64,000 nt of DNA from Enterococcus sp. DIV2402 (lineage in GTDB: Bacteria > Bacillota > Bacilli > Lactobacillales > Enterococcaceae), in the NCBI RefSeq assembly GCF_017426705.2, contig NZ_CP147251.1, forward strand, positions 741,001 to 805,000, read 5' to 3'. The notes beneath the pieces were generated by a model, which did not search any database, was not told the origin of the DNA, and worked only from the letters and a program-made list of their open reading frames with translations. A program made the position numbers and the translations under genes. Each line of letters begins with the position of its first letter. Position 1 is the stretch's first letter. Shown one piece after another: positions 1 to 64,000 of this stretch.

Positions 1-21
1 GCAAAGGAAAAAATCCTTTGC
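1..21 (-). terminator. Possible terminator of the floA operon
   Basis: Perfect 8-bp inverted repeat (GCAAAGGA, 5-nt A loop, TCCTTTGC) directly after the stop codon of the last gene of the minus-strand floA operon. The downstream U-tract would lie off the window, so termination is inferred from position and symmetry only. Confidence 0.4.
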
Positions 22-561
22 TTAGTGTTTTTCGCGTAAGGCGAGTGGTTTATCTAAAATTTCTTTGTAAATCATCGCATTTACAAGTTGTTTTTTAGGT
101 AAGACTGTTGTTTCTTTTTTAGTTTGCTTCGTTTTGGTTACAGCTGTCGGACGTGTTTTAGTCGCAACTGGTTGTTGGACACGTACCTGTGACGCTGGCC
201 GTTGTTTTTGTTGCTGTGCTTGTTGCAGGCGTTGCTTTGTTTGTTCTTGTTTTGCTTTTTCTTCTGCTGTCAGCATATGCCGCTTTTGAACCGTATGTTT
301 ATTTCGTTGTTGTTTTTGTTGTTCTTCTTGATAGGCCGCCTGAAATTCATCTTTTATTTGTTGCATAAAACCTTTACTAGATGTTTTTTTGGCAGGCTGT
401 TGACCAGCGCGGGTAATTTGTCCACTTTGACGTTGCTGTTTTTTTCGTTGCTCTTGCTTGGATTTTCTAGCTAGAGCAACCAGCAAGATAATTAAAAGTA
501 ACGGTCCGAAGCTAAAAATAAATTGAATGATTAACGCAAAGATAGCATACATAACGATCAC
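22..561 (-). CDS. Membrane-anchored Q/K-rich protein, third gene of floA operon
   Basis: I do not recognise a named family. The 179-residue product has one hydrophobic N-terminal segment (about residues 5-32), then a very basic, glutamine- and lysine-rich tail ([18 protein letters not shown]), probably extended or coiled-coil and cytoplasmic. Its GTG start overlaps the floA stop codon (GTGA arrangement), implying translational coupling; an in-frame ATG lies three codons later. It occupies the place of the small third gene of the Bacillus yqeZ-floA-yqfB operon but does not look like YqfB. An accessory role in flotillin membrane domains is inferred from position alone. Low complexity makes homology calls unreliable. 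Confidence 0.75.
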
Positions 562-1559
562 GCTTCTTCGTCTGGTTGCTCTGCTTGTTCAGAAATTGCG
601 GCTCTCATTTCAGTATCTGCGTTGATGTTTTGCATTTTATAGTAATCCATCACGCCTAAATTACCACTGCGTAATGCTTCTGCCATTGCCAATGGAACTT
701 CAGCTTCGGCTTCCACAACTTTTGCACGCATTTTTTGAACTTCAGCACGCATTTCTTGTTCTTGGGCAACCGCCATTGAGCGACGTTCTTCGGCTTTAGC
801 CTGGGCAATATTTTTATCAGCTTCTGATTGGTCAGTTTGCAATTCGGCACCGATGTTACGACCGACATCAACATCGGCAATATCAATGGATAGAATTTCA
901 AAGGCAGTTCCAGAATCTAAGCCTTTTTTCAAAACAGTTTTAGAAATCGAATCAGGATTTTCCAATACATCTGAATGTTTGGCAGAAGACCCTACCGTTG
1001 TAACAATCCCTTCACCAACTCGGGCGATGATAGTATCTTCACCTGCACCACCGACTAGGCGTTCAATATTGGCACGAACAGTTACTTTCGCTTTTACGAC
1101 AATTTCAATTCCGTTTTTGGCTACAGCTGCAATTTTTGGTGTTTCGATAACTTTTGGATTAACCGATACTTGCACGGCTTCAAATACATCGCGACCTGCC
1201 AAATCAATTGCGGCAGCTTGTTCAAATTCCAAATCGATATTGGCACGTTGCGAAGCGATTAATGCATCGATTACTCGATTGACATTACCACCTGCTAAGA
1301 AATGGGCTTCTAATTCGTTTGTGGATAAGATTAAGCCGGCTTTAGTTGCTTTGATTAGAGGTTGGATAATTTTTTGTGGATTGACTCTTCTTAAGCGCAT
1401 CCCAATTAATGTTCCAATGCTCACTTTTACCCCTGAAAAATAAGCGGTAATCCATAATCCTACCGGTACAAAGCGTAAAAATAGCGCAAGGGCAAATAAA
1501 ATGACCACAGCTAAAATAACTAGACCGATATAACTACTTCCAGTATCTGAAATATACAT
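558..1559 (-). CDS. floA: Flotillin-like protein FloA
   Basis: Scaffold protein of functional membrane microdomains. The start used is the ATG one base after the upstream stop codon, with GGTGAT as ribosome site; in-frame ATG and GTG codons 3 and 4 codons upstream (to 1571) are alternatives. The product is about 333 residues, the usual FloA length. An N-terminal membrane hairpin is followed by the SPFH-type core ([47 protein letters not shown]) and an Ala/Glu-rich coiled coil ([36 protein letters not shown]), all characteristic of Firmicutes FloA. It lies between the NfeD-like partner and a membrane protein, all on one transcript. Identification is secure at family level. Confidence 0.95.
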
Positions 1560-1560
1560 A

Positions 1561-2187
1561 CTATTCATCACCTTTCTGTTTGTAACTTCTGACTAAAATT
1601 TTTGTTCCTTGAATTTTTTCGATGACAATGGGTGAATTTATTGAAATGAGTCCTTCTGTACTTAAAACATCGTAAGTTGGACTATCGGCTCCACCAAATG
1701 TTGCTTTGCCTGAAGGACGCAAGGGCGTCTGAGCAACACCGACTAAACCGGGTTGTAAAACAATTTTGTTTTCTTCTGCTTTTTCTTCGTTTTGCGTTTG
1801 TAAGTTGGTATTCAAAACCAGTTTATTGATTCCGGTTAATGAATATCCACGACGAACTAGATAGACAATCACAGCAGTTGAGATTACTACTGACATGCTT
1901 AAATCGCGAATAGTTTGGAAAATATCACCAATCGTATAATATAAGCCACCGATGACTAAGGCAGTACCGAGTAGGCCCACAAAGCCAAAACCGGGAATTA
2001 AGATTTCGAATACGATTAGGAGTAATCCTAGTGTAAACAGAATTAAAGGCACCCAATTTTCGATTCCAACGACATCGAAATAAAAGTAGAAACTGACAAG
2101 AGTGACAAGAGTTCCTGTTTTTGTCCACCGAGTTAAGAGGGCACAGACAATCCCGAGAAATCCAATGGCAAGTAATAAACCTTCCAT
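1561..2187 (-). CDS. NfeD-like membrane protein (YqeZ family)
   Basis: First gene of the flotillin operon. The 208-residue product has about four N-terminal transmembrane segments including the NfeD signature [18 protein letters not shown], and a soluble C-terminal OB-fold-like domain ([18 protein letters not shown], near residues 145-165). NfeD proteins are encoded next to SPFH/flotillin proteins and are thought to act with them in membrane organisation. The Bacillus YqeZ is about twice as long because of an N-terminal ClpP-like protease part; this is the short form without it. AGGAGG lies 7 bases before the ATG. floA follows without a gap. Confidence 0.88.
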
Positions 2188-2225
2188 AACATAACCTCCT
2201 GTATTTATTTGTGTTTCTAATTATA

Positions 2226-2254
2226 ATGATAACATCTTATCGCAAACTTGTCAT
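2226..2254 (-). promoter_or_regulatory. Candidate promoter of the floA operon
   Basis: On the minus strand, ATGACA, a 17-base spacer and TATCAT. A perfect TATAAT lies at 2220-2225 but has only a weak -35 partner. One of the two should drive the NfeD-floA transcript. Confidence 0.45.
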
Positions 2255-2277
2255 ATCGAACTGTACAGGAGGAAACA

Positions 2278-2325
2278 AAAAAGCAAGGCAGATAAACGAG
2301 CAATCGTTTATCTGCCTTGCTTTTT
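2278..2325 (-). terminator. Strong rho-independent terminator after rpmB
   Basis: A 22-bp perfect stem (arms 2278-2299 and 2304-2325, GCAA loop) flanked by A and T runs. It is symmetrical, but its position downstream of the minus-strand rpmB makes it the rpmB terminator, insulating the floA promoter. Confidence 0.9.
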
Positions 2326-2375
2326 AGGATAGAAAAAAACCGCTCGTAGTCGAACGGTTGGTCAATTGTGTTTAA

Positions 2376-2564
2376 TTAAACGCGCTCAACTTTTCCAGAT
2401 TTCAAAGCACGAGTTGAAACCCAAACTTTTTTAGGTTTTCCGTCGATTAATACGCGAACTTTTTGCAAGTTAGGTTTAACAGTACGTTTTGAAGCATTCA
2501 TTGCGTGAGAACGGTTATTACCACTTGATGTTTTACGACCAGTAAAGTAGCAAACTTTTGCCAT
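2376..2564 (-). CDS. rpmB: 50S ribosomal protein L28
   Basis: 62-residue basic protein with the complete L28 pattern: [20 protein letters not shown] at the N terminus, then [15 protein letters not shown] and [14 protein letters not shown]. Component of the large ribosomal subunit. AGGAGG lies just before the ATG. It is monocistronic, with its own terminator, and divergent from the asp23-like gene, as is usual in Firmicutes. Confidence 0.98.
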
Positions 2565-2837
2565 TGTTTATTTCCTCCTTTGCCTTGATGTTGGAGCGCT
2601 AAAAATCGGCTCATACTGTATGAATTTATCACAATTTTCATTTCTTTGCAAGTATATTTTCTTTCATTCATTGACTTTTTTGTAAGAACATTGTAAATTA
2701 AACAAGGTTATAAAGCTATTTTTTAATGGATGTATTGTCCATATCCATTTAACAGCGCTCTTCTTTTAATTGTAGGGTAGCTATGTTAGAATATTGTAGA
2801 AGAAAATAGACCAATAGTCTGTTAAGGAGGCTTTATC

Positions 2838-3200
2838 ATGGCTGTAAAAATTAAAACGTCATCTGGAACAATTGAAATTACGAACGAGGTAATCGCAACG
2901 GTTGTCGGTGGTGCTGCAACGGATGTCTTCGGAATTGTAGGTATGGCAAGTAAAAATCAAATCAAAGATAATATCAATGAAATTTTACGTAAAGAAAATT
3001 ACGCTCGAGGCGTCGTTGTACGTCAAGAAGAAAATGGCATTGCGGTTGATGTGTATACAATCGTGAGCTATGGAACAAAGATTTCAGAAGTATCACGCAA
3101 TGTTCAAGAAAAAGTAAAATACAATCTCGAAACAATGTTAGGCGTTGTTGCAAATTCAGTGAACGTATTTGTTCAAGGTGTACGTGTATTGCCTGATTAG
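2838..3200 (+). CDS. Asp23/Gls24 family protein (YloU-like)
   Basis: 120-residue Asp23/Gls24-family (DUF322) protein. The core TSSGTIEITNEVIATVVGGA, the AATDVFGIVGM segment and the C-terminal VQEKVKYNLETMLG with VNVFVQGV are typical. Family members are envelope-associated, alkaline-shock-type proteins; this one matches Bacillus YloU, encoded directly before the DAK-domain protein YloV, and the same pairing occurs here. An extended -10 element (TG.TAGAAT, 2784-2792) precedes it. AAGGAGG gives a clear ATG start. Exact function unknown. Confidence 0.9.
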   Translation: MAVKIKTSSGTIEITNEVIATVVGGAATDVFGIVGMASKNQIKDNINEILRKENYARGVVVRQEENGIAVDVYTIVSYGTKISEVSRNVQEKVKYNLETMLGVVANSVNVFVQGVRVLPD

Positions 3201-3253
3201 TAGGCAGACAACAAGCTGAGTATTCAGCGGTTGATCTTAAGGAGGATTTATCA

Positions 3254-4915
3254 GTGAAAGTAACGAATATTAGCGCAGGGCAGTTCCAAGAAATGGTTCA
3301 AGCTGGCGCCAATCGTCTACAAACAAATGCAGAATTCGTCAATTCATTAAACGTATTCCCAGTTCCCGATGGTGATACTGGTACGAATATGAACTTATCA
3401 ATGACAAGTGGAGCAAAAGCTGTAGCCGATTCAACTTCTGAGAAAGTTGGAGAACTAGCGAACCATTTATCAAAAGGCTTGTTAATGGGAGCGCGTGGAA
3501 ACTCTGGCGTTATCTTATCTCAATTATTCCGTGGATTTGCCAAACAAATCCCTACAGTGGATACATTGACTGCCGAAGATTTGGCAAAAGCATTTACACA
3601 TGGTGTGGAGACTGCTTACAAAGCAGTTATGAAACCTGTTGAAGGAACAATTTTGACTGTTGCTCGTGTAGCAGCAGAATTTGGTGAGAAAAAAGCTGCT
3701 GAAACCGACGACTGTGTAGAAGTGATGACAGCAGTAGTAACTGGTGCAAAACGTGCCTTAGCCAAAACGCCTGATTTATTACCTGTTTTAAAAGAAGTTG
3801 GGGTTGTCGATAGTGGTGGTCAAGGACTATTGTTCATCTATGAAGGCTTTTTAAGTGTTTTAAATGGTGAATATGTTGTAGAAGAAAATTTTGTCACACC
3901 AGCTGCAATGGAAGAAATGGTCAATGCTGAGCATCACCGTAGCGTGCAAGGGCAATTATCTACTGAAGATATTACCTTTGGCTATTGTACAGAAATCATG
4001 GTGAAAATTGGTGAAGGACCAACTGTTGAAAGCGAATTTGACTATGAAACGTTCCGTAACTACTTAAATGAATTAGGTGATTCTTTATTAGTTGTCAATG
4101 ATGATGAAATTATCAAAGTACACGTGCATACAGAATACCCTGGTGAAGTAATGAATTACGGTCAAAAATTTGGTTCATTAGTGAAAATAAAAGTAGACAA
4201 CATGCGTCTGCAACACGAAACAATTTTAGAAAATGATGCGCCTCAAGCCAAACCACGTACGCCATATGCAATTATTGCGATTGCAGCAGGTAGTGGTGTG
4301 CAAGAATTGTTTACAAGTCTAGGTGCTTCTTATGTTATCAGCGGTGGCCAAACAATGAATCCAAGTACAGAAGATATCTTAAAAGCTATTTCTGAAGTGA
4401 ATGCAGATCAAGTCATCGTATTACCAAACAATAAAAATATTTTCATGGCGGCAGATCAAGCAGCAGAAGTTGCTGAAATCCCAGTAGTCGTTGTACCATC
4501 TCGTACGATTTCTCAAGGAATGACAGCAATGTTAGCCTTTAATGATCAAGTATCCTTAGATGAAAATAAAGCAGCAATGACAGAAATGTTAGATAGCGTT
4601 GTAAGTGGTTCAATTACACATGCGATTCGTGATACTTCCATTGATGGCATCGAAATTAAAAAAGGCGACTTTTTAGGGATGATTGATGGCAAGATTGTGG
4701 TATCAAAAGATGATTCATTTACTGTTTCGATGGAAACGTTAGAAAAAATGATGAACGAAGATACAGAAATCATTACTATTATCATTGGTGAAGAAGGTTC
4801 ACAAGAAGACGCTGAAAAAATGGAAAAAGCGCTGCTTGAAATCGATGGAGATTTAGAAATTGAAATTCACACTGGCGATCAACCAGTTTATCCATATTTA
4901 TTCTCAGCAGAATAA
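3254..4915 (+). CDS. FakA-like fatty acid kinase subunit (DAK2/YloV family)
   Basis: 553-residue DhaL/DAK2-domain protein. The N-terminal nucleotide-binding part shows FPVPDGDTGTNMNLSM and KGLLMGARGNSGVILSQ, whose Asp residues bind Mg-ATP in this family. A central FakA-type domain and a DegV-like C-terminal part (VIVLPNNKNIFMAADQA) follow. By homology to FakA (YloV) it phosphorylates exogenous fatty acids held by a FakB (DegV-family) protein so that PlsX/PlsY can use them; plsX lies 2.2 kb downstream. GTG start with GGAGG upstream; operon with the Asp23-like gene. Confidence 0.9.
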   Translation: MKVTNISAGQFQEMVQAGANRLQTNAEFVNSLNVFPVPDGDTGTNMNLSMTSGAKAVADSTSEKVGELANHLSKGLLMGARGNSGVILSQLFRGFAKQIPTVDTLTAEDLAKAFTHGVETAYKAVMKPVEGTILTVARVAAEFGEKKAAETDDCVEVMTAVVTGAKRALAKTPDLLPVLKEVGVVDSGGQGLLFIYEGFLSVLNGEYVVEENFVTPAAMEEMVNAEHHRSVQGQLSTEDITFGYCTEIMVKIGEGPTVESEFDYETFRNYLNELGDSLLVVNDDEIIKVHVHTEYPGEVMNYGQKFGSLVKIKVDNMRLQHETILENDAPQAKPRTPYAIIAIAAGSGVQELFTSLGASYVISGGQTMNPSTEDILKAISEVNADQVIVLPNNKNIFMAADQAAEVAEIPVVVVPSRTISQGMTAMLAFNDQVSLDENKAAMTEMLDSVVSGSITHAIRDTSIDGIEIKKGDFLGMIDGKIVVSKDDSFTVSMETLEKMMNEDTEIITIIIGEEGSQEDAEKMEKALLEIDGDLEIEIHTGDQPVYPYLFSAE

Positions 4916-4961
4916 ACATAGTCACTTTGCGTATAATTACTTAGTGAGTGCGCAATAAACT

Positions 4962-5002
4962 AAAAAAAGCTTGGTCAATTCACTTTGGACCAAGCTTTTT
5001 TT
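4962..5002 (+). terminator. Terminator between fakA and recG
   Basis: 15-bp perfect stem (4962-4976 with 4988-5002), A-rich on the left and ending in T7 on the right: a classic intrinsic terminator 47 bases after the fakA stop. Confidence 0.88.
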
Positions 5003-5022
5003 AGAAGAAAGGAGGAAGTACG

Positions 5023-7049
5023 ATGTTACAAGAATCTGTTCGCGTATTAGCTGGAGTTGGTGAAAAACGTGCACAAGATTTAGCCGATTTAGGGATTGAT
5101 ACGGTAGGCGATTTAATGGCGTACTATCCTTTTCGTTATGATGATATTCAAGAACGACGACTCACAGAAATTCAAGATCAAGAAAAAGTGACGATTAAAG
5201 GACTGGTTGTTTCACCACCAGTAGTTAGCCGTTTTGGCTATAAAAAAACACGGTTGCAATTTCGCATGATGCAAGATCGTGATGTGTTCAGTGTATCATT
5301 TTTTAATCAACCCTATTTAAAAGATAAAATCGTGGTGTCAGAAGATATTGCTGTTTATGGAAAATGGGATGCGAAGCGTAAAACATTAACAGGAATGAAA
5401 ATTCTTGGGAGTAACAGTGAAGGAGATTTTGCGCCGATTTATCACGTGAATAAAGCCATTCGACAGACGACATTAATTGATTTAATTACCAAAGCATTTG
5501 ATCAATTCGGCGAGGCTATTGAAGAAAATTTACCTGTATCTTTAATTGATAAATACCGCTTACTGTCAAAAAAGAAGCAATGTATGCAATGCACTTTCCA
5601 TTAAATCCAGAACAGCATCATCAAGCAAAACGTCGCGTGGTGTTTGAAGAATTTTTCTTATTCCAAATGAAAATTCAAGGTTTGAAAAAAGCGGAAAAAG
5701 CCGAAACCAATGGCATTGCGGTTTTGTATGATATTGAGCGCTTGAAAACTTTTACGCAAGGTCTGCCATTTGAATTAACCAATGCTCAAAAACGTGTGAC
5801 CAATGAAATTTGTCGTGATTTACGAAGCCCCAAACATATGCAACGTTTGCTTCAAGGAGATGTAGGAAGCGGAAAAACAGTTGTAGCGGCCATTGCTTTA
5901 TATGCAACCGTCACAGCAGGTTTTCAAGGAGCATTAATGGTACCAACAGAAATTTTAGCCCAACAACATATGGAAAGCTTACAGCAGCTTTTTGACGTTG
6001 CTGAAGTCCGAGTGGCTTTATTAACGGGCTCTACCAAAACGAAAGAACGGCGAGAAATTTTAGCTGATTTAGTTAAGGGAGAAATCGACGTGATTGTAGG
6101 AACCCATGCGTTAATTCAAGAAGGGGTTGATTTTGCGAATTTGGGATTAGTCATCACAGATGAACAACATCGTTTTGGTGTGAACCAACGACGAGTTTTA
6201 CGGGAAAAAGGTTTTCAACCAGATGTCTTGTTTATGACAGCAACCCCCATTCCCAGAACCTTAGCTATCACAGCTTACGGAGAAATGGACGTTTCAATTA
6301 TTGATGAAATGCCAGCTGGTCGTATTCCCGTGGAAACACGTTGGATTCGTCCGCCACAATTAGACAAAGTCTTAGAATGGTCGTACCAAGAACTCAATGC
6401 CGGTCATCAAATGTATGTGATTTGTCCTTTAATTGAGGAATCTGAAATGTTAGATGTGCAAAATGCAGTGGCTATTTATGAAGAATTGCAGGAATATTTT
6501 GCGCCAAAATTTAACGTCAGTCTTTTACATGGGAAGATGAAAAATAGTGAAAAAGATGAAATTATGGAGACGTTTAAAAACAATGAAAGTCAAGTCTTGG
6601 TATCGACAACAGTTATTGAAGTCGGCGTTAACGTTCCCAATGCCACGATGATGTTAATTATCGATGCCGATCGTTTTGGGCTGGCTCAGTTGCATCAATT
6701 GCGTGGTCGTGTCGGTCGAGGAGCAGAAGCGTCTTATTGTGTTTTAGTAGCCAATCCTAAAAATGACACTGGGAAAGAACGCATGAAAATTATGACTGAA
6801 ACGACAAATGGATTTGTCGTTAGCGAAAAAGATTTGGAATTACGTGGTCCAGGAGAAGTTTTCGGTTTCCGTCAATCAGGTTTACCGGAATTTGCGGCCG
6901 CCGATTTAGTAACAGATGCACACATTTTAGAAGTGGCACGTAAAGAAGCACAAGCACTCTGGAAAATGGAACAATGGGAAATTTTACCTGAGTATACAGC
7001 TCTAGCCAACTACTTAGAAAAAGAGGGCGAAAATCAATTTTTTGATTAA
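5023..7049 (+). pseudogene. recG: ATP-dependent DNA helicase RecG, interrupted by a -1 frameshift
   Basis: RecG remodels stalled replication forks and Holliday junctions. The reading frame from ATG 5023 encodes the N-terminal wedge region for about 181 codons, then runs off-frame and stops at 5604. The rest of RecG (from about 5574 to 7049) is in the -1 frame with all helicase motifs: [40 protein letters not shown], and QLRGRVGRG in motif VI. Rejoining at the A6G tract (5568-5574) gives about 675 residues, normal RecG length, with no missing sequence. Causes could be a lost A in the genome or assembly, transcriptional slippage, or programmed -1 frameshifting. A second ATG at 5580 could express the C-terminal part alone. 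Confidence 0.9.
5568..5574 (+). other. Slippery heptamer A AAA AAG in recG
   Basis: In the zero frame the codons read TCA AAA AAG, so the heptamer is in the exact register for -1 slippage. Slipping one base back gives GAA GCA ATG TAT, which restores the conserved RecG frame. No convincing stimulatory hairpin is visible downstream, so a simple one-base loss in the A-run is equally possible. Confidence 0.6.
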
Positions 7050-7096
7050 ACAGTATGATATACTAGGTAACGAATAAAGGAAGGAGTGCTACACAC

Positions 7097-8098
7097 ATGA
7101 AAATTGCTGTTGATGCCATGGGTGGCGACAATGCCCCTCAAGCCATTGTAGAAGGTGTCATGTTAGCGAAAAAAGAATTTTCCGATATCGAGTTTTTACT
7201 TTACGGAAAAGAAGCTGAAATTAGAAAATATATAACGGATGAAACGAACATCACAATTATCCATACTGATGAAAAAATTAATAGTGACGATGAACCAGTC
7301 AAAGCGATTCGTCGTAAAAAACAAGCCTCAATGGTCTTAGCAGCTCAAGCAGTCAAAGCTGGAGAAGCAGATGCGATTTTTTCAGCAGGCAATACAGGAG
7401 CATTGTTAGCAGCCGGACTGTTTATTGTCGGACGAATCAAAGGTATTGAACGTCCTGGTTTAATGTCCACAATGCCAGTAATTGGTCAAGAAGGTGCCTT
7501 CGACATGTTAGATTTAGGTGCCAATGCTGAAAACAAAGCAGAGCATTTACTTCAATATGGTATCTTAGGTTCTTTTTATGCACAAAATGTGCGTAACATA
7601 ACTAAACCACGAGTGGCTTTATTAAATAATGGGACAGAAGATACCAAAGGTAGTGAAGTGACGAAAAAAGCTTTTGAGTTGTTGAGTCACGAACCTGCGA
7701 TTCATTTTGTAGGAAACGTAGAAGCTCGTGAATTGCTAAACGGCGTGGCTGATGTGGTGGTGACAGATGGTTTTACTGGAAATGCTGTGTTAAAATCAAT
7801 CGAAGGAACAGCGATGAACATTATGAGTCTGTTAAAACAAGCCATTTTAGGTGCAGGCGTTAAAGGCAAATTAGGCGCTTTATTATTAAAAGATGCATTA
7901 AGCGGCTTAAAAGATGAGATGGATTATGCCAAATATGGTGGTGCCGTATTATTTGGCTTAAAAGCACCCGTTGTTAAAACGCATGGCTCTACAGGTCCTG
8001 AAGCTGTGGCAACAACCATTCGCCAAATTCATACAATGCTTGCGACAGATGTGGTGGGTAAATTAGTCCATCAATTTGAAGAAAAAGTCTCAGAATAA
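7097..8098 (+). CDS. plsX: Phosphate acyltransferase PlsX
   Basis: 333-residue peripheral membrane enzyme that makes acyl-phosphate from acyl-ACP for PlsY in phospholipid synthesis. Family motifs are clear: [14 protein letters not shown] at the N terminus, [30 protein letters not shown], and [14 protein letters not shown]. The length is normal. The ATG is preceded by GGAAGGAG. It sits between recG and acpP, the usual Firmicutes context, and works with the FakA-like kinase upstream and ACP downstream. Confidence 0.97.
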
Positions 8099-8150
8099 CG
8101 CTTTTTTGTGTAATCATAATGAAATCTTTGTCATGAAAATGCAAAAAAGC

Positions 8151-8179
8151 TAGACAAATGCCGAAGAAAGTCGTAAAAT
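8151..8179 (+). promoter_or_regulatory. Candidate promoter of acpP
   Basis: TAGACA, a 17-base spacer and TAAAAT in the 125-base gap between plsX and acpP. This would let acpP be transcribed independently of plsX. Confidence 0.55.
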
Positions 8180-8229
8180 ATGGCGTAGCTCTTTTTAGAC
8201 TTTGGTCAAAAGCGTGGAGGTGAATGCAA

Positions 8230-8472
8230 TTGACGCGTGAGGAAGTATTTACAAAAGTAGCCAATGTAATCGCAAATCACTTTGAAGTGGATCCCAATCA
8301 AGTAACGGATGCCACTAGTATTAAAGATGATTTAAATGCCGATTCTATTAGTGTAATGGAATTTGTGTTAGAATTGGAAGAAGAGTTTGGTACAGAGATT
8401 TCTGATGAAGATGCAGAACAAATCCAAACAGTCGGTGCAGCAGTAGATTATATTGCAACCCATTTAGCTTAA
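8230..8472 (+). CDS. acpP: Acyl carrier protein
   Basis: 80-residue acidic four-helix protein that carries acyl chains on a 4'-phosphopantetheine arm. The attachment serine lies in DDLNADSISVMEF (DSI in place of the commoner DSL). I prefer the TTG start at 8230, 9 bases after GGAGG (8216-8220) and giving the standard ACP length; the ATG at 8224 is only 3 bases from the ribosome site and adds two residues. It follows plsX, as is common. Whether it is the main fatty-acid-synthesis ACP or a second copy cannot be decided here. Confidence 0.93.
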   Translation: MTREEVFTKVANVIANHFEVDPNQVTDATSIKDDLNADSISVMEFVLELEEEFGTEISDEDAEQIQTVGAAVDYIATHLA

Positions 8473-8481
8473 TAACTTGGT

Positions 8482-8522
8482 GAAGGTGATTGAATGTTCA
8501 AACATTTAATCATCTTCTTTTT
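8482..8522 (+). terminator. Terminator after acpP
   Basis: Imperfect 16-bp stem (8482-8497 with 8502-8517, a few G-T pairs or mismatches) followed by T5. Confidence 0.7.
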
Positions 8523-8547
8523 GCATTTTGAGCGTTTAGGGTGCTGC

Positions 8548-8576
8548 TTGCAAATAAAAAATACGTTCTATATAAT
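8548..8576 (+). promoter_or_regulatory. Promoter of the oppDFBCA operon
   Basis: TTGCAA, a 17-base spacer and a perfect TATAAT, leaving a leader of about 105 bases before oppD. It is the only strong promoter in the gap. Confidence 0.7.
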
Positions 8577-8686
8577 TACTAAGAATTTGATATGGTTGTG
8601 AAAAATAAAAGGATTTTCTTGCTAAAGGGAACATTCACTGATTTTTGATTCAATCATAATTTTTAGATGAAGAGAGGGGAAATAGC

Positions 8687-9700
8687 TTGTCAGAAGAGAA
8701 ACAATTACTAGATGTTCACAATCTGCATACTAGTTTCCGAATCAGAGATGACTATTTTGATGCTGTAGATGATGTGTCATTTACGTTAAACCGTAACGAA
8801 ATTTTAGCGATTGTAGGTGAATCTGGTTGTGGAAAAAGCACTCTAGCAACGACTATTATGGGGTTGCATGATCCGTTAAAAACAAAAATTACGGGCGACA
8901 TTATTTATCAAGACTTGAATTTAGCCAATCTTAACGAAACACTTTATAACAAAATTCGTGGCAATGACATGGGCATGATTTTTCAAGACCCATTATCAGC
9001 ATTAAACCCTTTAATGCGCATTGAAGACCAAATTGAAGAAGGTTTGTCTTACCATACCGCAATGAACGCTGAAGAACGTCAAGCGCGTGTATTAGAATTG
9101 TTGGGACAAGTCGGTATTCCTAATCCCAAACGAGTAAGTCGCCAATACCCGTATGAATTATCAGGAGGCATGCGCCAACGAGTGATTATTGCGATTGCCA
9201 TTGCGTGTAAACCGCCAATTATTATTGCGGATGAACCAACAACTGCCTTAGATGTAACGATTCAAGCTCAAATTTTAGACGTATTGACAGATTTACAAAA
9301 AGAAACAGAAGCAGGCATTATCTTAATTACGCATGATTTAGGTGTTGTAGCTGAAATGGCTGATCGGGTAGCTGTGATGTATGGCGGGCAATTCGTTGAA
9401 GTTGCTAGCGCAGAAGAATTATTTGATAACCCGAAACATCCCTATACACGGTCATTGTTGCAATCGATCCCGCAAGAAGAAACCGAAGCTGATTTACACG
9501 TGATTGATGGCGTCGTCCCATCGTTGAAAAATATGGAACGAGTGGGCTGTCGCTTTGCTCCACGTATTCCATGGATTCCAGAAGATGCCCACGAACAAAA
9601 TCCAACGTTGCATGAAGTAGCACCCGAGCATTTTGTTCGTTGTACTTGCTACCAACATTTCCATTTTAAAGACGAGGAGTCGGATATATGTCAGAATTAA
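8687..9700 (+). CDS. oppD: Oligopeptide ABC transporter ATP-binding protein OppD (opp1)
   Basis: 337-residue ATPase energising oligopeptide import. Walker [11 protein letters not shown]-loop [10 protein letters not shown], signature LSGGMRQRV, Walker [13 protein letters not shown] and the H-loop ITHD are intact. The C terminus has the peptide-transporter extension with cysteines (GCRF, RCTCYQ) typical of OppD. The start is TTG with GAGAGGGG 7 bases before. The order D-F-B-C-A and the sizes match the lactococcal Opp system. It overlaps oppF by 13 bases. Confidence 0.94.
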
Positions 9701-10632
9701 TTACAATCAACGATCTGAAAATTCATTATCCTATTCGCAGTGGTTTTTTTAATTTAGTAACCGACCATGTCTATGCAGTTGATGGCGTGGATTTTACGAT
9801 TGAAAAAGGAAAAACGTATGGTTTAGTTGGGGAATCAGGTTCAGGGAAATCTACAATAGGGAAAGCGATTGTTGGTTTGGAAAAAGTAACCAGCGGGTCA
9901 ATTATTTATGACGGACAAGATATTACAAAATCCGCTGTTCGTAAAAAGATGAATTACAATAAAGACGTGCAAATGATTTTTCAAGATTCCATGTCTAGTT
10001 TAAATCCTAAAAAACGAGTCTTAGATATTATCGCAGAACCGTTACGCAATTTTGAACGATTAAGCGACCAAGAAGAGAAAAAACGTGTGAAAGAACTGTT
10101 GGATATAGTTGGCATGCCAGAAGATGCTCTTTATAGATATCCACATGAATTTTCAGGAGGGCAACGCCAACGATTAGGAATCGCACGCGCAGTTGCATCG
10201 AATCCTAAACTAATCGTGGCGGATGAACCTGTTTCCGCCTTAGATTTATCCGTACAAGCTCAAGTCTTAAATTTTATGAAACGAATTCAAGAAGAATACA
10301 AATTAAGTTATTTATTTATTTCACACGATTTAGGGGTAGTGAAACATATGTGTGACACGATTGCAATTATGTATAAAGGACGTTTTGTTGAGATTGGAAC
10401 ACGGGAAGATATCTATAATCAGCCACAACACATTTACACAAAACGGTTATTGTCTGCCATTCCACAAATTGATGTTCGTAATCGCGAGATACATAAAGCA
10501 CAGCGTCGTGCAGTCGAACAAGAATACCAGCTCCATCAAAAAGATTATTATGATGAAAATGGCCGGGTCTACGATTTAGTTGAGTATACACCGACTCATC
10601 AAGTCGCGTTAATTAATGGAGGTGTCAACTAA
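9688..10632 (+). CDS. oppF: Oligopeptide ABC transporter ATP-binding protein OppF (opp1)
   Basis: 314-residue second ATPase of the importer; pairs with OppD. Walker [10 protein letters not shown], signature [14 protein letters not shown], Walker B LIVADEPVSALD, H-loop ISHD. The ribosome site GAGGAG lies inside the end of oppD, and the gene overlaps oppB through TAATG, so the whole operon appears translationally coupled. Confidence 0.94.
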   Translation: MSELITINDLKIHYPIRSGFFNLVTDHVYAVDGVDFTIEKGKTYGLVGESGSGKSTIGKAIVGLEKVTSGSIIYDGQDITKSAVRKKMNYNKDVQMIFQDSMSSLNPKKRVLDIIAEPLRNFERLSDQEEKKRVKELLDIVGMPEDALYRYPHEFSGGQRQRLGIARAVASNPKLIVADEPVSALDLSVQAQVLNFMKRIQEEYKLSYLFISHDLGVVKHMCDTIAIMYKGRFVEIGTREDIYNQPQHIYTKRLLSAIPQIDVRNREIHKAQRRAVEQEYQLHQKDYYDENGRVYDLVEYTPTHQVALINGGVN

Positions 10633-11594
10633 TGTGGAAAACCATTTTACGTCGCTTACTTTTGATGATTCCTCAAGTCATTATTTTAAGTTTGTTAATT
10701 TTTGTATTAGCTAAAATGATGCCAGGAGATCCTTTTACCGGATTGATTGACCCATCAACTGATCCTGCGCGTTTGGAAGAATTACGTCAAGCAGCTGGTT
10801 TTTACGATCCATGGTATATTCAATACTTCCGCTGGATTAATAATGCATTACACGGCGATTTTGGGATTAGTTATATGTATAAATATGAGGTGACGACAGT
10901 TATTGGACAACGTATCGGTAATACGCTTCGTTTATCAGTGATTTCAGTGATTTTAACGTATGCACTTGCGATTCCTCTAGGATTGTATGCAGGTCGGTAT
11001 CAAAATTCTTGGTTTGATAAAGCCGTTGTGGTTTATAATTTTATTAGTTTTGCCATACCGACGTTTGTGTTGGCGTTATTAATGGTCTATATTTTTGGTT
11101 TTAAATTGGGGTGGTTCCCAACAAGTGGCAGTGTTTCCATCAATGCGGTTCCGAGAACATTTGGCTATTTCATGAGTCAGCTCTACCATGTGATTTTACC
11201 AGCAATTGTTCAAGCGTTATTAGGAACGGCCGTCACAATTCAATATTTGCGTAGCGAAGTAATTGATGCGAAGCAGATGGATTATGTGCGGACAGCCCAT
11301 TCGAAAGGCGTACCCACTGGGAAAGTCTTTAATCACCATATTTTTCGTAATGCGTCGTTACCAATTATCTCGACTTTAGGTTATGAAATCACAGGTTTGA
11401 TTGCTGGTTCAGTGATGATTGAACAAATTTTTAGTTATCCAGGAATCGGGAATTTATTTATTTCTAGTATTAATCAACGTGATTATTCAGTCATTACTGC
11501 CTTAATCTTATTGTTTGGATTAGCAACGTTAATTGGCACGTTGTTATCAGATATTATCATGAGTATTGTCGATCCACGAATACGAGTACAATAA
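10632..11594 (+). CDS. oppB: Oligopeptide permease membrane protein OppB (opp1)
   Basis: 320-residue permease with six predicted membrane segments. The N-terminal helix with VLAKMMPGDPF is typical of OppB/DppB, and the EAA-type coupling loop is near residues 205-235 (DYVRTAHSKGVPTGKV). It forms the channel with OppC. It has the normal short extracellular loop, unlike the OppB of the second operon at 39 kb. Confidence 0.94.
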   Translation: MWKTILRRLLLMIPQVIILSLLIFVLAKMMPGDPFTGLIDPSTDPARLEELRQAAGFYDPWYIQYFRWINNALHGDFGISYMYKYEVTTVIGQRIGNTLRLSVISVILTYALAIPLGLYAGRYQNSWFDKAVVVYNFISFAIPTFVLALLMVYIFGFKLGWFPTSGSVSINAVPRTFGYFMSQLYHVILPAIVQALLGTAVTIQYLRSEVIDAKQMDYVRTAHSKGVPTGKVFNHHIFRNASLPIISTLGYEITGLIAGSVMIEQIFSYPGIGNLFISSINQRDYSVITALILLFGLATLIGTLLSDIIMSIVDPRIRVQ

Positions 11595-11613
11595 AATGGG
11601 AGGAAAGTCACGT

Positions 11614-12531
11614 ATGTCAATAGAACAAACAGAGCAACAAGAAGCAGTGTCTATTCCGCCCATGGGAATCCGGATGATTGCTCGAGAATTTAAAAAAGAT
11701 CAATTGGCGATGTTTTCGTTAACAGTACTCATTATCATTTTATTATTTGCCTTCATTGGTGCAATGATTTTAGATCAAAATGTTATAACCAAAATTAATA
11801 TTTTAGATCGTTTTGCCCGCCCAGGAGATAGTTCAATGACAGGACACAAATATTTTTTGGGGACAGATGAAGGGGGTCGTGATATATTTGGTTTATTAGT
11901 TTTTGGTGCACGTAATTCCATCTTCATTGGATTTTCGATTACAATCATTACCTCGATTATCGGTGTGTTTGTCGGTTTGATTGCCGGTTATTACGGTGGA
12001 ATTATCGATAGTATCATTATGCGAATTGTCGACTTTATTATGATTTTACCAATTATGTTAATTATCATTGTGTTAGTGACAATTGTACCTCGTTACAATG
12101 CGTTAACGCTGGTTTGGATTATGTCGGCCTTTTATTGGGTCGGTAAAGCACGATTGTTTCGTGCAAAAACGCTATCTGAATCAAGACGAGACTATATTAG
12201 TGCATCAAAAACATTAGGATCATCTGATTTTAAAATTATTTTCCGTGAATTATTGCCCAATGTCAGTTCGTTAATTATCACGAATTTAACGATGAATTTT
12301 GCAGCAAATATCGGAATTGAAACAAGTTTAACGTTCTTAGGCTTTGGCTTACCATCAAAAACACCAAGTTTGGGGACTTTAACGGCATATGCGAATAACT
12401 CAGAAACCTTGGCAAATCGTCCATGGATTTGGGTGCCAGCCTCACTCTTAATCCTGGTATTAATGCTAAGTATCAACTATGTCGGTCAAGCATTGAAACG
12501 CTCTGCAGATGCTCGTCAGCGTTTAGGCTAA
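11614..12531 (+). CDS. oppC: Oligopeptide permease membrane protein OppC (opp1)
   Basis: 305-residue permease partner of OppB. The start is the ATG at 11614, after GGGAGG (11598-11603); an in-frame ATG upstream lies inside oppB and is unlikely. It shows the OppC landmark HKYFLGTDEGGRDIFG after the first helix, several membrane segments, and the coupling loop with DYISASKTLGSSDFKI. Confidence 0.94.
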   Translation: MSIEQTEQQEAVSIPPMGIRMIAREFKKDQLAMFSLTVLIIILLFAFIGAMILDQNVITKINILDRFARPGDSSMTGHKYFLGTDEGGRDIFGLLVFGARNSIFIGFSITIITSIIGVFVGLIAGYYGGIIDSIIMRIVDFIMILPIMLIIIVLVTIVPRYNALTLVWIMSAFYWVGKARLFRAKTLSESRRDYISASKTLGSSDFKIIFRELLPNVSSLIITNLTMNFAANIGIETSLTFLGFGLPSKTPSLGTLTAYANNSETLANRPWIWVPASLLILVLMLSINYVGQALKRSADARQRLG

Positions 12532-12549
12532 AATAAGGAGGACACATAA

Positions 12550-14316
12550 ATGAAGAAAAAAATAGTGATTGGTTTAATCACAGTAGCTGGTTTTTCCCTG
12601 ACACTGGCTGCTTGTAGCAATAAAATTGATGAAACGCAACCTACAGAAGAAAAGAAAGAACATAAATTTTCACCTGCTGTCAAAAACAAAGGAGAAGCGA
12701 TTGCAGGGCAAACATTAGAAATCGCACAAGTTTCTTCAAATGATTTTACAGGGATTTTTTCAAGAACATTTGCGACAAATACCTTGGATTCAAGTTTCTT
12801 TGAACCAGCCGATGAGCCATTGTTTACTTATGACGAAGATTTACGTGTACGTGATGGCGCAGCTGCCATAAAATTTGATGAAAAGCAAAAACAAGTTCGT
12901 TTAACCTTACGAGACAATTTAAAATGGAATGACGGCGAAGATGTGACTGCCGATGACATTATCTTTACCTATGAAGTCATTGCTGACAAAGATTACGATG
13001 GTGTGCGTTATAACAACAATATTCGTAATATCGTAGGCATTGAAGAATTCCATGACGGCAAAGCAGAGACTATTTCAGGAATTGAAAAAATCAATGACAA
13101 AGAAGTCGTGATTACGTACAAAGAATTTACTCCTTCCATGCTACAAGGTGGCGGTAGTGTATGGAGTTCAGTGATGCCAAAACATGTATTTGAAGATATT
13201 CCCGTAAAAGACATGGAAGCATCCGATGCTGTTCGTAAAAATCCAGTGACGTTTGGTCCTTATTATGTGAGCAAAGTTATTCCGGGTGAATCTGTAGAAT
13301 TTTTACCAAATAAATATTATTATGGTGAACAACCAAAATTAGATAAAATTGTCATGAAAAAAGTACCCACCGCTTCTGCCACCGCTTCGATTGCTGCAAA
13401 AGAATACGATATTTATGTGGGGATGCAAACAGCTGAATATACTTCTTGGCAAAATTCAGAAGGCTATGACATTTTAGGACAACAACAAACCTCTTATAGC
13501 TACATTGGCTTTAAGCTAGGTTATTGGGATGCGGAAGCGTCTAAAAATAAATATAATCCCGAAGCTAAAATGGCAAACAAAGAACTGCGACAGGCGATTG
13601 GTTATGCGATTGATAATGAAACCATTGCAACTCAGCTGTACAATGGTCTGCAAGTTCGTGCAAATTCATTAATCGTTCCAGCATTTACTTCGTTGCATGA
13701 CGATACTTTTGAAGGATTTACGTACAATCCAGAAAAAGCGAATGAACTATTGGATCAAGCGGGATATAAAGATATCAATGATGATGGTATTCGTGAAGAT
13801 CCAGAAGGTAACCCATTTAAAATTAATTTTGCTTTCCGTGACGGTGGGGATACTGCGCAAGCATTAGCTGAATATTATATCCAACAATGGTCAGAAGTTG
13901 GTTTGGACGTGGAATTAACCTCAGGGCGTTTAATTGAAGTGAACTCGTTTTATGAAATGTTAGAAAACGATGATCCGAAAATTGATATGTACCAAGCAGG
14001 TTGGTCAACAGGATTCGATCCAAATCCAACTGGTTTATACAGTGAAAACGGCGCATTCAACTATACCCGCTTTGTCTCAGAAAAAAATGAAGAATTGTTA
14101 AATGCACTTTCAAGCACAGAAGCCCTTGATCCAGCTAAAGCTAAACAACTTTATAGCGATTGGCAAGCCTATGTTTTTGATGAAGCATACGTTATTCCAA
14201 CAACCTACGCGTATGAAGTCGTTCCGGTATCTGAACGGGTGACAGGTTATGACATTTCTCGTGACTTAGATCATTACGTTTATGCTGATTTAGGCGTGAC
14301 AGCTGAAAAACGATAA
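12550..14316 (+). CDS. oppA: Oligopeptide-binding lipoprotein OppA (opp1)
   Basis: 588-residue solute-binding lipoprotein that delivers peptides to OppBC. The signal peptide ends in the lipobox LAAC with Cys22 as lipidation site. Family motifs of SBP_bac_5 follow: LTLRDNLKWNDGEDVTADD, FGPYYVSKVIPGE and ELRQAIGYAIDNE. The length matches lactococcal OppA (about 600). It is the last gene of the operon, followed by a strong terminator. Confidence 0.94.
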   Translation: MKKKIVIGLITVAGFSLTLAACSNKIDETQPTEEKKEHKFSPAVKNKGEAIAGQTLEIAQVSSNDFTGIFSRTFATNTLDSSFFEPADEPLFTYDEDLRVRDGAAAIKFDEKQKQVRLTLRDNLKWNDGEDVTADDIIFTYEVIADKDYDGVRYNNNIRNIVGIEEFHDGKAETISGIEKINDKEVVITYKEFTPSMLQGGGSVWSSVMPKHVFEDIPVKDMEASDAVRKNPVTFGPYYVSKVIPGESVEFLPNKYYYGEQPKLDKIVMKKVPTASATASIAAKEYDIYVGMQTAEYTSWQNSEGYDILGQQQTSYSYIGFKLGYWDAEASKNKYNPEAKMANKELRQAIGYAIDNETIATQLYNGLQVRANSLIVPAFTSLHDDTFEGFTYNPEKANELLDQAGYKDINDDGIREDPEGNPFKINFAFRDGGDTAQALAEYYIQQWSEVGLDVELTSGRLIEVNSFYEMLENDDPKIDMYQAGWSTGFDPNPTGLYSENGAFNYTRFVSEKNEELLNALSSTEALDPAKAKQLYSDWQAYVFDEAYVIPTTYAYEVVPVSERVTGYDISRDLDHYVYADLGVTAEKR

Positions 14317-14344
14317 ATCAATCTGTGGGAATTAGTAGTGAATG

Positions 14345-14378
14345 AAACACCTCTGTTGCATGCAACAGAGGTGTTTTT
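14345..14378 (+). terminator. Terminator of the opp1 operon
   Basis: 16-bp perfect palindromic stem (14345-14360 with 14361-14376) ending in a T-run. The hairpin is almost loopless in DNA, so the loop opens in RNA. Confidence 0.85.
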
Positions 14379-14618
14379 ATATGGAAGCAAGCGAGGGTGA
14401 TTCACAACAAGATTGAATTTATTTTGTTGGGCGTTGACTTCCTCTATTATAGGGAGATGCTAGTAATCAAAGGACGGTGCTTGTGAGTCATCGCTTTTAT
14501 GATAAAGCACTAAATTTTCCCAAAGTTTTCTACTTGATTGTACGTCAATCGTTTCCTAATTAGGGAAAAAACAGTATAATGAAACAGTGTGAATAAAAAG
14601 AATAAAGGAATGGAACGA
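14379..14618 (+). promoter_or_regulatory. Region upstream of rnc
   Basis: No gene is visible. A perfect TATAAT at 14574-14579 is the likely rnc -10; the -35 is poor (TTTCCT, 17-base spacer). The -35 is embedded in the inverted repeat TTTCC-TAATTA-GGGAAA, with a second one (GATTG-TACGT-CAATC) just upstream, so a regulated promoter is possible. Confidence 0.4.
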
Positions 14619-15311
14619 ATGGATAATCAGTTAATCAACGAACTAAAAGAAAAGTTTAACATTGTGTTTCGGGATGTTAGTTTACTGGAACAGGCATTTA
14701 CCCATTCATCTTATGTGAATGAGCACCGTAATTTACAACTATCCGATAATGAACGCTTGGAATTTTTAGGCGATGCCGTCTTAGAATTACTGGTTTCACG
14801 CTTTTTGTACAATCAATTTCCAACTGTACCAGAAGGGCGATTAACCAAACTACGTGCAGCAATTGTCCGAGAAGATAGTTTAGCTAAATTTGCTAAGGAA
14901 TGTCATTTTGACCGCTATATTCGTCTTGGTAAAGGAGAAGAAAATTCTGGTGGACGCAAGCGTCCGTCACTGTTATGTGATTTGTTTGAATCATTTTTAG
15001 GCGCATTGTATTTAGATCAAGGATTAAAAGCAGTGCATGAATTTTTAGGCAAAATTGTGTTTCCTAAAGTAAAAGCAGGTGCTTTTTCACATGAGATGGA
15101 TCATAAGACCCGTTTGCAAGAAGTCTTACAACGTTCAGGTGATGTTTTAATCGACTATCGACTTGTTAAAGAAGAAGGTCCAGCACATGAACGTTTGTTT
15201 TGGACAGAAGTTTTTTGTGATGGTCAATTGATTGGTAAAGGTCACGGAAAATCAAAAAAATTAGCAGAACAAGATGCAGCGGCCAATGCGCTAACGCATT
15301 TAGAAGAATGA
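14619..15311 (+). CDS. rnc: Ribonuclease III
   Basis: 230-residue double-strand-specific endoribonuclease that processes rRNA precursors and structured mRNAs. It has the catalytic signature [17 protein letters not shown] (near residues 40-57), the second acidic cluster [15 protein letters not shown], and a C-terminal dsRNA-binding domain ending [18 protein letters not shown]. The start used is ATG 14619, 9 bases after AAAGGA; a GTG at 14589 is in frame but has no ribosome site. It is followed at once by smc, as in most Firmicutes. Confidence 0.96.
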
Positions 15312-15324
15312 GTGAGGAAATTAG

Positions 15325-18300
15325 GTGTATTTAAAACGAATTGAGATAGCTGGCTTTAAATCATTTGCTGATCGAACAGTCATTGATTTTGAAAACAGTG
15401 TGACAGCTGTCGTAGGACCAAATGGAAGTGGAAAAAGCAACATCACCGAAGCGATTCGTTGGGTATTAGGTGAGCAATCGGCCAAAAATCTACGTGGCGG
15501 AAAAATGCCAGATATTATTTTTGCCGGTTCAGACTCGCGTAAGCCATTAAATATCGCAGAAGTTACCGTTGTTTTAGACAATACAGATAACTATCTACCC
15601 GTAGATTACAGCGAGATTAGTGTCACACGTCGCTTACGTCGGAGTGGAGAAAGTGATTTTTTCTTAAATAAACAAAGTTGTCGTTTAAGAGACATTCAAG
15701 AATTATTTATGGACTCTGGCTTAGGGAAGGAGTCCTTTTCCATTATTTCACAAGGGAAAGTGGAAGCAATTTTTAGTAGTAAGCCAGAAGATCGTCGCGG
15801 GATTTTTGAAGAAGCAGCCGGTGTATTAAAGTATAAACAACGTAAAAGACAAGCAGAGCAAAAATTATTTGAAACGGAAGATAATTTAAGTCGTGTACAA
15901 GACATTGTTTATGAACTGGAAGACCAGCTCGCGCCATTGGAAGAGCAAAGTAAAACAGCAAAGCTTTACCTGGAATTAAAAGAACAATTTACGCAAGTGG
16001 ATGTTGCGTATACTGTAGCAGAAATGAAGGAAGCAAAAGCCGTTTGGGATGATACGCAAGCCCAATTTGACCAATTGAATGAACAATTAGAAACAATTGC
16101 GCAGTCAATTCATGCGGAAGAAACCCAATTACAGGCATGGCGCTTGCGTCGAAGTACCTTAGACCAAACGCTAGAAGATGGTAATCAGAAGCATTTACGC
16201 GTAGTCGAAGCGTTAAAACAAGCAGAAGGGCAACAAGAAGTTTTGTTGGAACGCTCAAAGCATACGCAAAAAAGTAGCCAAGAATACCAAGAGAATTTTG
16301 AAGAAGTTTCTGAAAAAATCAGCGAGTTAGAAGAAGACAAAACGCAGTTGATTACGGAATTGTCACAAAAAAATGGACAAGTCCAACAGATGGAAAAACG
16401 TATTACGGAAGCGGAAGCTGAATTGTCGAAATATCAAAAATCAACCAAAGAAGTCATCGCTGAATTGCGTGGACAATACGTTGACGCGATGCAAGAACAA
16501 GCTAATATTGGGAATGAATTAAAATATTTAGATCGACAATACCAGCAAGAAATGGCGAAAAACCAAAATGGATTGGCCAAACAACAAACAATTAGTGCCG
16601 ATGTGACAGCCAAAGAGCAACAACTAAAACAGTTGACACAAGAACTAACAACAGCGCAACAACAATTAACCGAACAACGTAGCACTTACGTTCAAACCAA
16701 AGAAAAAATTCAATTGAATCAACAACATTTTGCAGAAGCCCAAAAGAAAATGTATCAGTTAATGAATGATTTGCAGCAAGTGAAAGCTCGTCAAAAGAGT
16801 TTGCAAGACATTCAAGATAATTATACGGGGTTTTATCAAGGTGTTCGTCTAGTCTTGCAACATAAACAAGAGCTAGCGGGCATTGTAGGTGCAGTTGCAG
16901 AACTAATTGAAGTGCCTAACACGTATGCTTTAGCTATTGAAACAGCATTAGGTGGCGCAGCGCAACACATTGTCGTTGAAAATGAACGTGACGCTCGAAC
17001 AGGAATTACGTTTTTAAAACAACATCGAGGTGGTCGTGCGACCTTTTTACCAATGACGACGATTAAATCACGGATTATTTCTGAAGCAGTCCGCCGTCAA
17101 GCTGAAACAGTCACCGGCTTTGTGGGTGTTGCTAGCGAATTAGTGACGTATCCTGAGAACGTGCAAATGATTATTGAAAATTTATTAGGTCCCATTTTAA
17201 TTGCCGAAGATTTAGAAAGTGCCAACGCCTTAGCTCGTACGTTACACTACCGTTATCGAATAGTTTCTTTAGATGGTGATGTGATGAATGCAGGTGGTTC
17301 AATGACTGGTGGCGCAACCAAACGAGGCAATCAAAGTAATTTGTTTGGTCAAACGAATGAATTAAATCAATTAAAAGAACAAGCCGAACAACTAGATCAA
17401 CGTTTACAAGTGACTGAAAAGCAAGTCCGACAATTTGAGCTGGCAGCAAATGAAGCCCAAGCTCGTTTGGAAGAATTACGTGAGATAGGCGAAACAGCAC
17501 GAATCAAAGAACAAGAGCTGTTAAACAAACAACAACATGTTCAAACCGAACTGGAACGTTTGAAAAAAGAACAACAGATTTTTGCTTTTGAAAACCGCGA
17601 AGTTCAAGCATTTTTCGAAGATTATGATGAGCAAAAAGACGAGTTGACAGCACGCCAAGCAACGGTTGAAAAACAATTGACGACAATCAATGCGGAAATT
17701 CAAGAATTAGGCGCCCAAGAAGACTTAATTGAAGAAAAACGTGCCAATCTTAGTCAAGAACTAACCACCTTGAAAGCAGAATTTGCTGTTAATAAAGAAC
17801 AAGCGAGTCATCTGCAACAAAAAATTGTCGCAATTAATCAAACAATTGAGGAACAAACCATACGTCAACAATCACTGGAACGACAAATTGCCGCTTTATC
17901 AATGGACTTTTCTGATCATGAAATGACCGAAGAATCTTTACAAAAACAAGTAGACAAGCTACGAGCAAGCAAAGCAACCCTACAGGAAGAATTGCAAGCA
18001 ACACGCGAAGAGCGCTATCGTCTCCAACAAGAAATCACCAATAAAGATGAGCAATTGAGCCAATTAAATATTGAGCAAAAAGAAACGATGAGTTTAAAAA
18101 CCAAAGTTGAAGTAGAAAAAAATCGAGCGGAGATTTTGCTTGATAATCGTCTGCATTATTTGCAAGAAGAGTATCATTTAACATTTGAAGCAGCCGAATT
18201 TAAATATCCAGCTGTCGAAAAAAGTGCTGAAATGAAGCAAGAAATTCAAGGCTTACGTCGCCGAATTGATAACTTAGGACCTGTTAACTTAAATGCAATT

Positions 18301-18900
18301 GAGTTATACCAACAAGTCAAAGAACGCCATGAATTTTTAACGAGTCAACGCGATGATTTATTAGCGGCAAAAGATCAATTATTTGATACAATGTCAGAAA
18401 TGGACGAAGAAGTAAAAACACGCTTTAAAGAAGTATTCGAAGGCATTCGTCAGAAATTTAAAGTCGTTTTTCCCAATATGTTTGGTGGCGGACGTGCTGA
18501 ATTAGTTTTAACAGATCCAACCGACTTATTAAATACCGGCATTGAAATTGAAGCCCAACCACCAGGAAAGAAACTACAAAATCTAAGCTTACTTTCTGGT
18601 GGTGAACGAGCCTTAACAGCGATTGCTTTGCTTTTTTCTATTATTCAAGTGCGACCAGTGCCGTTTTGTGTATTAGATGAAGTAGAAGCCGCGCTTGATG
18701 AAGCCAATGTCATGCGTTTTGGTCATTATTTACAAACCTTCCAAAACGACACGCAGTTTATTGTCGTTACTCACCGCAAAGGGACGATGGAAGCGGCCAA
18801 TGTATTATATGGTGTGACAATGGAAGAATCGGGTGTATCAAAAATTGTTTCAGTACGTCTAGAAGATGTGACTGATGATGGGAAAATTACAACAGCGTAG
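15325..18900 (+). CDS. smc: Chromosome partition protein Smc
   Basis: 1191-residue SMC ATPase of the condensin complex. The N-terminal head has VVGPNGSGKSNITEA (Walker A). Two long coiled coils (about residues 165-500 and 670-1020) flank the hinge (around GFYQGVRLVLQHKQEL to GDVMNAGGSMTGGA). The C-terminal head carries LSLLSGGERALTA (signature) and FCVLDEVEAALDEAN (Walker B). GTG start with a weak GAGGAAA site close to the end of rnc. Full length, no interruption. Confidence 0.97.
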   Translation: MYLKRIEIAGFKSFADRTVIDFENSVTAVVGPNGSGKSNITEAIRWVLGEQSAKNLRGGKMPDIIFAGSDSRKPLNIAEVTVVLDNTDNYLPVDYSEISVTRRLRRSGESDFFLNKQSCRLRDIQELFMDSGLGKESFSIISQGKVEAIFSSKPEDRRGIFEEAAGVLKYKQRKRQAEQKLFETEDNLSRVQDIVYELEDQLAPLEEQSKTAKLYLELKEQFTQVDVAYTVAEMKEAKAVWDDTQAQFDQLNEQLETIAQSIHAEETQLQAWRLRRSTLDQTLEDGNQKHLRVVEALKQAEGQQEVLLERSKHTQKSSQEYQENFEEVSEKISELEEDKTQLITELSQKNGQVQQMEKRITEAEAELSKYQKSTKEVIAELRGQYVDAMQEQANIGNELKYLDRQYQQEMAKNQNGLAKQQTISADVTAKEQQLKQLTQELTTAQQQLTEQRSTYVQTKEKIQLNQQHFAEAQKKMYQLMNDLQQVKARQKSLQDIQDNYTGFYQGVRLVLQHKQELAGIVGAVAELIEVPNTYALAIETALGGAAQHIVVENERDARTGITFLKQHRGGRATFLPMTTIKSRIISEAVRRQAETVTGFVGVASELVTYPENVQMIIENLLGPILIAEDLESANALARTLHYRYRIVSLDGDVMNAGGSMTGGATKRGNQSNLFGQTNELNQLKEQAEQLDQRLQVTEKQVRQFELAANEAQARLEELREIGETARIKEQELLNKQQHVQTELERLKKEQQIFAFENREVQAFFEDYDEQKDELTARQATVEKQLTTINAEIQELGAQEDLIEEKRANLSQELTTLKAEFAVNKEQASHLQQKIVAINQTIEEQTIRQQSLERQIAALSMDFSDHEMTEESLQKQVDKLRASKATLQEELQATREERYRLQQEITNKDEQLSQLNIEQKETMSLKTKVEVEKNRAEILLDNRLHYLQEEYHLTFEAAEFKYPAVEKSAEMKQEIQGLRRRIDNLGPVNLNAIELYQQVKERHEFLTSQRDDLLAAKDQLFDTMSEMDEEVKTRFKEVFEGIRQKFKVVFPNMFGGGRAELVLTDPTDLLNTGIEIEAQPPGKKLQNLSLLSGGERALTAIALLFSIIQVRPVPFCVLDEVEAALDEANVMRFGHYLQTFQNDTQFIVVTHRKGTMEAANVLYGVTMEESGVSKIVSVRLEDVTDDGKITTA

Positions 18901-18912
18901 AAGGAGATACTG

Positions 18913-19722
18913 ATGATTAAGTTAATTGCAATTGATTTAGATGGAACGTTACTTGATGGAAAAAAACGTATTTCAGAGCGTAATAAACAAGCCTTACAGC
19001 AAGCGAAAGCACAAGGTATCAAAGTTGTCTTGTGTACGGGTCGTCCTTTACGTGCGATTGAACCGTTTTTACACGAGTTAGAGTTACAAGATGAGGGAGA
19101 TTATAGCATCACTTTTAATGGCGGGTTAGTCCAAAAAAATGATACAGGTGAAGTGATGGAACGCGCAACATTGGAAGTATCTGATGTTCAATCGCTCGTT
19201 GCTTTAGCCGAAGAATTAGATTTACCGATGGATGTATTATCACATGATACGGTGATTATTTTAGATCCGTCAAAAAATCATAAAACGTTGTATCCAGAGT
19301 TGTCACCATTATTGCATCGTGAAACAGCGAAAGTAGCCGAATTACCAGCAGACCGATTGTATAATAAAGTGGTCGTTGGGTATCATAAAGACTATCTTGA
19401 TGAGCAAATTCAAAAAATTCCCGCTACTGTCCGTGAGCAATATGAAGTCATTAAAACACGTGACAATTTATTGGAATTTATGCCAAAAGGAATTACCAAA
19501 GCATATGGTATTTCTTTACTGGCAAAAGATTTAGGCATTGAGCAAGAAGAGGTAATGTGTATTGGTGATGAAGAAAATGATTTACCAATGATTGAATATG
19601 CCGGAATTGGTGTAGCGATGGCAAATGCGATTCCACGCGTGAAAGAGATTGCGGATGTTGTGACCGATTCAAATGAAGAAGACGGCGTTGCTAAAGTCGT
19701 TGAAAAATACGTATTACGATAA
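18913..19722 (+). CDS. Cof-type HAD-superfamily phosphatase
   Basis: 269-residue haloacid-dehalogenase hydrolase of the Cof/IIB type. Motif I is IAIDLDGTLLDG, motif II VVLCTGRP, and motif IV IGDEENDLPMIEYAG. Substrates are probably sugar phosphates or flavin-type phosphates; the sequence does not say which. AGAAGGAGA lies before the ATG. It sits between smc and ftsY, as in other lactic acid bacteria, and is likely cotranscribed with both. Confidence 0.92.
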   Translation: MIKLIAIDLDGTLLDGKKRISERNKQALQQAKAQGIKVVLCTGRPLRAIEPFLHELELQDEGDYSITFNGGLVQKNDTGEVMERATLEVSDVQSLVALAEELDLPMDVLSHDTVIILDPSKNHKTLYPELSPLLHRETAKVAELPADRLYNKVVVGYHKDYLDEQIQKIPATVREQYEVIKTRDNLLEFMPKGITKAYGISLLAKDLGIEQEEVMCIGDEENDLPMIEYAGIGVAMANAIPRVKEIADVVTDSNEEDGVAKVVEKYVLR

Positions 19723-19735
19723 GGAGTGAAAAAAT

Positions 19736-20962
19736 ATGGGGTTATTTGATAAGATTAAGAGCGCCTTTATTCGTGACAAAGAAAAAGAGCAAGAATCAGA
19801 AGTTGAAGAAATTGAAGAAGTTGATCAAGTCGAAGAAGACGCTGAGGATCTCGTGGTTGAAGAGACTCAAGAAATAACGGAAACAGAAATCGAAGAAGCT
19901 GAAGTCGAAGAAGTTGAGGCGACTATCGAGGAAGTTACGGAAGTTGTCCCAGAACCAATTGAAATCAGTGAAGAAGAAATATCAGAAGTGACAGCGTCTG
20001 AACCAGTTTCAGAATCGATTGACACGCAAGAAAAATACAACAAAGGTTTAGCAAAAACTCGTAAAACATTTAAACAACGGATGAATGAATTGTTTGCTAA
20101 CTTCCGTTCAGTAGACGAAGATTTCTTTGAAGAAGTCGAAGAAACGTTGATTGGTGCCGATGTTGGTTTCGAAACGTCGATGAGAATTGCTGATGAATTA
20201 CGCCAAGAGGTGAAGTTACGGAATGCTAAAAAACCAGCAGCCGTTCAAAATGCAATTATCGAAAAACTAGTCGATTTATACGAAGAAGAAGGCTTAAATG
20301 AAGTCAATGAATTAAATCTACAAACAAATGGCTTATCTGTTTTCTTATTTGTCGGTGTAAATGGGGTAGGTAAAACGACAAGTATTGGGAAATTAGCCAA
20401 TCAATATCGCTTAGAAGGCAAAAAAGTTCTATTAGCAGCCGCGGATACGTTCCGAGCTGGGGCGATTGATCAGTTGGTTGTGTGGGGCGAACGCGCACAA
20501 GTCGAAGTTGTCCGTGGCAAAGCTGGTGGTGACCCGGCAGCAGTTGTGTTTGATGCGATGCAACGTGCCAAAGAAGAGCATGCCGATGTTTTATTAGTGG
20601 ATACGGCTGGTCGTTTGCAGAACAAAGTGAACTTGATGAACGAATTAGATAAAATCAAACGGATTATTCAACGAGTTGACCCAGAAGCACCTCATGAGGT
20701 ATTGCTTGTTTTGGATGCAACAACGGGACAAAATGCAATGACACAAGCCAAACAATTCAAAGAAACAACGGATGTGACTGGTTTAGTTTTAACCAAACTA
20801 GATGGCACAGCAAAAGGTGGAATTGTGTTAGCTATTCGTAATGAATTGCACTTGCCAGTAAAACTTGTGGGTCTAGGGGAAGGCATTGACGACTTAGAGC
20901 CATTTAACCCGAATGATTTTGTTGTCGGTTTATTCAAAGAACTTTTACAAGAAGAATATTGA
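19736..20962 (+). CDS. ftsY: Signal recognition particle receptor FtsY
   Basis: 408-residue SRP receptor GTPase that docks ribosome-nascent chain complexes at the membrane. A very acidic, repetitive N-terminal A domain (residues about 15-100, rich in EVEEIEEV-type repeats) precedes the NG domain. GTPase motifs: GVNGVGKTTSIGKLA (G1), AADTFRAGA, DTAGR (G3), TKLDGTAKGG (G4). Length normal for enterococci. AAGGAG lies before the ATG; a terminator follows directly. Confidence 0.97.
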   Translation: MGLFDKIKSAFIRDKEKEQESEVEEIEEVDQVEEDAEDLVVEETQEITETEIEEAEVEEVEATIEEVTEVVPEPIEISEEEISEVTASEPVSESIDTQEKYNKGLAKTRKTFKQRMNELFANFRSVDEDFFEEVEETLIGADVGFETSMRIADELRQEVKLRNAKKPAAVQNAIIEKLVDLYEEEGLNEVNELNLQTNGLSVFLFVGVNGVGKTTSIGKLANQYRLEGKKVLLAAADTFRAGAIDQLVVWGERAQVEVVRGKAGGDPAAVVFDAMQRAKEEHADVLLVDTAGRLQNKVNLMNELDKIKRIIQRVDPEAPHEVLLVLDATTGQNAMTQAKQFKETTDVTGLVLTKLDGTAKGGIVLAIRNELHLPVKLVGLGEGIDDLEPFNPNDFVVGLFKELLQEEY

Positions 20963-20963
20963 G

Positions 20964-20996
20964 AAAAAGACAGCTGAAGATTCGGCTGTCTTTTTT
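20964..20996 (+). terminator. Terminator after ftsY
   Basis: 11-bp stem AAAAAGACAGC/GCTGTCTTTTT with a T-run, directly after the ftsY stop. Confidence 0.85.
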
Positions 20997-21096
20997 GCTT
21001 GAAAATTTTTAGAAAAAGAGACAAAAAGTAAGCAAGTCTTTTCAGTTGTTGATATAATACGGATAATACCTTGTTTGAAAGAAGGGAAACTTACTG

Positions 21097-23358
21097 ATGA
21101 ATATTCAACAAATTTTAGAAAAACAAGAACTCCAACCGTATTTATTAAAAGTCCGTTATGGAATGGAGAAAGAAAGTCAACGTGTGACCGTAACAGGTGA
21201 TTTAGTTACGACAGATTATCCGAATACTTTGGGGAATCGCACACACCATCCCTATATTCAGACGGATTTTGCTGAGACACAAATGGAATTGATTACACCT
21301 GTGACAGAAAGCATTCCAGAACTATTTCGCTATTTAGCAGCTATTCACGATGTTACGTATCGTTCAATGAATAATGAAGAAATGTTGTGGCCATTAAGCA
21401 TGCCACCAGCATTACCAGAAAAAGATGAAGACATTATCATCGCAAAATTGGAAAATTTTGAAGATGTTTTATATCGTCGCTATTTGGCAAAGACGTATGG
21501 TCGTCGTAAACAGATGGTCAGTGGTATTCATTTTAATTTTGAATTTGGAGATGCGTTAATCAGAAAATTATTTGAAGCACAAAAGGAAGTAACCGATTAT
21601 CAACAATTTAAAACTGACATTTATTTAAAAGTAACACGCAATTATTTACACTATCGTTGGTTAATCACGTATTTCTTTGGAGCAACACCCACTAGTGAAG
21701 CTCGTTATTTCGTTGATGAAAAAGGACCAAATGAGCCCGTACGCAGCATTCGGAACAGTGTCTACGGTTATAAAAACCATGAAGATGTACAAGTCACTTA
21801 TGCGACGATTCAAGATTATTTAGCCGATATTGACCGCATGGTAGAAGAGGGCAAATTATCAGAAGAAAAAGAATTTTATGCACCAGTTCGTTTGCGTGGC
21901 GGGAAAAAAGTTGCTGATTTAGCCTCAGCGGGTATCCGTTATATTGAATTACGAAATATCGATTTAAATCCTTTTGAAAAATACGGTATTAGCGAACTGC
22001 AAGTGGAATTTTTACATGTCTTTTTACTCTTCCTATTGTGGAAAGATGAAGGCAACGATGCCGATGAATGGGTAGCACAAGGAGACGAAAAAGAAAAAAT
22101 CGTTTCTTTAGAACATCCACTTCAACCTACTATTTTTATCGAAGAAGCCCGTGAATTGCTTGCTGAATTTGCTGCATTTATTGATAAATTAGCCCTTCCT
22201 GTATCAGAAAATTTACTTGCTGATTTGGAAGAACAACTGGATGATCCTGCAAAAACCCTAGCTGGGAAATTATATCTAGCTAGTCAACAAACGAGTCAAA
22301 AAGAATTAGCAGTCACTCATGGCAAACAATATCATGACTATGCGTGGGAACGTCCTTATCAATTAGCTGGTTTCCGTGAAATGGAATTGTCGACACAAAT
22401 TTTACTTTTTGACGCGATTCAAAAAGGCATTCAAGTCGAAGTGCTTGATGAAAGCGACCAATTCCTGAAATTAAAAGTAGGCGATAAGGTTGAATACGTC
22501 AAAAATGCCAACATGACGAGTAAAGATAACTATATCGTGCCGTTAATTATGGCAAATAAAACCGTTACTAAAAAAGTTTTAGCCAATGCGGGCTACCGTG
22601 TGCCCGCTGGTCGTGAATTTGATGACAAAGCAACTGCTTTGCAAGGCTATGCTGAATTTGCTGAGCAAGGTTTTGTCGTAAAACCGAAAACAACAAATTA
22701 TGGGCTAGGCATTTCTATTTTTAAAGAAGGAGCTTCCTTTGAAGATTATCAAGAAGCAGTGGATATTGCTTTTTCAGAAGATCATTCAATTTTAGTTGAA
22801 GAATTTTTACCTGGTACGGAATATCGTTTCTTTGTGTTAGATGGTGAAACGAAGGCCATCATGCTTCGTGTCCCAGCCAACGTCCAAGGGGATGGTATTC
22901 ATACTATTACTGAATTAGTAGCAAAGAAAAATGAAGACCCATTGCGTGGAACAGATCACCGGGCACCATTGGAATTGATTCAACTAGGAAATATTGAAAA
23001 GTTGATGTTAAAAGCGCAAGGCTACACCGTGGATTCGATTCCACAAGCAGGAACAATCGTGTATCTACGCGAAAATTCCAATATTAGTACGGGTGGCGAC
23101 TCCATTGATATGACGAAAGAGATTCCAGAAGATTATCAAAAGGTTGCGGCAGCAGCAGTCGAGGCGTTAGGTGCAGTGATTTGCGGGATTGATTTAATTA
23201 TTCCTGATAAAAATCGTCCAGCAGATGAGCCCGGAGCGTACGGTATTATTGAAGCAAACTTTAATCCAGCGATGCACATGCATATGTATTCGTATCAAGG
23301 CCAAAGTCGTCGTTTAACGATGGATGTCTTAAATTTATTATTTCCTGAAGTAATGTAA
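21097..23358 (+). CDS. gshAB: Bifunctional glutamate-cysteine ligase/glutathione synthetase
   Basis: 753-residue fused GshF/GshAB enzyme that makes glutathione from Glu, Cys and Gly. The N-terminal two thirds are gamma-glutamylcysteine ligase-like (RYGMEKESQRV, HPYIQTDFAETQMEL, MVSGIHFNFEFGD, RYIELRNIDLNPF). The C-terminal part is an ATP-grasp domain (FVVKPKTTNYGLGI, LVEEFLPGTEYRFFVLDG, GIIEANFNPAMHMH). This fusion is typical of enterococci, streptococci and Listeria. Single-gene transcript: a TATAAT lies near 21055, and a terminator follows. Confidence 0.96.
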   Translation: MNIQQILEKQELQPYLLKVRYGMEKESQRVTVTGDLVTTDYPNTLGNRTHHPYIQTDFAETQMELITPVTESIPELFRYLAAIHDVTYRSMNNEEMLWPLSMPPALPEKDEDIIIAKLENFEDVLYRRYLAKTYGRRKQMVSGIHFNFEFGDALIRKLFEAQKEVTDYQQFKTDIYLKVTRNYLHYRWLITYFFGATPTSEARYFVDEKGPNEPVRSIRNSVYGYKNHEDVQVTYATIQDYLADIDRMVEEGKLSEEKEFYAPVRLRGGKKVADLASAGIRYIELRNIDLNPFEKYGISELQVEFLHVFLLFLLWKDEGNDADEWVAQGDEKEKIVSLEHPLQPTIFIEEARELLAEFAAFIDKLALPVSENLLADLEEQLDDPAKTLAGKLYLASQQTSQKELAVTHGKQYHDYAWERPYQLAGFREMELSTQILLFDAIQKGIQVEVLDESDQFLKLKVGDKVEYVKNANMTSKDNYIVPLIMANKTVTKKVLANAGYRVPAGREFDDKATALQGYAEFAEQGFVVKPKTTNYGLGISIFKEGASFEDYQEAVDIAFSEDHSILVEEFLPGTEYRFFVLDGETKAIMLRVPANVQGDGIHTITELVAKKNEDPLRGTDHRAPLELIQLGNIEKLMLKAQGYTVDSIPQAGTIVYLRENSNISTGGDSIDMTKEIPEDYQKVAAAAVEALGAVICGIDLIIPDKNRPADEPGAYGIIEANFNPAMHMHMYSYQGQSRRLTMDVLNLLFPEVM

Positions 23359-23400
23359 AAAAGTCGGTCGTTCATCTGCTCATGAACGATCGACTTTTTA
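23357..23400. terminator. Bidirectional terminator between gshAB and the ABC exporter
   Basis: Stem of about 18 bp (23357-23375 with 23382-23399, one G-T mismatch) with A and T runs at the two ends, placed between convergent genes. Confidence 0.85.
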
Positions 23401-23419
23401 TTGTGTGTCATTTTCACCG

Positions 23420-25192
23420 TTATTCTTTAAACTGGCTTTGATGAAGCTGTGCATATAGTCCATTCTGTTGAAGTAATTCCGCATGATTACCTTGTTCAAC
23501 AATCGTGCCTTGGGCCATGACTAAAATTAAATCGGCTTTTTCAATGGTTGATAGACGATGAGCAATCACAAAGCTCGTTCGATTTTCAGTTATGCGTTGC
23601 ATAGCTGTTTGGATTTCGACTTCTGTACGCGTATCTACGCTGGATGTTGCTTCATCTAAAATAACCACTGGCGGATTGGCTAAAATCACTCGAGCAATCG
23701 TTAATAATTGTTGTTGCCCTTGTGATAGGGAGCCATTCTCACTAGAAATGATTGTGTCATAGCCCTCTGGTAACGTTCGAATAAAGTGGTCACATTGTGC
23801 CATTTTGGCAACGTCGATGATTTCTTCTCGTGTCGCTTCTTTTTTGCCATAAGCAATATTCTCCGCGACAGTGCCTTCAAATAACCAAGTATTTTGAAGA
23901 ACCATTCCAAACATAGAGCGTAATTCTTTACGAGATAATGTTGTAATATCATGACCGTCAAACATAATTTTACCACCGTTAATTTCATAAAAACGCATCA
24001 GTAAATTGACCAAAGTTGTTTTACCCGCACCAGTTGGACCTACAATCGCAATCATTTTATTCGGTTGGGCTTCAAAACTGATATCGTTCATTAATAATTT
24101 ATCTGGCGTATAACCAAATTGGACATGTTCAAAGGTGATTTGACCTTGCGGATATTTCAGTTTATTTGTATGGTTACTGTCAGGGATTTCTTCTGGTTGG
24201 TCTAAAATCACTAACACTCGGTCCAAGGATGCCATGGCGCTTTGAATGGCATTAATGACATAAGAAAAATTAGTGATAGGCTCAGACACTTGATTCACGT
24301 ATTGAAGATAAGCTTGAATAATCCCGATGGTCATCGATCCTTGAATGACCATACCCGCACCAAGAATGGCACTGACAATAAAAGCGAGTTGGTTAATGAA
24401 ACGAACCGCAGGATAAATCGCAAAGTCAAAAAATTGTGAATTTTGAAAGGCTTGTGCATGCTGTCTATTTGTTTTATCAAGCATGTCAGCTGTCAATTGT
24501 TGATTGTGGAAGGCTTTTATTTCTAAATTCCCAGAGAAAAATTCTTCAACTTGATTGTTTAAATTTCCTAATTCAACTTGATTTTTATCCGCTAAAATTT
24601 TGTTTTTATTGGCAATCCAGCCTGTTACCAGCGTAGCTAGAGCAATAACCAACAAGATAATCCCGGTTAATTTCAAATCTATATAAAACAACATTGCTAG
24701 ACCTAAGGAAATATTGACAACCGAAGAAAATAACTGATTAATTCCTGTTAGAAGCACTTCAGAAATGCGGTTAATATCATTCGTTGTACGACTTAGAATA
24801 TCTCCTACTTGATGTGTATCAAAAAAGGACATCGGGAGCACTTTAAATTTTTGTGAGATTTCTTTTCGTAAACGTAAGGTGATTTGCTCACTGAGCGAGG
24901 CCATCATCTTTTCTTGCAAATAAGAAAAAATCGCACTGATAATCGCAATTCCTAGCAAAATAAGCACAGGGAAGCCCAAGACCCCTTTGATTGTCGAAAA
25001 AGTTAGCGTGCTCGATGCGCGTTGAATCGTCGCTAATAAATTATCAATGGCAACAGCCATAATTAACGGCATCACTGTCACCAGAGTATTACTAATTAAA
25101 CTACAAATAGCTAAAAGATAGAAATATTTCCGTTCTGGCTTAATAAAAGTAACGAAGCGTTTAAAACTCCCATGTTTTTGAGTCATCTCCAT
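23420..25192 (-). CDS. ABC exporter subunit with canonical ATP site (heterodimeric multidrug type)
   Basis: 590-residue half-transporter with six membrane helices (to about residue 310) fused to an ATPase domain. The ATPase has Walker A GPTGAGKTT, signature LSQGQQQLL, Walker B VVILDEATSSVD with the catalytic Glu, and H-loop His in FVIAHRLST. Its partner upstream has a degenerate site, so together they form an asymmetric exporter of the LmrCD/EfrAB/TM287-288 kind. AAAGGAGG 8 bases before the ATG lies inside the upstream gene; the 32-base overlap indicates coupling. Substrate unknown; multidrug or peptide export is inferred from the family and the MerR neighbour. Confidence 0.9.
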   Translation of the reverse strand: MEMTQKHGSFKRFVTFIKPERKYFYLLAICSLISNTLVTVMPLIMAVAIDNLLATIQRASSTLTFSTIKGVLGFPVLILLGIAIISAIFSYLQEKMMASLSEQITLRLRKEISQKFKVLPMSFFDTHQVGDILSRTTNDINRISEVLLTGINQLFSSVVNISLGLAMLFYIDLKLTGIILLVIALATLVTGWIANKNKILADKNQVELGNLNNQVEEFFSGNLEIKAFHNQQLTADMLDKTNRQHAQAFQNSQFFDFAIYPAVRFINQLAFIVSAILGAGMVIQGSMTIGIIQAYLQYVNQVSEPITNFSYVINAIQSAMASLDRVLVILDQPEEIPDSNHTNKLKYPQGQITFEHVQFGYTPDKLLMNDISFEAQPNKMIAIVGPTGAGKTTLVNLLMRFYEINGGKIMFDGHDITTLSRKELRSMFGMVLQNTWLFEGTVAENIAYGKKEATREEIIDVAKMAQCDHFIRTLPEGYDTIISSENGSLSQGQQQLLTIARVILANPPVVILDEATSSVDTRTEVEIQTAMQRITENRTSFVIAHRLSTIEKADLILVMAQGTIVEQGNHAELLQQNGLYAQLHQSQFKE

Positions 25193-26927
25193 CTGAGTTT
25201 CCTCCTTTAAAATCTATTCCCTGAGAAAATGCGAATTCTTGATAGGTTTGATTGTTTTTTAACAACTCTTCATGTGTTCCTTGACCAACAATCCGACCTT
25301 CATCTAGAACAATAATTCGGTCGGCATCTTTAATCGTACTTAATCGTTGTGCGACAATTAAAAAAGTTGCTTCAGGCATCTGCGTTGCTAAAGAATGACG
25401 TAATAAAGCGTCTGTTTGATAGTCAAGAGCTGAAAAACTGTCGTCAAAAATATAAAGTTGTGCTGGTTTGACTAACGCTCTAGCAATACTCAAGCGTTGT
25501 TTTTGACCCCCAGAAAAATTTGTTCCTCCTTGGGCAACAAAACTATGAATACCTTGATCTTGCTGAGACACGAAGTCTGTGGCTTGAGCAATTTCCAGAG
25601 CCTGCGCCATCATTTCATCTGTAGCAGAAGCGTAGCCCATTTTTAAATTACTGGCGATTGTGCCACTAAAAAGAAAGGCTTTTTGTGGGACGTAGCTAAT
25701 TTTATGAATTAAGTCGGCTTGCGGAATCGTTTTTAACTCTTGTCCGTCAATAAGTATGTGTCCTTTTTGAATCGTAGTTAAATGGAGTAGGACTTTCGCA
25801 ATGGTACTTTTACCTGAACCAGTGCCGCCGACAATCGCTGTGGTTTTTCCTTTCAAAATATCAAAAGAAATATCATTTAACACAGGTTCAGCACCGTTAT
25901 AAGCGAAAGTTACGTGTTGAAAACGGACAAAAGGCGCACCCTCTTGGATAGAAGGTGCTGCTGAATCTGCCTGTGTGATTATTTCTGGTGTTGTTTCCAG
26001 CACCTCATTCACCCGATTCAGAGAAGCCAAGGAACGAGGCAGAGTGACAATCACCATTGCCGCCACAATTAGATAAGCTAAGGTCAGGACAGAATATTCA
26101 ATCACCGCAGTCACAACACCAATTTGCAACTGTCCACTGCCGACTAGAAGACCACCAAACCAAATAATTAAAGAAAAAACCAAACCCATTAATAAATAAG
26201 CAATTGGAGTTAAGAAGGCAAAAATTTTATTCACCCGAATCATGCTATCTGCATAATCTGTAAAACGTTGATTGAGTTTTGTTTCTTCTACATGTTGCTT
26301 ATCAAATGCTCGAATCATCATCATGCCGTTGAAAAATTCTCTAAGTTTCACCATCATTTTATCTAAACGAATTTGAATTTCGCGGGATAATGGTAAGCCT
26401 TTTTTCAATAAATAGTTCACGGAAAGCAAATATAAGACAATCGCCAAAAGAGGAATGCTAGCTAATTTAGGTGAATGAATCGCTGTCATCACTACGGCGA
26501 ATAGACAAATAATAGGAGCTGGAATAATCAACTGTAATGCCATTACCATCGAACGTTGAATATTGGTCACGTCGTTCATCATTCGAGTTAATAAGCTTGA
26601 GATATTAAACGATTCCACATCTTGAATCGATAACAGTTGAATTTTATGATAAAAATTACGTCTTAGTTCATAGCCGTATAAGGCAGCTAATCGGGCAGAT
26701 AAATAACTACCGTAAATCGCCGCAGCACTACCAGCTAACGCGACAGCTAGCATTTGCCCCCCGATTTTCATCACTAAGGAATAATTGTTGGAAGCAATAC
26801 CACTATCGATAAGCTCACCAATTAAAAAAGGAACAGCTAACGTTCCTAACACTTGAATAATTAAACTGAGTAGGGTTAAAAGACTCAATTTTTTGTTTTT
26901 TGAAAAAAATAATATTAGATGTTTCAT
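25161..26927 (-). CDS. ABC exporter subunit with degenerate ATP site
   Basis: 588-residue half-transporter: membrane domain (about residues 15-300), then ATPase domain with Walker A GGTGSGKST and signature FSGGQKQRLSIARAL. Walker B reads LYIFDDSFSALD (Asp in place of the catalytic Glu), and the H-loop reads VAQRLST (Gln in place of His). These two substitutions mark the inactive half of heterodimeric exporters. I start it at ATG 26927; the longer frame to 27008 would run across the MerR-type leader. It is the first gene after the MerR-controlled promoter, so both subunits are probably induced by the MerR ligand. Confidence 0.9.
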   Translation of the reverse strand: MKHLILFFSKNKKLSLLTLLSLIIQVLGTLAVPFLIGELIDSGIASNNYSLVMKIGGQMLAVALAGSAAAIYGSYLSARLAALYGYELRRNFYHKIQLLSIQDVESFNISSLLTRMMNDVTNIQRSMVMALQLIIPAPIICLFAVVMTAIHSPKLASIPLLAIVLYLLSVNYLLKKGLPLSREIQIRLDKMMVKLREFFNGMMMIRAFDKQHVEETKLNQRFTDYADSMIRVNKIFAFLTPIAYLLMGLVFSLIIWFGGLLVGSGQLQIGVVTAVIEYSVLTLAYLIVAAMVIVTLPRSLASLNRVNEVLETTPEIITQADSAAPSIQEGAPFVRFQHVTFAYNGAEPVLNDISFDILKGKTTAIVGGTGSGKSTIAKVLLHLTTIQKGHILIDGQELKTIPQADLIHKISYVPQKAFLFSGTIASNLKMGYASATDEMMAQALEIAQATDFVSQQDQGIHSFVAQGGTNFSGGQKQRLSIARALVKPAQLYIFDDSFSALDYQTDALLRHSLATQMPEATFLIVAQRLSTIKDADRIIVLDEGRIVGQGTHEELLKNNQTYQEFAFSQGIDFKGGNSDGDDSKTWEF

Positions 26928-27013
26928 TGTGAGTACTCTCTTTCTTTTTAGTAATTGCTTGAAAATCAGGAAATAAATCAAGCAGGAGGAGCGTTTCAAG
27001 AATCGCAAGTTTT

Positions 27014-27044
27014 ATTCTAAACCTTCAAGTAGCTTGAATGTCAA
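27014..27044 (-). promoter_or_regulatory. MerR-type promoter and operator of the ABC exporter
   Basis: On the minus strand, a perfect TTGACA (27039-27044), a 19-base spacer and TAGAAT (27014-27019). The spacer holds the perfect inverted repeat TTCAAG-TAG-CTTGAA (27024-27038). A 19-bp spacer with a dyad is the hallmark of promoters activated by MerR-family proteins, which untwist DNA to realign the boxes. The merR gene begins 47 bases away on the other strand. Confidence 0.85.
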
Positions 27045-27090
27045 TGAGAAAAGTTTTATCATTGTACTAAAAAGAAAAAGGCGGTGCATT

Positions 27091-27849
27091 ATGGAAGAAA
27101 AAACCTATACCATCGGAGAAATCGCAAAATTATTTCAAATCCCCACATCAACCATTCGTTACTGGGAAGAAAAGGAAATCTTTTCTGCGAAGCGCAATGA
27201 TGAAAATGATTATCGAGAATATACTATTCAAACGATTATTGAATTATTAGATGTCGTTTTCTATCGCAATCTAAATATTCCGATTCAAAAAATGAAAAAT
27301 TTTAATCGCTTGCGCCCAGAAGAAATCTATTCGCTTTTGGAAGATACCGAAGTCGAGGTTCAACAAGAATTACAACATCTCAAAAAAAAGTTTCGCGGCA
27401 TTGCTCGCAGAAAAGAACAACTAGAAAGCTTATTTCATTTACAAGAGAAACAATATGAAAAAGAACCCATAAATATAAAAAAAATTGTGCCGTTTGACCT
27501 TCTAAATGCCGAAGATATGCAAATTCAATTGCAACAACTAGCTAATTTTGTTTTGTATAAGGAAAAAGAAGAGGAATTATTTCAAATGGGGTTAGCTGTA
27601 AGTGGGGAGTCGTCTAAGAAGGAAATTTGGAAAAGTGAACCGAAACAAACACCTCTTTATGTGACGTGTTTATTAACCTGTGATGCCGAAAACTTTGATT
27701 CAAATAATTTTATTGAACATAAAAATGCTATGAACGCACAAGGTTTTTCGATTAAAGGCGTAATTGCTAGTTATTTAGCTACTGCCTCTGAAGGAAATGG
27801 AAAAACCATGGATTATTATAAAGCTTGGTTAGAAATTGTTCCTTTATAA
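27091..27849 (+). CDS. MerR-family transcriptional regulator
   Basis: 252-residue regulator. The N-terminal winged helix-turn-helix reads YTIGEIAKLFQIPTSTIRYWEEKEIFSAKRN, followed by a dimerisation coiled coil (about residues 80-125) and a C-terminal region of about 125 residues without a named domain, presumably the effector-binding part. The start is the ATG at 27091, after AAAGGCGG; the in-frame codon at 27034 lies within the operator. It is divergent from the ABC exporter and most likely controls it through the 19-bp-spacer promoter. The ligand is unknown; no cysteine cluster typical of metal sensors is evident. Confidence 0.88.
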   Translation: MEEKTYTIGEIAKLFQIPTSTIRYWEEKEIFSAKRNDENDYREYTIQTIIELLDVVFYRNLNIPIQKMKNFNRLRPEEIYSLLEDTEVEVQQELQHLKKKFRGIARRKEQLESLFHLQEKQYEKEPINIKKIVPFDLLNAEDMQIQLQQLANFVLYKEKEEELFQMGLAVSGESSKKEIWKSEPKQTPLYVTCLLTCDAENFDSNNFIEHKNAMNAQGFSIKGVIASYLATASEGNGKTMDYYKAWLEIVPL

Positions 27850-27857
27850 TCAACCAT

Positions 27858-27898
27858 AAAAAGAAAGCCGAATGCTTGAGCATTCGGCTTTCTTTTTT
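27858..27898. terminator. Bidirectional terminator after merR
   Basis: 18-bp stem (27858-27875 with 27880-27897, TTGA loop), A-run left and T-run right, between convergent genes. The right arm overlaps the end of the minus-strand gene. Confidence 0.88.
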
Positions 27899-28304
27899 AG
27901 TCAATATCTAAAGACATTGTTTGTTTGCTGTCATCAACGTGCAACCCTGTTAATTGTTCCCACCACAATTTCATATCTTTTTCATAGGTTGTCGGGAAAA
28001 TTTGCACAATGTCAATTAATGGTCGGTTTTGCAAGGTAGTGTTTGGATAATTTAAAAGCAAGTTATGTTTCAATTCACTCAATAAACTATAATATTGAAA
28101 CATTAAGAAATTCATTTCTTCAGGATCTTCTTCAAGCAAGACTTTTGGTGCACGATCAAGCATGAAACCAAAGCTACGCATCATAAACATAATACCGTCT
28201 AAATGTTCAGGTTCAATTAAGGACGTGTCTTTTAATAAATCAATGTGGATATCAAGTGCAGTAACCAATTCCTTTTTTAATTCATTGTATGATGGTGTGG
28301 ACAT
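27897..28304 (-). CDS. Conserved hypothetical protein
   Basis: 135 residues, acidic, mostly helical, no membrane segment and no motif I can name. The ATG at 28304 is 8 bases after AAAGGAGG; an in-frame TTG two codons upstream is too close to the site. It follows the YueI-like gene by 15 bases on the same strand, so both are one transcript. Function not assigned. Confidence 0.75.
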   Translation of the reverse strand: MSTPSYNELKKELVTALDIHIDLLKDTSLIEPEHLDGIMFMMRSFGFMLDRAPKVLLEEDPEEMNFLMFQYYSLLSELKHNLLLNYPNTTLQNRPLIDIVQIFPTTYEKDMKLWWEQLTGLHVDDSKQTMSLDID

Positions 28305-28319
28305 AACCAATTCCTCCTT

Positions 28320-28763
28320 TTAACGAAAAAGTTTGTGCCAAAATGTTTCTTTCTTCGGTGCTGCTTGTTTTTGGCTAGGGGCAACAGTAACTTTTTTTTC
28401 TATATCAATGGTTTGTTCGTTGACTGCTGTTTTAGCAACAACCAGTAAACCAATCCTGTCGTTTTGATAAGGGTCTGCTGTAGCGACAACAGTGAACGGC
28501 AGATTCGCTTGCATGGCTAATTGAATATACGTCTGTTGAACTGTTTCTGGTACTTTTCCGTTAATTAAAATCTTGCTGTTGGGATACTCTTTCAGATGTT
28601 TACGGAGATAGTCTTCATTTTGTTGCTTGGTCATTTGGGAAATGGTCATACTAAGATAGCAACGCTCACGAAAGGTACCTAAATATTTTCGTTGCTCATC
28701 GGGTTTGAGTAATGGCACGCCGTAGAGACCATTATCCAGGTGTTTTTGAAGTTCGTCGGTCAT
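28320..28763 (-). CDS. YueI family protein (DUF1694)
   Basis: 147 residues. The core GLYGVPLLKPDEQRKYLGTF followed by RERCYLSMTISQM is characteristic of the YueI/DUF1694 family, which has a Rossmann-like fold and no known activity. The C-terminal 30 residues are a variable linker ending KETFWHKLFR. Of three consecutive ATG codons, the third (28763) is 6 bases after AGGAGG and is chosen as start. Confidence 0.83.
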   Translation of the reverse strand: MTDELQKHLDNGLYGVPLLKPDEQRKYLGTFRERCYLSMTISQMTKQQNEDYLRKHLKEYPNSKILINGKVPETVQQTYIQLAMQANLPFTVVATADPYQNDRIGLLVVAKTAVNEQTIDIEKKVTVAPSQKQAAPKKETFWHKLFR

Positions 28764-28838
28764 CATCATCCTCCTAAGCATTTAGTTTCGTCTATTATAA
28801 CATAGAACCTAAAAATAAGTTGTTTTATTCACAAGCAG

Positions 28839-28866
28839 TTGTACCTTTTATAAAATACGTTATAAT
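28839..28866 (+). promoter_or_regulatory. Promoter of the GNAT acetyltransferase gene
   Basis: TTGTAC, a 16-base spacer and a perfect TATAAT, 27 bases before the start codon. Confidence 0.65.
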
Positions 28867-28892
28867 AGAGAAATTACCAAGGAGGCGAGCAC

Positions 28893-29465
28893 ATGGAACA
28901 AATAGAAAATCATTATGTCGTTTTTGCAGAAAATCAAGTGTTGGAGACGGAGCGTTTATGCTTACGTCCGCTAACTTTAGCCGATGCGAAAGATATGTTT
29001 GAATATGCGAGCGATGAAGAAACGACAACTTTTGTTTTCCCCACTCATCAAACAATTGAAGAAACACGAACCATTATTGCGTCTGTTTTCATGGCTGATC
29101 CATTTGGAAAATTTGCGCTAGAGCTGAAAGAAAATCATAAAATGATTGGGACGATTGATTTACGAGTAAATATAAAAGAAGGTACTGCTGAAATCGGTTA
29201 TACCCTTAATAAAACTTATTGGGGACAAGGCTTGGTTCCTGAAGCAGCGCATGTTCTGTTAGCTTTAGGTTTTGAAAAACTCCAGTTGATCCGAATTTTT
29301 GCAGTCCATGATTTAAAAAATCCTAAATCTGGTCGTGTGATGGAAAAAATTGGCATGACGAAAGAAAGCACAATTTATGAAGCAAAAAAAATTTATGGCA
29401 AAGTGAGTGATATAGTGACATATGGTATCACGAAAAGTCAGTGGCAAAAGGCCAAAGAACAGTAG
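28893..29465 (+). CDS. GNAT-family N-acetyltransferase (RimJ/RimL type)
   Basis: 190-residue acetyltransferase of the RimJ/RimL-like group: ETERLCLRPLTLADAKDMFEY at the N terminus, GTIDLRV, EIGYTLNKTYWGQGLVPEAA (acetyl-CoA binding motif A) and KNPKSGRVMEKIGM. It transfers acetyl groups to protein N termini or small molecules; the substrate cannot be read from sequence. AAGGAGG precedes the ATG, with its own promoter. Confidence 0.9.
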   Translation: MEQIENHYVVFAENQVLETERLCLRPLTLADAKDMFEYASDEETTTFVFPTHQTIEETRTIIASVFMADPFGKFALELKENHKMIGTIDLRVNIKEGTAEIGYTLNKTYWGQGLVPEAAHVLLALGFEKLQLIRIFAVHDLKNPKSGRVMEKIGMTKESTIYEAKKIYGKVSDIVTYGITKSQWQKAKEQ

Positions 29466-29559
29466 AAGCGTAATCTACCCAAGAAGACTCATTTTGACGT
29501 ATACTTATAGTAAGGAACTGGAATTTTACCAGTGCTTAACAAAGAAAGGGGCGACAAAA

Positions 29560-29973
29560 ATGAAACTGCAGGTAACAAGAGAAGCTCAAGAAAAAATGAA
29601 TGCGATTCGTCAAGAAGGTGACCGTATTTTATTAGACTTTGAAGACGCCATTGGACCATTTGTAGAAGCAGGTGCCTCTTGTCAGTTATATCCTAATTTT
29701 CGCGTATTATTTGTACCAAAAGAGTTTCCTGAGTCAGAACTAGCTGTTTATGATGACCGTGTAGAGACGGAACTAGGAATAGTTTACATCAAATCAACTT
29801 CTGAGCGCTATTTAGATAATGAAACAAAAATCAGTATTGAATCTGCCTATCAACGGATGCAACTAGTCTCTGATAGTGGGGTGTTAGCTGCCAACGTACC
29901 GATGAAACGAATTGAGTTAAAAGAAGGAAAAATAAATGAACAAATTAGCTATCGTAACGGATCTTCATGCTGA
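29560..29973 (+). CDS. Iron-sulfur biosynthesis-like (HesB/YneR-related) protein
   Basis: 137-residue protein resembling the HesB-like core fold found in small Firmicutes proteins (LQVTREAQEKMNAIR, ILLDFEDAIGPFV). It lacks the three conserved cysteines of A-type Fe-S carriers; only two Cys are present (in GASCQLYPNFR and at the C terminus), so Fe-S assembly activity is doubtful. The start at 29560 follows AAAGGGG; the upstream in-frame codon at 29422 lies in the previous gene. Its 3' end overlaps the next gene by 38 bases. Confidence 0.75.
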   Translation: MKLQVTREAQEKMNAIRQEGDRILLDFEDAIGPFVEAGASCQLYPNFRVLFVPKEFPESELAVYDDRVETELGIVYIKSTSERYLDNETKISIESAYQRMQLVSDSGVLAANVPMKRIELKEGKINEQISYRNGSSC

Positions 29974-30829
29974 TATCAACCATCTAAGCATAGAGAATTT
30001 AGCCCAATTACGTAATTATTTAAAAGAGCAGCAGATTTCGCATTTGCATTTAGCCGGTGACACCGCAAATAAAGTAGACCGCGCTTTGGCAGTAGTGGAT
30101 TTCTTTAATGAAGCAATGCCTACGACGTTTCATTGGGGCAATCATGAAATGGCGGATATTGCGCAAGAACAAGATTTTGAGGATTTTGCGAATCCATTCT
30201 TTTTAAATTTTAAGACCTTAGATTTATCGGAACAAAAAATTTTAATAGGTGTAAACGGTTGGTACGATTATCAATTTTCAGATATGGAAGATACACAAGA
30301 AATCATTCGCTTAAAGAATTTGTTTTGGTATGATCGCATGATTCAACGTCAAGGAACGGATCCAGAAATTAGCCAACGCGTTTGCGAGCGTTTGTATCAA
30401 GTCTTAACTACCATTCCTAAAGACAAACAAATTGTTTTAGCTACACATTTTGTGCCGCAAGAAAATTTTATCGTACAACACACAGGCAAATATGCTCGTT
30501 GGAATCATTTGAATGCTTTTTTAGGTTCAAAAGCATTTGGTGAAACGCTCAATGAATTTACTAATATCGAACACGTTATTTTTGGACATACGCATCGTCG
30601 TTTTGGTAGCCAATTAATCGGGGCAACCAATTACCATTGCCGCCCGTTTGGTTATTATTTTGAATGGCAATTAACGAGAGAGTTTGTTTTAAATAATCAA
30701 TTGGCAGAAGTCTTTAATCCAACTAAAATGCGCGGCGTGTTGAGAAAAAATCAAGATGATTTTAATCGCTACAAAGAAAGTCATTTATTAGAAGAGTTTC
30801 AACGGAGTTTAACAGTAATTGAGTATTAA
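29936..30829 (+). CDS. Metallophosphoesterase
   Basis: 297-residue calcineurin-like phosphoesterase. Metal ligands lie in the ordered motifs IVTDLHADINH (D.H), LAGDTANK (GD), WGNHEM (GNHE), ATHFVPQ (H) and FGHTHRRFG (GHTH). Soluble, no signal peptide. AAAGAAGGA precedes the ATG, inside the end of the previous gene, so they are coupled. Substrate unknown; terminator downstream. Confidence 0.9.
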   Translation: MNKLAIVTDLHADINHLSIENLAQLRNYLKEQQISHLHLAGDTANKVDRALAVVDFFNEAMPTTFHWGNHEMADIAQEQDFEDFANPFFLNFKTLDLSEQKILIGVNGWYDYQFSDMEDTQEIIRLKNLFWYDRMIQRQGTDPEISQRVCERLYQVLTTIPKDKQIVLATHFVPQENFIVQHTGKYARWNHLNAFLGSKAFGETLNEFTNIEHVIFGHTHRRFGSQLIGATNYHCRPFGYYFEWQLTREFVLNNQLAEVFNPTKMRGVLRKNQDDFNRYKESHLLEEFQRSLTVIEY

Positions 30830-30830
30830 A

Positions 30831-30876
30831 AAAGAAACACTAGAATCAGAGTTGGCTAAGATTCTAGTGTTTCTTT
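30831..30876 (+). terminator. Terminator after the metallophosphoesterase gene
   Basis: 17-bp perfect stem (30831-30847 with 30860-30876), beginning right after the stop codon. Confidence 0.85.
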
Positions 30877-30947
30877 GTGGTATACTAGACATAAAAAAAT
30901 TTGAATTTTCTTGAAATTCAAGGATGAATGAATCGAAAGGAGTAATT

Positions 30948-32108
30948 ATGCGTGGATATTTAAAAAATAGTGCGCTTATTTTTATTGTAGCATTTAATTT
31001 ACGTCTAGGAATTTCTAGTGTGCCACCAGTGATGAACCAAATCAAAGCTAGTTTAGCGATCAGCAATGTTCAAGCGAGTCTGCTACCGAGTATTCCCGTT
31101 TTTTGTATGGGATTATTTGCATTTGGCATTGGACGTGTCCAACAAATTTTTGGACGACGACAGAGTATTTTTTTACTTTTACTCATTTTAGGCTTGGCTA
31201 CCTTAAGTCGCATGCTTTTTTCAGGATATATTGGTTTAGTGAGTACAGCATTTATTATTGGCTTTTCAGTAGCGATTATTGGACCATTAGTATCGGGTTT
31301 TATTAAAGAAGAATTTCCTAATCATGCAGGTTTATTAATCGGGGTTTATTCCTTAGCTATGGGCTTAGGGTCAGTGGTTGCCTCCGGAATGGTCCCTCAA
31401 ATGACAAGTTGGTTTGAAGGAGAGTGGGCCAATGCTTTGGGCATTTGGGGAGTGTTGGCAGTAGTGATTGCTGTTTTGTGGCTTGTTTTTTCACCGAAAG
31501 AAAAACAAGATGAAACGATTCAAACTGTGACTGCTGTAAAATTTCCATTAGCAAATTTACAAGCTTGGAAAATGGTGGCTTTTTTCGCCTTACAATCGGG
31601 CATGTTTTATAGTATTTTAACGTGGATTGCAGAATTTTTCCGCAATACTGTCGTTTTATCCAATCACAGTGTTTTTTTATTAACAGCATTTACTACAGTG
31701 CAAATGACTTGCAGTTTTTTGATTCCTGCATTAATGGATCGGACAGGAAATCCGAAGTTTTGGATATATTTGTGTTCGGTGGCAATGCTTAGCGGTGCTT
31801 TTTTTCTATCCATTTCCAATCTAAGCGCGGCTATGCTTGCTGTTTGCTTCTTTGCGATAGGTACAGGTGGCTATTTCCCAATTGCTATGTTATTACCCTT
31901 AACTTATACAAAGACCCCAAGCGAAGCGAGTGTGTGGACGGGAATGATTCAGGCTTTTGGTTATATGATTGGTGGTCAAGTGCCAGTTCTACTAGGTTGG
32001 TTAATTGATACGAGTGGAAACTATCATATGCTATTTTACATGATTGTAGCAAACAGTATATTATTAGCAATCATCGGGCGAAATATTTTAAAAAAACAAA
32101 AAATTTGA
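30948..32108 (+). CDS. MFS transporter, CynX/NimT-like
   Basis: 386-residue major facilitator protein with about 12 hydrophobic segments. The first segment, FIVAFNLRLGISSVPPVM, and the SLAMGLGSVVASG stretch resemble the CynX/NimT (cyanate/nitroimidazole) subfamily. The ATG at 30948 follows GAAAGGAG; a codon 8 positions earlier is in frame but has no ribosome site. No operon partner. Substrate unknown. Confidence 0.85.
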   Translation: MRGYLKNSALIFIVAFNLRLGISSVPPVMNQIKASLAISNVQASLLPSIPVFCMGLFAFGIGRVQQIFGRRQSIFLLLLILGLATLSRMLFSGYIGLVSTAFIIGFSVAIIGPLVSGFIKEEFPNHAGLLIGVYSLAMGLGSVVASGMVPQMTSWFEGEWANALGIWGVLAVVIAVLWLVFSPKEKQDETIQTVTAVKFPLANLQAWKMVAFFALQSGMFYSILTWIAEFFRNTVVLSNHSVFLLTAFTTVQMTCSFLIPALMDRTGNPKFWIYLCSVAMLSGAFFLSISNLSAAMLAVCFFAIGTGGYFPIAMLLPLTYTKTPSEASVWTGMIQAFGYMIGGQVPVLLGWLIDTSGNYHMLFYMIVANSILLAIIGRNILKKQKI

Positions 32109-32220
32109 GGAGAAATTCTCTGTTTTTTTGTTTCTTTGAGAAGAGCTTGCGAGAAGGCTTTGTTATTTGATAAAATGAAAACGGTTGTTTAAAAATGTGG
32201 GGTTTAAAGGGGTTTGTGTA

Positions 32221-33024
32221 ATGGAAGTCGAAATCAAAAAATTAGCGTATCAATCGGTGCGAGGTTACTGTTTTATACCTGAGAAAAGTCGTCGTGGCGT
32301 AGTCATTACGTTAGGTACGGCAGAAGGAGAATGTCTCTTTGAACAAGCCTATCAAATTGCCGAAAAAGGTTACCGTGTTTTAGCGATTTATTACTTTGGC
32401 AAAGAATCTTTACCTCCCAAATTGGCGCATGTACCGTTAGAGTTTTTTTCACATGTCATTCAATTTGCAGAACAATTTGAGGCTTCTTATCCACTGACAA
32501 TTGTCGGTGCATCACGTGGTGCAGAATTAGCCTTTATCTTAGCAAACCATTTCCAAGTGGTATCTAATCTTGTGTTAGTAGCTCCAACAGCATTTATTTA
32601 TCCCGGAGAAGATTATCAACCAGCTTGGACTTTACATGGCAAACCGTTACCTACTATCCGCTTTACTTGGCGGATGAAACTCAAAGAATACTTCGGGAAA
32701 AGTTCATTATTAAAAGAAATGTTTGACTATGAATTTACAGCGAATCGTCAAGTGCCAGAAGCTAGAATTGACAGCTCCACTTTCAAAGGAAATCTCTTAC
32801 TTTTTTCAGGAAAAGAAGATTTATTTTGGCCCAGTGCGCAAATGGGCCAGATGTTGGCAACGAATGCCATTCGTGCTAAATCAGTCGAACATTACGTCTA
32901 TGAAGAAGCCGGACATCTTTTCTCCACTAAACGAATGCAAGGTGGAACCAATGACGGCAATTTATATGCGACCTATTCCATGAATGAACTAATAGAAAAG
33001 AAATTGGCCAAGTGGCATGTATGA
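32221..33024 (+). CDS. Alpha/beta hydrolase, BAAT acyl-CoA thioesterase C-terminal type
   Basis: 267-residue alpha/beta hydrolase like the C-terminal domain of bile acid-CoA:amino acid N-acyltransferase/acyl-CoA thioesterases. The nucleophile elbow is VGASRGAEL (Ser), the acid is in SGKEDLFWPS (Asp) and the base is in EEAGHLF (His). The N-terminal domain of the animal enzymes is absent. AAGGGG lies 8 bases before the ATG at 32221. Likely thioesterase or esterase; substrate unknown. Confidence 0.83.
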   Translation: MEVEIKKLAYQSVRGYCFIPEKSRRGVVITLGTAEGECLFEQAYQIAEKGYRVLAIYYFGKESLPPKLAHVPLEFFSHVIQFAEQFEASYPLTIVGASRGAELAFILANHFQVVSNLVLVAPTAFIYPGEDYQPAWTLHGKPLPTIRFTWRMKLKEYFGKSSLLKEMFDYEFTANRQVPEARIDSSTFKGNLLLFSGKEDLFWPSAQMGQMLATNAIRAKSVEHYVYEEAGHLFSTKRMQGGTNDGNLYATYSMNELIEKKLAKWHV

Positions 33025-33042
33025 TAAAAAGTAGGTGGAAAA

Positions 33043-33531
33043 ATGTACGTGTTATTATCCAAACAATTACCTCTACGTATTAAACGAGTTTGGCGTAAAA
33101 CTATTTTTGTAACGACTAGCATTCTGCTAGTGGGTATTGTTAGTTGTGGGTTTATTTTAAACTGGCTAGATTTTTGGAATAACTATTGGTTGATTGCTAG
33201 TGTTAGTGGTGTCAGTCTTATTATGATTCACACCATTATCAGCTTGATTCTGATACCATATCGTTATACTTTTAATCGCTATGAAATTACGAATGAAGAT
33301 TTGGCTTTTCAAAAGGGCTATTTTTTTCGCTCGACAACTTTTGTACCGATTAATCGTATTCAACATATAGAAACAGAGCAAGGTCCATTTTTACGAAAAG
33401 AAAACTTGATTGAATTAAGAATTCATACTGCAGCAACTACTCATCATATTGCAGGATTAGACATTGAAGAAGCGCAAGAATTAAGAAATCAAATTATTGC
33501 ATTGGTAAAGGTGGCAAAAGAAGATGTCTAA
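33043..33531 (+). CDS. PH-domain membrane protein, YdbS-like
   Basis: 162 residues: two membrane helices (about residues 25-70), then one bacterial PH domain (bPH2/DUF304; FQKGYFFRSTTFVPINRIQHIETEQG). It matches Bacillus YdbS, which pairs with YdbT. Start ATG after AGGTGG; it overlaps the ydbT-like gene by 8 bases. In Bacillus, YdbST is implicated in resistance to antimicrobial compounds; extending that to this locus is inference. Confidence 0.85.
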   Translation: MYVLLSKQLPLRIKRVWRKTIFVTTSILLVGIVSCGFILNWLDFWNNYWLIASVSGVSLIMIHTIISLILIPYRYTFNRYEITNEDLAFQKGYFFRSTTFVPINRIQHIETEQGPFLRKENLIELRIHTAATTHHIAGLDIEEAQELRNQIIALVKVAKEDV

Positions 33532-34909
33532 AAAGCAACGTTATCACCCACTTTCATGGATTATAGAGTTCTTTCAGCAATTAAAAAATTTCGTTGTACC
33601 AATTATTTTAGCGTTAGTCGGTTGGCGTGAAGTATCCTTGATTTATTTAAGTATAGGATTGTTTGTATTAATAAGTGGAGTTGCTAGTTTACAATATGCA
33701 ACTCGTTATTATCAATTGACCACCGATTCATTAATTGTTTATACAGGAGTTTTGAATAAAAAAGAGACAGTTATTCCCTATGAGCGTATCCAGACGCTTA
33801 AGCAACAACAATGGTTTTTCTTTAAACCATTCCATGTGGTTCGTATAACGATTGAAACAGCTGGCGGAAGTAGTACAGAGGCAGAAGCGATTTTAACTGC
33901 TGTTCCAGAAACAGTCGTTCAACAATTAGAAGAACTGCGCCATCAGCAGAGAGAAGCAAGGAAAATAAATGTTTACGAGGTAACAACTAGTCAAATTTTA
34001 GTATTTAGTTTAACAAATCTAAGTATTTTTGCTACCTTTTTTGCAATTCTAGCTTTTGTCGATCAGATTATACCTGCTAGTTGGTCAACGTGGTTATTGA
34101 CAGTAGGAGAACAATTTTTGCAAGCAGGCTGGCTAATGTTACTTCTTGTTGGGTGTAGTGTGTTGCTTTTAGTGTCAGCATTATCTATCATCAGACACAT
34201 GATTTTTTATTATCGCTTTCGTGTGACACGCCAACCAGAGACACTAACCCTTGAAAGGGGCTTGTTGGAACGTAAAACACAAAAAATTCCTTTAACTAAA
34301 ATTCAAGGTCTGCAAATTAATCAGCAAGTATTACGTAAACTATTTGGATTAGTTTCAGTTGAGCTGTTACTTGCTAGTGGACAAGAAGAAGACGATGAAC
34401 TAAAGCAAGTGTTTTTACTACCCATTGTTCACGAAAAAGAAGTTTCTCAAGTGTTACGTACACTTTTACCAGAATGGCAGTTTCCAAATGCAGAATTACA
34501 TTATACTTCTCGGAATAAAACATGGTATTTTTTACGAATCCCATTGATGATTTTAATTCCTATCATTGTCGGAGTATTTTTCATTCGACCGTGGTTAAGT
34601 ATAATTGGTCTTCTTCTTTTCATAAGTTGGTTACTGATTGAGATGGTAACTAGTTATTATCAAGGCTATGTGATAATTAATCAACAGCTTTGTATCCAAC
34701 AGTATTTCTTTTTTACAAAAATCCAAACTTTTGTAAAACGTGCAAAAATTCAAGCACTATACGAGGAAACAAGTAAATGGTTATATTTAAAAGAAATTTA
34801 TCATGTTCGTTTATTTATCAAAGCGAATACGTCAGCAGCGAGTCTGCGTTTGCGTTATATTGACAAAGAGGATCTTTCTAAAATCAAAGCGTTCTATCAG
34901 AAAAAATAG
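33524..34909 (+). CDS. PH-domain membrane protein, YdbT-like
   Basis: 461-residue membrane protein with repeated units of paired hydrophobic helices followed by bPH2 (DUF304) domains. PH signatures occur at YTGVLNKKETVIPYERIQTL, LERGLLERKTQKIPLTKIQG, and in degenerate form near the C terminus (KRAKIQALYEET). It is the partner of the YdbS-like protein, with overlapping genes. Confidence 0.85.
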   Translation: MSKKQRYHPLSWIIEFFQQLKNFVVPIILALVGWREVSLIYLSIGLFVLISGVASLQYATRYYQLTTDSLIVYTGVLNKKETVIPYERIQTLKQQQWFFFKPFHVVRITIETAGGSSTEAEAILTAVPETVVQQLEELRHQQREARKINVYEVTTSQILVFSLTNLSIFATFFAILAFVDQIIPASWSTWLLTVGEQFLQAGWLMLLLVGCSVLLLVSALSIIRHMIFYYRFRVTRQPETLTLERGLLERKTQKIPLTKIQGLQINQQVLRKLFGLVSVELLLASGQEEDDELKQVFLLPIVHEKEVSQVLRTLLPEWQFPNAELHYTSRNKTWYFLRIPLMILIPIIVGVFFIRPWLSIIGLLLFISWLLIEMVTSYYQGYVIINQQLCIQQYFFFTKIQTFVKRAKIQALYEETSKWLYLKEIYHVRLFIKANTSAASLRLRYIDKEDLSKIKAFYQKK

Positions 34910-34936
34910 CAAATGTCATCTTAATAACTTGACAGC

Positions 34937-34974
34937 CCTCCCTTTTTTTAGAGAAAATAAAAAGAAAAGGGAGG
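34937..34974 (+). promoter_or_regulatory. Hairpin that pairs with the ribosome site of the cation exchanger gene
   Basis: CCTCCCTTTT (34937-34946) is perfectly complementary to AAAAGGGAGG (34965-34974), the ribosome site of the gene starting at 34982. The 10-bp stem with 18-base loop would hide the ribosome site in the mRNA. It could be a translational switch, or the 5' arm with its T7 run may partly serve as the terminator of the preceding operon. Confidence 0.5.
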
Positions 34975-34981
34975 TTTTCTT

Positions 34982-35947
34982 ATGACAAACATTCTTTTTC
35001 AAGTTCCAAGTGTTTTTCTAATGGTATTATTTTTAGGTTGTTTATGGATGATTTCCAGTTCTGCGGATCGTATGATCGATCAAGCATTGGAAATTAGCCG
35101 TAAACTTCAGATTTCAGAAATTGCTACCGGTGCGACAATTGTTGCATTTGGAACTGTCATAACCGAGCTAGCGACAACTATTGTAGCTATCAATCAGCAT
35201 AGTCCTGATATTGCAGTGGGCAATGCGATGGGATCAATGGTTACTAATCTAAGTATTATTGTCGGTATTGGAGCATTGACAGGTGTTGTTCCTATTTCTC
35301 GTTTAGTCACTTACAAAACACTCTTTTTCAGTAGTTTAGCTATCTTAGTCTTTCTACTTACTTTTCTTTCACCAACTTCTCAATTACCGCGAATAGCGGG
35401 CATCTTCTTTTTACTTTTAACACCCCTATATCTATGGTTTACCTTTAAAACGAAAGCGGCGACTGAGACGCACACTGCAGCTTCTTCTAATTTTTTTCTA
35501 TCCTTGTTTAAATTATGTTTCTTTATCGCTTTAATTAGTTTAGGAGCAGGGATTATTGTCCCGATTATTGACATTTTAGCGCAACGTTTTAGTCTATCAG
35601 AAGGAATTATTTCCGCAACTGTCATTGCTTTTGTGACAAATGCTCCAGAACTGTCAACAATGTATCATGCGACGAAAAAAGGAGCTGGGGATTTAGCAGT
35701 CGGTAATGTGATTGGTGCGAACATTTTAAATATTTTGGTTGTTTTAGGTATTGGTAGTATTTTAGCAGATGGTTTATATTTCTCACCGGAAAATTTTTAT
35801 CTACAATTTCCTAGTTTATTACTCATTGTGCTGATTTTCCTAGCCTTTATCTTCAATTCAAATAAACATCAGATTAGTAAAAAAGAAGGCATCGTGTTAA
35901 TTATGAGTTACGCTATCTACATTCTTGCCAGTTTATTCTTATTGTAA
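34982..35947 (+). CDS. Sodium/calcium exchanger family protein (CaCA, YrbG-like)
   Basis: 321-residue integral membrane protein with two homologous halves, each with an alpha-repeat: ATGATIVAFGTVITELATT with AVGNAMGSMVTNLSIIVG, and ISATVIAFVTNAPELSTM with AVGNVIGANILNILVV. The G-N-x-x-G-S/A-N signature and acidic residues in both repeats are typical of Ca/cation antiporters. The ribosome site GGGAGG is buried in a predicted hairpin. Confidence 0.9.
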   Translation: MTNILFQVPSVFLMVLFLGCLWMISSSADRMIDQALEISRKLQISEIATGATIVAFGTVITELATTIVAINQHSPDIAVGNAMGSMVTNLSIIVGIGALTGVVPISRLVTYKTLFFSSLAILVFLLTFLSPTSQLPRIAGIFFLLLTPLYLWFTFKTKAATETHTAASSNFFLSLFKLCFFIALISLGAGIIVPIIDILAQRFSLSEGIISATVIAFVTNAPELSTMYHATKKGAGDLAVGNVIGANILNILVVLGIGSILADGLYFSPENFYLQFPSLLLIVLIFLAFIFNSNKHQISKKEGIVLIMSYAIYILASLFLL

Positions 35948-36016
35948 AGGAAGACATTTGTTGAAACGAATTTACTTGCGCTATAATGGTAAAATGTAGA
36001 AGGAGGAAAAATATCC

Positions 36017-36622
36017 ATGTTTACCGAAAAAAGTTTTGCAGTCTTTGAAATTGAGGGATTAGATGAACGAATGGCCGCAATTCGTGCAGAAATTCAACCG
36101 ATTTTTCAAGAATTAAATGAATATTTTAAAGAAAACTTAGCACCCGAAATGAATGACGAACTCTTTATTCATATCGCTCAGCATCGTCGCCGTAGCGTCC
36201 ATCCACCAGAAAATACTTGGTCAGCAATTAGTCGTAAGAAACGTGGCTACAAGATGGAAGCTCATTTTCAATTAGGTATTTTCCCAGAGTATGTCTTTAT
36301 GTGGTTGTCGTTGATTGATCAACCTAAAGGAAAAGAAGAAATGGCAGAGCGTTTGCTTGAACATCCTGAATGGTGGAATAATCTGCCAGAAGATATGGTT
36401 ATAAACACAGACCATACGATTTGTGCGTATGAACCGTTAACTACTGAATCGATGGAAAAAGCCTTGCAGCGATTGAAGAAAGTGAAAAAAAGTGAATTAC
36501 AAATTGGTCGTGTCATTCCCAAAGAAAGTTCCTTATGGCAAAATCCAGATCAAGCACAAGCATATATGTTAGAGACCTATCATTTATTATTAGAAATGAA
36601 CAAGGGATTACAGATAGAATAA
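36017..36622 (+). CDS. DUF1054 family protein (YktB-like)
   Basis: 201-residue soluble protein of the DUF1054/YktB family: FAVFEIEGLDERMAAIRAEI at the start, HIAQHRRRSVHPPENTWSAI and KRGYKMEAHFQLG in the middle. No biochemical function is established. TATAAT (around 35981-35990) and AGAAGGAGG precede it. Its stop codon sits directly on the 37-bp terminator repeat. Confidence 0.87.
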   Translation: MFTEKSFAVFEIEGLDERMAAIRAEIQPIFQELNEYFKENLAPEMNDELFIHIAQHRRRSVHPPENTWSAISRKKRGYKMEAHFQLGIFPEYVFMWLSLIDQPKGKEEMAERLLEHPEWWNNLPEDMVINTDHTICAYEPLTTESMEKALQRLKKVKKSELQIGRVIPKESSLWQNPDQAQAYMLETYHLLLEMNKGLQIE

Positions 36623-36657
36623 AAAGAAGCGTCGAGCATTTCTCGTACGCTTCTTTT
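36621..36657 (+). repeat. 37-bp terminator repeat, left copy
   Basis: A-rich flank, an 11-bp stem with one bulged T (GAAGCGT-CGAG / CTCG-T-ACGCTTC, 5-base loop) and T-run. It terminates the DUF1054 gene. An identical 37-base copy lies at 44613-44649, so the two copies bracket the peptide permease plus TldR block. Confidence 0.9.
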
Positions 36658-37060
36658 TGTGAGAATTTCTAAAAATAAATGCGAAGAAAGCTACTGTTGT
36701 TACTAGGATAAGTTATGAAAAAAATTATAAATGGCTTGGATTACTGGATTCGAGAAAGCAACTAAAAGCAAAGTTGTTCCATATTGGAAAAAATAGTTGG
36801 AATATAACAAGAAGAGATTAGAATATATTTTTTTCACAAAGTTTTCATTAATTGATGTCAAATAACCCTCTTTATTAAAAAATGGATAGAATGATTAAAA
36901 TTAGAGGTACAAATTAATAAATAATTATTAAAAAAAGTTGACGGCTAAAAAAAAGTTCTGTATCATTTTCTCAATACTTGATTTAATTTTCTGACAATTC
37001 CCGAATGTAAAGGGATTACAGAGGACAATTGAGTAAAAAAGAAAAAATGGAGGAGTGTAC
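36658..37060 (+). other. Long AT-rich upstream region of the Ami-type opp operon
   Basis: About 400 bases without a gene. It contains the operon promoter (36938-36966), a run of AT-rich sequence immediately upstream of it, TTTAA/TTTAT motifs on both strands that could serve as TAMs for a TnpB-type protein, and the ribosome site GGAGGAG. No further ORF or RNA gene is evident. Confidence 0.6.
36938..36966 (+). promoter_or_regulatory. Promoter of the Ami-type opp-tldR operon
   Basis: TTGACG (36938-36943), exactly 17 bases, TATCAT (36961-36966). The AT-rich stretch before the -35 could act as an UP-element. Leader of about 85 bases to the oppA start. A candidate TldR target abuts the -35 box on its upstream side. 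Confidence 0.8.
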
Positions 37061-39043
37061 ATGAAAAAAAGTAAAGTTTTGACAGCTCTTTTAGTTAGTA
37101 CGTTTGTACTTGGTGCATGCGGCAACGGAGGGGATAAAAAAGAGGGTAGTTCTGGGGGAGATAGTGAGTTAGTTAGAGAATACAATAATGTATTTGCGAC
37201 TGATTTGGAAACACTAGATTATACGTTTTCTTCACGTAAAACAAATAGTGATCACTATACGAACTTTGTTGAAGGCTTGTTAGAAAATGATCGCTATGGC
37301 AATTTGGTTCCTGCAATGGCTGAATCATGGGAAGTTAGCGAAGATGGCTTAACTTATACGTACCATATCCGTGAAGGTGTCCAATGGATGGATAGCGAAG
37401 GTAACGAATACGGTGCAGAAGTCACAGCACATGATTTTGTTACTGGTCTAAAACATGCGGTTGATAGTAATTCTGAAACATTGTACATCGTAGCCGATAG
37501 TATCAAAGGTTTAGCTGAGTATATTGACGGAAAAACGGATGATTTTTCTACAGTTGGTGTAAAAGCTGTGGATGACTATACTTTAGAATATACATTGAAT
37601 CAACCAGAATCTTACTGGAATTCCAAAACAACTTATGGCACATTATATCCAATTAACGAAGAATTCTTAACATCTAAAGGGGATGACTTTGGAAAACCTC
37701 AACCAGATGGAATTCTTTACAATGGACCATTTATCTTAGTAAATAACACAGCAAAATCTGTGATTGAATATGAAAAAAATGAAAGCTATTGGGATTTAGA
37801 TAATGTTCACATTGATTCAGTCAAATGGACATTTAATGATGGTAGTGATCCTGATGGTTTATTTAAAGCCTATCAAGATGGCACGTTGACAGCTGCTCGT
37901 GTTTATCCAAACTCAGCAGGTTATAAAGATGTTGTAGCAGAGTATCCCGATGCTATTACATGGTCAGATACAGGTGGTTCTACCTTTAATATGACGTTTA
38001 ACTTTAACCGTGGTACATTTGATGCAACGTCAAAAACAACGGATAAAGAAAAAGAAGACACACAAAAAGCGATTCGTAATCGCAATTTCCGTTTAGCTAT
38101 GCTTTTTGGATTTGATAAAACTGCATACAATGCTCAAAATGTTGGAGAAGAAGGCGCATCAAGAAGTTTACGTAATACTTTAGTGCCAACTGAATTTGTT
38201 TCAATTGATGGTAAACCTTATGGAGAAACTGTTGAAGAGAAACTAAAAGCACTTGATTCCGAAGCGTTTGGTGATATTGATTTAGCAGAAGGCCAAGATG
38301 CTTATTACAATGCTGAAAAAGCGAAAAAATATATGGACTTAGCAAAATCTGAATTAGAAGCAGATGGCGTAGAATTTCCAATTCACTTAGACTTCCCACA
38401 ATTAGAAACACGTGAAACAAACGTGAATATGGCGAAATCATTGAAACAAACAGTTGAAGCTGCTTTAGGCAAAGACAATGTTGTTATTGATATTCAATTG
38501 TTAAATCAAGATAAATATTTAGCGGCGACTTATCAAGCAACTACTGGTGAAGCTGGCGACTTTGATATTTCTAATGCCTCTGGTTGGGGACCTGACTATG
38601 TTGACCCATCTACTTACTTGAATATTTATAATTCTCGTACAGGAGAAAATATGAAAAATCTTGGTTTAGAAGGTTCAGAAGTAATTCAAGGTGAAGATCC
38701 ATCTAAAGATGCCAAAGAAAGTATTAACTTAAGTGAATACGATGCTTTATTAGATAAAGCGGCAGCAATTACTGATAATACGAATGAACGTTATACAGAT
38801 TATGCAGATGCGGAAGCTTGGTTATTAAATAATGTCCTACAAATTCCAATTTATGCAGATGAAGGTGTGCCTCGTATCACAAATGCTGTACCTTATACTA
38901 AACCAGATGGTTGGGCAGGAATTGCAGCCGATAAATTGAAATACATTGAACTTCAAGATAGCGCAGTGACTGTGGAACAATATGACAAAGCACGCGCTGA
39001 CTGGGAAGCAGAAAAAGAAAAATCAAAAGAAACAGCAGAATAG
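37061..39043 (+). CDS. Oligopeptide-binding lipoprotein, AmiA/OppA type (opp2)
   Basis: 660-residue SBP_bac_5 lipoprotein. The signal peptide ends LGAC with Cys20 as lipidation site. Family motifs: LVPAMAESWEVSEDGLTYTY, VTAHDFVTGLKHAVD, NFRLAMLFGFDKTAYN. Length and similarity fit streptococcal AmiA (about 660) rather than lactococcal OppA. ATG at 37061 follows GGAGGAG. A terminator-like hairpin directly after the gene should make this protein more abundant than the rest of the operon. In streptococci and enterococci such permeases also import signalling peptides; that role here is inference. Confidence 0.93.
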   Translation: MKKSKVLTALLVSTFVLGACGNGGDKKEGSSGGDSELVREYNNVFATDLETLDYTFSSRKTNSDHYTNFVEGLLENDRYGNLVPAMAESWEVSEDGLTYTYHIREGVQWMDSEGNEYGAEVTAHDFVTGLKHAVDSNSETLYIVADSIKGLAEYIDGKTDDFSTVGVKAVDDYTLEYTLNQPESYWNSKTTYGTLYPINEEFLTSKGDDFGKPQPDGILYNGPFILVNNTAKSVIEYEKNESYWDLDNVHIDSVKWTFNDGSDPDGLFKAYQDGTLTAARVYPNSAGYKDVVAEYPDAITWSDTGGSTFNMTFNFNRGTFDATSKTTDKEKEDTQKAIRNRNFRLAMLFGFDKTAYNAQNVGEEGASRSLRNTLVPTEFVSIDGKPYGETVEEKLKALDSEAFGDIDLAEGQDAYYNAEKAKKYMDLAKSELEADGVEFPIHLDFPQLETRETNVNMAKSLKQTVEAALGKDNVVIDIQLLNQDKYLAATYQATTGEAGDFDISNASGWGPDYVDPSTYLNIYNSRTGENMKNLGLEGSEVIQGEDPSKDAKESINLSEYDALLDKAAAITDNTNERYTDYADAEAWLLNNVLQIPIYADEGVPRITNAVPYTKPDGWAGIAADKLKYIELQDSAVTVEQYDKARADWEAEKEKSKETAE

Positions 39044-39055
39044 TTTAGAACAAGT

Positions 39056-39079
39056 AAAAAAGGCTTTTTAGCCTTTTTT
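39056..39079 (+). terminator. Intra-operon attenuating terminator after oppA2
   Basis: 10-bp perfect stem AAAAAAGGCT/AGCCTTTTTT with a TTTT loop, followed by TTGC. Position between the binding-protein gene and the permease genes is typical of read-through terminators that set stoichiometry. Confidence 0.8.
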
Positions 39080-39110
39080 GCTTACATATTTAGAAAGTAG
39101 GGGAAGTAAT

Positions 39111-40598
39111 TTGAAGCGATACCTTTTATTTAGGATATTACGATCAATCCTCAGTATTTTCCTAGTCACAACACTAACGTATACAATTATCTATTCGTTA
39201 GTTCCTCGTAGAGCTGTCTTTCAAGATGATGTTCAATACGGGAAATTAAAAGGAAAACCTGATGAATTAGCAGAATATGAAAATACAGCGTTCAGTAAGA
39301 TGGGATATATTGAATATTACAATTCAAAAAAATTAGTTGATACTGTGAAAAAAGAACATCCAGAAGTTTCTGGAGAACCAACAGCAGAAAATCAACAAAT
39401 TTTAGAAGAATGGACAAAAGAAAATGGGTGGGATTTAAAACAATTCCCGCTTAATAAAACGTACTATGCTACGAAAGATGTTCCTTTACCAAAACGTGTG
39501 TATCGTTTTTATGCCAATATGCTACAAATTGATCATCCATGGAAGGTGCAAGATCCAGATAATCCGGATATGAAACGCTCCCTACGTATTACGAACGATG
39601 AATTGGCAGGCTGGGCTTTAGTTGGTTCAGGTACGCAATATAAATATCAAATCTATTTTGATAAACAATTTCCGTATATTCATCAAAATATCGTGCACTT
39701 AGACTTAGGGATTTCTTACCCTACCTTTGCTGGTCGTAATGTAACAGAAGTGATTGGCGGTGGACAAGGAAAATCAGACAGCCAAGAAGTGACCTTTGCA
39801 AATGGTAAGACTTCTCGTTCTTCTGTTGATGTTTATTCAAGACAATATCAAATGACGAGCCAATTGTCAGAAAGAGACAAACAATTGTATGGTGATAATT
39901 ATGCACATACAGATAAAAATTACCGAGATCCATCAATGATTGGAATTTCATTCAGAATGGGTGTTATTGCGGTATTGCTTGCTTATGGAATTGGAATTCC
40001 TTTGGCAATGTTTATGGCTCGTTTTAAAGGGAAATTACCAGATAAAATGGGAATTGGATTGGTCACTGTGTTAATTTCAGTACCAAGCTTAGCCTTTATC
40101 TACTTCTTCCGCTTTATCGGTAGTCGTTTATTTAATCTCCCAGATTCATTCCCGACATTTGGTGCCGGAGATATTCGTTCTTATATATTACCAACAGTTA
40201 TTTTAGGGTTATTATCGATTTCAAATATTATTATTTGGATTCGTCGTTATATGATTGATCAACAATCCGCAGATTATGTAAAATTTGCCAAAGCAAAAGG
40301 ATTGAATTCACGCGAAATTGCGCGCAAACATATCTTTAAAAATGCTGCAATTCCAATTGTTAACCAAATTCCAATGAGTATTATTGGTGCTATTACTGGA
40401 GCAACAATGACTGAAACAATTTTTGCTGCACCTGGTATGGGTAAAATGTTACCCGATGCCATTCAAGCGCATAATAATCCAGTTGTAATGGCGATTGTTT
40501 TTGTCTTTACCACTGTCGCAGTTACCTCTGTATTGATTGGTGATTTAGCAATGGCGATGGTTGACCCAAGAATTAATTTAGCAGAAGGAGGGAAATAA
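39111..40598 (+). CDS. Oligopeptide permease membrane protein, AmiC/OppB type (opp2)
   Basis: About 495 residues from a TTG start (39111) preceded by AGGGGAAG; no ATG is well placed. After the first membrane helix (residues about 5-28) there is an unusually long, mostly polar, probably extracellular insert of about 250 residues before the five C-terminal helices (from about [18 protein letters not shown]). Streptococcal AmiC has the same size and layout. The coupling loop with [20 protein letters not shown] is intact. Confidence 0.92.
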
Positions 40599-40600
40599 CC

Positions 40601-41536
40601 GTGGAAACTTCAGAAAAGAAAATCAATGACGGCTTTACTTTTGTTTCAACTGATTCCCTGACTTCGGAAAAGATTGATACACCAACATATTCTTATTGGC
40701 GTTCAGTAGGAAGAAAGTTTTTTTCTAGTAAGGTAGCTATTGCAATGCTCATTTTAATGGTGGCTATTTTATTAATGGCATTTATTCAACCTATGTTTAG
40801 TGGGTATGACTTTATGAACGTAGATGATATTAATGACTTTTCAAAACGATACAATCCACCAAGCATGCAAGAATGGTTTGGTACAGATAAAAACGGAATG
40901 TCTTTATTTGATGCTGTCTGGGCAGGGGCTAAAACATCGATTTCAATCAGTGTGTTAGCAACCTTAATTACCACAGTGATTGGTGTGGTTGTTGGCGCAA
41001 TTTGGGGCACGTCTAAAAAAATCGACCGGGTTATGTTAGAAGTGTACAACGTTATTACTAACGTACCGCAATTATTAATTATCATGGTACTATCGTATAC
41101 GTTTGGTAGTGGTTTTTGGAACTTGATTTTTGCGATGTGTGTTACAGGATGGCTTAACACAGCTTATTTCATTCGTGTTCAAGTAATGATTATGCGTGAT
41201 CGAGAATATAACTTAGCGTCCAAAACATTAGGTACACCATCTATGCGAATGATTGTCCGTAATATCTTACCGTATTTAACATCGATTATTGTGACGAATG
41301 TCTCACAGTCATTGCCAGCGTTTATTTCTTATGAAACGTTCTTATCCTTCTTAGGTGTTGGTTTAAGTGCTGACGTTCCATCATTAGGTAAATTAATTTC
41401 AGAATACACAAATAACATGAGCAACTACCCGTATCTATTTTGGATTCCAGTTACTGTTTTGGCCTTAGTTTCTGTTTCTCTTTACATTGTTGGACAGACA
41501 TTGGCGGATGCTGCTGATCCAAGAACACATATGTAA
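40601..41536 (+). CDS. Oligopeptide permease membrane protein, AmiD/OppC type (opp2)
   Basis: 311-residue permease partner. GTG start with GGAGGG upstream, two bases after the previous stop. First helix at about residues 45-65, then the landmark [20 protein letters not shown], the coupling loop [16 protein letters not shown], and a C terminus typical of OppC/AmiD. Confidence 0.93.
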
Positions 41537-41547
41537 GGAGGCACACT

Positions 41548-42627
41548 ATGGAGAAAAAAACAATTTTAAAAGCTGAAAATATTTCTGTAAGCTTTAGAGT
41601 GCGTAATCGCGAGCTACGTGCAATTCGAAATGTTTCGCTTGAATTGAAAGAGCAAGAGACACTAGCCATTGTTGGTGAATCTGGCTCTGGAAAATCTGTG
41701 CTTACCAAAACATTTACAGGTATGCTAGAAACAAACGGTTCAATTACAAGTGGAACAATCGAATATCAAGGTAAAAATTTAGCAGCTTTGAAAAAAGATG
41801 AAGAATGGGATGGCATTCGAGGAAAAGAAATTGCGACTATTTTCCAGGACCCAATGACTTCGTTAAATCCAATTAAAACAATTGGCTCACAAATTACGGA
41901 AGTTATTATCAAACATCAAGGGAAATCAGCTAAGGAAGCCAAAAGAATGGCCATTGATTTAATGGACCGTACAGGGATTCCCAATGCTGAAAAACGATAT
42001 GATGAATATCCTTTTCAATACTCTGGAGGGATGCGTCAACGAATTGTTATAGCGATTGCGTTAGCTTGTCGTCCTAAGATTTTGATTTGTGATGAACCAA
42101 CGACAGCTTTAGACGTAACTATTCAAGCTCAAATTTTGGAGTTAATTCGTGAATTACAAGAAGAATATAAATTTACAACAATTTTTATCACACATGATTT
42201 AGGTGTGGTAGCAGCAATTGCTGATAAAGTTGCTGTTATGTATGCCGGACAAATTATTGAAACAGGAACCGTAGAAGAAATTTTCTATGATCCTCGTCAT
42301 CCATATACATGGAGCTTGTTATCGTCATTACCACAATTAGGTCAAAAAGGGGACGAACTTTATTCTGTTCCAGGAACACCACCTTCTTTATATAAAGAAA
42401 TTAAAGGAGACGCCTTTGCGCCACGTAGTGCTTATGCAATGCAAGTTGACTTTGATAATGAACCACCTATGTTTCAAGTAACAGAAACGCATTTTGCTAA
42501 AACATGGTTGCTTGATCCTCGTGCGCCGAAAGCTGAAAAACCAGAGCTGATACAAGGGCTGCATGAAAAATTAGTCGCATTAACAGAAATAACTGAATTA
42601 AATGATGGAGGGGAAGTTCGTGTCTAA
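41548..42627 (+). CDS. Oligopeptide ABC transporter ATPase, AmiE/OppD type (opp2)
   Basis: 359-residue ATPase: Walker [11 protein letters not shown]-loop [10 protein letters not shown], signature [12 protein letters not shown], Walker [14 protein letters not shown]-loop THD. The C-terminal oligopeptide extension is present ([18 protein letters not shown]) but lacks the cysteine cluster seen in OppD of opp1, as in streptococcal AmiE. AAGGAGG before the ATG. Confidence 0.93.
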
Positions 42628-43558
42628 AGAAAAAGAAGTCATTTTATCGGTTAAAGATTTAGAGATTACTTTTGGTGAAGGTAAGAAAAAATTTGTTGCC
42701 GTACAAGATGCCAATTTTGATATTTACAAAGGAGAAACTTTCTCTTTAGTTGGCGAATCCGGCTCTGGAAAGACAACCATTGGCCGTGCGATTGTTGGAT
42801 TAAATGAAACCAGCAATGGCGATATTCTGTTTGAAGGAAAACGGATTAATGGAAAATTAACCAAAAAAGAACAAGAAGATAAAATTCGTAAAATTCAAAT
42901 GATTTTTCAAGACCCATCGGCTTCTTTAAATGAGCGTGCGACTGTCGAATATATTATTTCTGAAGGATTGTATAATTTTAACCTGTTTAAAAATGAAGAA
43001 GAACGTATAGCAAAAGTTGAAAAGTTAATCGAACAAGTTGGTTTATTACCGGAGCATATGTATCGTTATCCACATGAATTTTCTGGCGGACAAAGACAAC
43101 GTATTGGTATTGCTCGGGCATTAATTATGGAACCATCACTAGTTGTAGCGGATGAGCCTATTTCAGCATTAGATGTGTCTATTCGTGCACAAGTATTAAA
43201 TCTATTGAAAAAGTCACAAATAGAAGACGATGTTACCTATTTCTTTGTAGCCCATGATCTATCTGTGGTGCGTTTTATTTCTGACCGTATTGCGGTTATT
43301 CGTGCAGGAAGAATTTTAGAATTAGCAGAAACAGAAGAGCTTTTTATGAATCCATTACATCCATATACAAAAGCATTGTTATCGGCTGTCCCAATTCCAG
43401 ATCCAATTTTAGCACGTAAGAAAAAATTAGTTGTTTATAATCCCAATATGCACGATTATTCAAAAGATAAGCCAAGTTTTGAAGAAGTAAAACCAGGTCA
43501 TTATGTCTATGGAAATGCACTAGAATTAGCAGGTTATCGCGCAGCTGTTAAAAATTAG
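42620..43558 (+). CDS. Oligopeptide ABC transporter ATPase, AmiF/OppF type (opp2)
   Basis: 312-residue ATPase: Walker [10 protein letters not shown], signature [14 protein letters not shown], Walker [16 protein letters not shown] 42620 is chosen as start because GGAGGGG lies 6 bases before it; an in-frame ATG at 42602 precedes the ribosome site. It overlaps oppD2 by 8 bases. The TnpB-like gene starts 20 bases after its stop and so shares the transcript. Confidence 0.93.
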
Positions 43559-43578
43559 GGTAAAAGTGGTGAAAAAAG

Positions 43579-44499
43579 ATGGGGGTCTTAAAGGCATATC
43601 GCTTTAGAATTTATCCCGATGCAGAACAAAAACAGTTTTTTATTCAAACATTTGGTTGTGTTCGTTTTACCTATAACCATCTTTTGATGCATCGCAAGCA
43701 AAACAGTGAAAGTAAATTAACGCCAGCGCTATTAAAAAAAGATTATCCGTTTTTAAAAGATACAGATAGTTTGGCTTTGTCGAATGCTCAACGTAATTTA
43801 GAGAAAGCATTTCGTCGTTATTACAGTGGTCAAAGTGGTTTTCCAAATTTAAAAAATAAATCGAATATGTGGCAATCATATACAACAAACAATCAAAAAC
43901 ATACGATTTATTTTGAAGATGATAAGTTGAAATTACCAAAACTAAAATCACTTGTCGATGTGAATTTGCATCGTAAAATAAAAGGCGAAATTAAATCAGC
44001 AACAATTTCTGCTAGAAATACAGAAGAGTTCTATGTTTCAATTTTATGTATCGAAGAAGTTGAAAAATTAGAAAAAACACATCGTAAAATTGAGATTTCA
44101 TATTGTCCTAAACATCTGGTTCATTTTTCAGAAGAAATTTGTCCGATTCACTTTAATCAAGAAAAATTATTGGGACAAATTAATCACGCGAAACGGAAAT
44201 TACGATTACGTGCAAAAATTGCGAAGAAACGGAAAGTTTTATTAGCAAATGCTAAAAATTATCAAAAACAAAAAGAAAAAATGAATCGACTTCTGGTTCG
44301 ACGCAAATATAAAAAGGAAGATTTTATTAATCAACTCTCTTATTTTCTAGTCGAGAATTTTGATTACATTTTCGTGCAAGAGAATAATTCAGAGGATAAG
44401 TATCTGAAACAGGAATTTACGTCAAATGATTGGCAACAGTTTTTAAGTAAGTTGCGTTATAAATCAGAGTGGTATGGAAAACAAGTAATTATTAGCTAA
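43579..44499 (+). CDS. tldR: TnpB-like nuclease-dead protein (TldR), probable RNA-guided repressor
   Basis: 306 residues. The N terminus KAYRFRIYPDAEQKQFFIQT with FGCVRFTYNHLL is a classic TnpB/OrfB (IS200/IS605) start, and the wedge/REC-like part (to about 170) and basic helices (200-245) are intact. RuvC-I reads IEISYCPKHLVHF (171-183), with Ser174 where TnpB has the catalytic Asp. RuvC-II reads IFVQENN (264-270), with Gln267 in place of Glu. The protein ends after YKSEWYGKQVIIS, so the zinc ribbon and RuvC-III Asp are gone. The frame itself is open and intact. Nuclease-dead, C-terminally truncated TnpB homologues beside oppF are what was described in enterococci as TldR. No tnpA is nearby. 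Weak ribosome site (GGTG), suggesting low translation. Function as an RNA-guided transcription repressor is inferred from the family. Confidence 0.9.
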   Translation: MGVLKAYRFRIYPDAEQKQFFIQTFGCVRFTYNHLLMHRKQNSESKLTPALLKKDYPFLKDTDSLALSNAQRNLEKAFRRYYSGQSGFPNLKNKSNMWQSYTTNNQKHTIYFEDDKLKLPKLKSLVDVNLHRKIKGEIKSATISARNTEEFYVSILCIEEVEKLEKTHRKIEISYCPKHLVHFSEEICPIHFNQEKLLGQINHAKRKLRLRAKIAKKRKVLLANAKNYQKQKEKMNRLLVRRKYKKEDFINQLSYFLVENFDYIFVQENNSEDKYLKQEFTSNDWQQFLSKLRYKSEWYGKQVIIS

Positions 44500-44612
44500 A
44501 CCAAAAAGTAAGGTAAGAACTGGAAGGGGCGCCAGGGATAGCCTAGGTTATAGAAAAAATTGAACGATTTTTGTTTCTAGGAATTTCTGCCCACTAATTA
44601 TGAAAAATCATA
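44500..44612 (+). ncRNA. Omega-RNA-like guide RNA downstream of tldR
   Basis: Region directly after the tldR stop, where TnpB-family guide RNAs are encoded; the 5' end may lie inside tldR. Visible structure: GGGC (44527-44530) can pair with GCCC (44589-44592), enclosing an imperfect hairpin closed by CCTAG (44542-44546) and CTAGG (44577-44581) with an AAAAAT/ATTTTT inner stem. Then comes AATTTCTGCCCACTAA, then the small hairpin TTATGA-AAAA-TCATAA (44598-44613), then a terminator. The guide should be the last bases before or at the small hairpin; a guide beginning TAATTATG (44595) is one possibility. Scaffold boundaries are inferred, not observed. Confidence 0.7.
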
Positions 44613-44649
44613 AAAAAGAAGCGTCGAGCATTTCTCGTACGCTTCTTTT
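44613..44649. repeat. 37-bp terminator repeat, right copy
   Basis: Identical over 37 bases to 36621-36657. Here it terminates the opp2-tldR-guide RNA transcript and, because it is symmetrical, also bioY, which converges from the right. Confidence 0.9.
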
Positions 44650-44651
44650 GT

Positions 44652-45194
44652 TTATCTCGTTACTAAAAATTTTTCAGGTAATCGTTGAATTAAAAAGACA
44701 CCCAGTGTTCCAGCGACTACAGCTTTAATAATTTCTGGAATTAAGAAAGTAATAAAGCCACCTGAAAGGGCAGCAGCCCATGTCATATCGGTAGCAAATT
44801 TTAGCCAAATACTTCCAAATAACAAGGTAATGATAAAACCAATTAAGTTAGCTGAAATAACCCAAAAATAGGTTGTAGGGACTTTTTTTAATAAGGTACC
44901 AAGGATAAGTCCTGTGAATACAAAACCGATTAAATAGCCACCTGTTGGCCCTAGAATAGAAGCAATACCGCTACCAAAGCCAGCATAGACAGGCAAACCG
45001 ATGAGACCGAGTAATAAATAAATGATAATTGCCCAAGTTCCCACTTTACGTCCTAAAATCGTAACGGTTAAACCGACGATAAATGTTTGCATACTAAATG
45101 GAACTACGCCAATAGGAATCACAATTTGTGAAAAAACAGCAATGATTCCAGCGAATATGGCTGCTGTAATTTGTTCTTTTAAAGATAATTTCAT
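44652..45194 (-). CDS. bioY: Biotin transporter substrate-binding subunit BioY
   Basis: 180-residue S-component of an ECF transporter, with six hydrophobic segments and the BioY signature around GLIGLPVYAGFGSGIASILGP and GGYLIGFVF. It binds biotin and uses the shared ECF module encoded elsewhere. ATG 45194 is chosen (AAAGTGAG upstream); a GTG four codons earlier is in frame. The promoter overlaps a BirA-type operator, so it should be repressed when biotin is sufficient. Confidence 0.93.
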   Translation of the reverse strand: MKLSLKEQITAAIFAGIIAVFSQIVIPIGVVPFSMQTFIVGLTVTILGRKVGTWAIIIYLLLGLIGLPVYAGFGSGIASILGPTGGYLIGFVFTGLILGTLLKKVPTTYFWVISANLIGFIITLLFGSIWLKFATDMTWAAALSGGFITFLIPEIIKAVVAGTLGVFLIQRLPEKFLVTR

Positions 45195-45248
45195 ACATAC
45201 ACTCACTTTCTGTAAACCTAAAATTTTATTTTTGTTAACGATGAATTG

Positions 45249-45289
45249 AGTATAGCATAACGTTAACCCTGTGTAAATAAATAGTTAAC
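45249..45289 (-). promoter_or_regulatory. bioY promoter with BirA-type operator
   Basis: Minus-strand promoter TTTACA (45272-45277), a 17-base spacer and TATACT (45249-45254). Two GTTAAC boxes (45262-45267 inside the spacer, 45284-45289 just upstream) are separated by 16 bases, matching the Firmicutes BirA consensus of TGTTAAC half-sites. A third GTTAAC at 45234-45239 lies just downstream of the start site. Confidence 0.75.
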
Positions 45290-45290
45290 A

Positions 45291-45317
45291 AAAAAAGACA
45301 GCTGCAAGAGCTGTCTT
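45291..45317 (-). terminator. Terminator after icd
   Basis: 9-bp stem AAGACAGCT/AGCTGTCTT (45295-45303 with 45309-45317), followed on the minus strand by a T-run. It abuts the bioY operator. Confidence 0.8.
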
Positions 45318-45322
45318 CATGT

Positions 45323-46591
45323 TTATAATTCTTTGATGATTGATACTAAAAATGACCCAAATTCTTGTGTTGACAATTCAACTGCATCATTCATGGCATG
45401 AGCAAAATCTGATGTCACTTTTTTCGTGCGAATCGCTTCTTCAATTGCTTTTGTAATCAAATCAGCTGCTTCTTGCCAACCAAGATATTCTAATAACATT
45501 CCCCCTGAAAGGAGTAAAGAACAAGGATTAGCTTTCCCTTGTCCAGCAATATCGGGTGCAGTTCCATGTGTTGCTTCAAAAATAGCATATCCTGTGTCGT
45601 AGTTGATGTTACCACCAGGAGCAATTCCAATCCCACCAACTTGAGCAGCTAAGGCGTCTGAAATATAATCGCCATTTAAGTTACAGGTTGCAATCACATC
45701 GTATTTTTCAGGATACAATAAAATTTGTTGTAAGAAGTTATCAGCAATGACATCATTCACGATGATTTTCCCTTGAGCTTTGGCTTCGTTTAATGCTGTA
45801 TCCGCAGCCTCAGCACCATCCGTTTGTTTGATTGTTTGATATTGATGCATTGTAAAGCACTCGTCTTTGTAGGTCGTTTCTGCTAATTCATAGCCCCACA
45901 ATTTGAAGCCACCTTCTGTGAACTTCATAATATTTCCTTTATGAACCAAGGTTACTGTTGGACGCTTTTGCGCAATTGCAAAATCAATTGCCGCACCAAT
46001 TAATCGTTTGCTACCTTCTTCAGAAACAGGTTTCACCCCAATGGCTGCAGTTTCTGGGAAGCGAATATTTTTTACCGCAAATTGTTCTTGTAATAGTTCA
46101 ATCAATTGTTTGGTTTCAGCTTCGCCTTTTGCAAATTCAATACCTGCATAAACATCTTCTGTATTTTCTCGAAAAATCACCATATCCGTTTTTTCAGGCT
46201 CTTTGACAGGAGAAGGTACACCTTCAAAATAACGAACGGGACGAACACAAGCAAATAAATCTAACGTTTGACGTAAAGTAACATTTAATGAGCGGATTCC
46301 ACCACCGACTGGAGTAGTTAAAGGCCCTTTTAAGGCAACTTTTGCTTGTTCAATGGCATCTAATGTGTGGTCAGGCAACCAACTGCCCGTTTCTTCAAAA
46401 GCTTTTTCACCAGCTAAAATTTCTTGCCAGAAAATTTTCTTATCATCGCCATAGGCTTTTTCAATTGCCGCATCAAATACAGGTTGTGAAGCTGCCCAAA
46501 TTTCAGCACCAACACCATCTCCCGCAATAAACGGGATGGTTGGTGTATTTGGAATGGTACGTTGACCATTTGTTACAGTGATATATGTCAT
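45323..46591 (-). CDS. icd: Isocitrate dehydrogenase (NADP-type)
   Basis: 422-residue enzyme converting isocitrate to 2-oxoglutarate and CO2. Motifs: [12 protein letters not shown] at the N terminus, the substrate loop [55 protein letters not shown] and [18 protein letters not shown]. Overall size and motifs fit the bacterial NADP enzyme of the Bacillus/streptococcal Icd type. GGAG lies 7 bases before the ATG. It lies 43 bases downstream of acnA and is cotranscribed with it. Confidence 0.95.
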
Positions 46592-46634
46592 AAAATTTCT
46601 CCTAGCTTATAGTAATTTATCGTTTGAGACAGTG

Positions 46635-49310
46635 TTACGCCATTTTTTTACGGATCACCATTGGTAAAATACCTTGATTTTTCCAATAGCGAATATCTGC
46701 AGGGGCGTCAAAGCGTAGACGAGTAGTGAAACGAATCTCAGTTCCATCGGCTTTTTTAGCAATGACATCAATTAATTGTTGGACTTCGGGTTCTTCAGGT
46801 AGGAAGATATCAAATGTTTCTTCCCCATTTAAACCAAGTGATTCTGCGGTATCACCATTTAAGTATTCCAATGGAACAACACCCATCATCACTAAGTTAC
46901 TACGGTGGATACGTTCAAAACTTTCCGCTAAAACAGCTTTTACGCCTAATAATTGCGTTCCTTTAGCTGCCCAGTCACGAGAAGAGCCCATACCGTAATC
47001 TTTTCCTGCAAGGACAATCCCACCAATATTGTTTTCTTGATATTTCATCGACGCATCGTAAATCGACATTTCTTCTCCAGTTGGTAAGTATCTAGTAACG
47101 CTACCTGTACTTCCAGGAACTAATTGGTTTTGTAGACGGATATTTCCGAATGTGCCACGCATCATAATTTCATGATTGCCTCGACGAGAACCAAATGAGT
47201 TGAAATCACGATAAGTGACACCTTTTTCTTTTAAGTATTTCCCAGCAGGAGAATCTAAACCAATACTTCCAGCAGGAGAGATATGGTCGGTTGTTACGGA
47301 ATCAGCTAACTTAGCTAAGACGTGTAGATTTTCTAGTGTTCCTTGTTTTGGTAATTCTTTGGTTAAACCATCAAAGAATGGTGGGTTCGCAATATACGTT
47401 GATTCTTCTTCCCATTCGTAACAGTCACTAGTTGTTGTTTCGATTTCATTCCAACGTTCATTGGCATCAAATAAGTGCGAATAAGCTTCTTTAAAGGCAT
47501 CCGGTGAAACATATTTTTGGATACAGTCTTGTACTTCTTCTGCACTTGGCCAAATATCGTTTAACATCACGGGTTGGCCATCATTACCAATTCCTAGTGG
47601 TTCTTTAGTCAAATCTTTGCGGACTGTTCCGGCTAATGCGTATGCGACAACTAATGGCGGTGAAGCAAGGTAGTTCGCTTTGATTAATGGATGGATACGG
47701 CCTTCAAAGTTACGATTTCCTGACAAAACAGAGGAAACTAATAACTGTTCTTCTTGAATCGCATCTGAAATGGCATCATCTAAAGGACCAGAATTTCCGA
47801 TACATGTCGTACAGCCATAACCAACTAGGTAAAAACCTAATTTTTCCAAGTAAGGCAATAAACCACTTTTAGATAAGTAAGAAGTAACGATTTTTGAACC
47901 TGGTGCTAATGATGTTTTGACATAAGCAGGTACTTTTAAGCCCTTTTCAACAGCATTTCTAGCAAGCAAGCCAGCTGAAAGCATAACGAACGGGTTACTT
48001 GTATTTGTACAGCTAGTAATCGCAGCTAATAAGACATCTCCAGTATGGATCAGATTATCTTCTTTATCCCATTTGATTTCAGCAGTTTTCTCTAATTCTT
48101 CTACTGGTAAACCAAAGCCTTTTGGACCTACAGGTGCTTGAATAGATTGGTCGAAATCTTCTGCTACATTTGACAATGTAATCCGGTCTTGTGGACGTTT
48201 TGGTCCAGCAAGTGATGGTTGGATGTCATCTAAATCAATGGTGATGACTTTTGTATAGGTTGGTACAACGTCTTTGTCGTAAAACAAATGATTTTCTTTG
48301 GCATAAGTTTCTACTAGTTCAATTAATTCAGGTGAACGACCAGTAGTTGCCATGTAATTTAATGTTTCTTCATCAATTGGACAGAATCCACAAGTTGCAC
48401 CATATTCAGGGGCCATGTTTGCCAAAGTGGCACGGTCTGCTAAACTTAATTCAGAATAACTTGTTCCAAAATATTCAACAAATTTTCCTACTACTTTTTC
48501 ATTACGTAAACGTTCAGTGACCGCAAGTGCTAAGTCGGTTGCTGTTGTTCCAGCTGGAAAAGAACCAACGAATTCAACGCCGATAACTTCAGGTGTTGGG
48601 AAGAAAGAAGCTTCTCCTAAAATAGCTGCTTCGGCTTCAATTCCGCCAACGCCCCAACCTAGAACGCCTAATCCATTAATCATTGTGGTATGTGAGTCTG
48701 TTCCTTGTAATGTGTCTGGGAATAATAAAATTTTACCATCCACTTCTTTACTGATGACAACATCAGATAAAGATTCAATGTTTACTTGGTGAATGATTCC
48801 AGTTTCTGGAGGTACCACTTCAAAATCATTAAACGATTGTTGTGCCCATTTTAAGAATTGATAACGTTCTTGATTACGTTCAAATTCTCTTTCCGTATTA
48901 ATCGCAATTGCTTCAGGACGACCAGAAGCATCAACTTGAACGGAATGGTCAACGACTAAGGTAACGGGAATTTCAGGATTGATGTCTGAAGCATTTCCTC
49001 CTAGTGAAACAATTGCATCACGCATCGCAGCTAAATCTACGACAGCAGGAACGCCAGTAAAATCTTGTAAGACAACGCGGGCTGGTTTAAAAGGGACAAC
49101 TCCTTGAGGGGTATCTGGGTTCCAATTCACTAAAGTGTCAATGTTTTCTTCAGTTACGTCTTCACCAAGATGGCGAGCAACACTTTCTAGTAGAACACGA
49201 ATAGAGTAAGGTAAAGCGGCTAAGTTTCCATTGTATTCTTTCACTACATCAGCAATTGCACAATAATCATATTCAGTACTATTTAATTTTAAATGTTTCT
49301 TCCAATGCAT
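46635..49310 (-). CDS. acnA: Aconitate hydratase
   Basis: 891-residue AcnA-type aconitase interconverting citrate and isocitrate with a [4Fe-4S] cluster. Cluster ligands are seen in AAITSCTNTSNP and GYGCTTCIGNSGPL. Other landmarks are FPDTLQGTDSHTTMINGLGV and the C-terminal GKDYGMGSSRDWAAKGT. GGAGG is 7 bases before the ATG. First gene of the acnA-icd operon, divergent from citrate synthase. Full length. It may double as an iron-responsive RNA-binding protein, as in Bacillus, but nothing here shows this. Confidence 0.96.
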   Translation of the reverse strand: MHWKKHLKLNSTEYDYCAIADVVKEYNGNLAALPYSIRVLLESVARHLGEDVTEENIDTLVNWNPDTPQGVVPFKPARVVLQDFTGVPAVVDLAAMRDAIVSLGGNASDINPEIPVTLVVDHSVQVDASGRPEAIAINTEREFERNQERYQFLKWAQQSFNDFEVVPPETGIIHQVNIESLSDVVISKEVDGKILLFPDTLQGTDSHTTMINGLGVLGWGVGGIEAEAAILGEASFFPTPEVIGVEFVGSFPAGTTATDLALAVTERLRNEKVVGKFVEYFGTSYSELSLADRATLANMAPEYGATCGFCPIDEETLNYMATTGRSPELIELVETYAKENHLFYDKDVVPTYTKVITIDLDDIQPSLAGPKRPQDRITLSNVAEDFDQSIQAPVGPKGFGLPVEELEKTAEIKWDKEDNLIHTGDVLLAAITSCTNTSNPFVMLSAGLLARNAVEKGLKVPAYVKTSLAPGSKIVTSYLSKSGLLPYLEKLGFYLVGYGCTTCIGNSGPLDDAISDAIQEEQLLVSSVLSGNRNFEGRIHPLIKANYLASPPLVVAYALAGTVRKDLTKEPLGIGNDGQPVMLNDIWPSAEEVQDCIQKYVSPDAFKEAYSHLFDANERWNEIETTTSDCYEWEEESTYIANPPFFDGLTKELPKQGTLENLHVLAKLADSVTTDHISPAGSIGLDSPAGKYLKEKGVTYRDFNSFGSRRGNHEIMMRGTFGNIRLQNQLVPGSTGSVTRYLPTGEEMSIYDASMKYQENNIGGIVLAGKDYGMGSSRDWAAKGTQLLGVKAVLAESFERIHRSNLVMMGVVPLEYLNGDTAESLGLNGEETFDIFLPEEPEVQQLIDVIAKKADGTEIRFTTRLRFDAPADIRYWKNQGILPMVIRKKMA

Positions 49311-49347
49311 TAAAATGCCTCCAATTCTATTTTAGAGTCTTAGTATA

Positions 49348-49375
49348 ATTATACGTTTTTATTCTGAAAAAGCAA
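49348..49375 (-). promoter_or_regulatory. Promoter of acnA-icd
   Basis: Minus strand TTGCTT (49370-49375), a 16-base spacer and perfect TATAAT (49348-49353). The -10 lies in the dyad GTATAATTATAC, which might also be bound by a regulator. Confidence 0.6.
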
Positions 49376-49415
49376 ATCAATAAATTTTAATTCTTTCATT
49401 TTTAACTTATCATGT

Positions 49416-49421
49416 TATAAT
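49416..49421 (+). promoter_or_regulatory. -10 box of the citrate synthase gene
   Basis: Perfect TATAAT preceded by TG (TGTTATAAT, extended -10) on the plus strand; the -35 is poor. It lies in the 179-base divergent gap shared with acnA, so the two promoters may be coregulated. Confidence 0.5.
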
Positions 49422-49489
49422 GGTTTCCATAATTTGTTTTAAAAAAATGAGCTAAATTATCAAAAGAAGGTAGAATAGGAGGAAAAAAA

Positions 49490-50881
49490 GTGGGAGAATA
49501 TCAAAATTCCTTTCCAAGTTTAGAAGAACTCGCTTTAAGATGTTATGCAAATGATAAAATAGATGTGCAACTTTATACAGAAAACGATGTAAGGCGGGGG
49601 TTGCGTGATAACAATGGAAAAGGGGTCGTTGTTGGGCTGACAAACATTTCGACAATTTATCCGGAAAAGATTGTCAACGGTGAGAAAATTCCAGGTGTAG
49701 GTGAGTTACGTTACCGTGGAATCGATATCGATGAATTGGTGAATGGCTTCGTTTCAGAAGGGCGATTTGGTTTCGAGGAAGTTGCATATTTATTACTTTT
49801 TGGAGAGCTGCCTTCAGATAAAGAATTGTATGATTTTCAAGAAATTATTGCTAAAAGACGTACTTTACCAACTAATTTTGTACGTGACGTGATTATGAAA
49901 GCTCCGCCAGAAAGTATCATGAACAGCTTATCTCGTAGTATTCTAACCTTAGCTAGTTATGATGATAAAGCTGATGACGTAAGTATTGAGAACGTTTTAG
50001 ATCAAAGCTTAAACTTAATTGCCGTTTTTCCAATGTTAGCAGTGTATGCCTACCATGCATATAATCATTATACAAAAGATGAAAGTATGTACATTCATCG
50101 TCCGCAGATTGGATTAAGTACAGCTGAAACAATTTTAACGATGTTGCGCCCAGATAAACAATATACCCCACAAGAAGCACAAACTTTAGATATGGCATTA
50201 GTGCTACATATGGAACATGGTGGAGGAAATAACTCTACGTTTACTACACGTGTGGTTACTTCTAGTGGTTCGGATACGTATTCAACGATTGCTGCAGCGT
50301 TAGGCTCATTAAAAGGTCCAAAACATGGCGGTGCGAATATTAAAGTGACGCAAATGATGGAAGATTTAAAAGACAAGGTTTCAGATTATTCGGATGAAGA
50401 TGCTGTCCGTCAATATTTATCAGATATCTTAGATAAAAAAGAATTTGATAAAAAAGGATTAATTTATGGCATGGGTCATGCGATTTATAGTGACAATGAT
50501 CCTCGTGCGGCGATTTTCAAACGCTATGTATCTAAATTAGCGGAAGAAAAAGGCGCAGAAGCTCAAGCAGAATATAATTTATATACGTTGGTTGAACGAG
50601 TGGCACCAGAAATTATTGGAGAAAAGCGTCGAATGTACAAAGGAGTTAGTGCGAATATCGACTTTTTCAGCGGATTTGTTTATAGTATGTTGGGTTTGCC
50701 GTCTGAATTATATACGCCAATTTTTGCTATTGCTCGGATTGTGGGTTGGTCAGCACATCGGATTGAAGAGTTAATTAATGCACAAAAAATTATGCGTCCA
50801 GCTTACAAAGAAGTATCTGTGGATCGCCATTATCAAACGTTAGAAGAACGTTCACTGGAATCAATCCATAAAGGTGCATAA
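49490..50881 (+). CDS. Citrate synthase (long form, citrate/2-methylcitrate synthase family)
   Basis: 463-residue enzyme condensing oxaloacetate and acetyl-CoA. The catalytic His lies in SLKGPKHGGANIKV, the second His in IYGMGHAIYSDNDPRA, and the catalytic Asp in SANIDFFSGFVYSMLG. It is about 90 residues longer than Bacillus CitZ, mainly through an N-terminal extension before GLTNISTIYPEKIV, as in the long forms of some Firmicutes. GTG start after AGGAGG. With acnA and icd it makes the oxidative branch to 2-oxoglutarate, probably for glutamate supply. Confidence 0.92.
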   Translation: MGEYQNSFPSLEELALRCYANDKIDVQLYTENDVRRGLRDNNGKGVVVGLTNISTIYPEKIVNGEKIPGVGELRYRGIDIDELVNGFVSEGRFGFEEVAYLLLFGELPSDKELYDFQEIIAKRRTLPTNFVRDVIMKAPPESIMNSLSRSILTLASYDDKADDVSIENVLDQSLNLIAVFPMLAVYAYHAYNHYTKDESMYIHRPQIGLSTAETILTMLRPDKQYTPQEAQTLDMALVLHMEHGGGNNSTFTTRVVTSSGSDTYSTIAAALGSLKGPKHGGANIKVTQMMEDLKDKVSDYSDEDAVRQYLSDILDKKEFDKKGLIYGMGHAIYSDNDPRAAIFKRYVSKLAEEKGAEAQAEYNLYTLVERVAPEIIGEKRRMYKGVSANIDFFSGFVYSMLGLPSELYTPIFAIARIVGWSAHRIEELINAQKIMRPAYKEVSVDRHYQTLEERSLESIHKGA

Positions 50882-50888
50882 AAAAGAT

Positions 50889-50933
50889 ACAACGCTAACT
50901 ACTATTTAATAGCAGTTAGCGTTGTGTTTTTTT
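50889..50933 (+). terminator. Terminator after citrate synthase gene
   Basis: 12-bp perfect stem (50889-50900 with 50914-50925), then a T-run. Confidence 0.88.
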
Positions 50934-50942
50934 GATAAAAAA

Positions 50943-50976
50943 ACATCCAAAACTCTGTAAATAAAGTTTTGGATGT
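50943..50976 (-). terminator. Terminator after rpsD
   Basis: 12-bp perfect stem (50943-50954 with 50965-50976), followed on the minus strand by a T-run. Confidence 0.85.
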
Positions 50977-50989
50977 AAGAATAATTTTC

Positions 50990-51601
50990 TTATAGTTTTT
51001 GGTTGTAGTATTCAACGACTAAAGCTTCATCAACTTCAAGAGTTAATTCGTCACGTTCTGGTAAACGAGTTAATGAGCCTTCTAGTTTATCAGCATCGAA
51101 GCTTACAAATGCTGAGCGACCAACAGTTGCTTCAACAGCTTCTTTAATAGTAGGAATACCTTTAGATTTTTCGCGAACGCCGATCACTTGACCAACTTCA
51201 ACGCGGAATGAAGGGATATCAACACGCTTGCCATCAACAGTGATGTGACCGTGGTTAACTAATTGACGTGCTTGACGACGAGTAGTTGCTAAACCTAAAC
51301 GGTAAACAACGTTGTCTAAACGACGTTCTAATAATACCATGAAGTTAACACCGTGTTTTCCTTCTTTAATTTTGCTAGCTTGTACGAATAAAGTACGGAA
51401 TTGACGTTCATTCATACCATACATATGACGTAGTTTTTGTTTTTCGTTTAATTGCAATCCATATTCAGAACGAGAGCCACGACTGTTTGGTCCGTGTTGT
51501 CCTGGTGCGTATGGGCGACGAGCTAATTCTTTTCCAGTGCCAGATAAAGAAATACCTAAGCGACGAGAAAGTTTCCATGATGGTCCTGTATAACGAGACA
51601 T
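50990..51601 (-). CDS. rpsD: 30S ribosomal protein S4
   Basis: 203-residue primary 16S-binding protein. [19 protein letters not shown] at the N terminus and the S4 RNA-binding domain ([38 protein letters not shown]) are complete. The N-terminal zinc-binding cysteines are absent, as in the Cys-minus S4 of many Firmicutes. The gene stands alone behind a structured leader, as in Bacillus, where S4 represses its own synthesis. Confidence 0.98.
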
Positions 51602-51784
51602 TTAAAAATTCCTCCAATAAAATAAGTTTTTTGGAGTAAAATAATCCGATGAAAAATTCACAATACGTGTAGTTCGTTCTTCAACCTTCACCTTCGCAGC
51701 CGCGGTTACGCAATTGCACCCGTAGAGGGCAACGAACTGGTGACGTATAATTATTTTTCTGCTGCATTATTTTACACAAAGAAT
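51602..51784 (-). ncRNA. rpsD mRNA leader, probable S4 autoregulatory element
   Basis: About 180-base untranslated leader between promoter and rpsD. It is GC-rich and structured compared with its AT-rich flanks: AGTTCGTT (51671-51678) pairs with AACGAACT (51731-51738), closing a domain with internal GC-rich stems around CGCAGCCGCGG. Another short stem with CCAATAAAATAAGTTTTTTGG lies nearer the start codon. Firmicutes rpsD leaders bind S4 to repress translation. Matching this RNA to a specific family would need a covariance search. Confidence 0.7.
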
Positions 51785-51814
51785 AGTATATGATAAATCA
51801 AGCGAAATTGTCAA
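51785..51814 (-). promoter_or_regulatory. rpsD promoter
   Basis: Minus strand perfect TTGACA (51809-51814), an 18-base spacer and TATACT (51785-51790). Confidence 0.75.
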
Positions 51815-52157
51815 GCCTAATTCACTGGTCATTACAGACTGTTTTTGTAAAATTTGTGAAAAATACGATGGAAATAAAATAATGTTATTTCATAGAGGTT
51901 GGAAATTTTCGCTTATATTATCACAATGTACGTTAAATAAAATAGCGGACGAATGAAATTCAAGCGATAAAAATCCATGAAACAGAAATGAAAAGTAGGG
52001 CTAACCTTTGATAAATACGCTTTTATGAAAAAATAATGAAAGAGGACGAGAAAAAAAGAAAAAGAAAGTAATCTTTTTCACAAAATTCTTTACAAATGAA
52101 ATGTTTCTCTTTAAAATGAGAGAGTAAGTTTGAAAAAAAGAAGCGAAGGTGAAAAAA
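51815..52157. other. AT-rich gap upstream of the FNT channel gene
   Basis: No ORF or structured RNA is evident over about 340 bases. It holds only the plus-strand promoter TTTACA-17-TAAAAT (52089-52117) near its right end and the ribosome site. Confidence 0.5.
52089..52117 (+). promoter_or_regulatory. Promoter of the formate/nitrite channel gene
   Basis: TTTACA (52089-52094), a 17-base spacer and TAAAAT (52112-52117), 40 bases before the start codon. Confidence 0.65.
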
Positions 52158-52958
52158 ATGATGAATCCAATCTCCCCCTTGTTTGAAAAAATTGATTCGT
52201 CCATCGGTAAAAAAGTGGATCTAATCGAAAAAAGTTATGTACGTTATGCTGTGCGTGCGATGTTGGCCTGTTTATTTTTAACGTTAGGAACGGCTATTGC
52301 TTTTTCGATTGCGATGAAAGGCGAAGATATTGCACATGGGTTAGGGAAAATGTTATATGCATTTATGTTTAGTTGGTCATTGGTAATGATTTTGTATATG
52401 AATGCGGAATTAGGAACGTCGAATATGTTATATATGACGGTTGGTGTTTATCGCAAACGTTTGTCAGTGAGTCTCGCTTGTAAGATATTATTCACATGTA
52501 TTCTCTTTAATTTAATTGGTGGTATTTTGTTTGGTTATTTAATATCGCTAACCGGTCCATTCCAAAATTTACCAGCTGATAATTATATGTTTGAATCTAT
52601 TGCGGCGAAACTAAATAAATCAACTATCCAAATTCTCGTTGAAGGTGTTTTTGCAAATATTGTCGTAAATACGGCTGTTTTAGTAAGTATGCGTATGAAA
52701 GATGATGCCAGTAAAGTATTGTCAATTATCTTTATCATTTTCATTTTCGCTTTCTTAGGATACGAGCACGTTATCGCGAATTTTCCAGCATTTTCACTTG
52801 CTTATTTTGCTTCTCATGGAACGATTGAAGCGATGACTTTTGGGAATGTTATTCATAATTTAACTTTTGCTTTAATTGGAAACTATATTGGTGGGGGACT
52901 AGTCGTAGGATTAGTATATGCATGGTTAAATAATTCAAAATCAAATTATGTTGATTAA
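52158..52958 (+). CDS. Formate/nitrite transporter family channel
   Basis: 266-residue membrane protein of the FNT family (FocA/NirC-like) with six hydrophobic segments. Family-typical stretches are AELGTSNMLYMTVGVYRKR, FANIVVNTAVLVSMRMKDD and FGNVIHNLTFALIGNYIGGG. FNT channels are pentamers passing formate, nitrite, lactate or hydrosulfide; the substrate here is not determined. ATG 52158 is 6 bases after AAGGTG; ATG 52161 and GTG 52149 are alternatives. No pyruvate formate-lyase gene is adjacent. Confidence 0.88.
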   Translation: MMNPISPLFEKIDSSIGKKVDLIEKSYVRYAVRAMLACLFLTLGTAIAFSIAMKGEDIAHGLGKMLYAFMFSWSLVMILYMNAELGTSNMLYMTVGVYRKRLSVSLACKILFTCILFNLIGGILFGYLISLTGPFQNLPADNYMFESIAAKLNKSTIQILVEGVFANIVVNTAVLVSMRMKDDASKVLSIIFIIFIFAFLGYEHVIANFPAFSLAYFASHGTIEAMTFGNVIHNLTFALIGNYIGGGLVVGLVYAWLNNSKSNYVD

Positions 52959-52965
52959 ACAATTC

Positions 52966-53008
52966 AAAAAAGGTTGCTGCATCTTTCGAGGTGTAGCAAT
53001 CTTTTTTT
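52966..53008 (+). terminator. Terminator after the FNT gene
   Basis: Stem of about 16 bp (AAAAAAGGTTGCTGCA with TGTAGCAATCTTTTTT, one or two G-T or mismatched pairs), ending in T7. Confidence 0.82.
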
Positions 53009-53096
53009 ACGTTAGAAAAAAATCAAGAATGTTGAAAAGACAAGATAACTATGTTTTAGTAGTAAGTAAGAAATAAAAGAAAGCGAGTTAACAAAC

Positions 53097-53882
53097 GTGG
53101 AACGTAAATTATTTGCCTTTGATATTGATGGAACGCTTTTAGATTCAACGAAACAAGCTTTGCCGAGTACTGTCACTGCACTAGAAGAATTACGAAAAGC
53201 AGGACATTTTGTAACCGTAGCCACTGGTCGCAGCCGTTACTTAGCTAAACCAGTGATTGAAACATTTAAATTTGATAATTATATTCTTTGTAATGGTGCT
53301 GCGGCTTTTATGAATCACAAACAAGTTTATAAAAATTTATTGCCGCAAGAACAAGTTCGTGCATTTCTCAAGGAAGCGCATGACATGTTGATTGATACGT
53401 CGTTTATTGGTTTAGATGTTTCGAAACGTTCAACAACTTTTGACCCCGAGCGAATGGAAGAAGCAATGAGTTCTTTTGGTTCGATGACCCCTGATTTAGA
53501 TCCAACATTTCTGGATACTGCTGATGTTTATCAAGTTTTGGCTTTTTATGATGCTCAATTGGAACATTTTTTTGATGATAAATATCCAGAGTTGCATTTT
53601 GTTCGTTGGCATGAAAAATGTGTGGATGTCATACCAAAAGGAGGTTCAAAAGCGACGACTATCTTACATGTAGCTGAGCAAGTTGGTTTAACAAAAGACG
53701 ACGTCATCAGCTTTGGTGATGGCATGAATGATCGAGAAATGTTAGCTGCTTCAGGCGTGGGTGTGGCGATGGGAAATGCATCAGATGAAGTTCGTCAATA
53801 TGCCGATATGATTACTTCAGATAATGACAATGATGGCATTTGGAAAGCATTGATGGAGTTAGGTTTTTTAACAGGAAAGTAG
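53097..53882 (+). CDS. Cof-type HAD-superfamily phosphatase
   Basis: 261-residue HAD hydrolase, IIB type: motif I FAFDIDGTLLDSTK, motif II VTVATGRSRYLA, and motif IV ISFGDGMNDREMLAASG. Only distantly similar to the HAD gene at 18.9 kb. GTG start with a weak AAAGCGAG site. The next gene, mgsA, starts 12 bases downstream, so the two form an operon; a sugar-phosphate phosphatase role beside methylglyoxal synthase is plausible but unproved. Confidence 0.9.
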   Translation: MERKLFAFDIDGTLLDSTKQALPSTVTALEELRKAGHFVTVATGRSRYLAKPVIETFKFDNYILCNGAAAFMNHKQVYKNLLPQEQVRAFLKEAHDMLIDTSFIGLDVSKRSTTFDPERMEEAMSSFGSMTPDLDPTFLDTADVYQVLAFYDAQLEHFFDDKYPELHFVRWHEKCVDVIPKGGSKATTILHVAEQVGLTKDDVISFGDGMNDREMLAASGVGVAMGNASDEVRQYADMITSDNDNDGIWKALMELGFLTGK

Positions 53883-53894
53883 GAGGAGTTCACT

Positions 53895-54317
53895 ATGAAA
53901 ATTGCGTTAATTGCTCATGATCGTAAAAAAGACTTAATGGTAAAATTAGTTGGTGCTTACAAACATATCTTGGAGCAACATGAACTTTTTGCAACAGGAA
54001 CCACAGGCGGTAGAATTCAAGATGAGACGGAATTGCCGGTGCATCGCTTTAAGTCGGGACCACTAGGTGGAGATCAACAAATTGGTGCGATGATTTCAGA
54101 AGATGCTTTAGATATGGTGATTTTTTTACGTGACCCACTAGCTGCCCAACCACATGAACCTGATGTGACGGCATTAATCCGTTTGTCAGATGTCTATGAA
54201 ATTCCGTTAGCAACAAACATTGGGACGGCAGAAATTTTGATTCGTGGCTTAGAAGCTGGCTTTGCAGATTTTCGAGAAGTGGTTCATGAATTAGATCATA
54301 CACCGTTGTCCTTTTAA
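53895..54317 (+). CDS. mgsA: Methylglyoxal synthase
   Basis: 140-residue enzyme converting dihydroxyacetone phosphate to methylglyoxal, relieving phosphosugar stress. [28 protein letters not shown], the phosphate-binding [14 protein letters not shown] and [15 protein letters not shown] with the catalytic Asp are all present. Length slightly under the E. coli enzyme (152). AGGAGG before the ATG. Confidence 0.95.
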
Positions 54318-54324
54318 CTTTCTT

Positions 54325-54356
54325 AAAAGAGTTTGGAATCCCAAACTCTTTTTTTT
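54325..54356 (+). terminator. Terminator after mgsA
   Basis: 12-bp perfect stem (54325-54336 with 54341-54352) and a T-run. Confidence 0.85.
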
Positions 54357-54410
54357 CTACTCTAAAACCTTTATAATGGGGAAAGATGTTAATAGAGAAG
54401 AGGAAAATAT

Positions 54411-55208
54411 GTGCGGGTTTTATTTATTGGTGATGTAGTTGGGTCATTAGGAAGAGAAACAATTACGGATTATTTACCTAAGTTGAAAAAGGTTTATCGT
54501 CCTCAAGTCACAATTTTAAACGGTGAAAATGCGGCAGCTGGTCGTGGAATCACTGAGAAAATCTACAAAAAATTTTTACAAGATGGTGTTGATGTAGTCA
54601 CACTTGGTAATCATACATGGGATAATCGAGCAATTTTTGACTTCATTGATGATGCAAAAAAAATGATTCGCCCAGCAAATTTCCCAGAAGCAGCACCAGG
54701 AAAAGGGATTGTTTATGTGAAAGTCAATGCAATTGAATTGGCGGTTATTAATTTACAAGCACGTTCGTTTATGGTGGATATAGATGATCCGTTTAAAAAA
54801 GCGGATGAATTAGTAACGGAAGCGCGTAAACGGACACCTTTCATTTTTGTTGATTTCCATGGTGAAACAACGAGTGAAAAACAAGCGATGGGATGGTATT
54901 TAGATGGTCGTGTCTCAGCTGTTGTAGGTACGCATACGCATGTGCAAACAAATGACGCACGAATTTTACCGCAAGGCACTGCATATTTGTCTGATGTTGG
55001 TATGACAGGACCTTATGATGGGATTTTAGGTATGAAACGTGAAGCGGTCATTGAGAAATTCTTAACTGCTTTACCACAGCGATTTGAAGTTGTGGAACAA
55101 GGCCGTAGTATTTTGTCGGCATGTATTATTGAAATTAATGAACAGACAGGAAAAGCCAAATCGATTCAACCGATTCAAATTAGTGAAGATCGCCCGTTTA
55201 CAGAATAA
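54411..55208 (+). CDS. ymdB: YmdB family metallophosphoesterase
   Basis: 265-residue phosphodiesterase of the YmdB family. Metal-site motifs in order: LFIGDVVGSLGRE, NGENAAAGRGIT, TLGNHTWDN, DFHGETTSEK, GTHTHVQTNDA. Bacillus YmdB hydrolyses 2',3'-cyclic nucleotides and affects biofilm decisions. GTG start after GAGGAAAA; the ATG two bases earlier is out of frame. In Bacillus it also lies upstream of ymcA and mutS, so the order is conserved. Confidence 0.93.
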   Translation: MRVLFIGDVVGSLGRETITDYLPKLKKVYRPQVTILNGENAAAGRGITEKIYKKFLQDGVDVVTLGNHTWDNRAIFDFIDDAKKMIRPANFPEAAPGKGIVYVKVNAIELAVINLQARSFMVDIDDPFKKADELVTEARKRTPFIFVDFHGETTSEKQAMGWYLDGRVSAVVGTHTHVQTNDARILPQGTAYLSDVGMTGPYDGILGMKREAVIEKFLTALPQRFEVVEQGRSILSACIIEINEQTGKAKSIQPIQISEDRPFTE

Positions 55209-55226
55209 TCAAGAAGCGAGGGAAAG

Positions 55227-55646
55227 ATGTTGAGTCCTTTAGAGCAAGAACCACAAATTCAGCAGGAATTAACTGTCTTACTAGATTTATTAGCAGAACA
55301 TGAAATCATCAAAGAGTTCAAAAAAGTGCAAAAAAAAGCACGTCAAAATGCACACTTAAAAGAAATTGAAGAAGCGATTAAACGTGCACAAAAAGATGCG
55401 GTCCAATATGCCCACTATGGCAAACCAGAAGCAGAACGCCAAGCGATTGCCCGTATTAATGAATTAAATAAAGAGTATGCCGAGCATCCATTGGTGATTG
55501 CTTATCGCGAAAAATTAATGGAAGCGAACGATTTATTGCACTATGTAACAACTAGCTTGCAACAGCAAGTGAATCAAGCAATTGAGGAGGAAGAAACAAA
55601 TGCCTCAAAAAACGAAGCATACCCCAATGATGGAACAATATTTTAG
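55227..55646 (+). CDS. YlbF/YmcA family protein, RicA-like
   Basis: 139-residue all-helical protein of the YlbF/YmcA family ([38 protein letters not shown]). In Bacillus, YmcA (RicA) with YlbF and YaaT guides RNase Y to mRNA targets. The position between ymdB and mutS supports a YmcA identity. The C-terminal acidic tail overlaps mutS by 47 bases. Confidence 0.87.
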
Positions 55647-58173
55647 CATTAAGGCTCAATATCAAGATGCTTTTTTGTTCTATCGCTTAGGGGATTTTTA
55701 CGAATTATTTTATGAGGATGCGCTACAAGTTGCGCAATTATTGGAATTAACTTTAACCAGTCGCAATAAAAATGCTGAGGACCCTATCCCGATGTGTGGA
55801 GTACCGTATCATGCAGCTGCGAATTATATTGATACTTTGGTTGAACAAGGCTACAAAGTTGCGATTTGTGAGCAAGTTGAAGATCCTAAAACAACTAAGG
55901 GCATGGTCAAGCGAGAAGTTGTTCAATTAGTTACACCAGGTACAGTCATGGATGGCAAAGGATTATCTGCGAAAGATAATAATTTTTTGACTGCTTTAGC
56001 ATTTGACGGTACACACTATGGATTTGCTTACGTTGATTTGACAACCGGTGAATTACGTTCCGCAGTTTTGGAAGATGAAGAAGCGGTTTTGAATGAAGCG
56101 TCCGCTTTGCAAACCAAAGAAGTGGTGTTTACTAGTGACATTCCAGTAAGTGTTAGTGAATTATTAGAAAGTCGCTTAGGAGTGATTTTTTCTACGCAAG
56201 AAGCTTATGAAGAAAATTCAGAGTTTCAATTTCTAACTAGCGAATTAACGAATCCTTTAGAAAAAGAAGTGACTGGCAAACTGTTAAGCTATTTAGCAGT
56301 TACACAAAAACGCAGCTTAGACCATATTCAAAAGGCGGTCGCTTATCAACCAGATCATTTCTTGAAAATGGACTATTATTCAAAATTTAATCTGGAACTA
56401 ACGCAATCCATTCGTACAGGAAAAAAACAAGGAACCTTACTATGGTTATTGGATGAAACAAAAACAGCAATGGGTGGTCGTTTGTTAAAACAATGGTTAG
56501 ATCGCCCGTTAATTCAACAAAGCCAAATCACTGCGCGTCAGAATCAAGTCGCTTCGTTAATCCATGCCTTTTTTGAACGAGCTGATTTACAAGAAGCGCT
56601 AACGAAAGTCTATGATTTGGAACGTTTAGCTGGCCGCGTGGCATTTGGTAGTGTCAACGGTCGCGATTTAATTCAATTACGAACATCTTTACAACAAGTG
56701 CCGTATATCCATGCTATTTTATCCGGAATTGACCATGGAGAATGGTCGGAACTATTAACTCATTTAGAACCAATGGATGATTTAGTCTCGTTGATTGATA
56801 CAGCGATTAATGAAGACGCACCCCTACAAGTTACGGAAGGCAATATTATTAAAAATGGCTTTAACGATCAATTAGATCAATACCGAGAAGCCATGCGCAA
56901 TGGAAAAAAATGGTTAGCTGAGTTAGAAGCCAAAGAGCGTCAAGCTACCGGAATTAAGAATTTGAAAGTTGGTTTCAATCGCGTGTTTGGTTATTACATT
57001 GAAGTGACTAAATCGAATTTGACTAATTTGGAAGAAGGGCGTTATGATCGCAAGCAAACGCTAGCTAATGCGGAACGATTCATTACACCGGAATTAAAAG
57101 AATTAGAAAAATTAATTCTAGAAGCAGAAGAACAATCAGTTGATTTGGAATATCGTTTATTTTTAGAAGTTCGAGAAGAAGTAAAAAAAGCCATTGATCG
57201 TTTACAACGTTTAGCTAAAGCGATTAGTAGTGTCGATGTGCTCCAAAGTTTTGCGACAATTAGCGAACGTTATCAATATATTCGTCCAGAACTCAATACG
57301 GAAAAAATATTAAACATCGTTGACGGTCGCCATCCAGTCGTAGAAAAAGTATTAGGTCATCAAGAATACATTCCTAATACGATCGATATGAATCAGGAAA
57401 CGTTAATTCTCTTAATTACTGGACCGAATATGTCTGGTAAAAGTACGTACATGCGTCAATTGGCTTTAACTGTAGTGATGGCTCAAATTGGCTGTTTTGT
57501 TCCAGCACAGTCTGCTAATATGCCGATTTTTGATCGTATCTTTACGCGAATTGGCGCTAGCGATGACTTGATTGCTGGTCAAAGTACGTTCATGGTCGAA
57601 ATGATGGAAGCTAATCAAGCATTGCGTTATGCGACACCGAATAGTTTAGTGTTGTTTGATGAATTGGGACGAGGAACTGCTACGTATGATGGCATGGCCT
57701 TAGCTCAAGCGATTATTGAATACATCCATAAAGAAGTCCAAGCTAAAACACTCTTTTCAACTCACTATCACGAACTTACCGTGTTGGATGAAGAATTACC
57801 ACGTTTACGCAATATTCATGTCGGTGCTGTCGAAAAAGATGGAGAAGTTGTGTTCTTGCACAAAATGATGGAAGGTCCTGCAGATAAAAGTTATGGTATT
57901 CATGTGGCGAAGATTGCTGGATTACCACACGAACTATTGCAACGGGCAGATGTCATTTTACAAGCGTTGGAAGAAGGACACAACTCACCAACGTCGCCTC
58001 TTGTAGAAAAACCAATTATAATAGAAGAAACAGAACAATTATCTTTATTTGGAGAAGGAAATCCACAAGAGCAGAAAGTGTTAGAGCAGCTACAAGCCTT
58101 AAATGTTTTAGAAATGACCCCGATGGATGCGTTAAATGCGCTGTATGAATTAAAAAAACAAATGTCAAAATAG
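55600..58173 (+). CDS. mutS: DNA mismatch repair protein MutS
   Basis: 857-residue mismatch sensor. The N-terminal [15 protein letters not shown] contains the Phe-x-Glu mismatch-probing motif. The ATPase has [29 protein letters not shown] and STHYHELT. The ATG at 55600 follows GAGGAGG inside the previous gene; an ATG 18 bases upstream is in frame but has no site. Cotranscribed with mutL, 15 bases downstream. Confidence 0.97.
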
Positions 58174-58188
58174 AAAGAAGGGGAGACA

Positions 58189-60177
58189 ATGGGAAAAATT
58201 CAAGAATTGTCCGAACGTCTTGCCAATCAGATTGCAGCAGGAGAGGTTGTTGAACGACCTGCTTCTGTTGTCAAAGAGTTAGTCGAAAATGCTATTGATG
58301 CAGGTAGTACACAAATTGATATTTTGTTAGAAGAAGCAGGTTTGAAGAAAATTCAAGTAACCGATAATGGGGAAGGTATTGCTGAAGACGATGTTATTAA
58401 TGCCTTTAAACGTCATGCTACAAGTAAAATTCATACACGTGACGATTTGTTTCGCATTCGTACACTTGGATTTCGTGGTGAGGCTTTACCTAGTATTGCC
58501 TCTGTTTCAATTGTAAGTATAGAAACAGCTACGCAAGAAGAAACACAAGGAACCTTTTTGAAAATGAAAGGTGGCACAATTGAAGAACATCGTCCATCAG
58601 CACTACGTCAAGGGACGAAAATTACGGTTGAGCAGCTGTTCTTCAATACCCCTGCTCGTCTGAAGTATGTCAAAACACTACAGACCGAATTAGCGAACAT
58701 CGGTGATATTGTTAACCGTTTGGCGCTTAGTCATCCGAGTATTGCATTTCGATTAGTTCATGACGGAAATAAAATGATGTCCACTTCAGGTAATGGTGAT
58801 TTAAAGCAAGCTATTGCTGGAATTTATGGATTGCAAACTGCAAAGAAAATGCGTGCAATTCATAGTAAAGATTTAGATTTTGATATCCATGGTTATATCT
58901 CTTTACCCGAAGTGACTCGGGCAAGCAGGAATTATATCTCAACAATTATCAATGGTCGATATATCAAAAATATTGCGTTAAACAAAGCAATTGTTAATGG
59001 TTATGGTTCGAAATTGATGGTTGGACGTTTTCCAATAGCTGTTGTTGAAATTAAAATGGATCCACTATTAGTTGATGTGAATGTTCATCCAACCAAGCAA
59101 GAAGTACGATTGTCTAAGGAGCCTGAATTAACGGGATTAATCAGTAAAGCGATTAATGAAGTTTTACGAGAAGAAAATTTAATTCCGAGTGCGGCTGACA
59201 ACTTGCGATTTAAAAAGAAGGTTGAAAACCAAGAAAAAACAGAACAACTTTCTATTGAATTAGAACAACCTAAGAGTACCAAACAAGGATTAAGTTTTGA
59301 TAAAGCAACAGGAAGCTTTTATATAGAAGAAAGTTTTACGGAGTCGTCTGTCGAACCGATTTTTGAAGAGCTACCTCAGACAATCGAAGAGCCACACTTT
59401 CCTAGTTTTGAATATCAAGAAAAAGTGGTTGAACCTCCTATAAATACAGAAGATACTCATAAAAAAGAGCAGGGTGAATCGACAAGTTCGAATCATCCAG
59501 AGTTCGATTTTCATAAAAAAGGACCACAGATGATTGAACGTATGCAAGAAGAACCTGTGAAGCAACGTTTTCCGCATTTAGAGTATTTTGGACAAATGCA
59601 TGGGACATATTTATTTGCTCAAAGTCAAGATGGTCTTTATATTATCGATCAGCATGCAGCTCAAGAACGAATTAAATATGAATATTTTCGCAAAAAGATT
59701 GGTGAAGTAGGAGATGATTTACAAGAACTCCTTGTACCGATTGTATTGGATTATCCTAATAGTGATGTTTTAAAATTAAAAGAGCAAGCAACAGCTTTAC
59801 AAGAAGTAGGCATTCATCTAGAAGAGTTTGGAGCGAATAGCTTTATTGTGCGTGCGCATCCCACGTGGTATCCAGCAGGTCAAGAAGAAGCGATTATTCG
59901 TGAAATGATCGATATGTTACTTACAAATGGAAAAGTCAGTGTGCACCAATTCAGAGAAGCAACGGCTATCATGATGAGTTGTAAACGATCAATTAAAGCT
60001 AATCATTATCTGAATCCACAGCAAGCTCGAATTTTATTGGAAGATTTAGCAAAATGTGAGAATCCATTTAATTGTCCGCATGGTCGTCCTGTACTTATTC
60101 ATTTTACCAATGGTGATATGGAAAGGATGTTTAAACGTATTCAAGATCCACACCAATCTCGAGGAGGCGAAGGATGA
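58189..60177 (+). CDS. mutL: DNA mismatch repair protein MutL
   Basis: 662-residue GHKL ATPase linking MutS to strand incision. N-terminal motifs: [26 protein letters not shown] and [16 protein letters not shown] variable linker spans about residues 335-470. The C-terminal endonuclease motif [14 protein letters not shown], with the zinc-site CPHGRPVLI, shows it is a nicking-type MutL, as expected in a bacterium without MutH. Its last codons overlap maf through ATGA. Confidence 0.97.
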
Positions 60178-60731
60178 ACGTTATCTTAGCATCACAATCA
60201 CCTAGACGGAAAGAACTGTTACGATTGTTGTTGGATGATTTTGAAGTTATTCCAGCAGATATTGATGAAACAATTGGTGTACATGATGAACCAGAAGAAT
60301 ACGTGTTGCGTATGGCTCAAGAAAAAGCCGCATTTATTACTCAGCATTATCCAGAAGCGCTAGTGATCGCTAGTGATACGATTGTCGTTAGTGAAGGGGA
60401 GATTCTGGGAAAACCAACTTCTCGTGAAGATGCACAGCGTATGCTGATACAAATGAGCGGAAAGACACATATAGTATATACGTCAGTGGTGTTATCAACT
60501 AATAAGAAACGGTTTGAACAAATTTCTTCAGCCAAAGTGAGCTTTTTTGATCTTTCTGAAGAAGAAATCAGTGATTATTTAGATAAACAAGAATATATGG
60601 ATAAAGCTGGAGCGTATGGCATTCAAGGAGCAGCTGCTATTTTTGTTCAGGAAATCCAAGGTGATTATTATGCAATTGTTGGGTTTCCTGTAGGTTTAGT
60701 TCATCAATTATTGAAAGAATTCAGCACTTAA
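60174..60731 (+). CDS. maf: Maf nucleoside triphosphate pyrophosphatase
   Basis: 185-residue Maf-family pyrophosphatase, predicted to hydrolyse dTTP/UTP or modified nucleotides. [15 protein letters not shown] at the N terminus, [25 protein letters not shown] and [11 protein letters not shown] are standard. The ATG overlaps the mutL stop (ATGA). Adjacent mutL-maf genes suggest one transcript. Confidence 0.95.
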
Positions 60732-60756
60732 ATAATAAGTGTTGAATTCTTTCTTT
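60717..60756 (+). terminator. Terminator overlapping the end of maf
   Basis: 13-bp stem (GAATTCAGCACTT with AAGTGTTGAATTC, one G-T pair) then TTTCTTTTTC. The left arm lies within the last codons of maf. Confidence 0.8.
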
Positions 60757-60761
60757 TTCTA

Positions 60762-60791
60762 TTGACTTATACTTGGGAAACATGGTATATT
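60762..60791 (+). promoter_or_regulatory. rRNA promoter P1
   Basis: TTGACT (60762-60767), an 18-base spacer and TATATT (60786-60791). First of three tandem promoters in the roughly 470-base gap before 16S. Confidence 0.6.
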
Positions 60792-60853
60792 ATTTAACGC
60801 TGGTTTTGAAAAAAACGATGGAAAATATTTCTGAAAAAAATTGAAATAAAGAG

Positions 60854-60882
60854 TTGACTTAAAATGAATCCAGTGATATTAT
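60854..60882 (+). promoter_or_regulatory. rRNA promoter P2
   Basis: TTGACT (60854-60859), a 17-base spacer and TATTAT (60877-60882). Confidence 0.65.
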
Positions 60883-61003
60883 AACAAAGTCGCCAATATG
60901 AAATTGCGATTGTCATTTGTTTTAAAAGTGTTTTTTACTTTTTAAAATAACATAGAAAAATATTTTTATAACATGAAGATTAAAAATATTTTCAAAAAAG
61001 TAG

Positions 61004-61032
61004 TTGACATTTTATTATTAAACTGATATGAT
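61004..61032 (+). promoter_or_regulatory. rRNA promoter P3 and start of 16S leader
   Basis: Perfect TTGACA (61004-61009), a 17-base spacer and TATGAT (61027-61032), preceded by an AT-rich UP-like stretch. About 160 bases of leader follow, including the TTTGAAAACTGAACAAAG segment echoed in the 16S-23S spacer. Confidence 0.8.
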
Positions 61033-61199
61033 ATAAAAGTTGCTGATGCAGCAAGGTAGACCTTTGAAAACTGAACAAAGCAAGCAAACGAACCAATTGT
61101 GTAGGACACTTCTATTAGATAGAAGTAACACAAAACAAGCAAGCAGTAATGCTAGCAAACGTTATTTATGAGCTTAACAATCGAAAGATTGTTTCAACT

Positions 61200-64000
<2,801 letters not shown>

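Follow-up and report, generated by a model that had tools for sequence, protein, structure and literature searches.

A conserved nuclease-dead TnpB homologue and its predicted guide RNA as a putative autorepressor of an enterococcal peptide permease operon

The last gene of a peptide permease operon in the window (the whole 64-kb stretch of DNA analyzed here) is, on comparative evidence, a genuine TnpB derivative without nuclease residues, TldR, which is conserved and has its own guide RNA. It is very probable (roughly 0.84) that TldR and this RNA act as an RNA-guided autorepressor of the permease operon via TTTAA+TAATTAT at the −35 region. Autorepression is the best reading of the sequence and its relatives because the catalytic residues are lost, the gene is under purifying selection, the RNA covaries, its guide matches 7 nt at the promoter, and tldR and the site occur together. 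A preliminary description of this DNA had left the guide and its target unnamed; both are identified here as a predicted pair (Table 1).

Table 1. Positions of the opp-tldR unit and its predicted regulatory features in the window
Feature	Position	Strand	Basis
Predicted TldR target core TTTAATAATTA	36922..36932	−	TAM TTTAA, 36928–36932; seed TAATTA, 36922–36927
Likely oppA promoter (TTGACG, 17 bp, TATCAT)	36938..36966	+	−35 is 5 bp from the TAM
oppA, peptide-binding lipoprotein	37061..39043	+	PF00496; ATG 37061 after GGAGG; ORF opens at GTG 37055
oppB, permease	39114..40598	+	PF00528; ORF opens at TTG 39078
oppC, permease	40601..41536	+	PF00528, PF12911
oppD, ATPase	41548..42627	+	PF00005, PF08352
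oppF, ATPase	42602..43558	+	PF00005, PF08352
tldR, TnpB homologue without catalytic residues	43579..44499	+	Pfam, profile, structure, dN/dS
Guide-RNA scaffold, Ref70 homologue, ends ..CCAC	44518..44594	+	Ref70 match, covariation
Predicted guide TAATTATGAAAAATCA	44595..44610	+	First 7 nt match target; scaffold end from ISEfa4 right ends
Terminator-like hairpin closing the opp-tldR unit	44613..44649	+	Fold and sequence; not in the terminator-scan list

TldR is a TnpB homologue without a nuclease active site

The ATG of tldR lies 20 nt past the oppF stop at 43558, and its 306-aa product bears out the preliminary description of a TnpB-homologous ORF directly after oppF. The TnpB-like N terminus noted there corresponds to PF12323 (HTH_OrfB_IS605, 61 bits), the sole Pfam match of the protein. 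A profile of 11 relatives matched ISDra2 TnpB (8h1j) at 4.7e-38, with profile positions 5–304 aligned to chain residues 7–318 of 410. In the alignment to 8h1j, codon 174 is TCA (Ser) where RuvC-I has Asp, codon 267 is CAA (Gln) where RuvC-II has Glu, and the C-terminal end precedes the zinc ribbon, so that the zinc ribbon and RuvC-III are absent; both substitutions and the early end had been read from the sequence beforehand and are confirmed at these positions. Structure prediction and alignment against TnpB had been proposed as checks and were both run: the AlphaFold2 model (60 sequences) reached a mean pLDDT of 93.3 and a pTM of 0.68, and the best PDB matches in Foldseek were the TnpB-RNA complexes 8h1j, 8exa, and 8bf8, with moderate TM scores of 0.52–0.54 (query length). 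The window protein thus lacks what marks an active IS605 TnpB (RuvC D/E/D plus zinc ribbon) and has what marks a TldR, i.e., TnpB homology across the RNA- and DNA-binding lobes (the 8h1j profile match and TnpB as the top Foldseek hit), an inactivated RuvC site (S174, Q267, RuvC-III absent), stable linkage to non-transposon genes (oppF) with no transposase in the window, an adjacent guide RNA (44518–44610), and a guide that agrees with TTTAA plus 7 nt at the likely oppA −35, a short match.

In a tblastn search of the 64-kb window with ISEfa4 TnpA and TnpB, neither a tnpA nor another tnpB was found, as had been claimed for tnpA; the nearby intact IS605 parent that would speak against domestication was likewise not found within these 64 kb. 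The NCBIfam guided_TnpB model matches TldR at 131.8 bits (cut-off, 100), and NCBI naming would therefore call the protein an endonuclease. A protein collection holds an identical sequence (JGI, 'putative transposase'), plus one that is 97% and one that is 83% identical.

The operon that hosts tldR

The opp operon of the window is of a separate type, distinct from the usual oppF-tldR host: both OppA (662 aa) and OppB (494–506 aa) are longer. A promoter scan returned 31 promoter-like matches, the likely oppA promoter being among the two that matched at 10/12; since shuffles gave 31.8 matches, the scan alone is no evidence for this promoter. Just 3′ of it, at 36985–36999, is the CodY-box-like AATTTTCTGACAATT, which deviates by one mismatch from the CodY-box consensus; at two or fewer mismatches, the window contains 2 such boxes vs. 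1.9 expected. An identical 37-base terminator-like hairpin stands at 36621–36657, where it ends the gene before the operon, and at 44613–44649, after the guide RNA; the two copies form a direct repeat around the opp-tldR unit. The terminator scan missed both of these evident hairpins (36621 and 44613); its silence between oppF and tldR therefore carries no weight. The unit is followed on the opposite strand by a gene (44652–45206) that is presumably BioY-like; an NCBIfam search gave no match for it, and relatives of this gene lie beside the long-type operon in genomes G065 (91%), G068, and G070 (56–58%).

tldR is maintained by selection in related genomes

A match at 1e-80 was found in 77 of 105 family genomes, a count that includes both TldRs and intact TnpBs. 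In 52 of 61 TldR loci, oppF is within about 0.7 kb upstream of tldR, mostly in the usual opp operon. The second, long-OppA operon hosts tldR in the window, G065, G068, G069, and G070, and G065 has both operon types. In a tree of 59 of the 71 proteins, from which near-identical copies, fragments, and two distant TnpBs had been removed, the window-type TldRs form one five-row subclade nested among the usual-operon TldRs (support 99/90). The RuvC-I Asp is missing from every TldR row readable at RuvC-I; the RuvC-II Glu is retained in many usual-operon TldRs, and the five rows of the window's subclade have Q, Q, D, D, and T. Control TnpB rows carry Asp and Glu in 9/9 and the zinc ribbon and RDINA in 8/9 (L090 is a broken frame), and all 10 TnpBs read from tldR-less genomes retain every catalytic feature (in G016, one of five TnpB-like hits was read for catalytic residues, the other four being partial).

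By the Nei-Gojobori method, dN/dS between the window tldR and its copy in G065, the closest genome compared, was 0.073 (dS 1.16). Values ranged from 0.016 to 0.135 in 20 of 25 pairs, those with dS > 0.1, several of which are saturated; four pairs with dS < 0.03 gave 0 to 0.25 on few changes, and one further pair was not computable. The missing Asp and the low ratios in the 20 pairs support the proposal of a domesticated TnpB maintained by selection. Neutral decay of the frame had been named as a finding that would overturn it; the frame is open in most relatives, though a few copies are broken, including locus L088, which has an in-frame TAG. L058 (G058) has a frame that stops after 228 codons yet retains its guide RNA and the site at oppA.

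A third location of tldR, in G047, G049, G050, G051, G054, G069, and G070 (L102 and L104–L109), lacks an adjacent peptide permease; from the look of its neighbors, we take it to be near rlmN. A guide RNA accompanies 5/7 of these copies, and the third-location guide of G049 and G051 matches 9 nt at an unlinked long-type oppA. In G052 (L101, L085), tldR is upstream of a long-type oppA that lacks the site, and no guide RNA was recognized for this copy; G052 has a second tldR, whose guide RNA may serve the guide-less copy. The TldRs of the faecalis/avium group (L110–L120) have longer C-terminal tails that resemble RuvC-III remnants. They group with ISEfa4 TnpB (90/82) in a tree with long branches, rooted by two IS605 TnpBs (20 main-clade TldRs, 6 of the 11 faecalis/avium TldRs, 5 ISEfa4, and the 2 outgroup TnpBs), a grouping that would imply two possible domestications at oppF.

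A predicted guide RNA related to Ref70 follows tldR

The region 44518–44609 is conserved among relatives downstream of tldR. The Rfam family Ref70 (RF02841) matches positions 44514–44606 with 37 bits (E value 5.4e-05), short of the gathering score, 115; as judged from this match, the window RNA is a Ref70 homologue and not a scored Rfam member. Directly after tldR, Ref70 exceeds the gathering score in five of seven loci of the faecalis/avium type; the threshold was not reached in L113, L114, L008, L062, and L067. Covariation was measured on 41 of 54 guide RNAs (the pattern missed four others, L048, L053, L056, and L080): 96.8% of the cells in the fold are paired, and 52 cells are doubly changed vs. 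12.1 in shuffles, none of 500 shuffles being as high. A pseudoknot helix between the loop and the 3′ end, spotted by eye on the same 41 sequences, is 98.2% paired, with both partners changed in two of the four base pairs.

The borders of guide and target were taken from ISEfa4, whose copies start with TTTAAC on the left in 5/7 and end with GTTCAC on the right in 7/7. The scaffold end was placed before the guide because the ISEfa4 right ends are GTTCAC, and TTTAA is suggested as the TAM because the copies share the left start TTTAAC, the C of which can be assigned to either side of the boundary. The guide begins with TAATTAT in all 58 tldR loci in which one was recognized. In the faecalis/avium group, the pattern recognized a guide in 8 of the 11 loci, all beginning with TAATTAT, and gave none in the other three. 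No guide was recognizable in 3 of 61 tldR loci (L085, L088, and L089), which counts against autorepression. The main clade conserves guide nucleotides 8–15 (mostly GAnAAACC; 44602–44609 in the window), yet these do not match the target, a further point against autorepression.

The start of the guide matches a site upstream of oppA

On the minus strand, TTTAA, as in the left flank of ISEfa4, is followed by the 7-nt guide seed, the seventh matching base being at 36921; TTTAA+TAATTAT thus occupies 36921–36932, 5 bp from the −35 TTGACG (36938). The 11-mer TTTAATAATTA occurs once in the 64-kb window. A longer target was not found besides the guide itself when 20 nt around the guide were searched in the window at three or fewer mismatches; 12-mers common to the guide region and the locus resembled chance or the terminator, and a plus-strand target in the window was dropped in favor of the minus-strand TTTAA site.

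Of the 62 tldR loci that include oppA, 61 have TTTAATAATTA in the 350 bp preceding that gene, the sole exception being G052/L085, which is also without a recognized guide RNA. In tldR-less genomes (n = 18), by comparison, the site was in none of 20 oppA upstream regions. Shuffling six single AT-rich 350-bp regions produced it in 13 to 36 of 3000 sequences. These counts come from related lineages and not from independent samples; oppA starts come from alignment and are in part inaccurate, one tldR-less region (G016) spans only 235 bp, and for L059 the second-oppA distance is unsound, as that gene begins beyond the locus boundary, the first entry for L059 being sound. The syntenic operon of G034 lacks both tldR and the oppA site; gene order is kept, and the upstream neighbor, oppA, and oppF are 90–92%, 81–85%, and 85–90% identical to relatives.

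The position of the site differs by locus type. In usual operons, it is on the plus strand about 71–92 bp before the oppA start, and reading by eye of three such loci (L002, L008, and L009) placed it inside the −35/−10 spacer; it is on the minus strand in faecalis/avium loci (about 51–57 bp before oppA) and in window-type loci (about 122–148 bp). Long-type oppA genes have the site within 330 bp in 15 of 18 cases in tldR genomes vs. 0 of 3 in tldR-less genomes.

Several observations were counted against autorepression. The site is missing upstream of long-type oppA in G037, G052, and G063 (the remaining 3 of 18). Where long-type oppA has the site and no adjacent tldR, the site is at −211 to −294 in 9 of 10 cases, away from the likely promoter (the exception, in G001, is at −119, by the −35). 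Second oppA paralogues in tldR genomes have the site in 1 of 20. The match between guide and target is short, 6–7 nt in the main clade and 7–9 nt in the faecalis/avium group, and co-variation of guide and target beyond nucleotide 7 was not seen by eye across the loci.

Sites elsewhere in the genomes

Of the 105 genomes, 14 with tldR and 9 without it were searched for the site genome-wide. In the former, 18 of 92 sites precede peptide-binding-protein genes (0.15 expected); in the latter, 0 of 88 do (0.11 expected), a difference with a Fisher p of 3e-6; non-independence of sites from the same lineage limits this comparison. Counting one site for each genome accounts for 14 of the 18, and nearly all of these 14 are the oppA sites that had motivated the test; among the tldR genomes, 12 of 14 have only one site-bearing peptide-binding-protein gene, and more were found only in G065 (4) and G001 (2). 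The sole hit new in this test is G065:2411707. Of seven sites in G065, four are upstream of SBP_bac_5 genes at four separate loci, one is 104 bp before a purA-like gene, and two are within ORFs. Read by eye, the other sites of G011 are within ORFs (3/3), one in G049 is about 110 bp before an amino-acid ABC transporter-like gene, and one in G009 is beside an OppD-like ORF.

Discussion

In the proposed mechanism, tldR and its guide RNA would derive from the operon transcript, consistent with the 20-nt gap to oppF. The RNA-protein complex would open the DNA at the oppA site without cutting, and the bound TldR complex would block RNA polymerase at the −35. The outcome would be negative feedback, whereby more operon transcript yields more TldR and guide RNA, which in turn lower the permease; the same guide may act in trans at other site-bearing peptide-transporter promoters. 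A broader proposal, which we put forward tentatively and hold to be somewhat short of even odds, is that a single natural CRISPRi-like guide (TTTAA+TAATTA, 6–7 nt) runs a peptide-nutrition regulon comprising its own permease and, in some species, unlinked transporters in trans, with Ref70 as the faecalis-type guide RNA. In this scenario, different permease operons would have captured tldR anew, and the site would then have arisen in their promoters at new positions and in new orientations.

The same data bear on other readings. TTTAATAATTA might be the operator of a conventional DNA-binding protein that accompanies tldR, the TldR target being elsewhere, and the window site does form part of a perfect palindrome, TTTAATAATTATTAAA, of the kind that dimeric repressors typically have. 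However, only the asymmetric TTTAA+TAATTA is invariant, the sites of Tetragenococcus and E. italicus/sulfureus are not palindromic, the site equals the left TTTAA of ISEfa4 plus the first six guide bases, and G034, which is without tldR, is also without the site; we consider an operator improbable. Slightly less probable again is that TldR activates or times the operon instead of repressing it. The window site, just upstream of the −35 and not over it, would suit activation, but the spacer position in the three usual-operon loci is where binding should exclude polymerase, and the TldR tested elsewhere represses (PMC13418256).

There is very little to be said for tldR as a decaying TnpB relic that hitchhikes by its linkage to oppF. 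Broken copies do exist (the truncated L058, L088 with its TAG, and L085 and L089 without a recognized guide RNA), and the dN/dS of up to 0.25 in the four closest pairs rests on too few changes for judgment, whereas the 20 more distant pairs show purifying selection, most frames are open, the guide is conserved, and the RNA covaries. Autorepression, if true, would give a transposon-derived RNA-guided protein, which the NCBI model names an endonuclease, a housekeeping role in nutrient uptake, and the sRNA Ref70 would gain a likely partner and function. With the coordinates of guide, TAM, and promoter, RNA-guided autoregulation can be tested directly in Gram-positive bacteria.

Wiegand and colleagues are said to have described oppF-associated TldRs of enterococci in Nature in 2024. 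The window gene is like these in being a nuclease-dead TnpB directly after oppF in Enterococcaceae; it differs in that its subclade sits behind a long-OppA operon, has the site in reverse orientation, and has additionally lost the RuvC-II Glu. Our literature search found no paper on oppF TldRs, on Ref70 as an RNA, or on a link between Ref70 and TldR; term searches of the available text found neither 'oppF' nor 'Enterococc' in PMC13418256, and no 'Ref70' in the main texts of the E. faecalis RNA papers PMC10117718 and PMC7724050. What appears to be new here is the guide RNA with Ref70 homology, the predicted oppA-promoter target, and the long-OppA operon variant.

Among known elements, Ref70 (RF02841, an Enterococcus sRNA), which matches the window guide RNA below threshold, is listed by Rfam only as an sRNA gene. 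The TnpB of ISEfa4 (IS200/IS605, including a copy on an E. faecium plasmid) is about 44% identical to TldR, and the element shares with the window TTTAA at the left and a scaffold ending in TTCAC; unlike TldR, it has an intact RuvC and zinc ribbon, with tnpA adjacent in L012, and the sequence past its scaffold varies between copies. The fliC-associated TldR of Enterobacter prophages is likewise a nuclease-dead TnpB that represses a promoter under RNA guidance, as is predicted here, and a guide or seed of 6 nt suffices for its repression (PMC13418256). According to the same text, that TldR is phage-borne and targets the flagellin of its host, whereas the window tldR would act on the operon of which it is the last gene.
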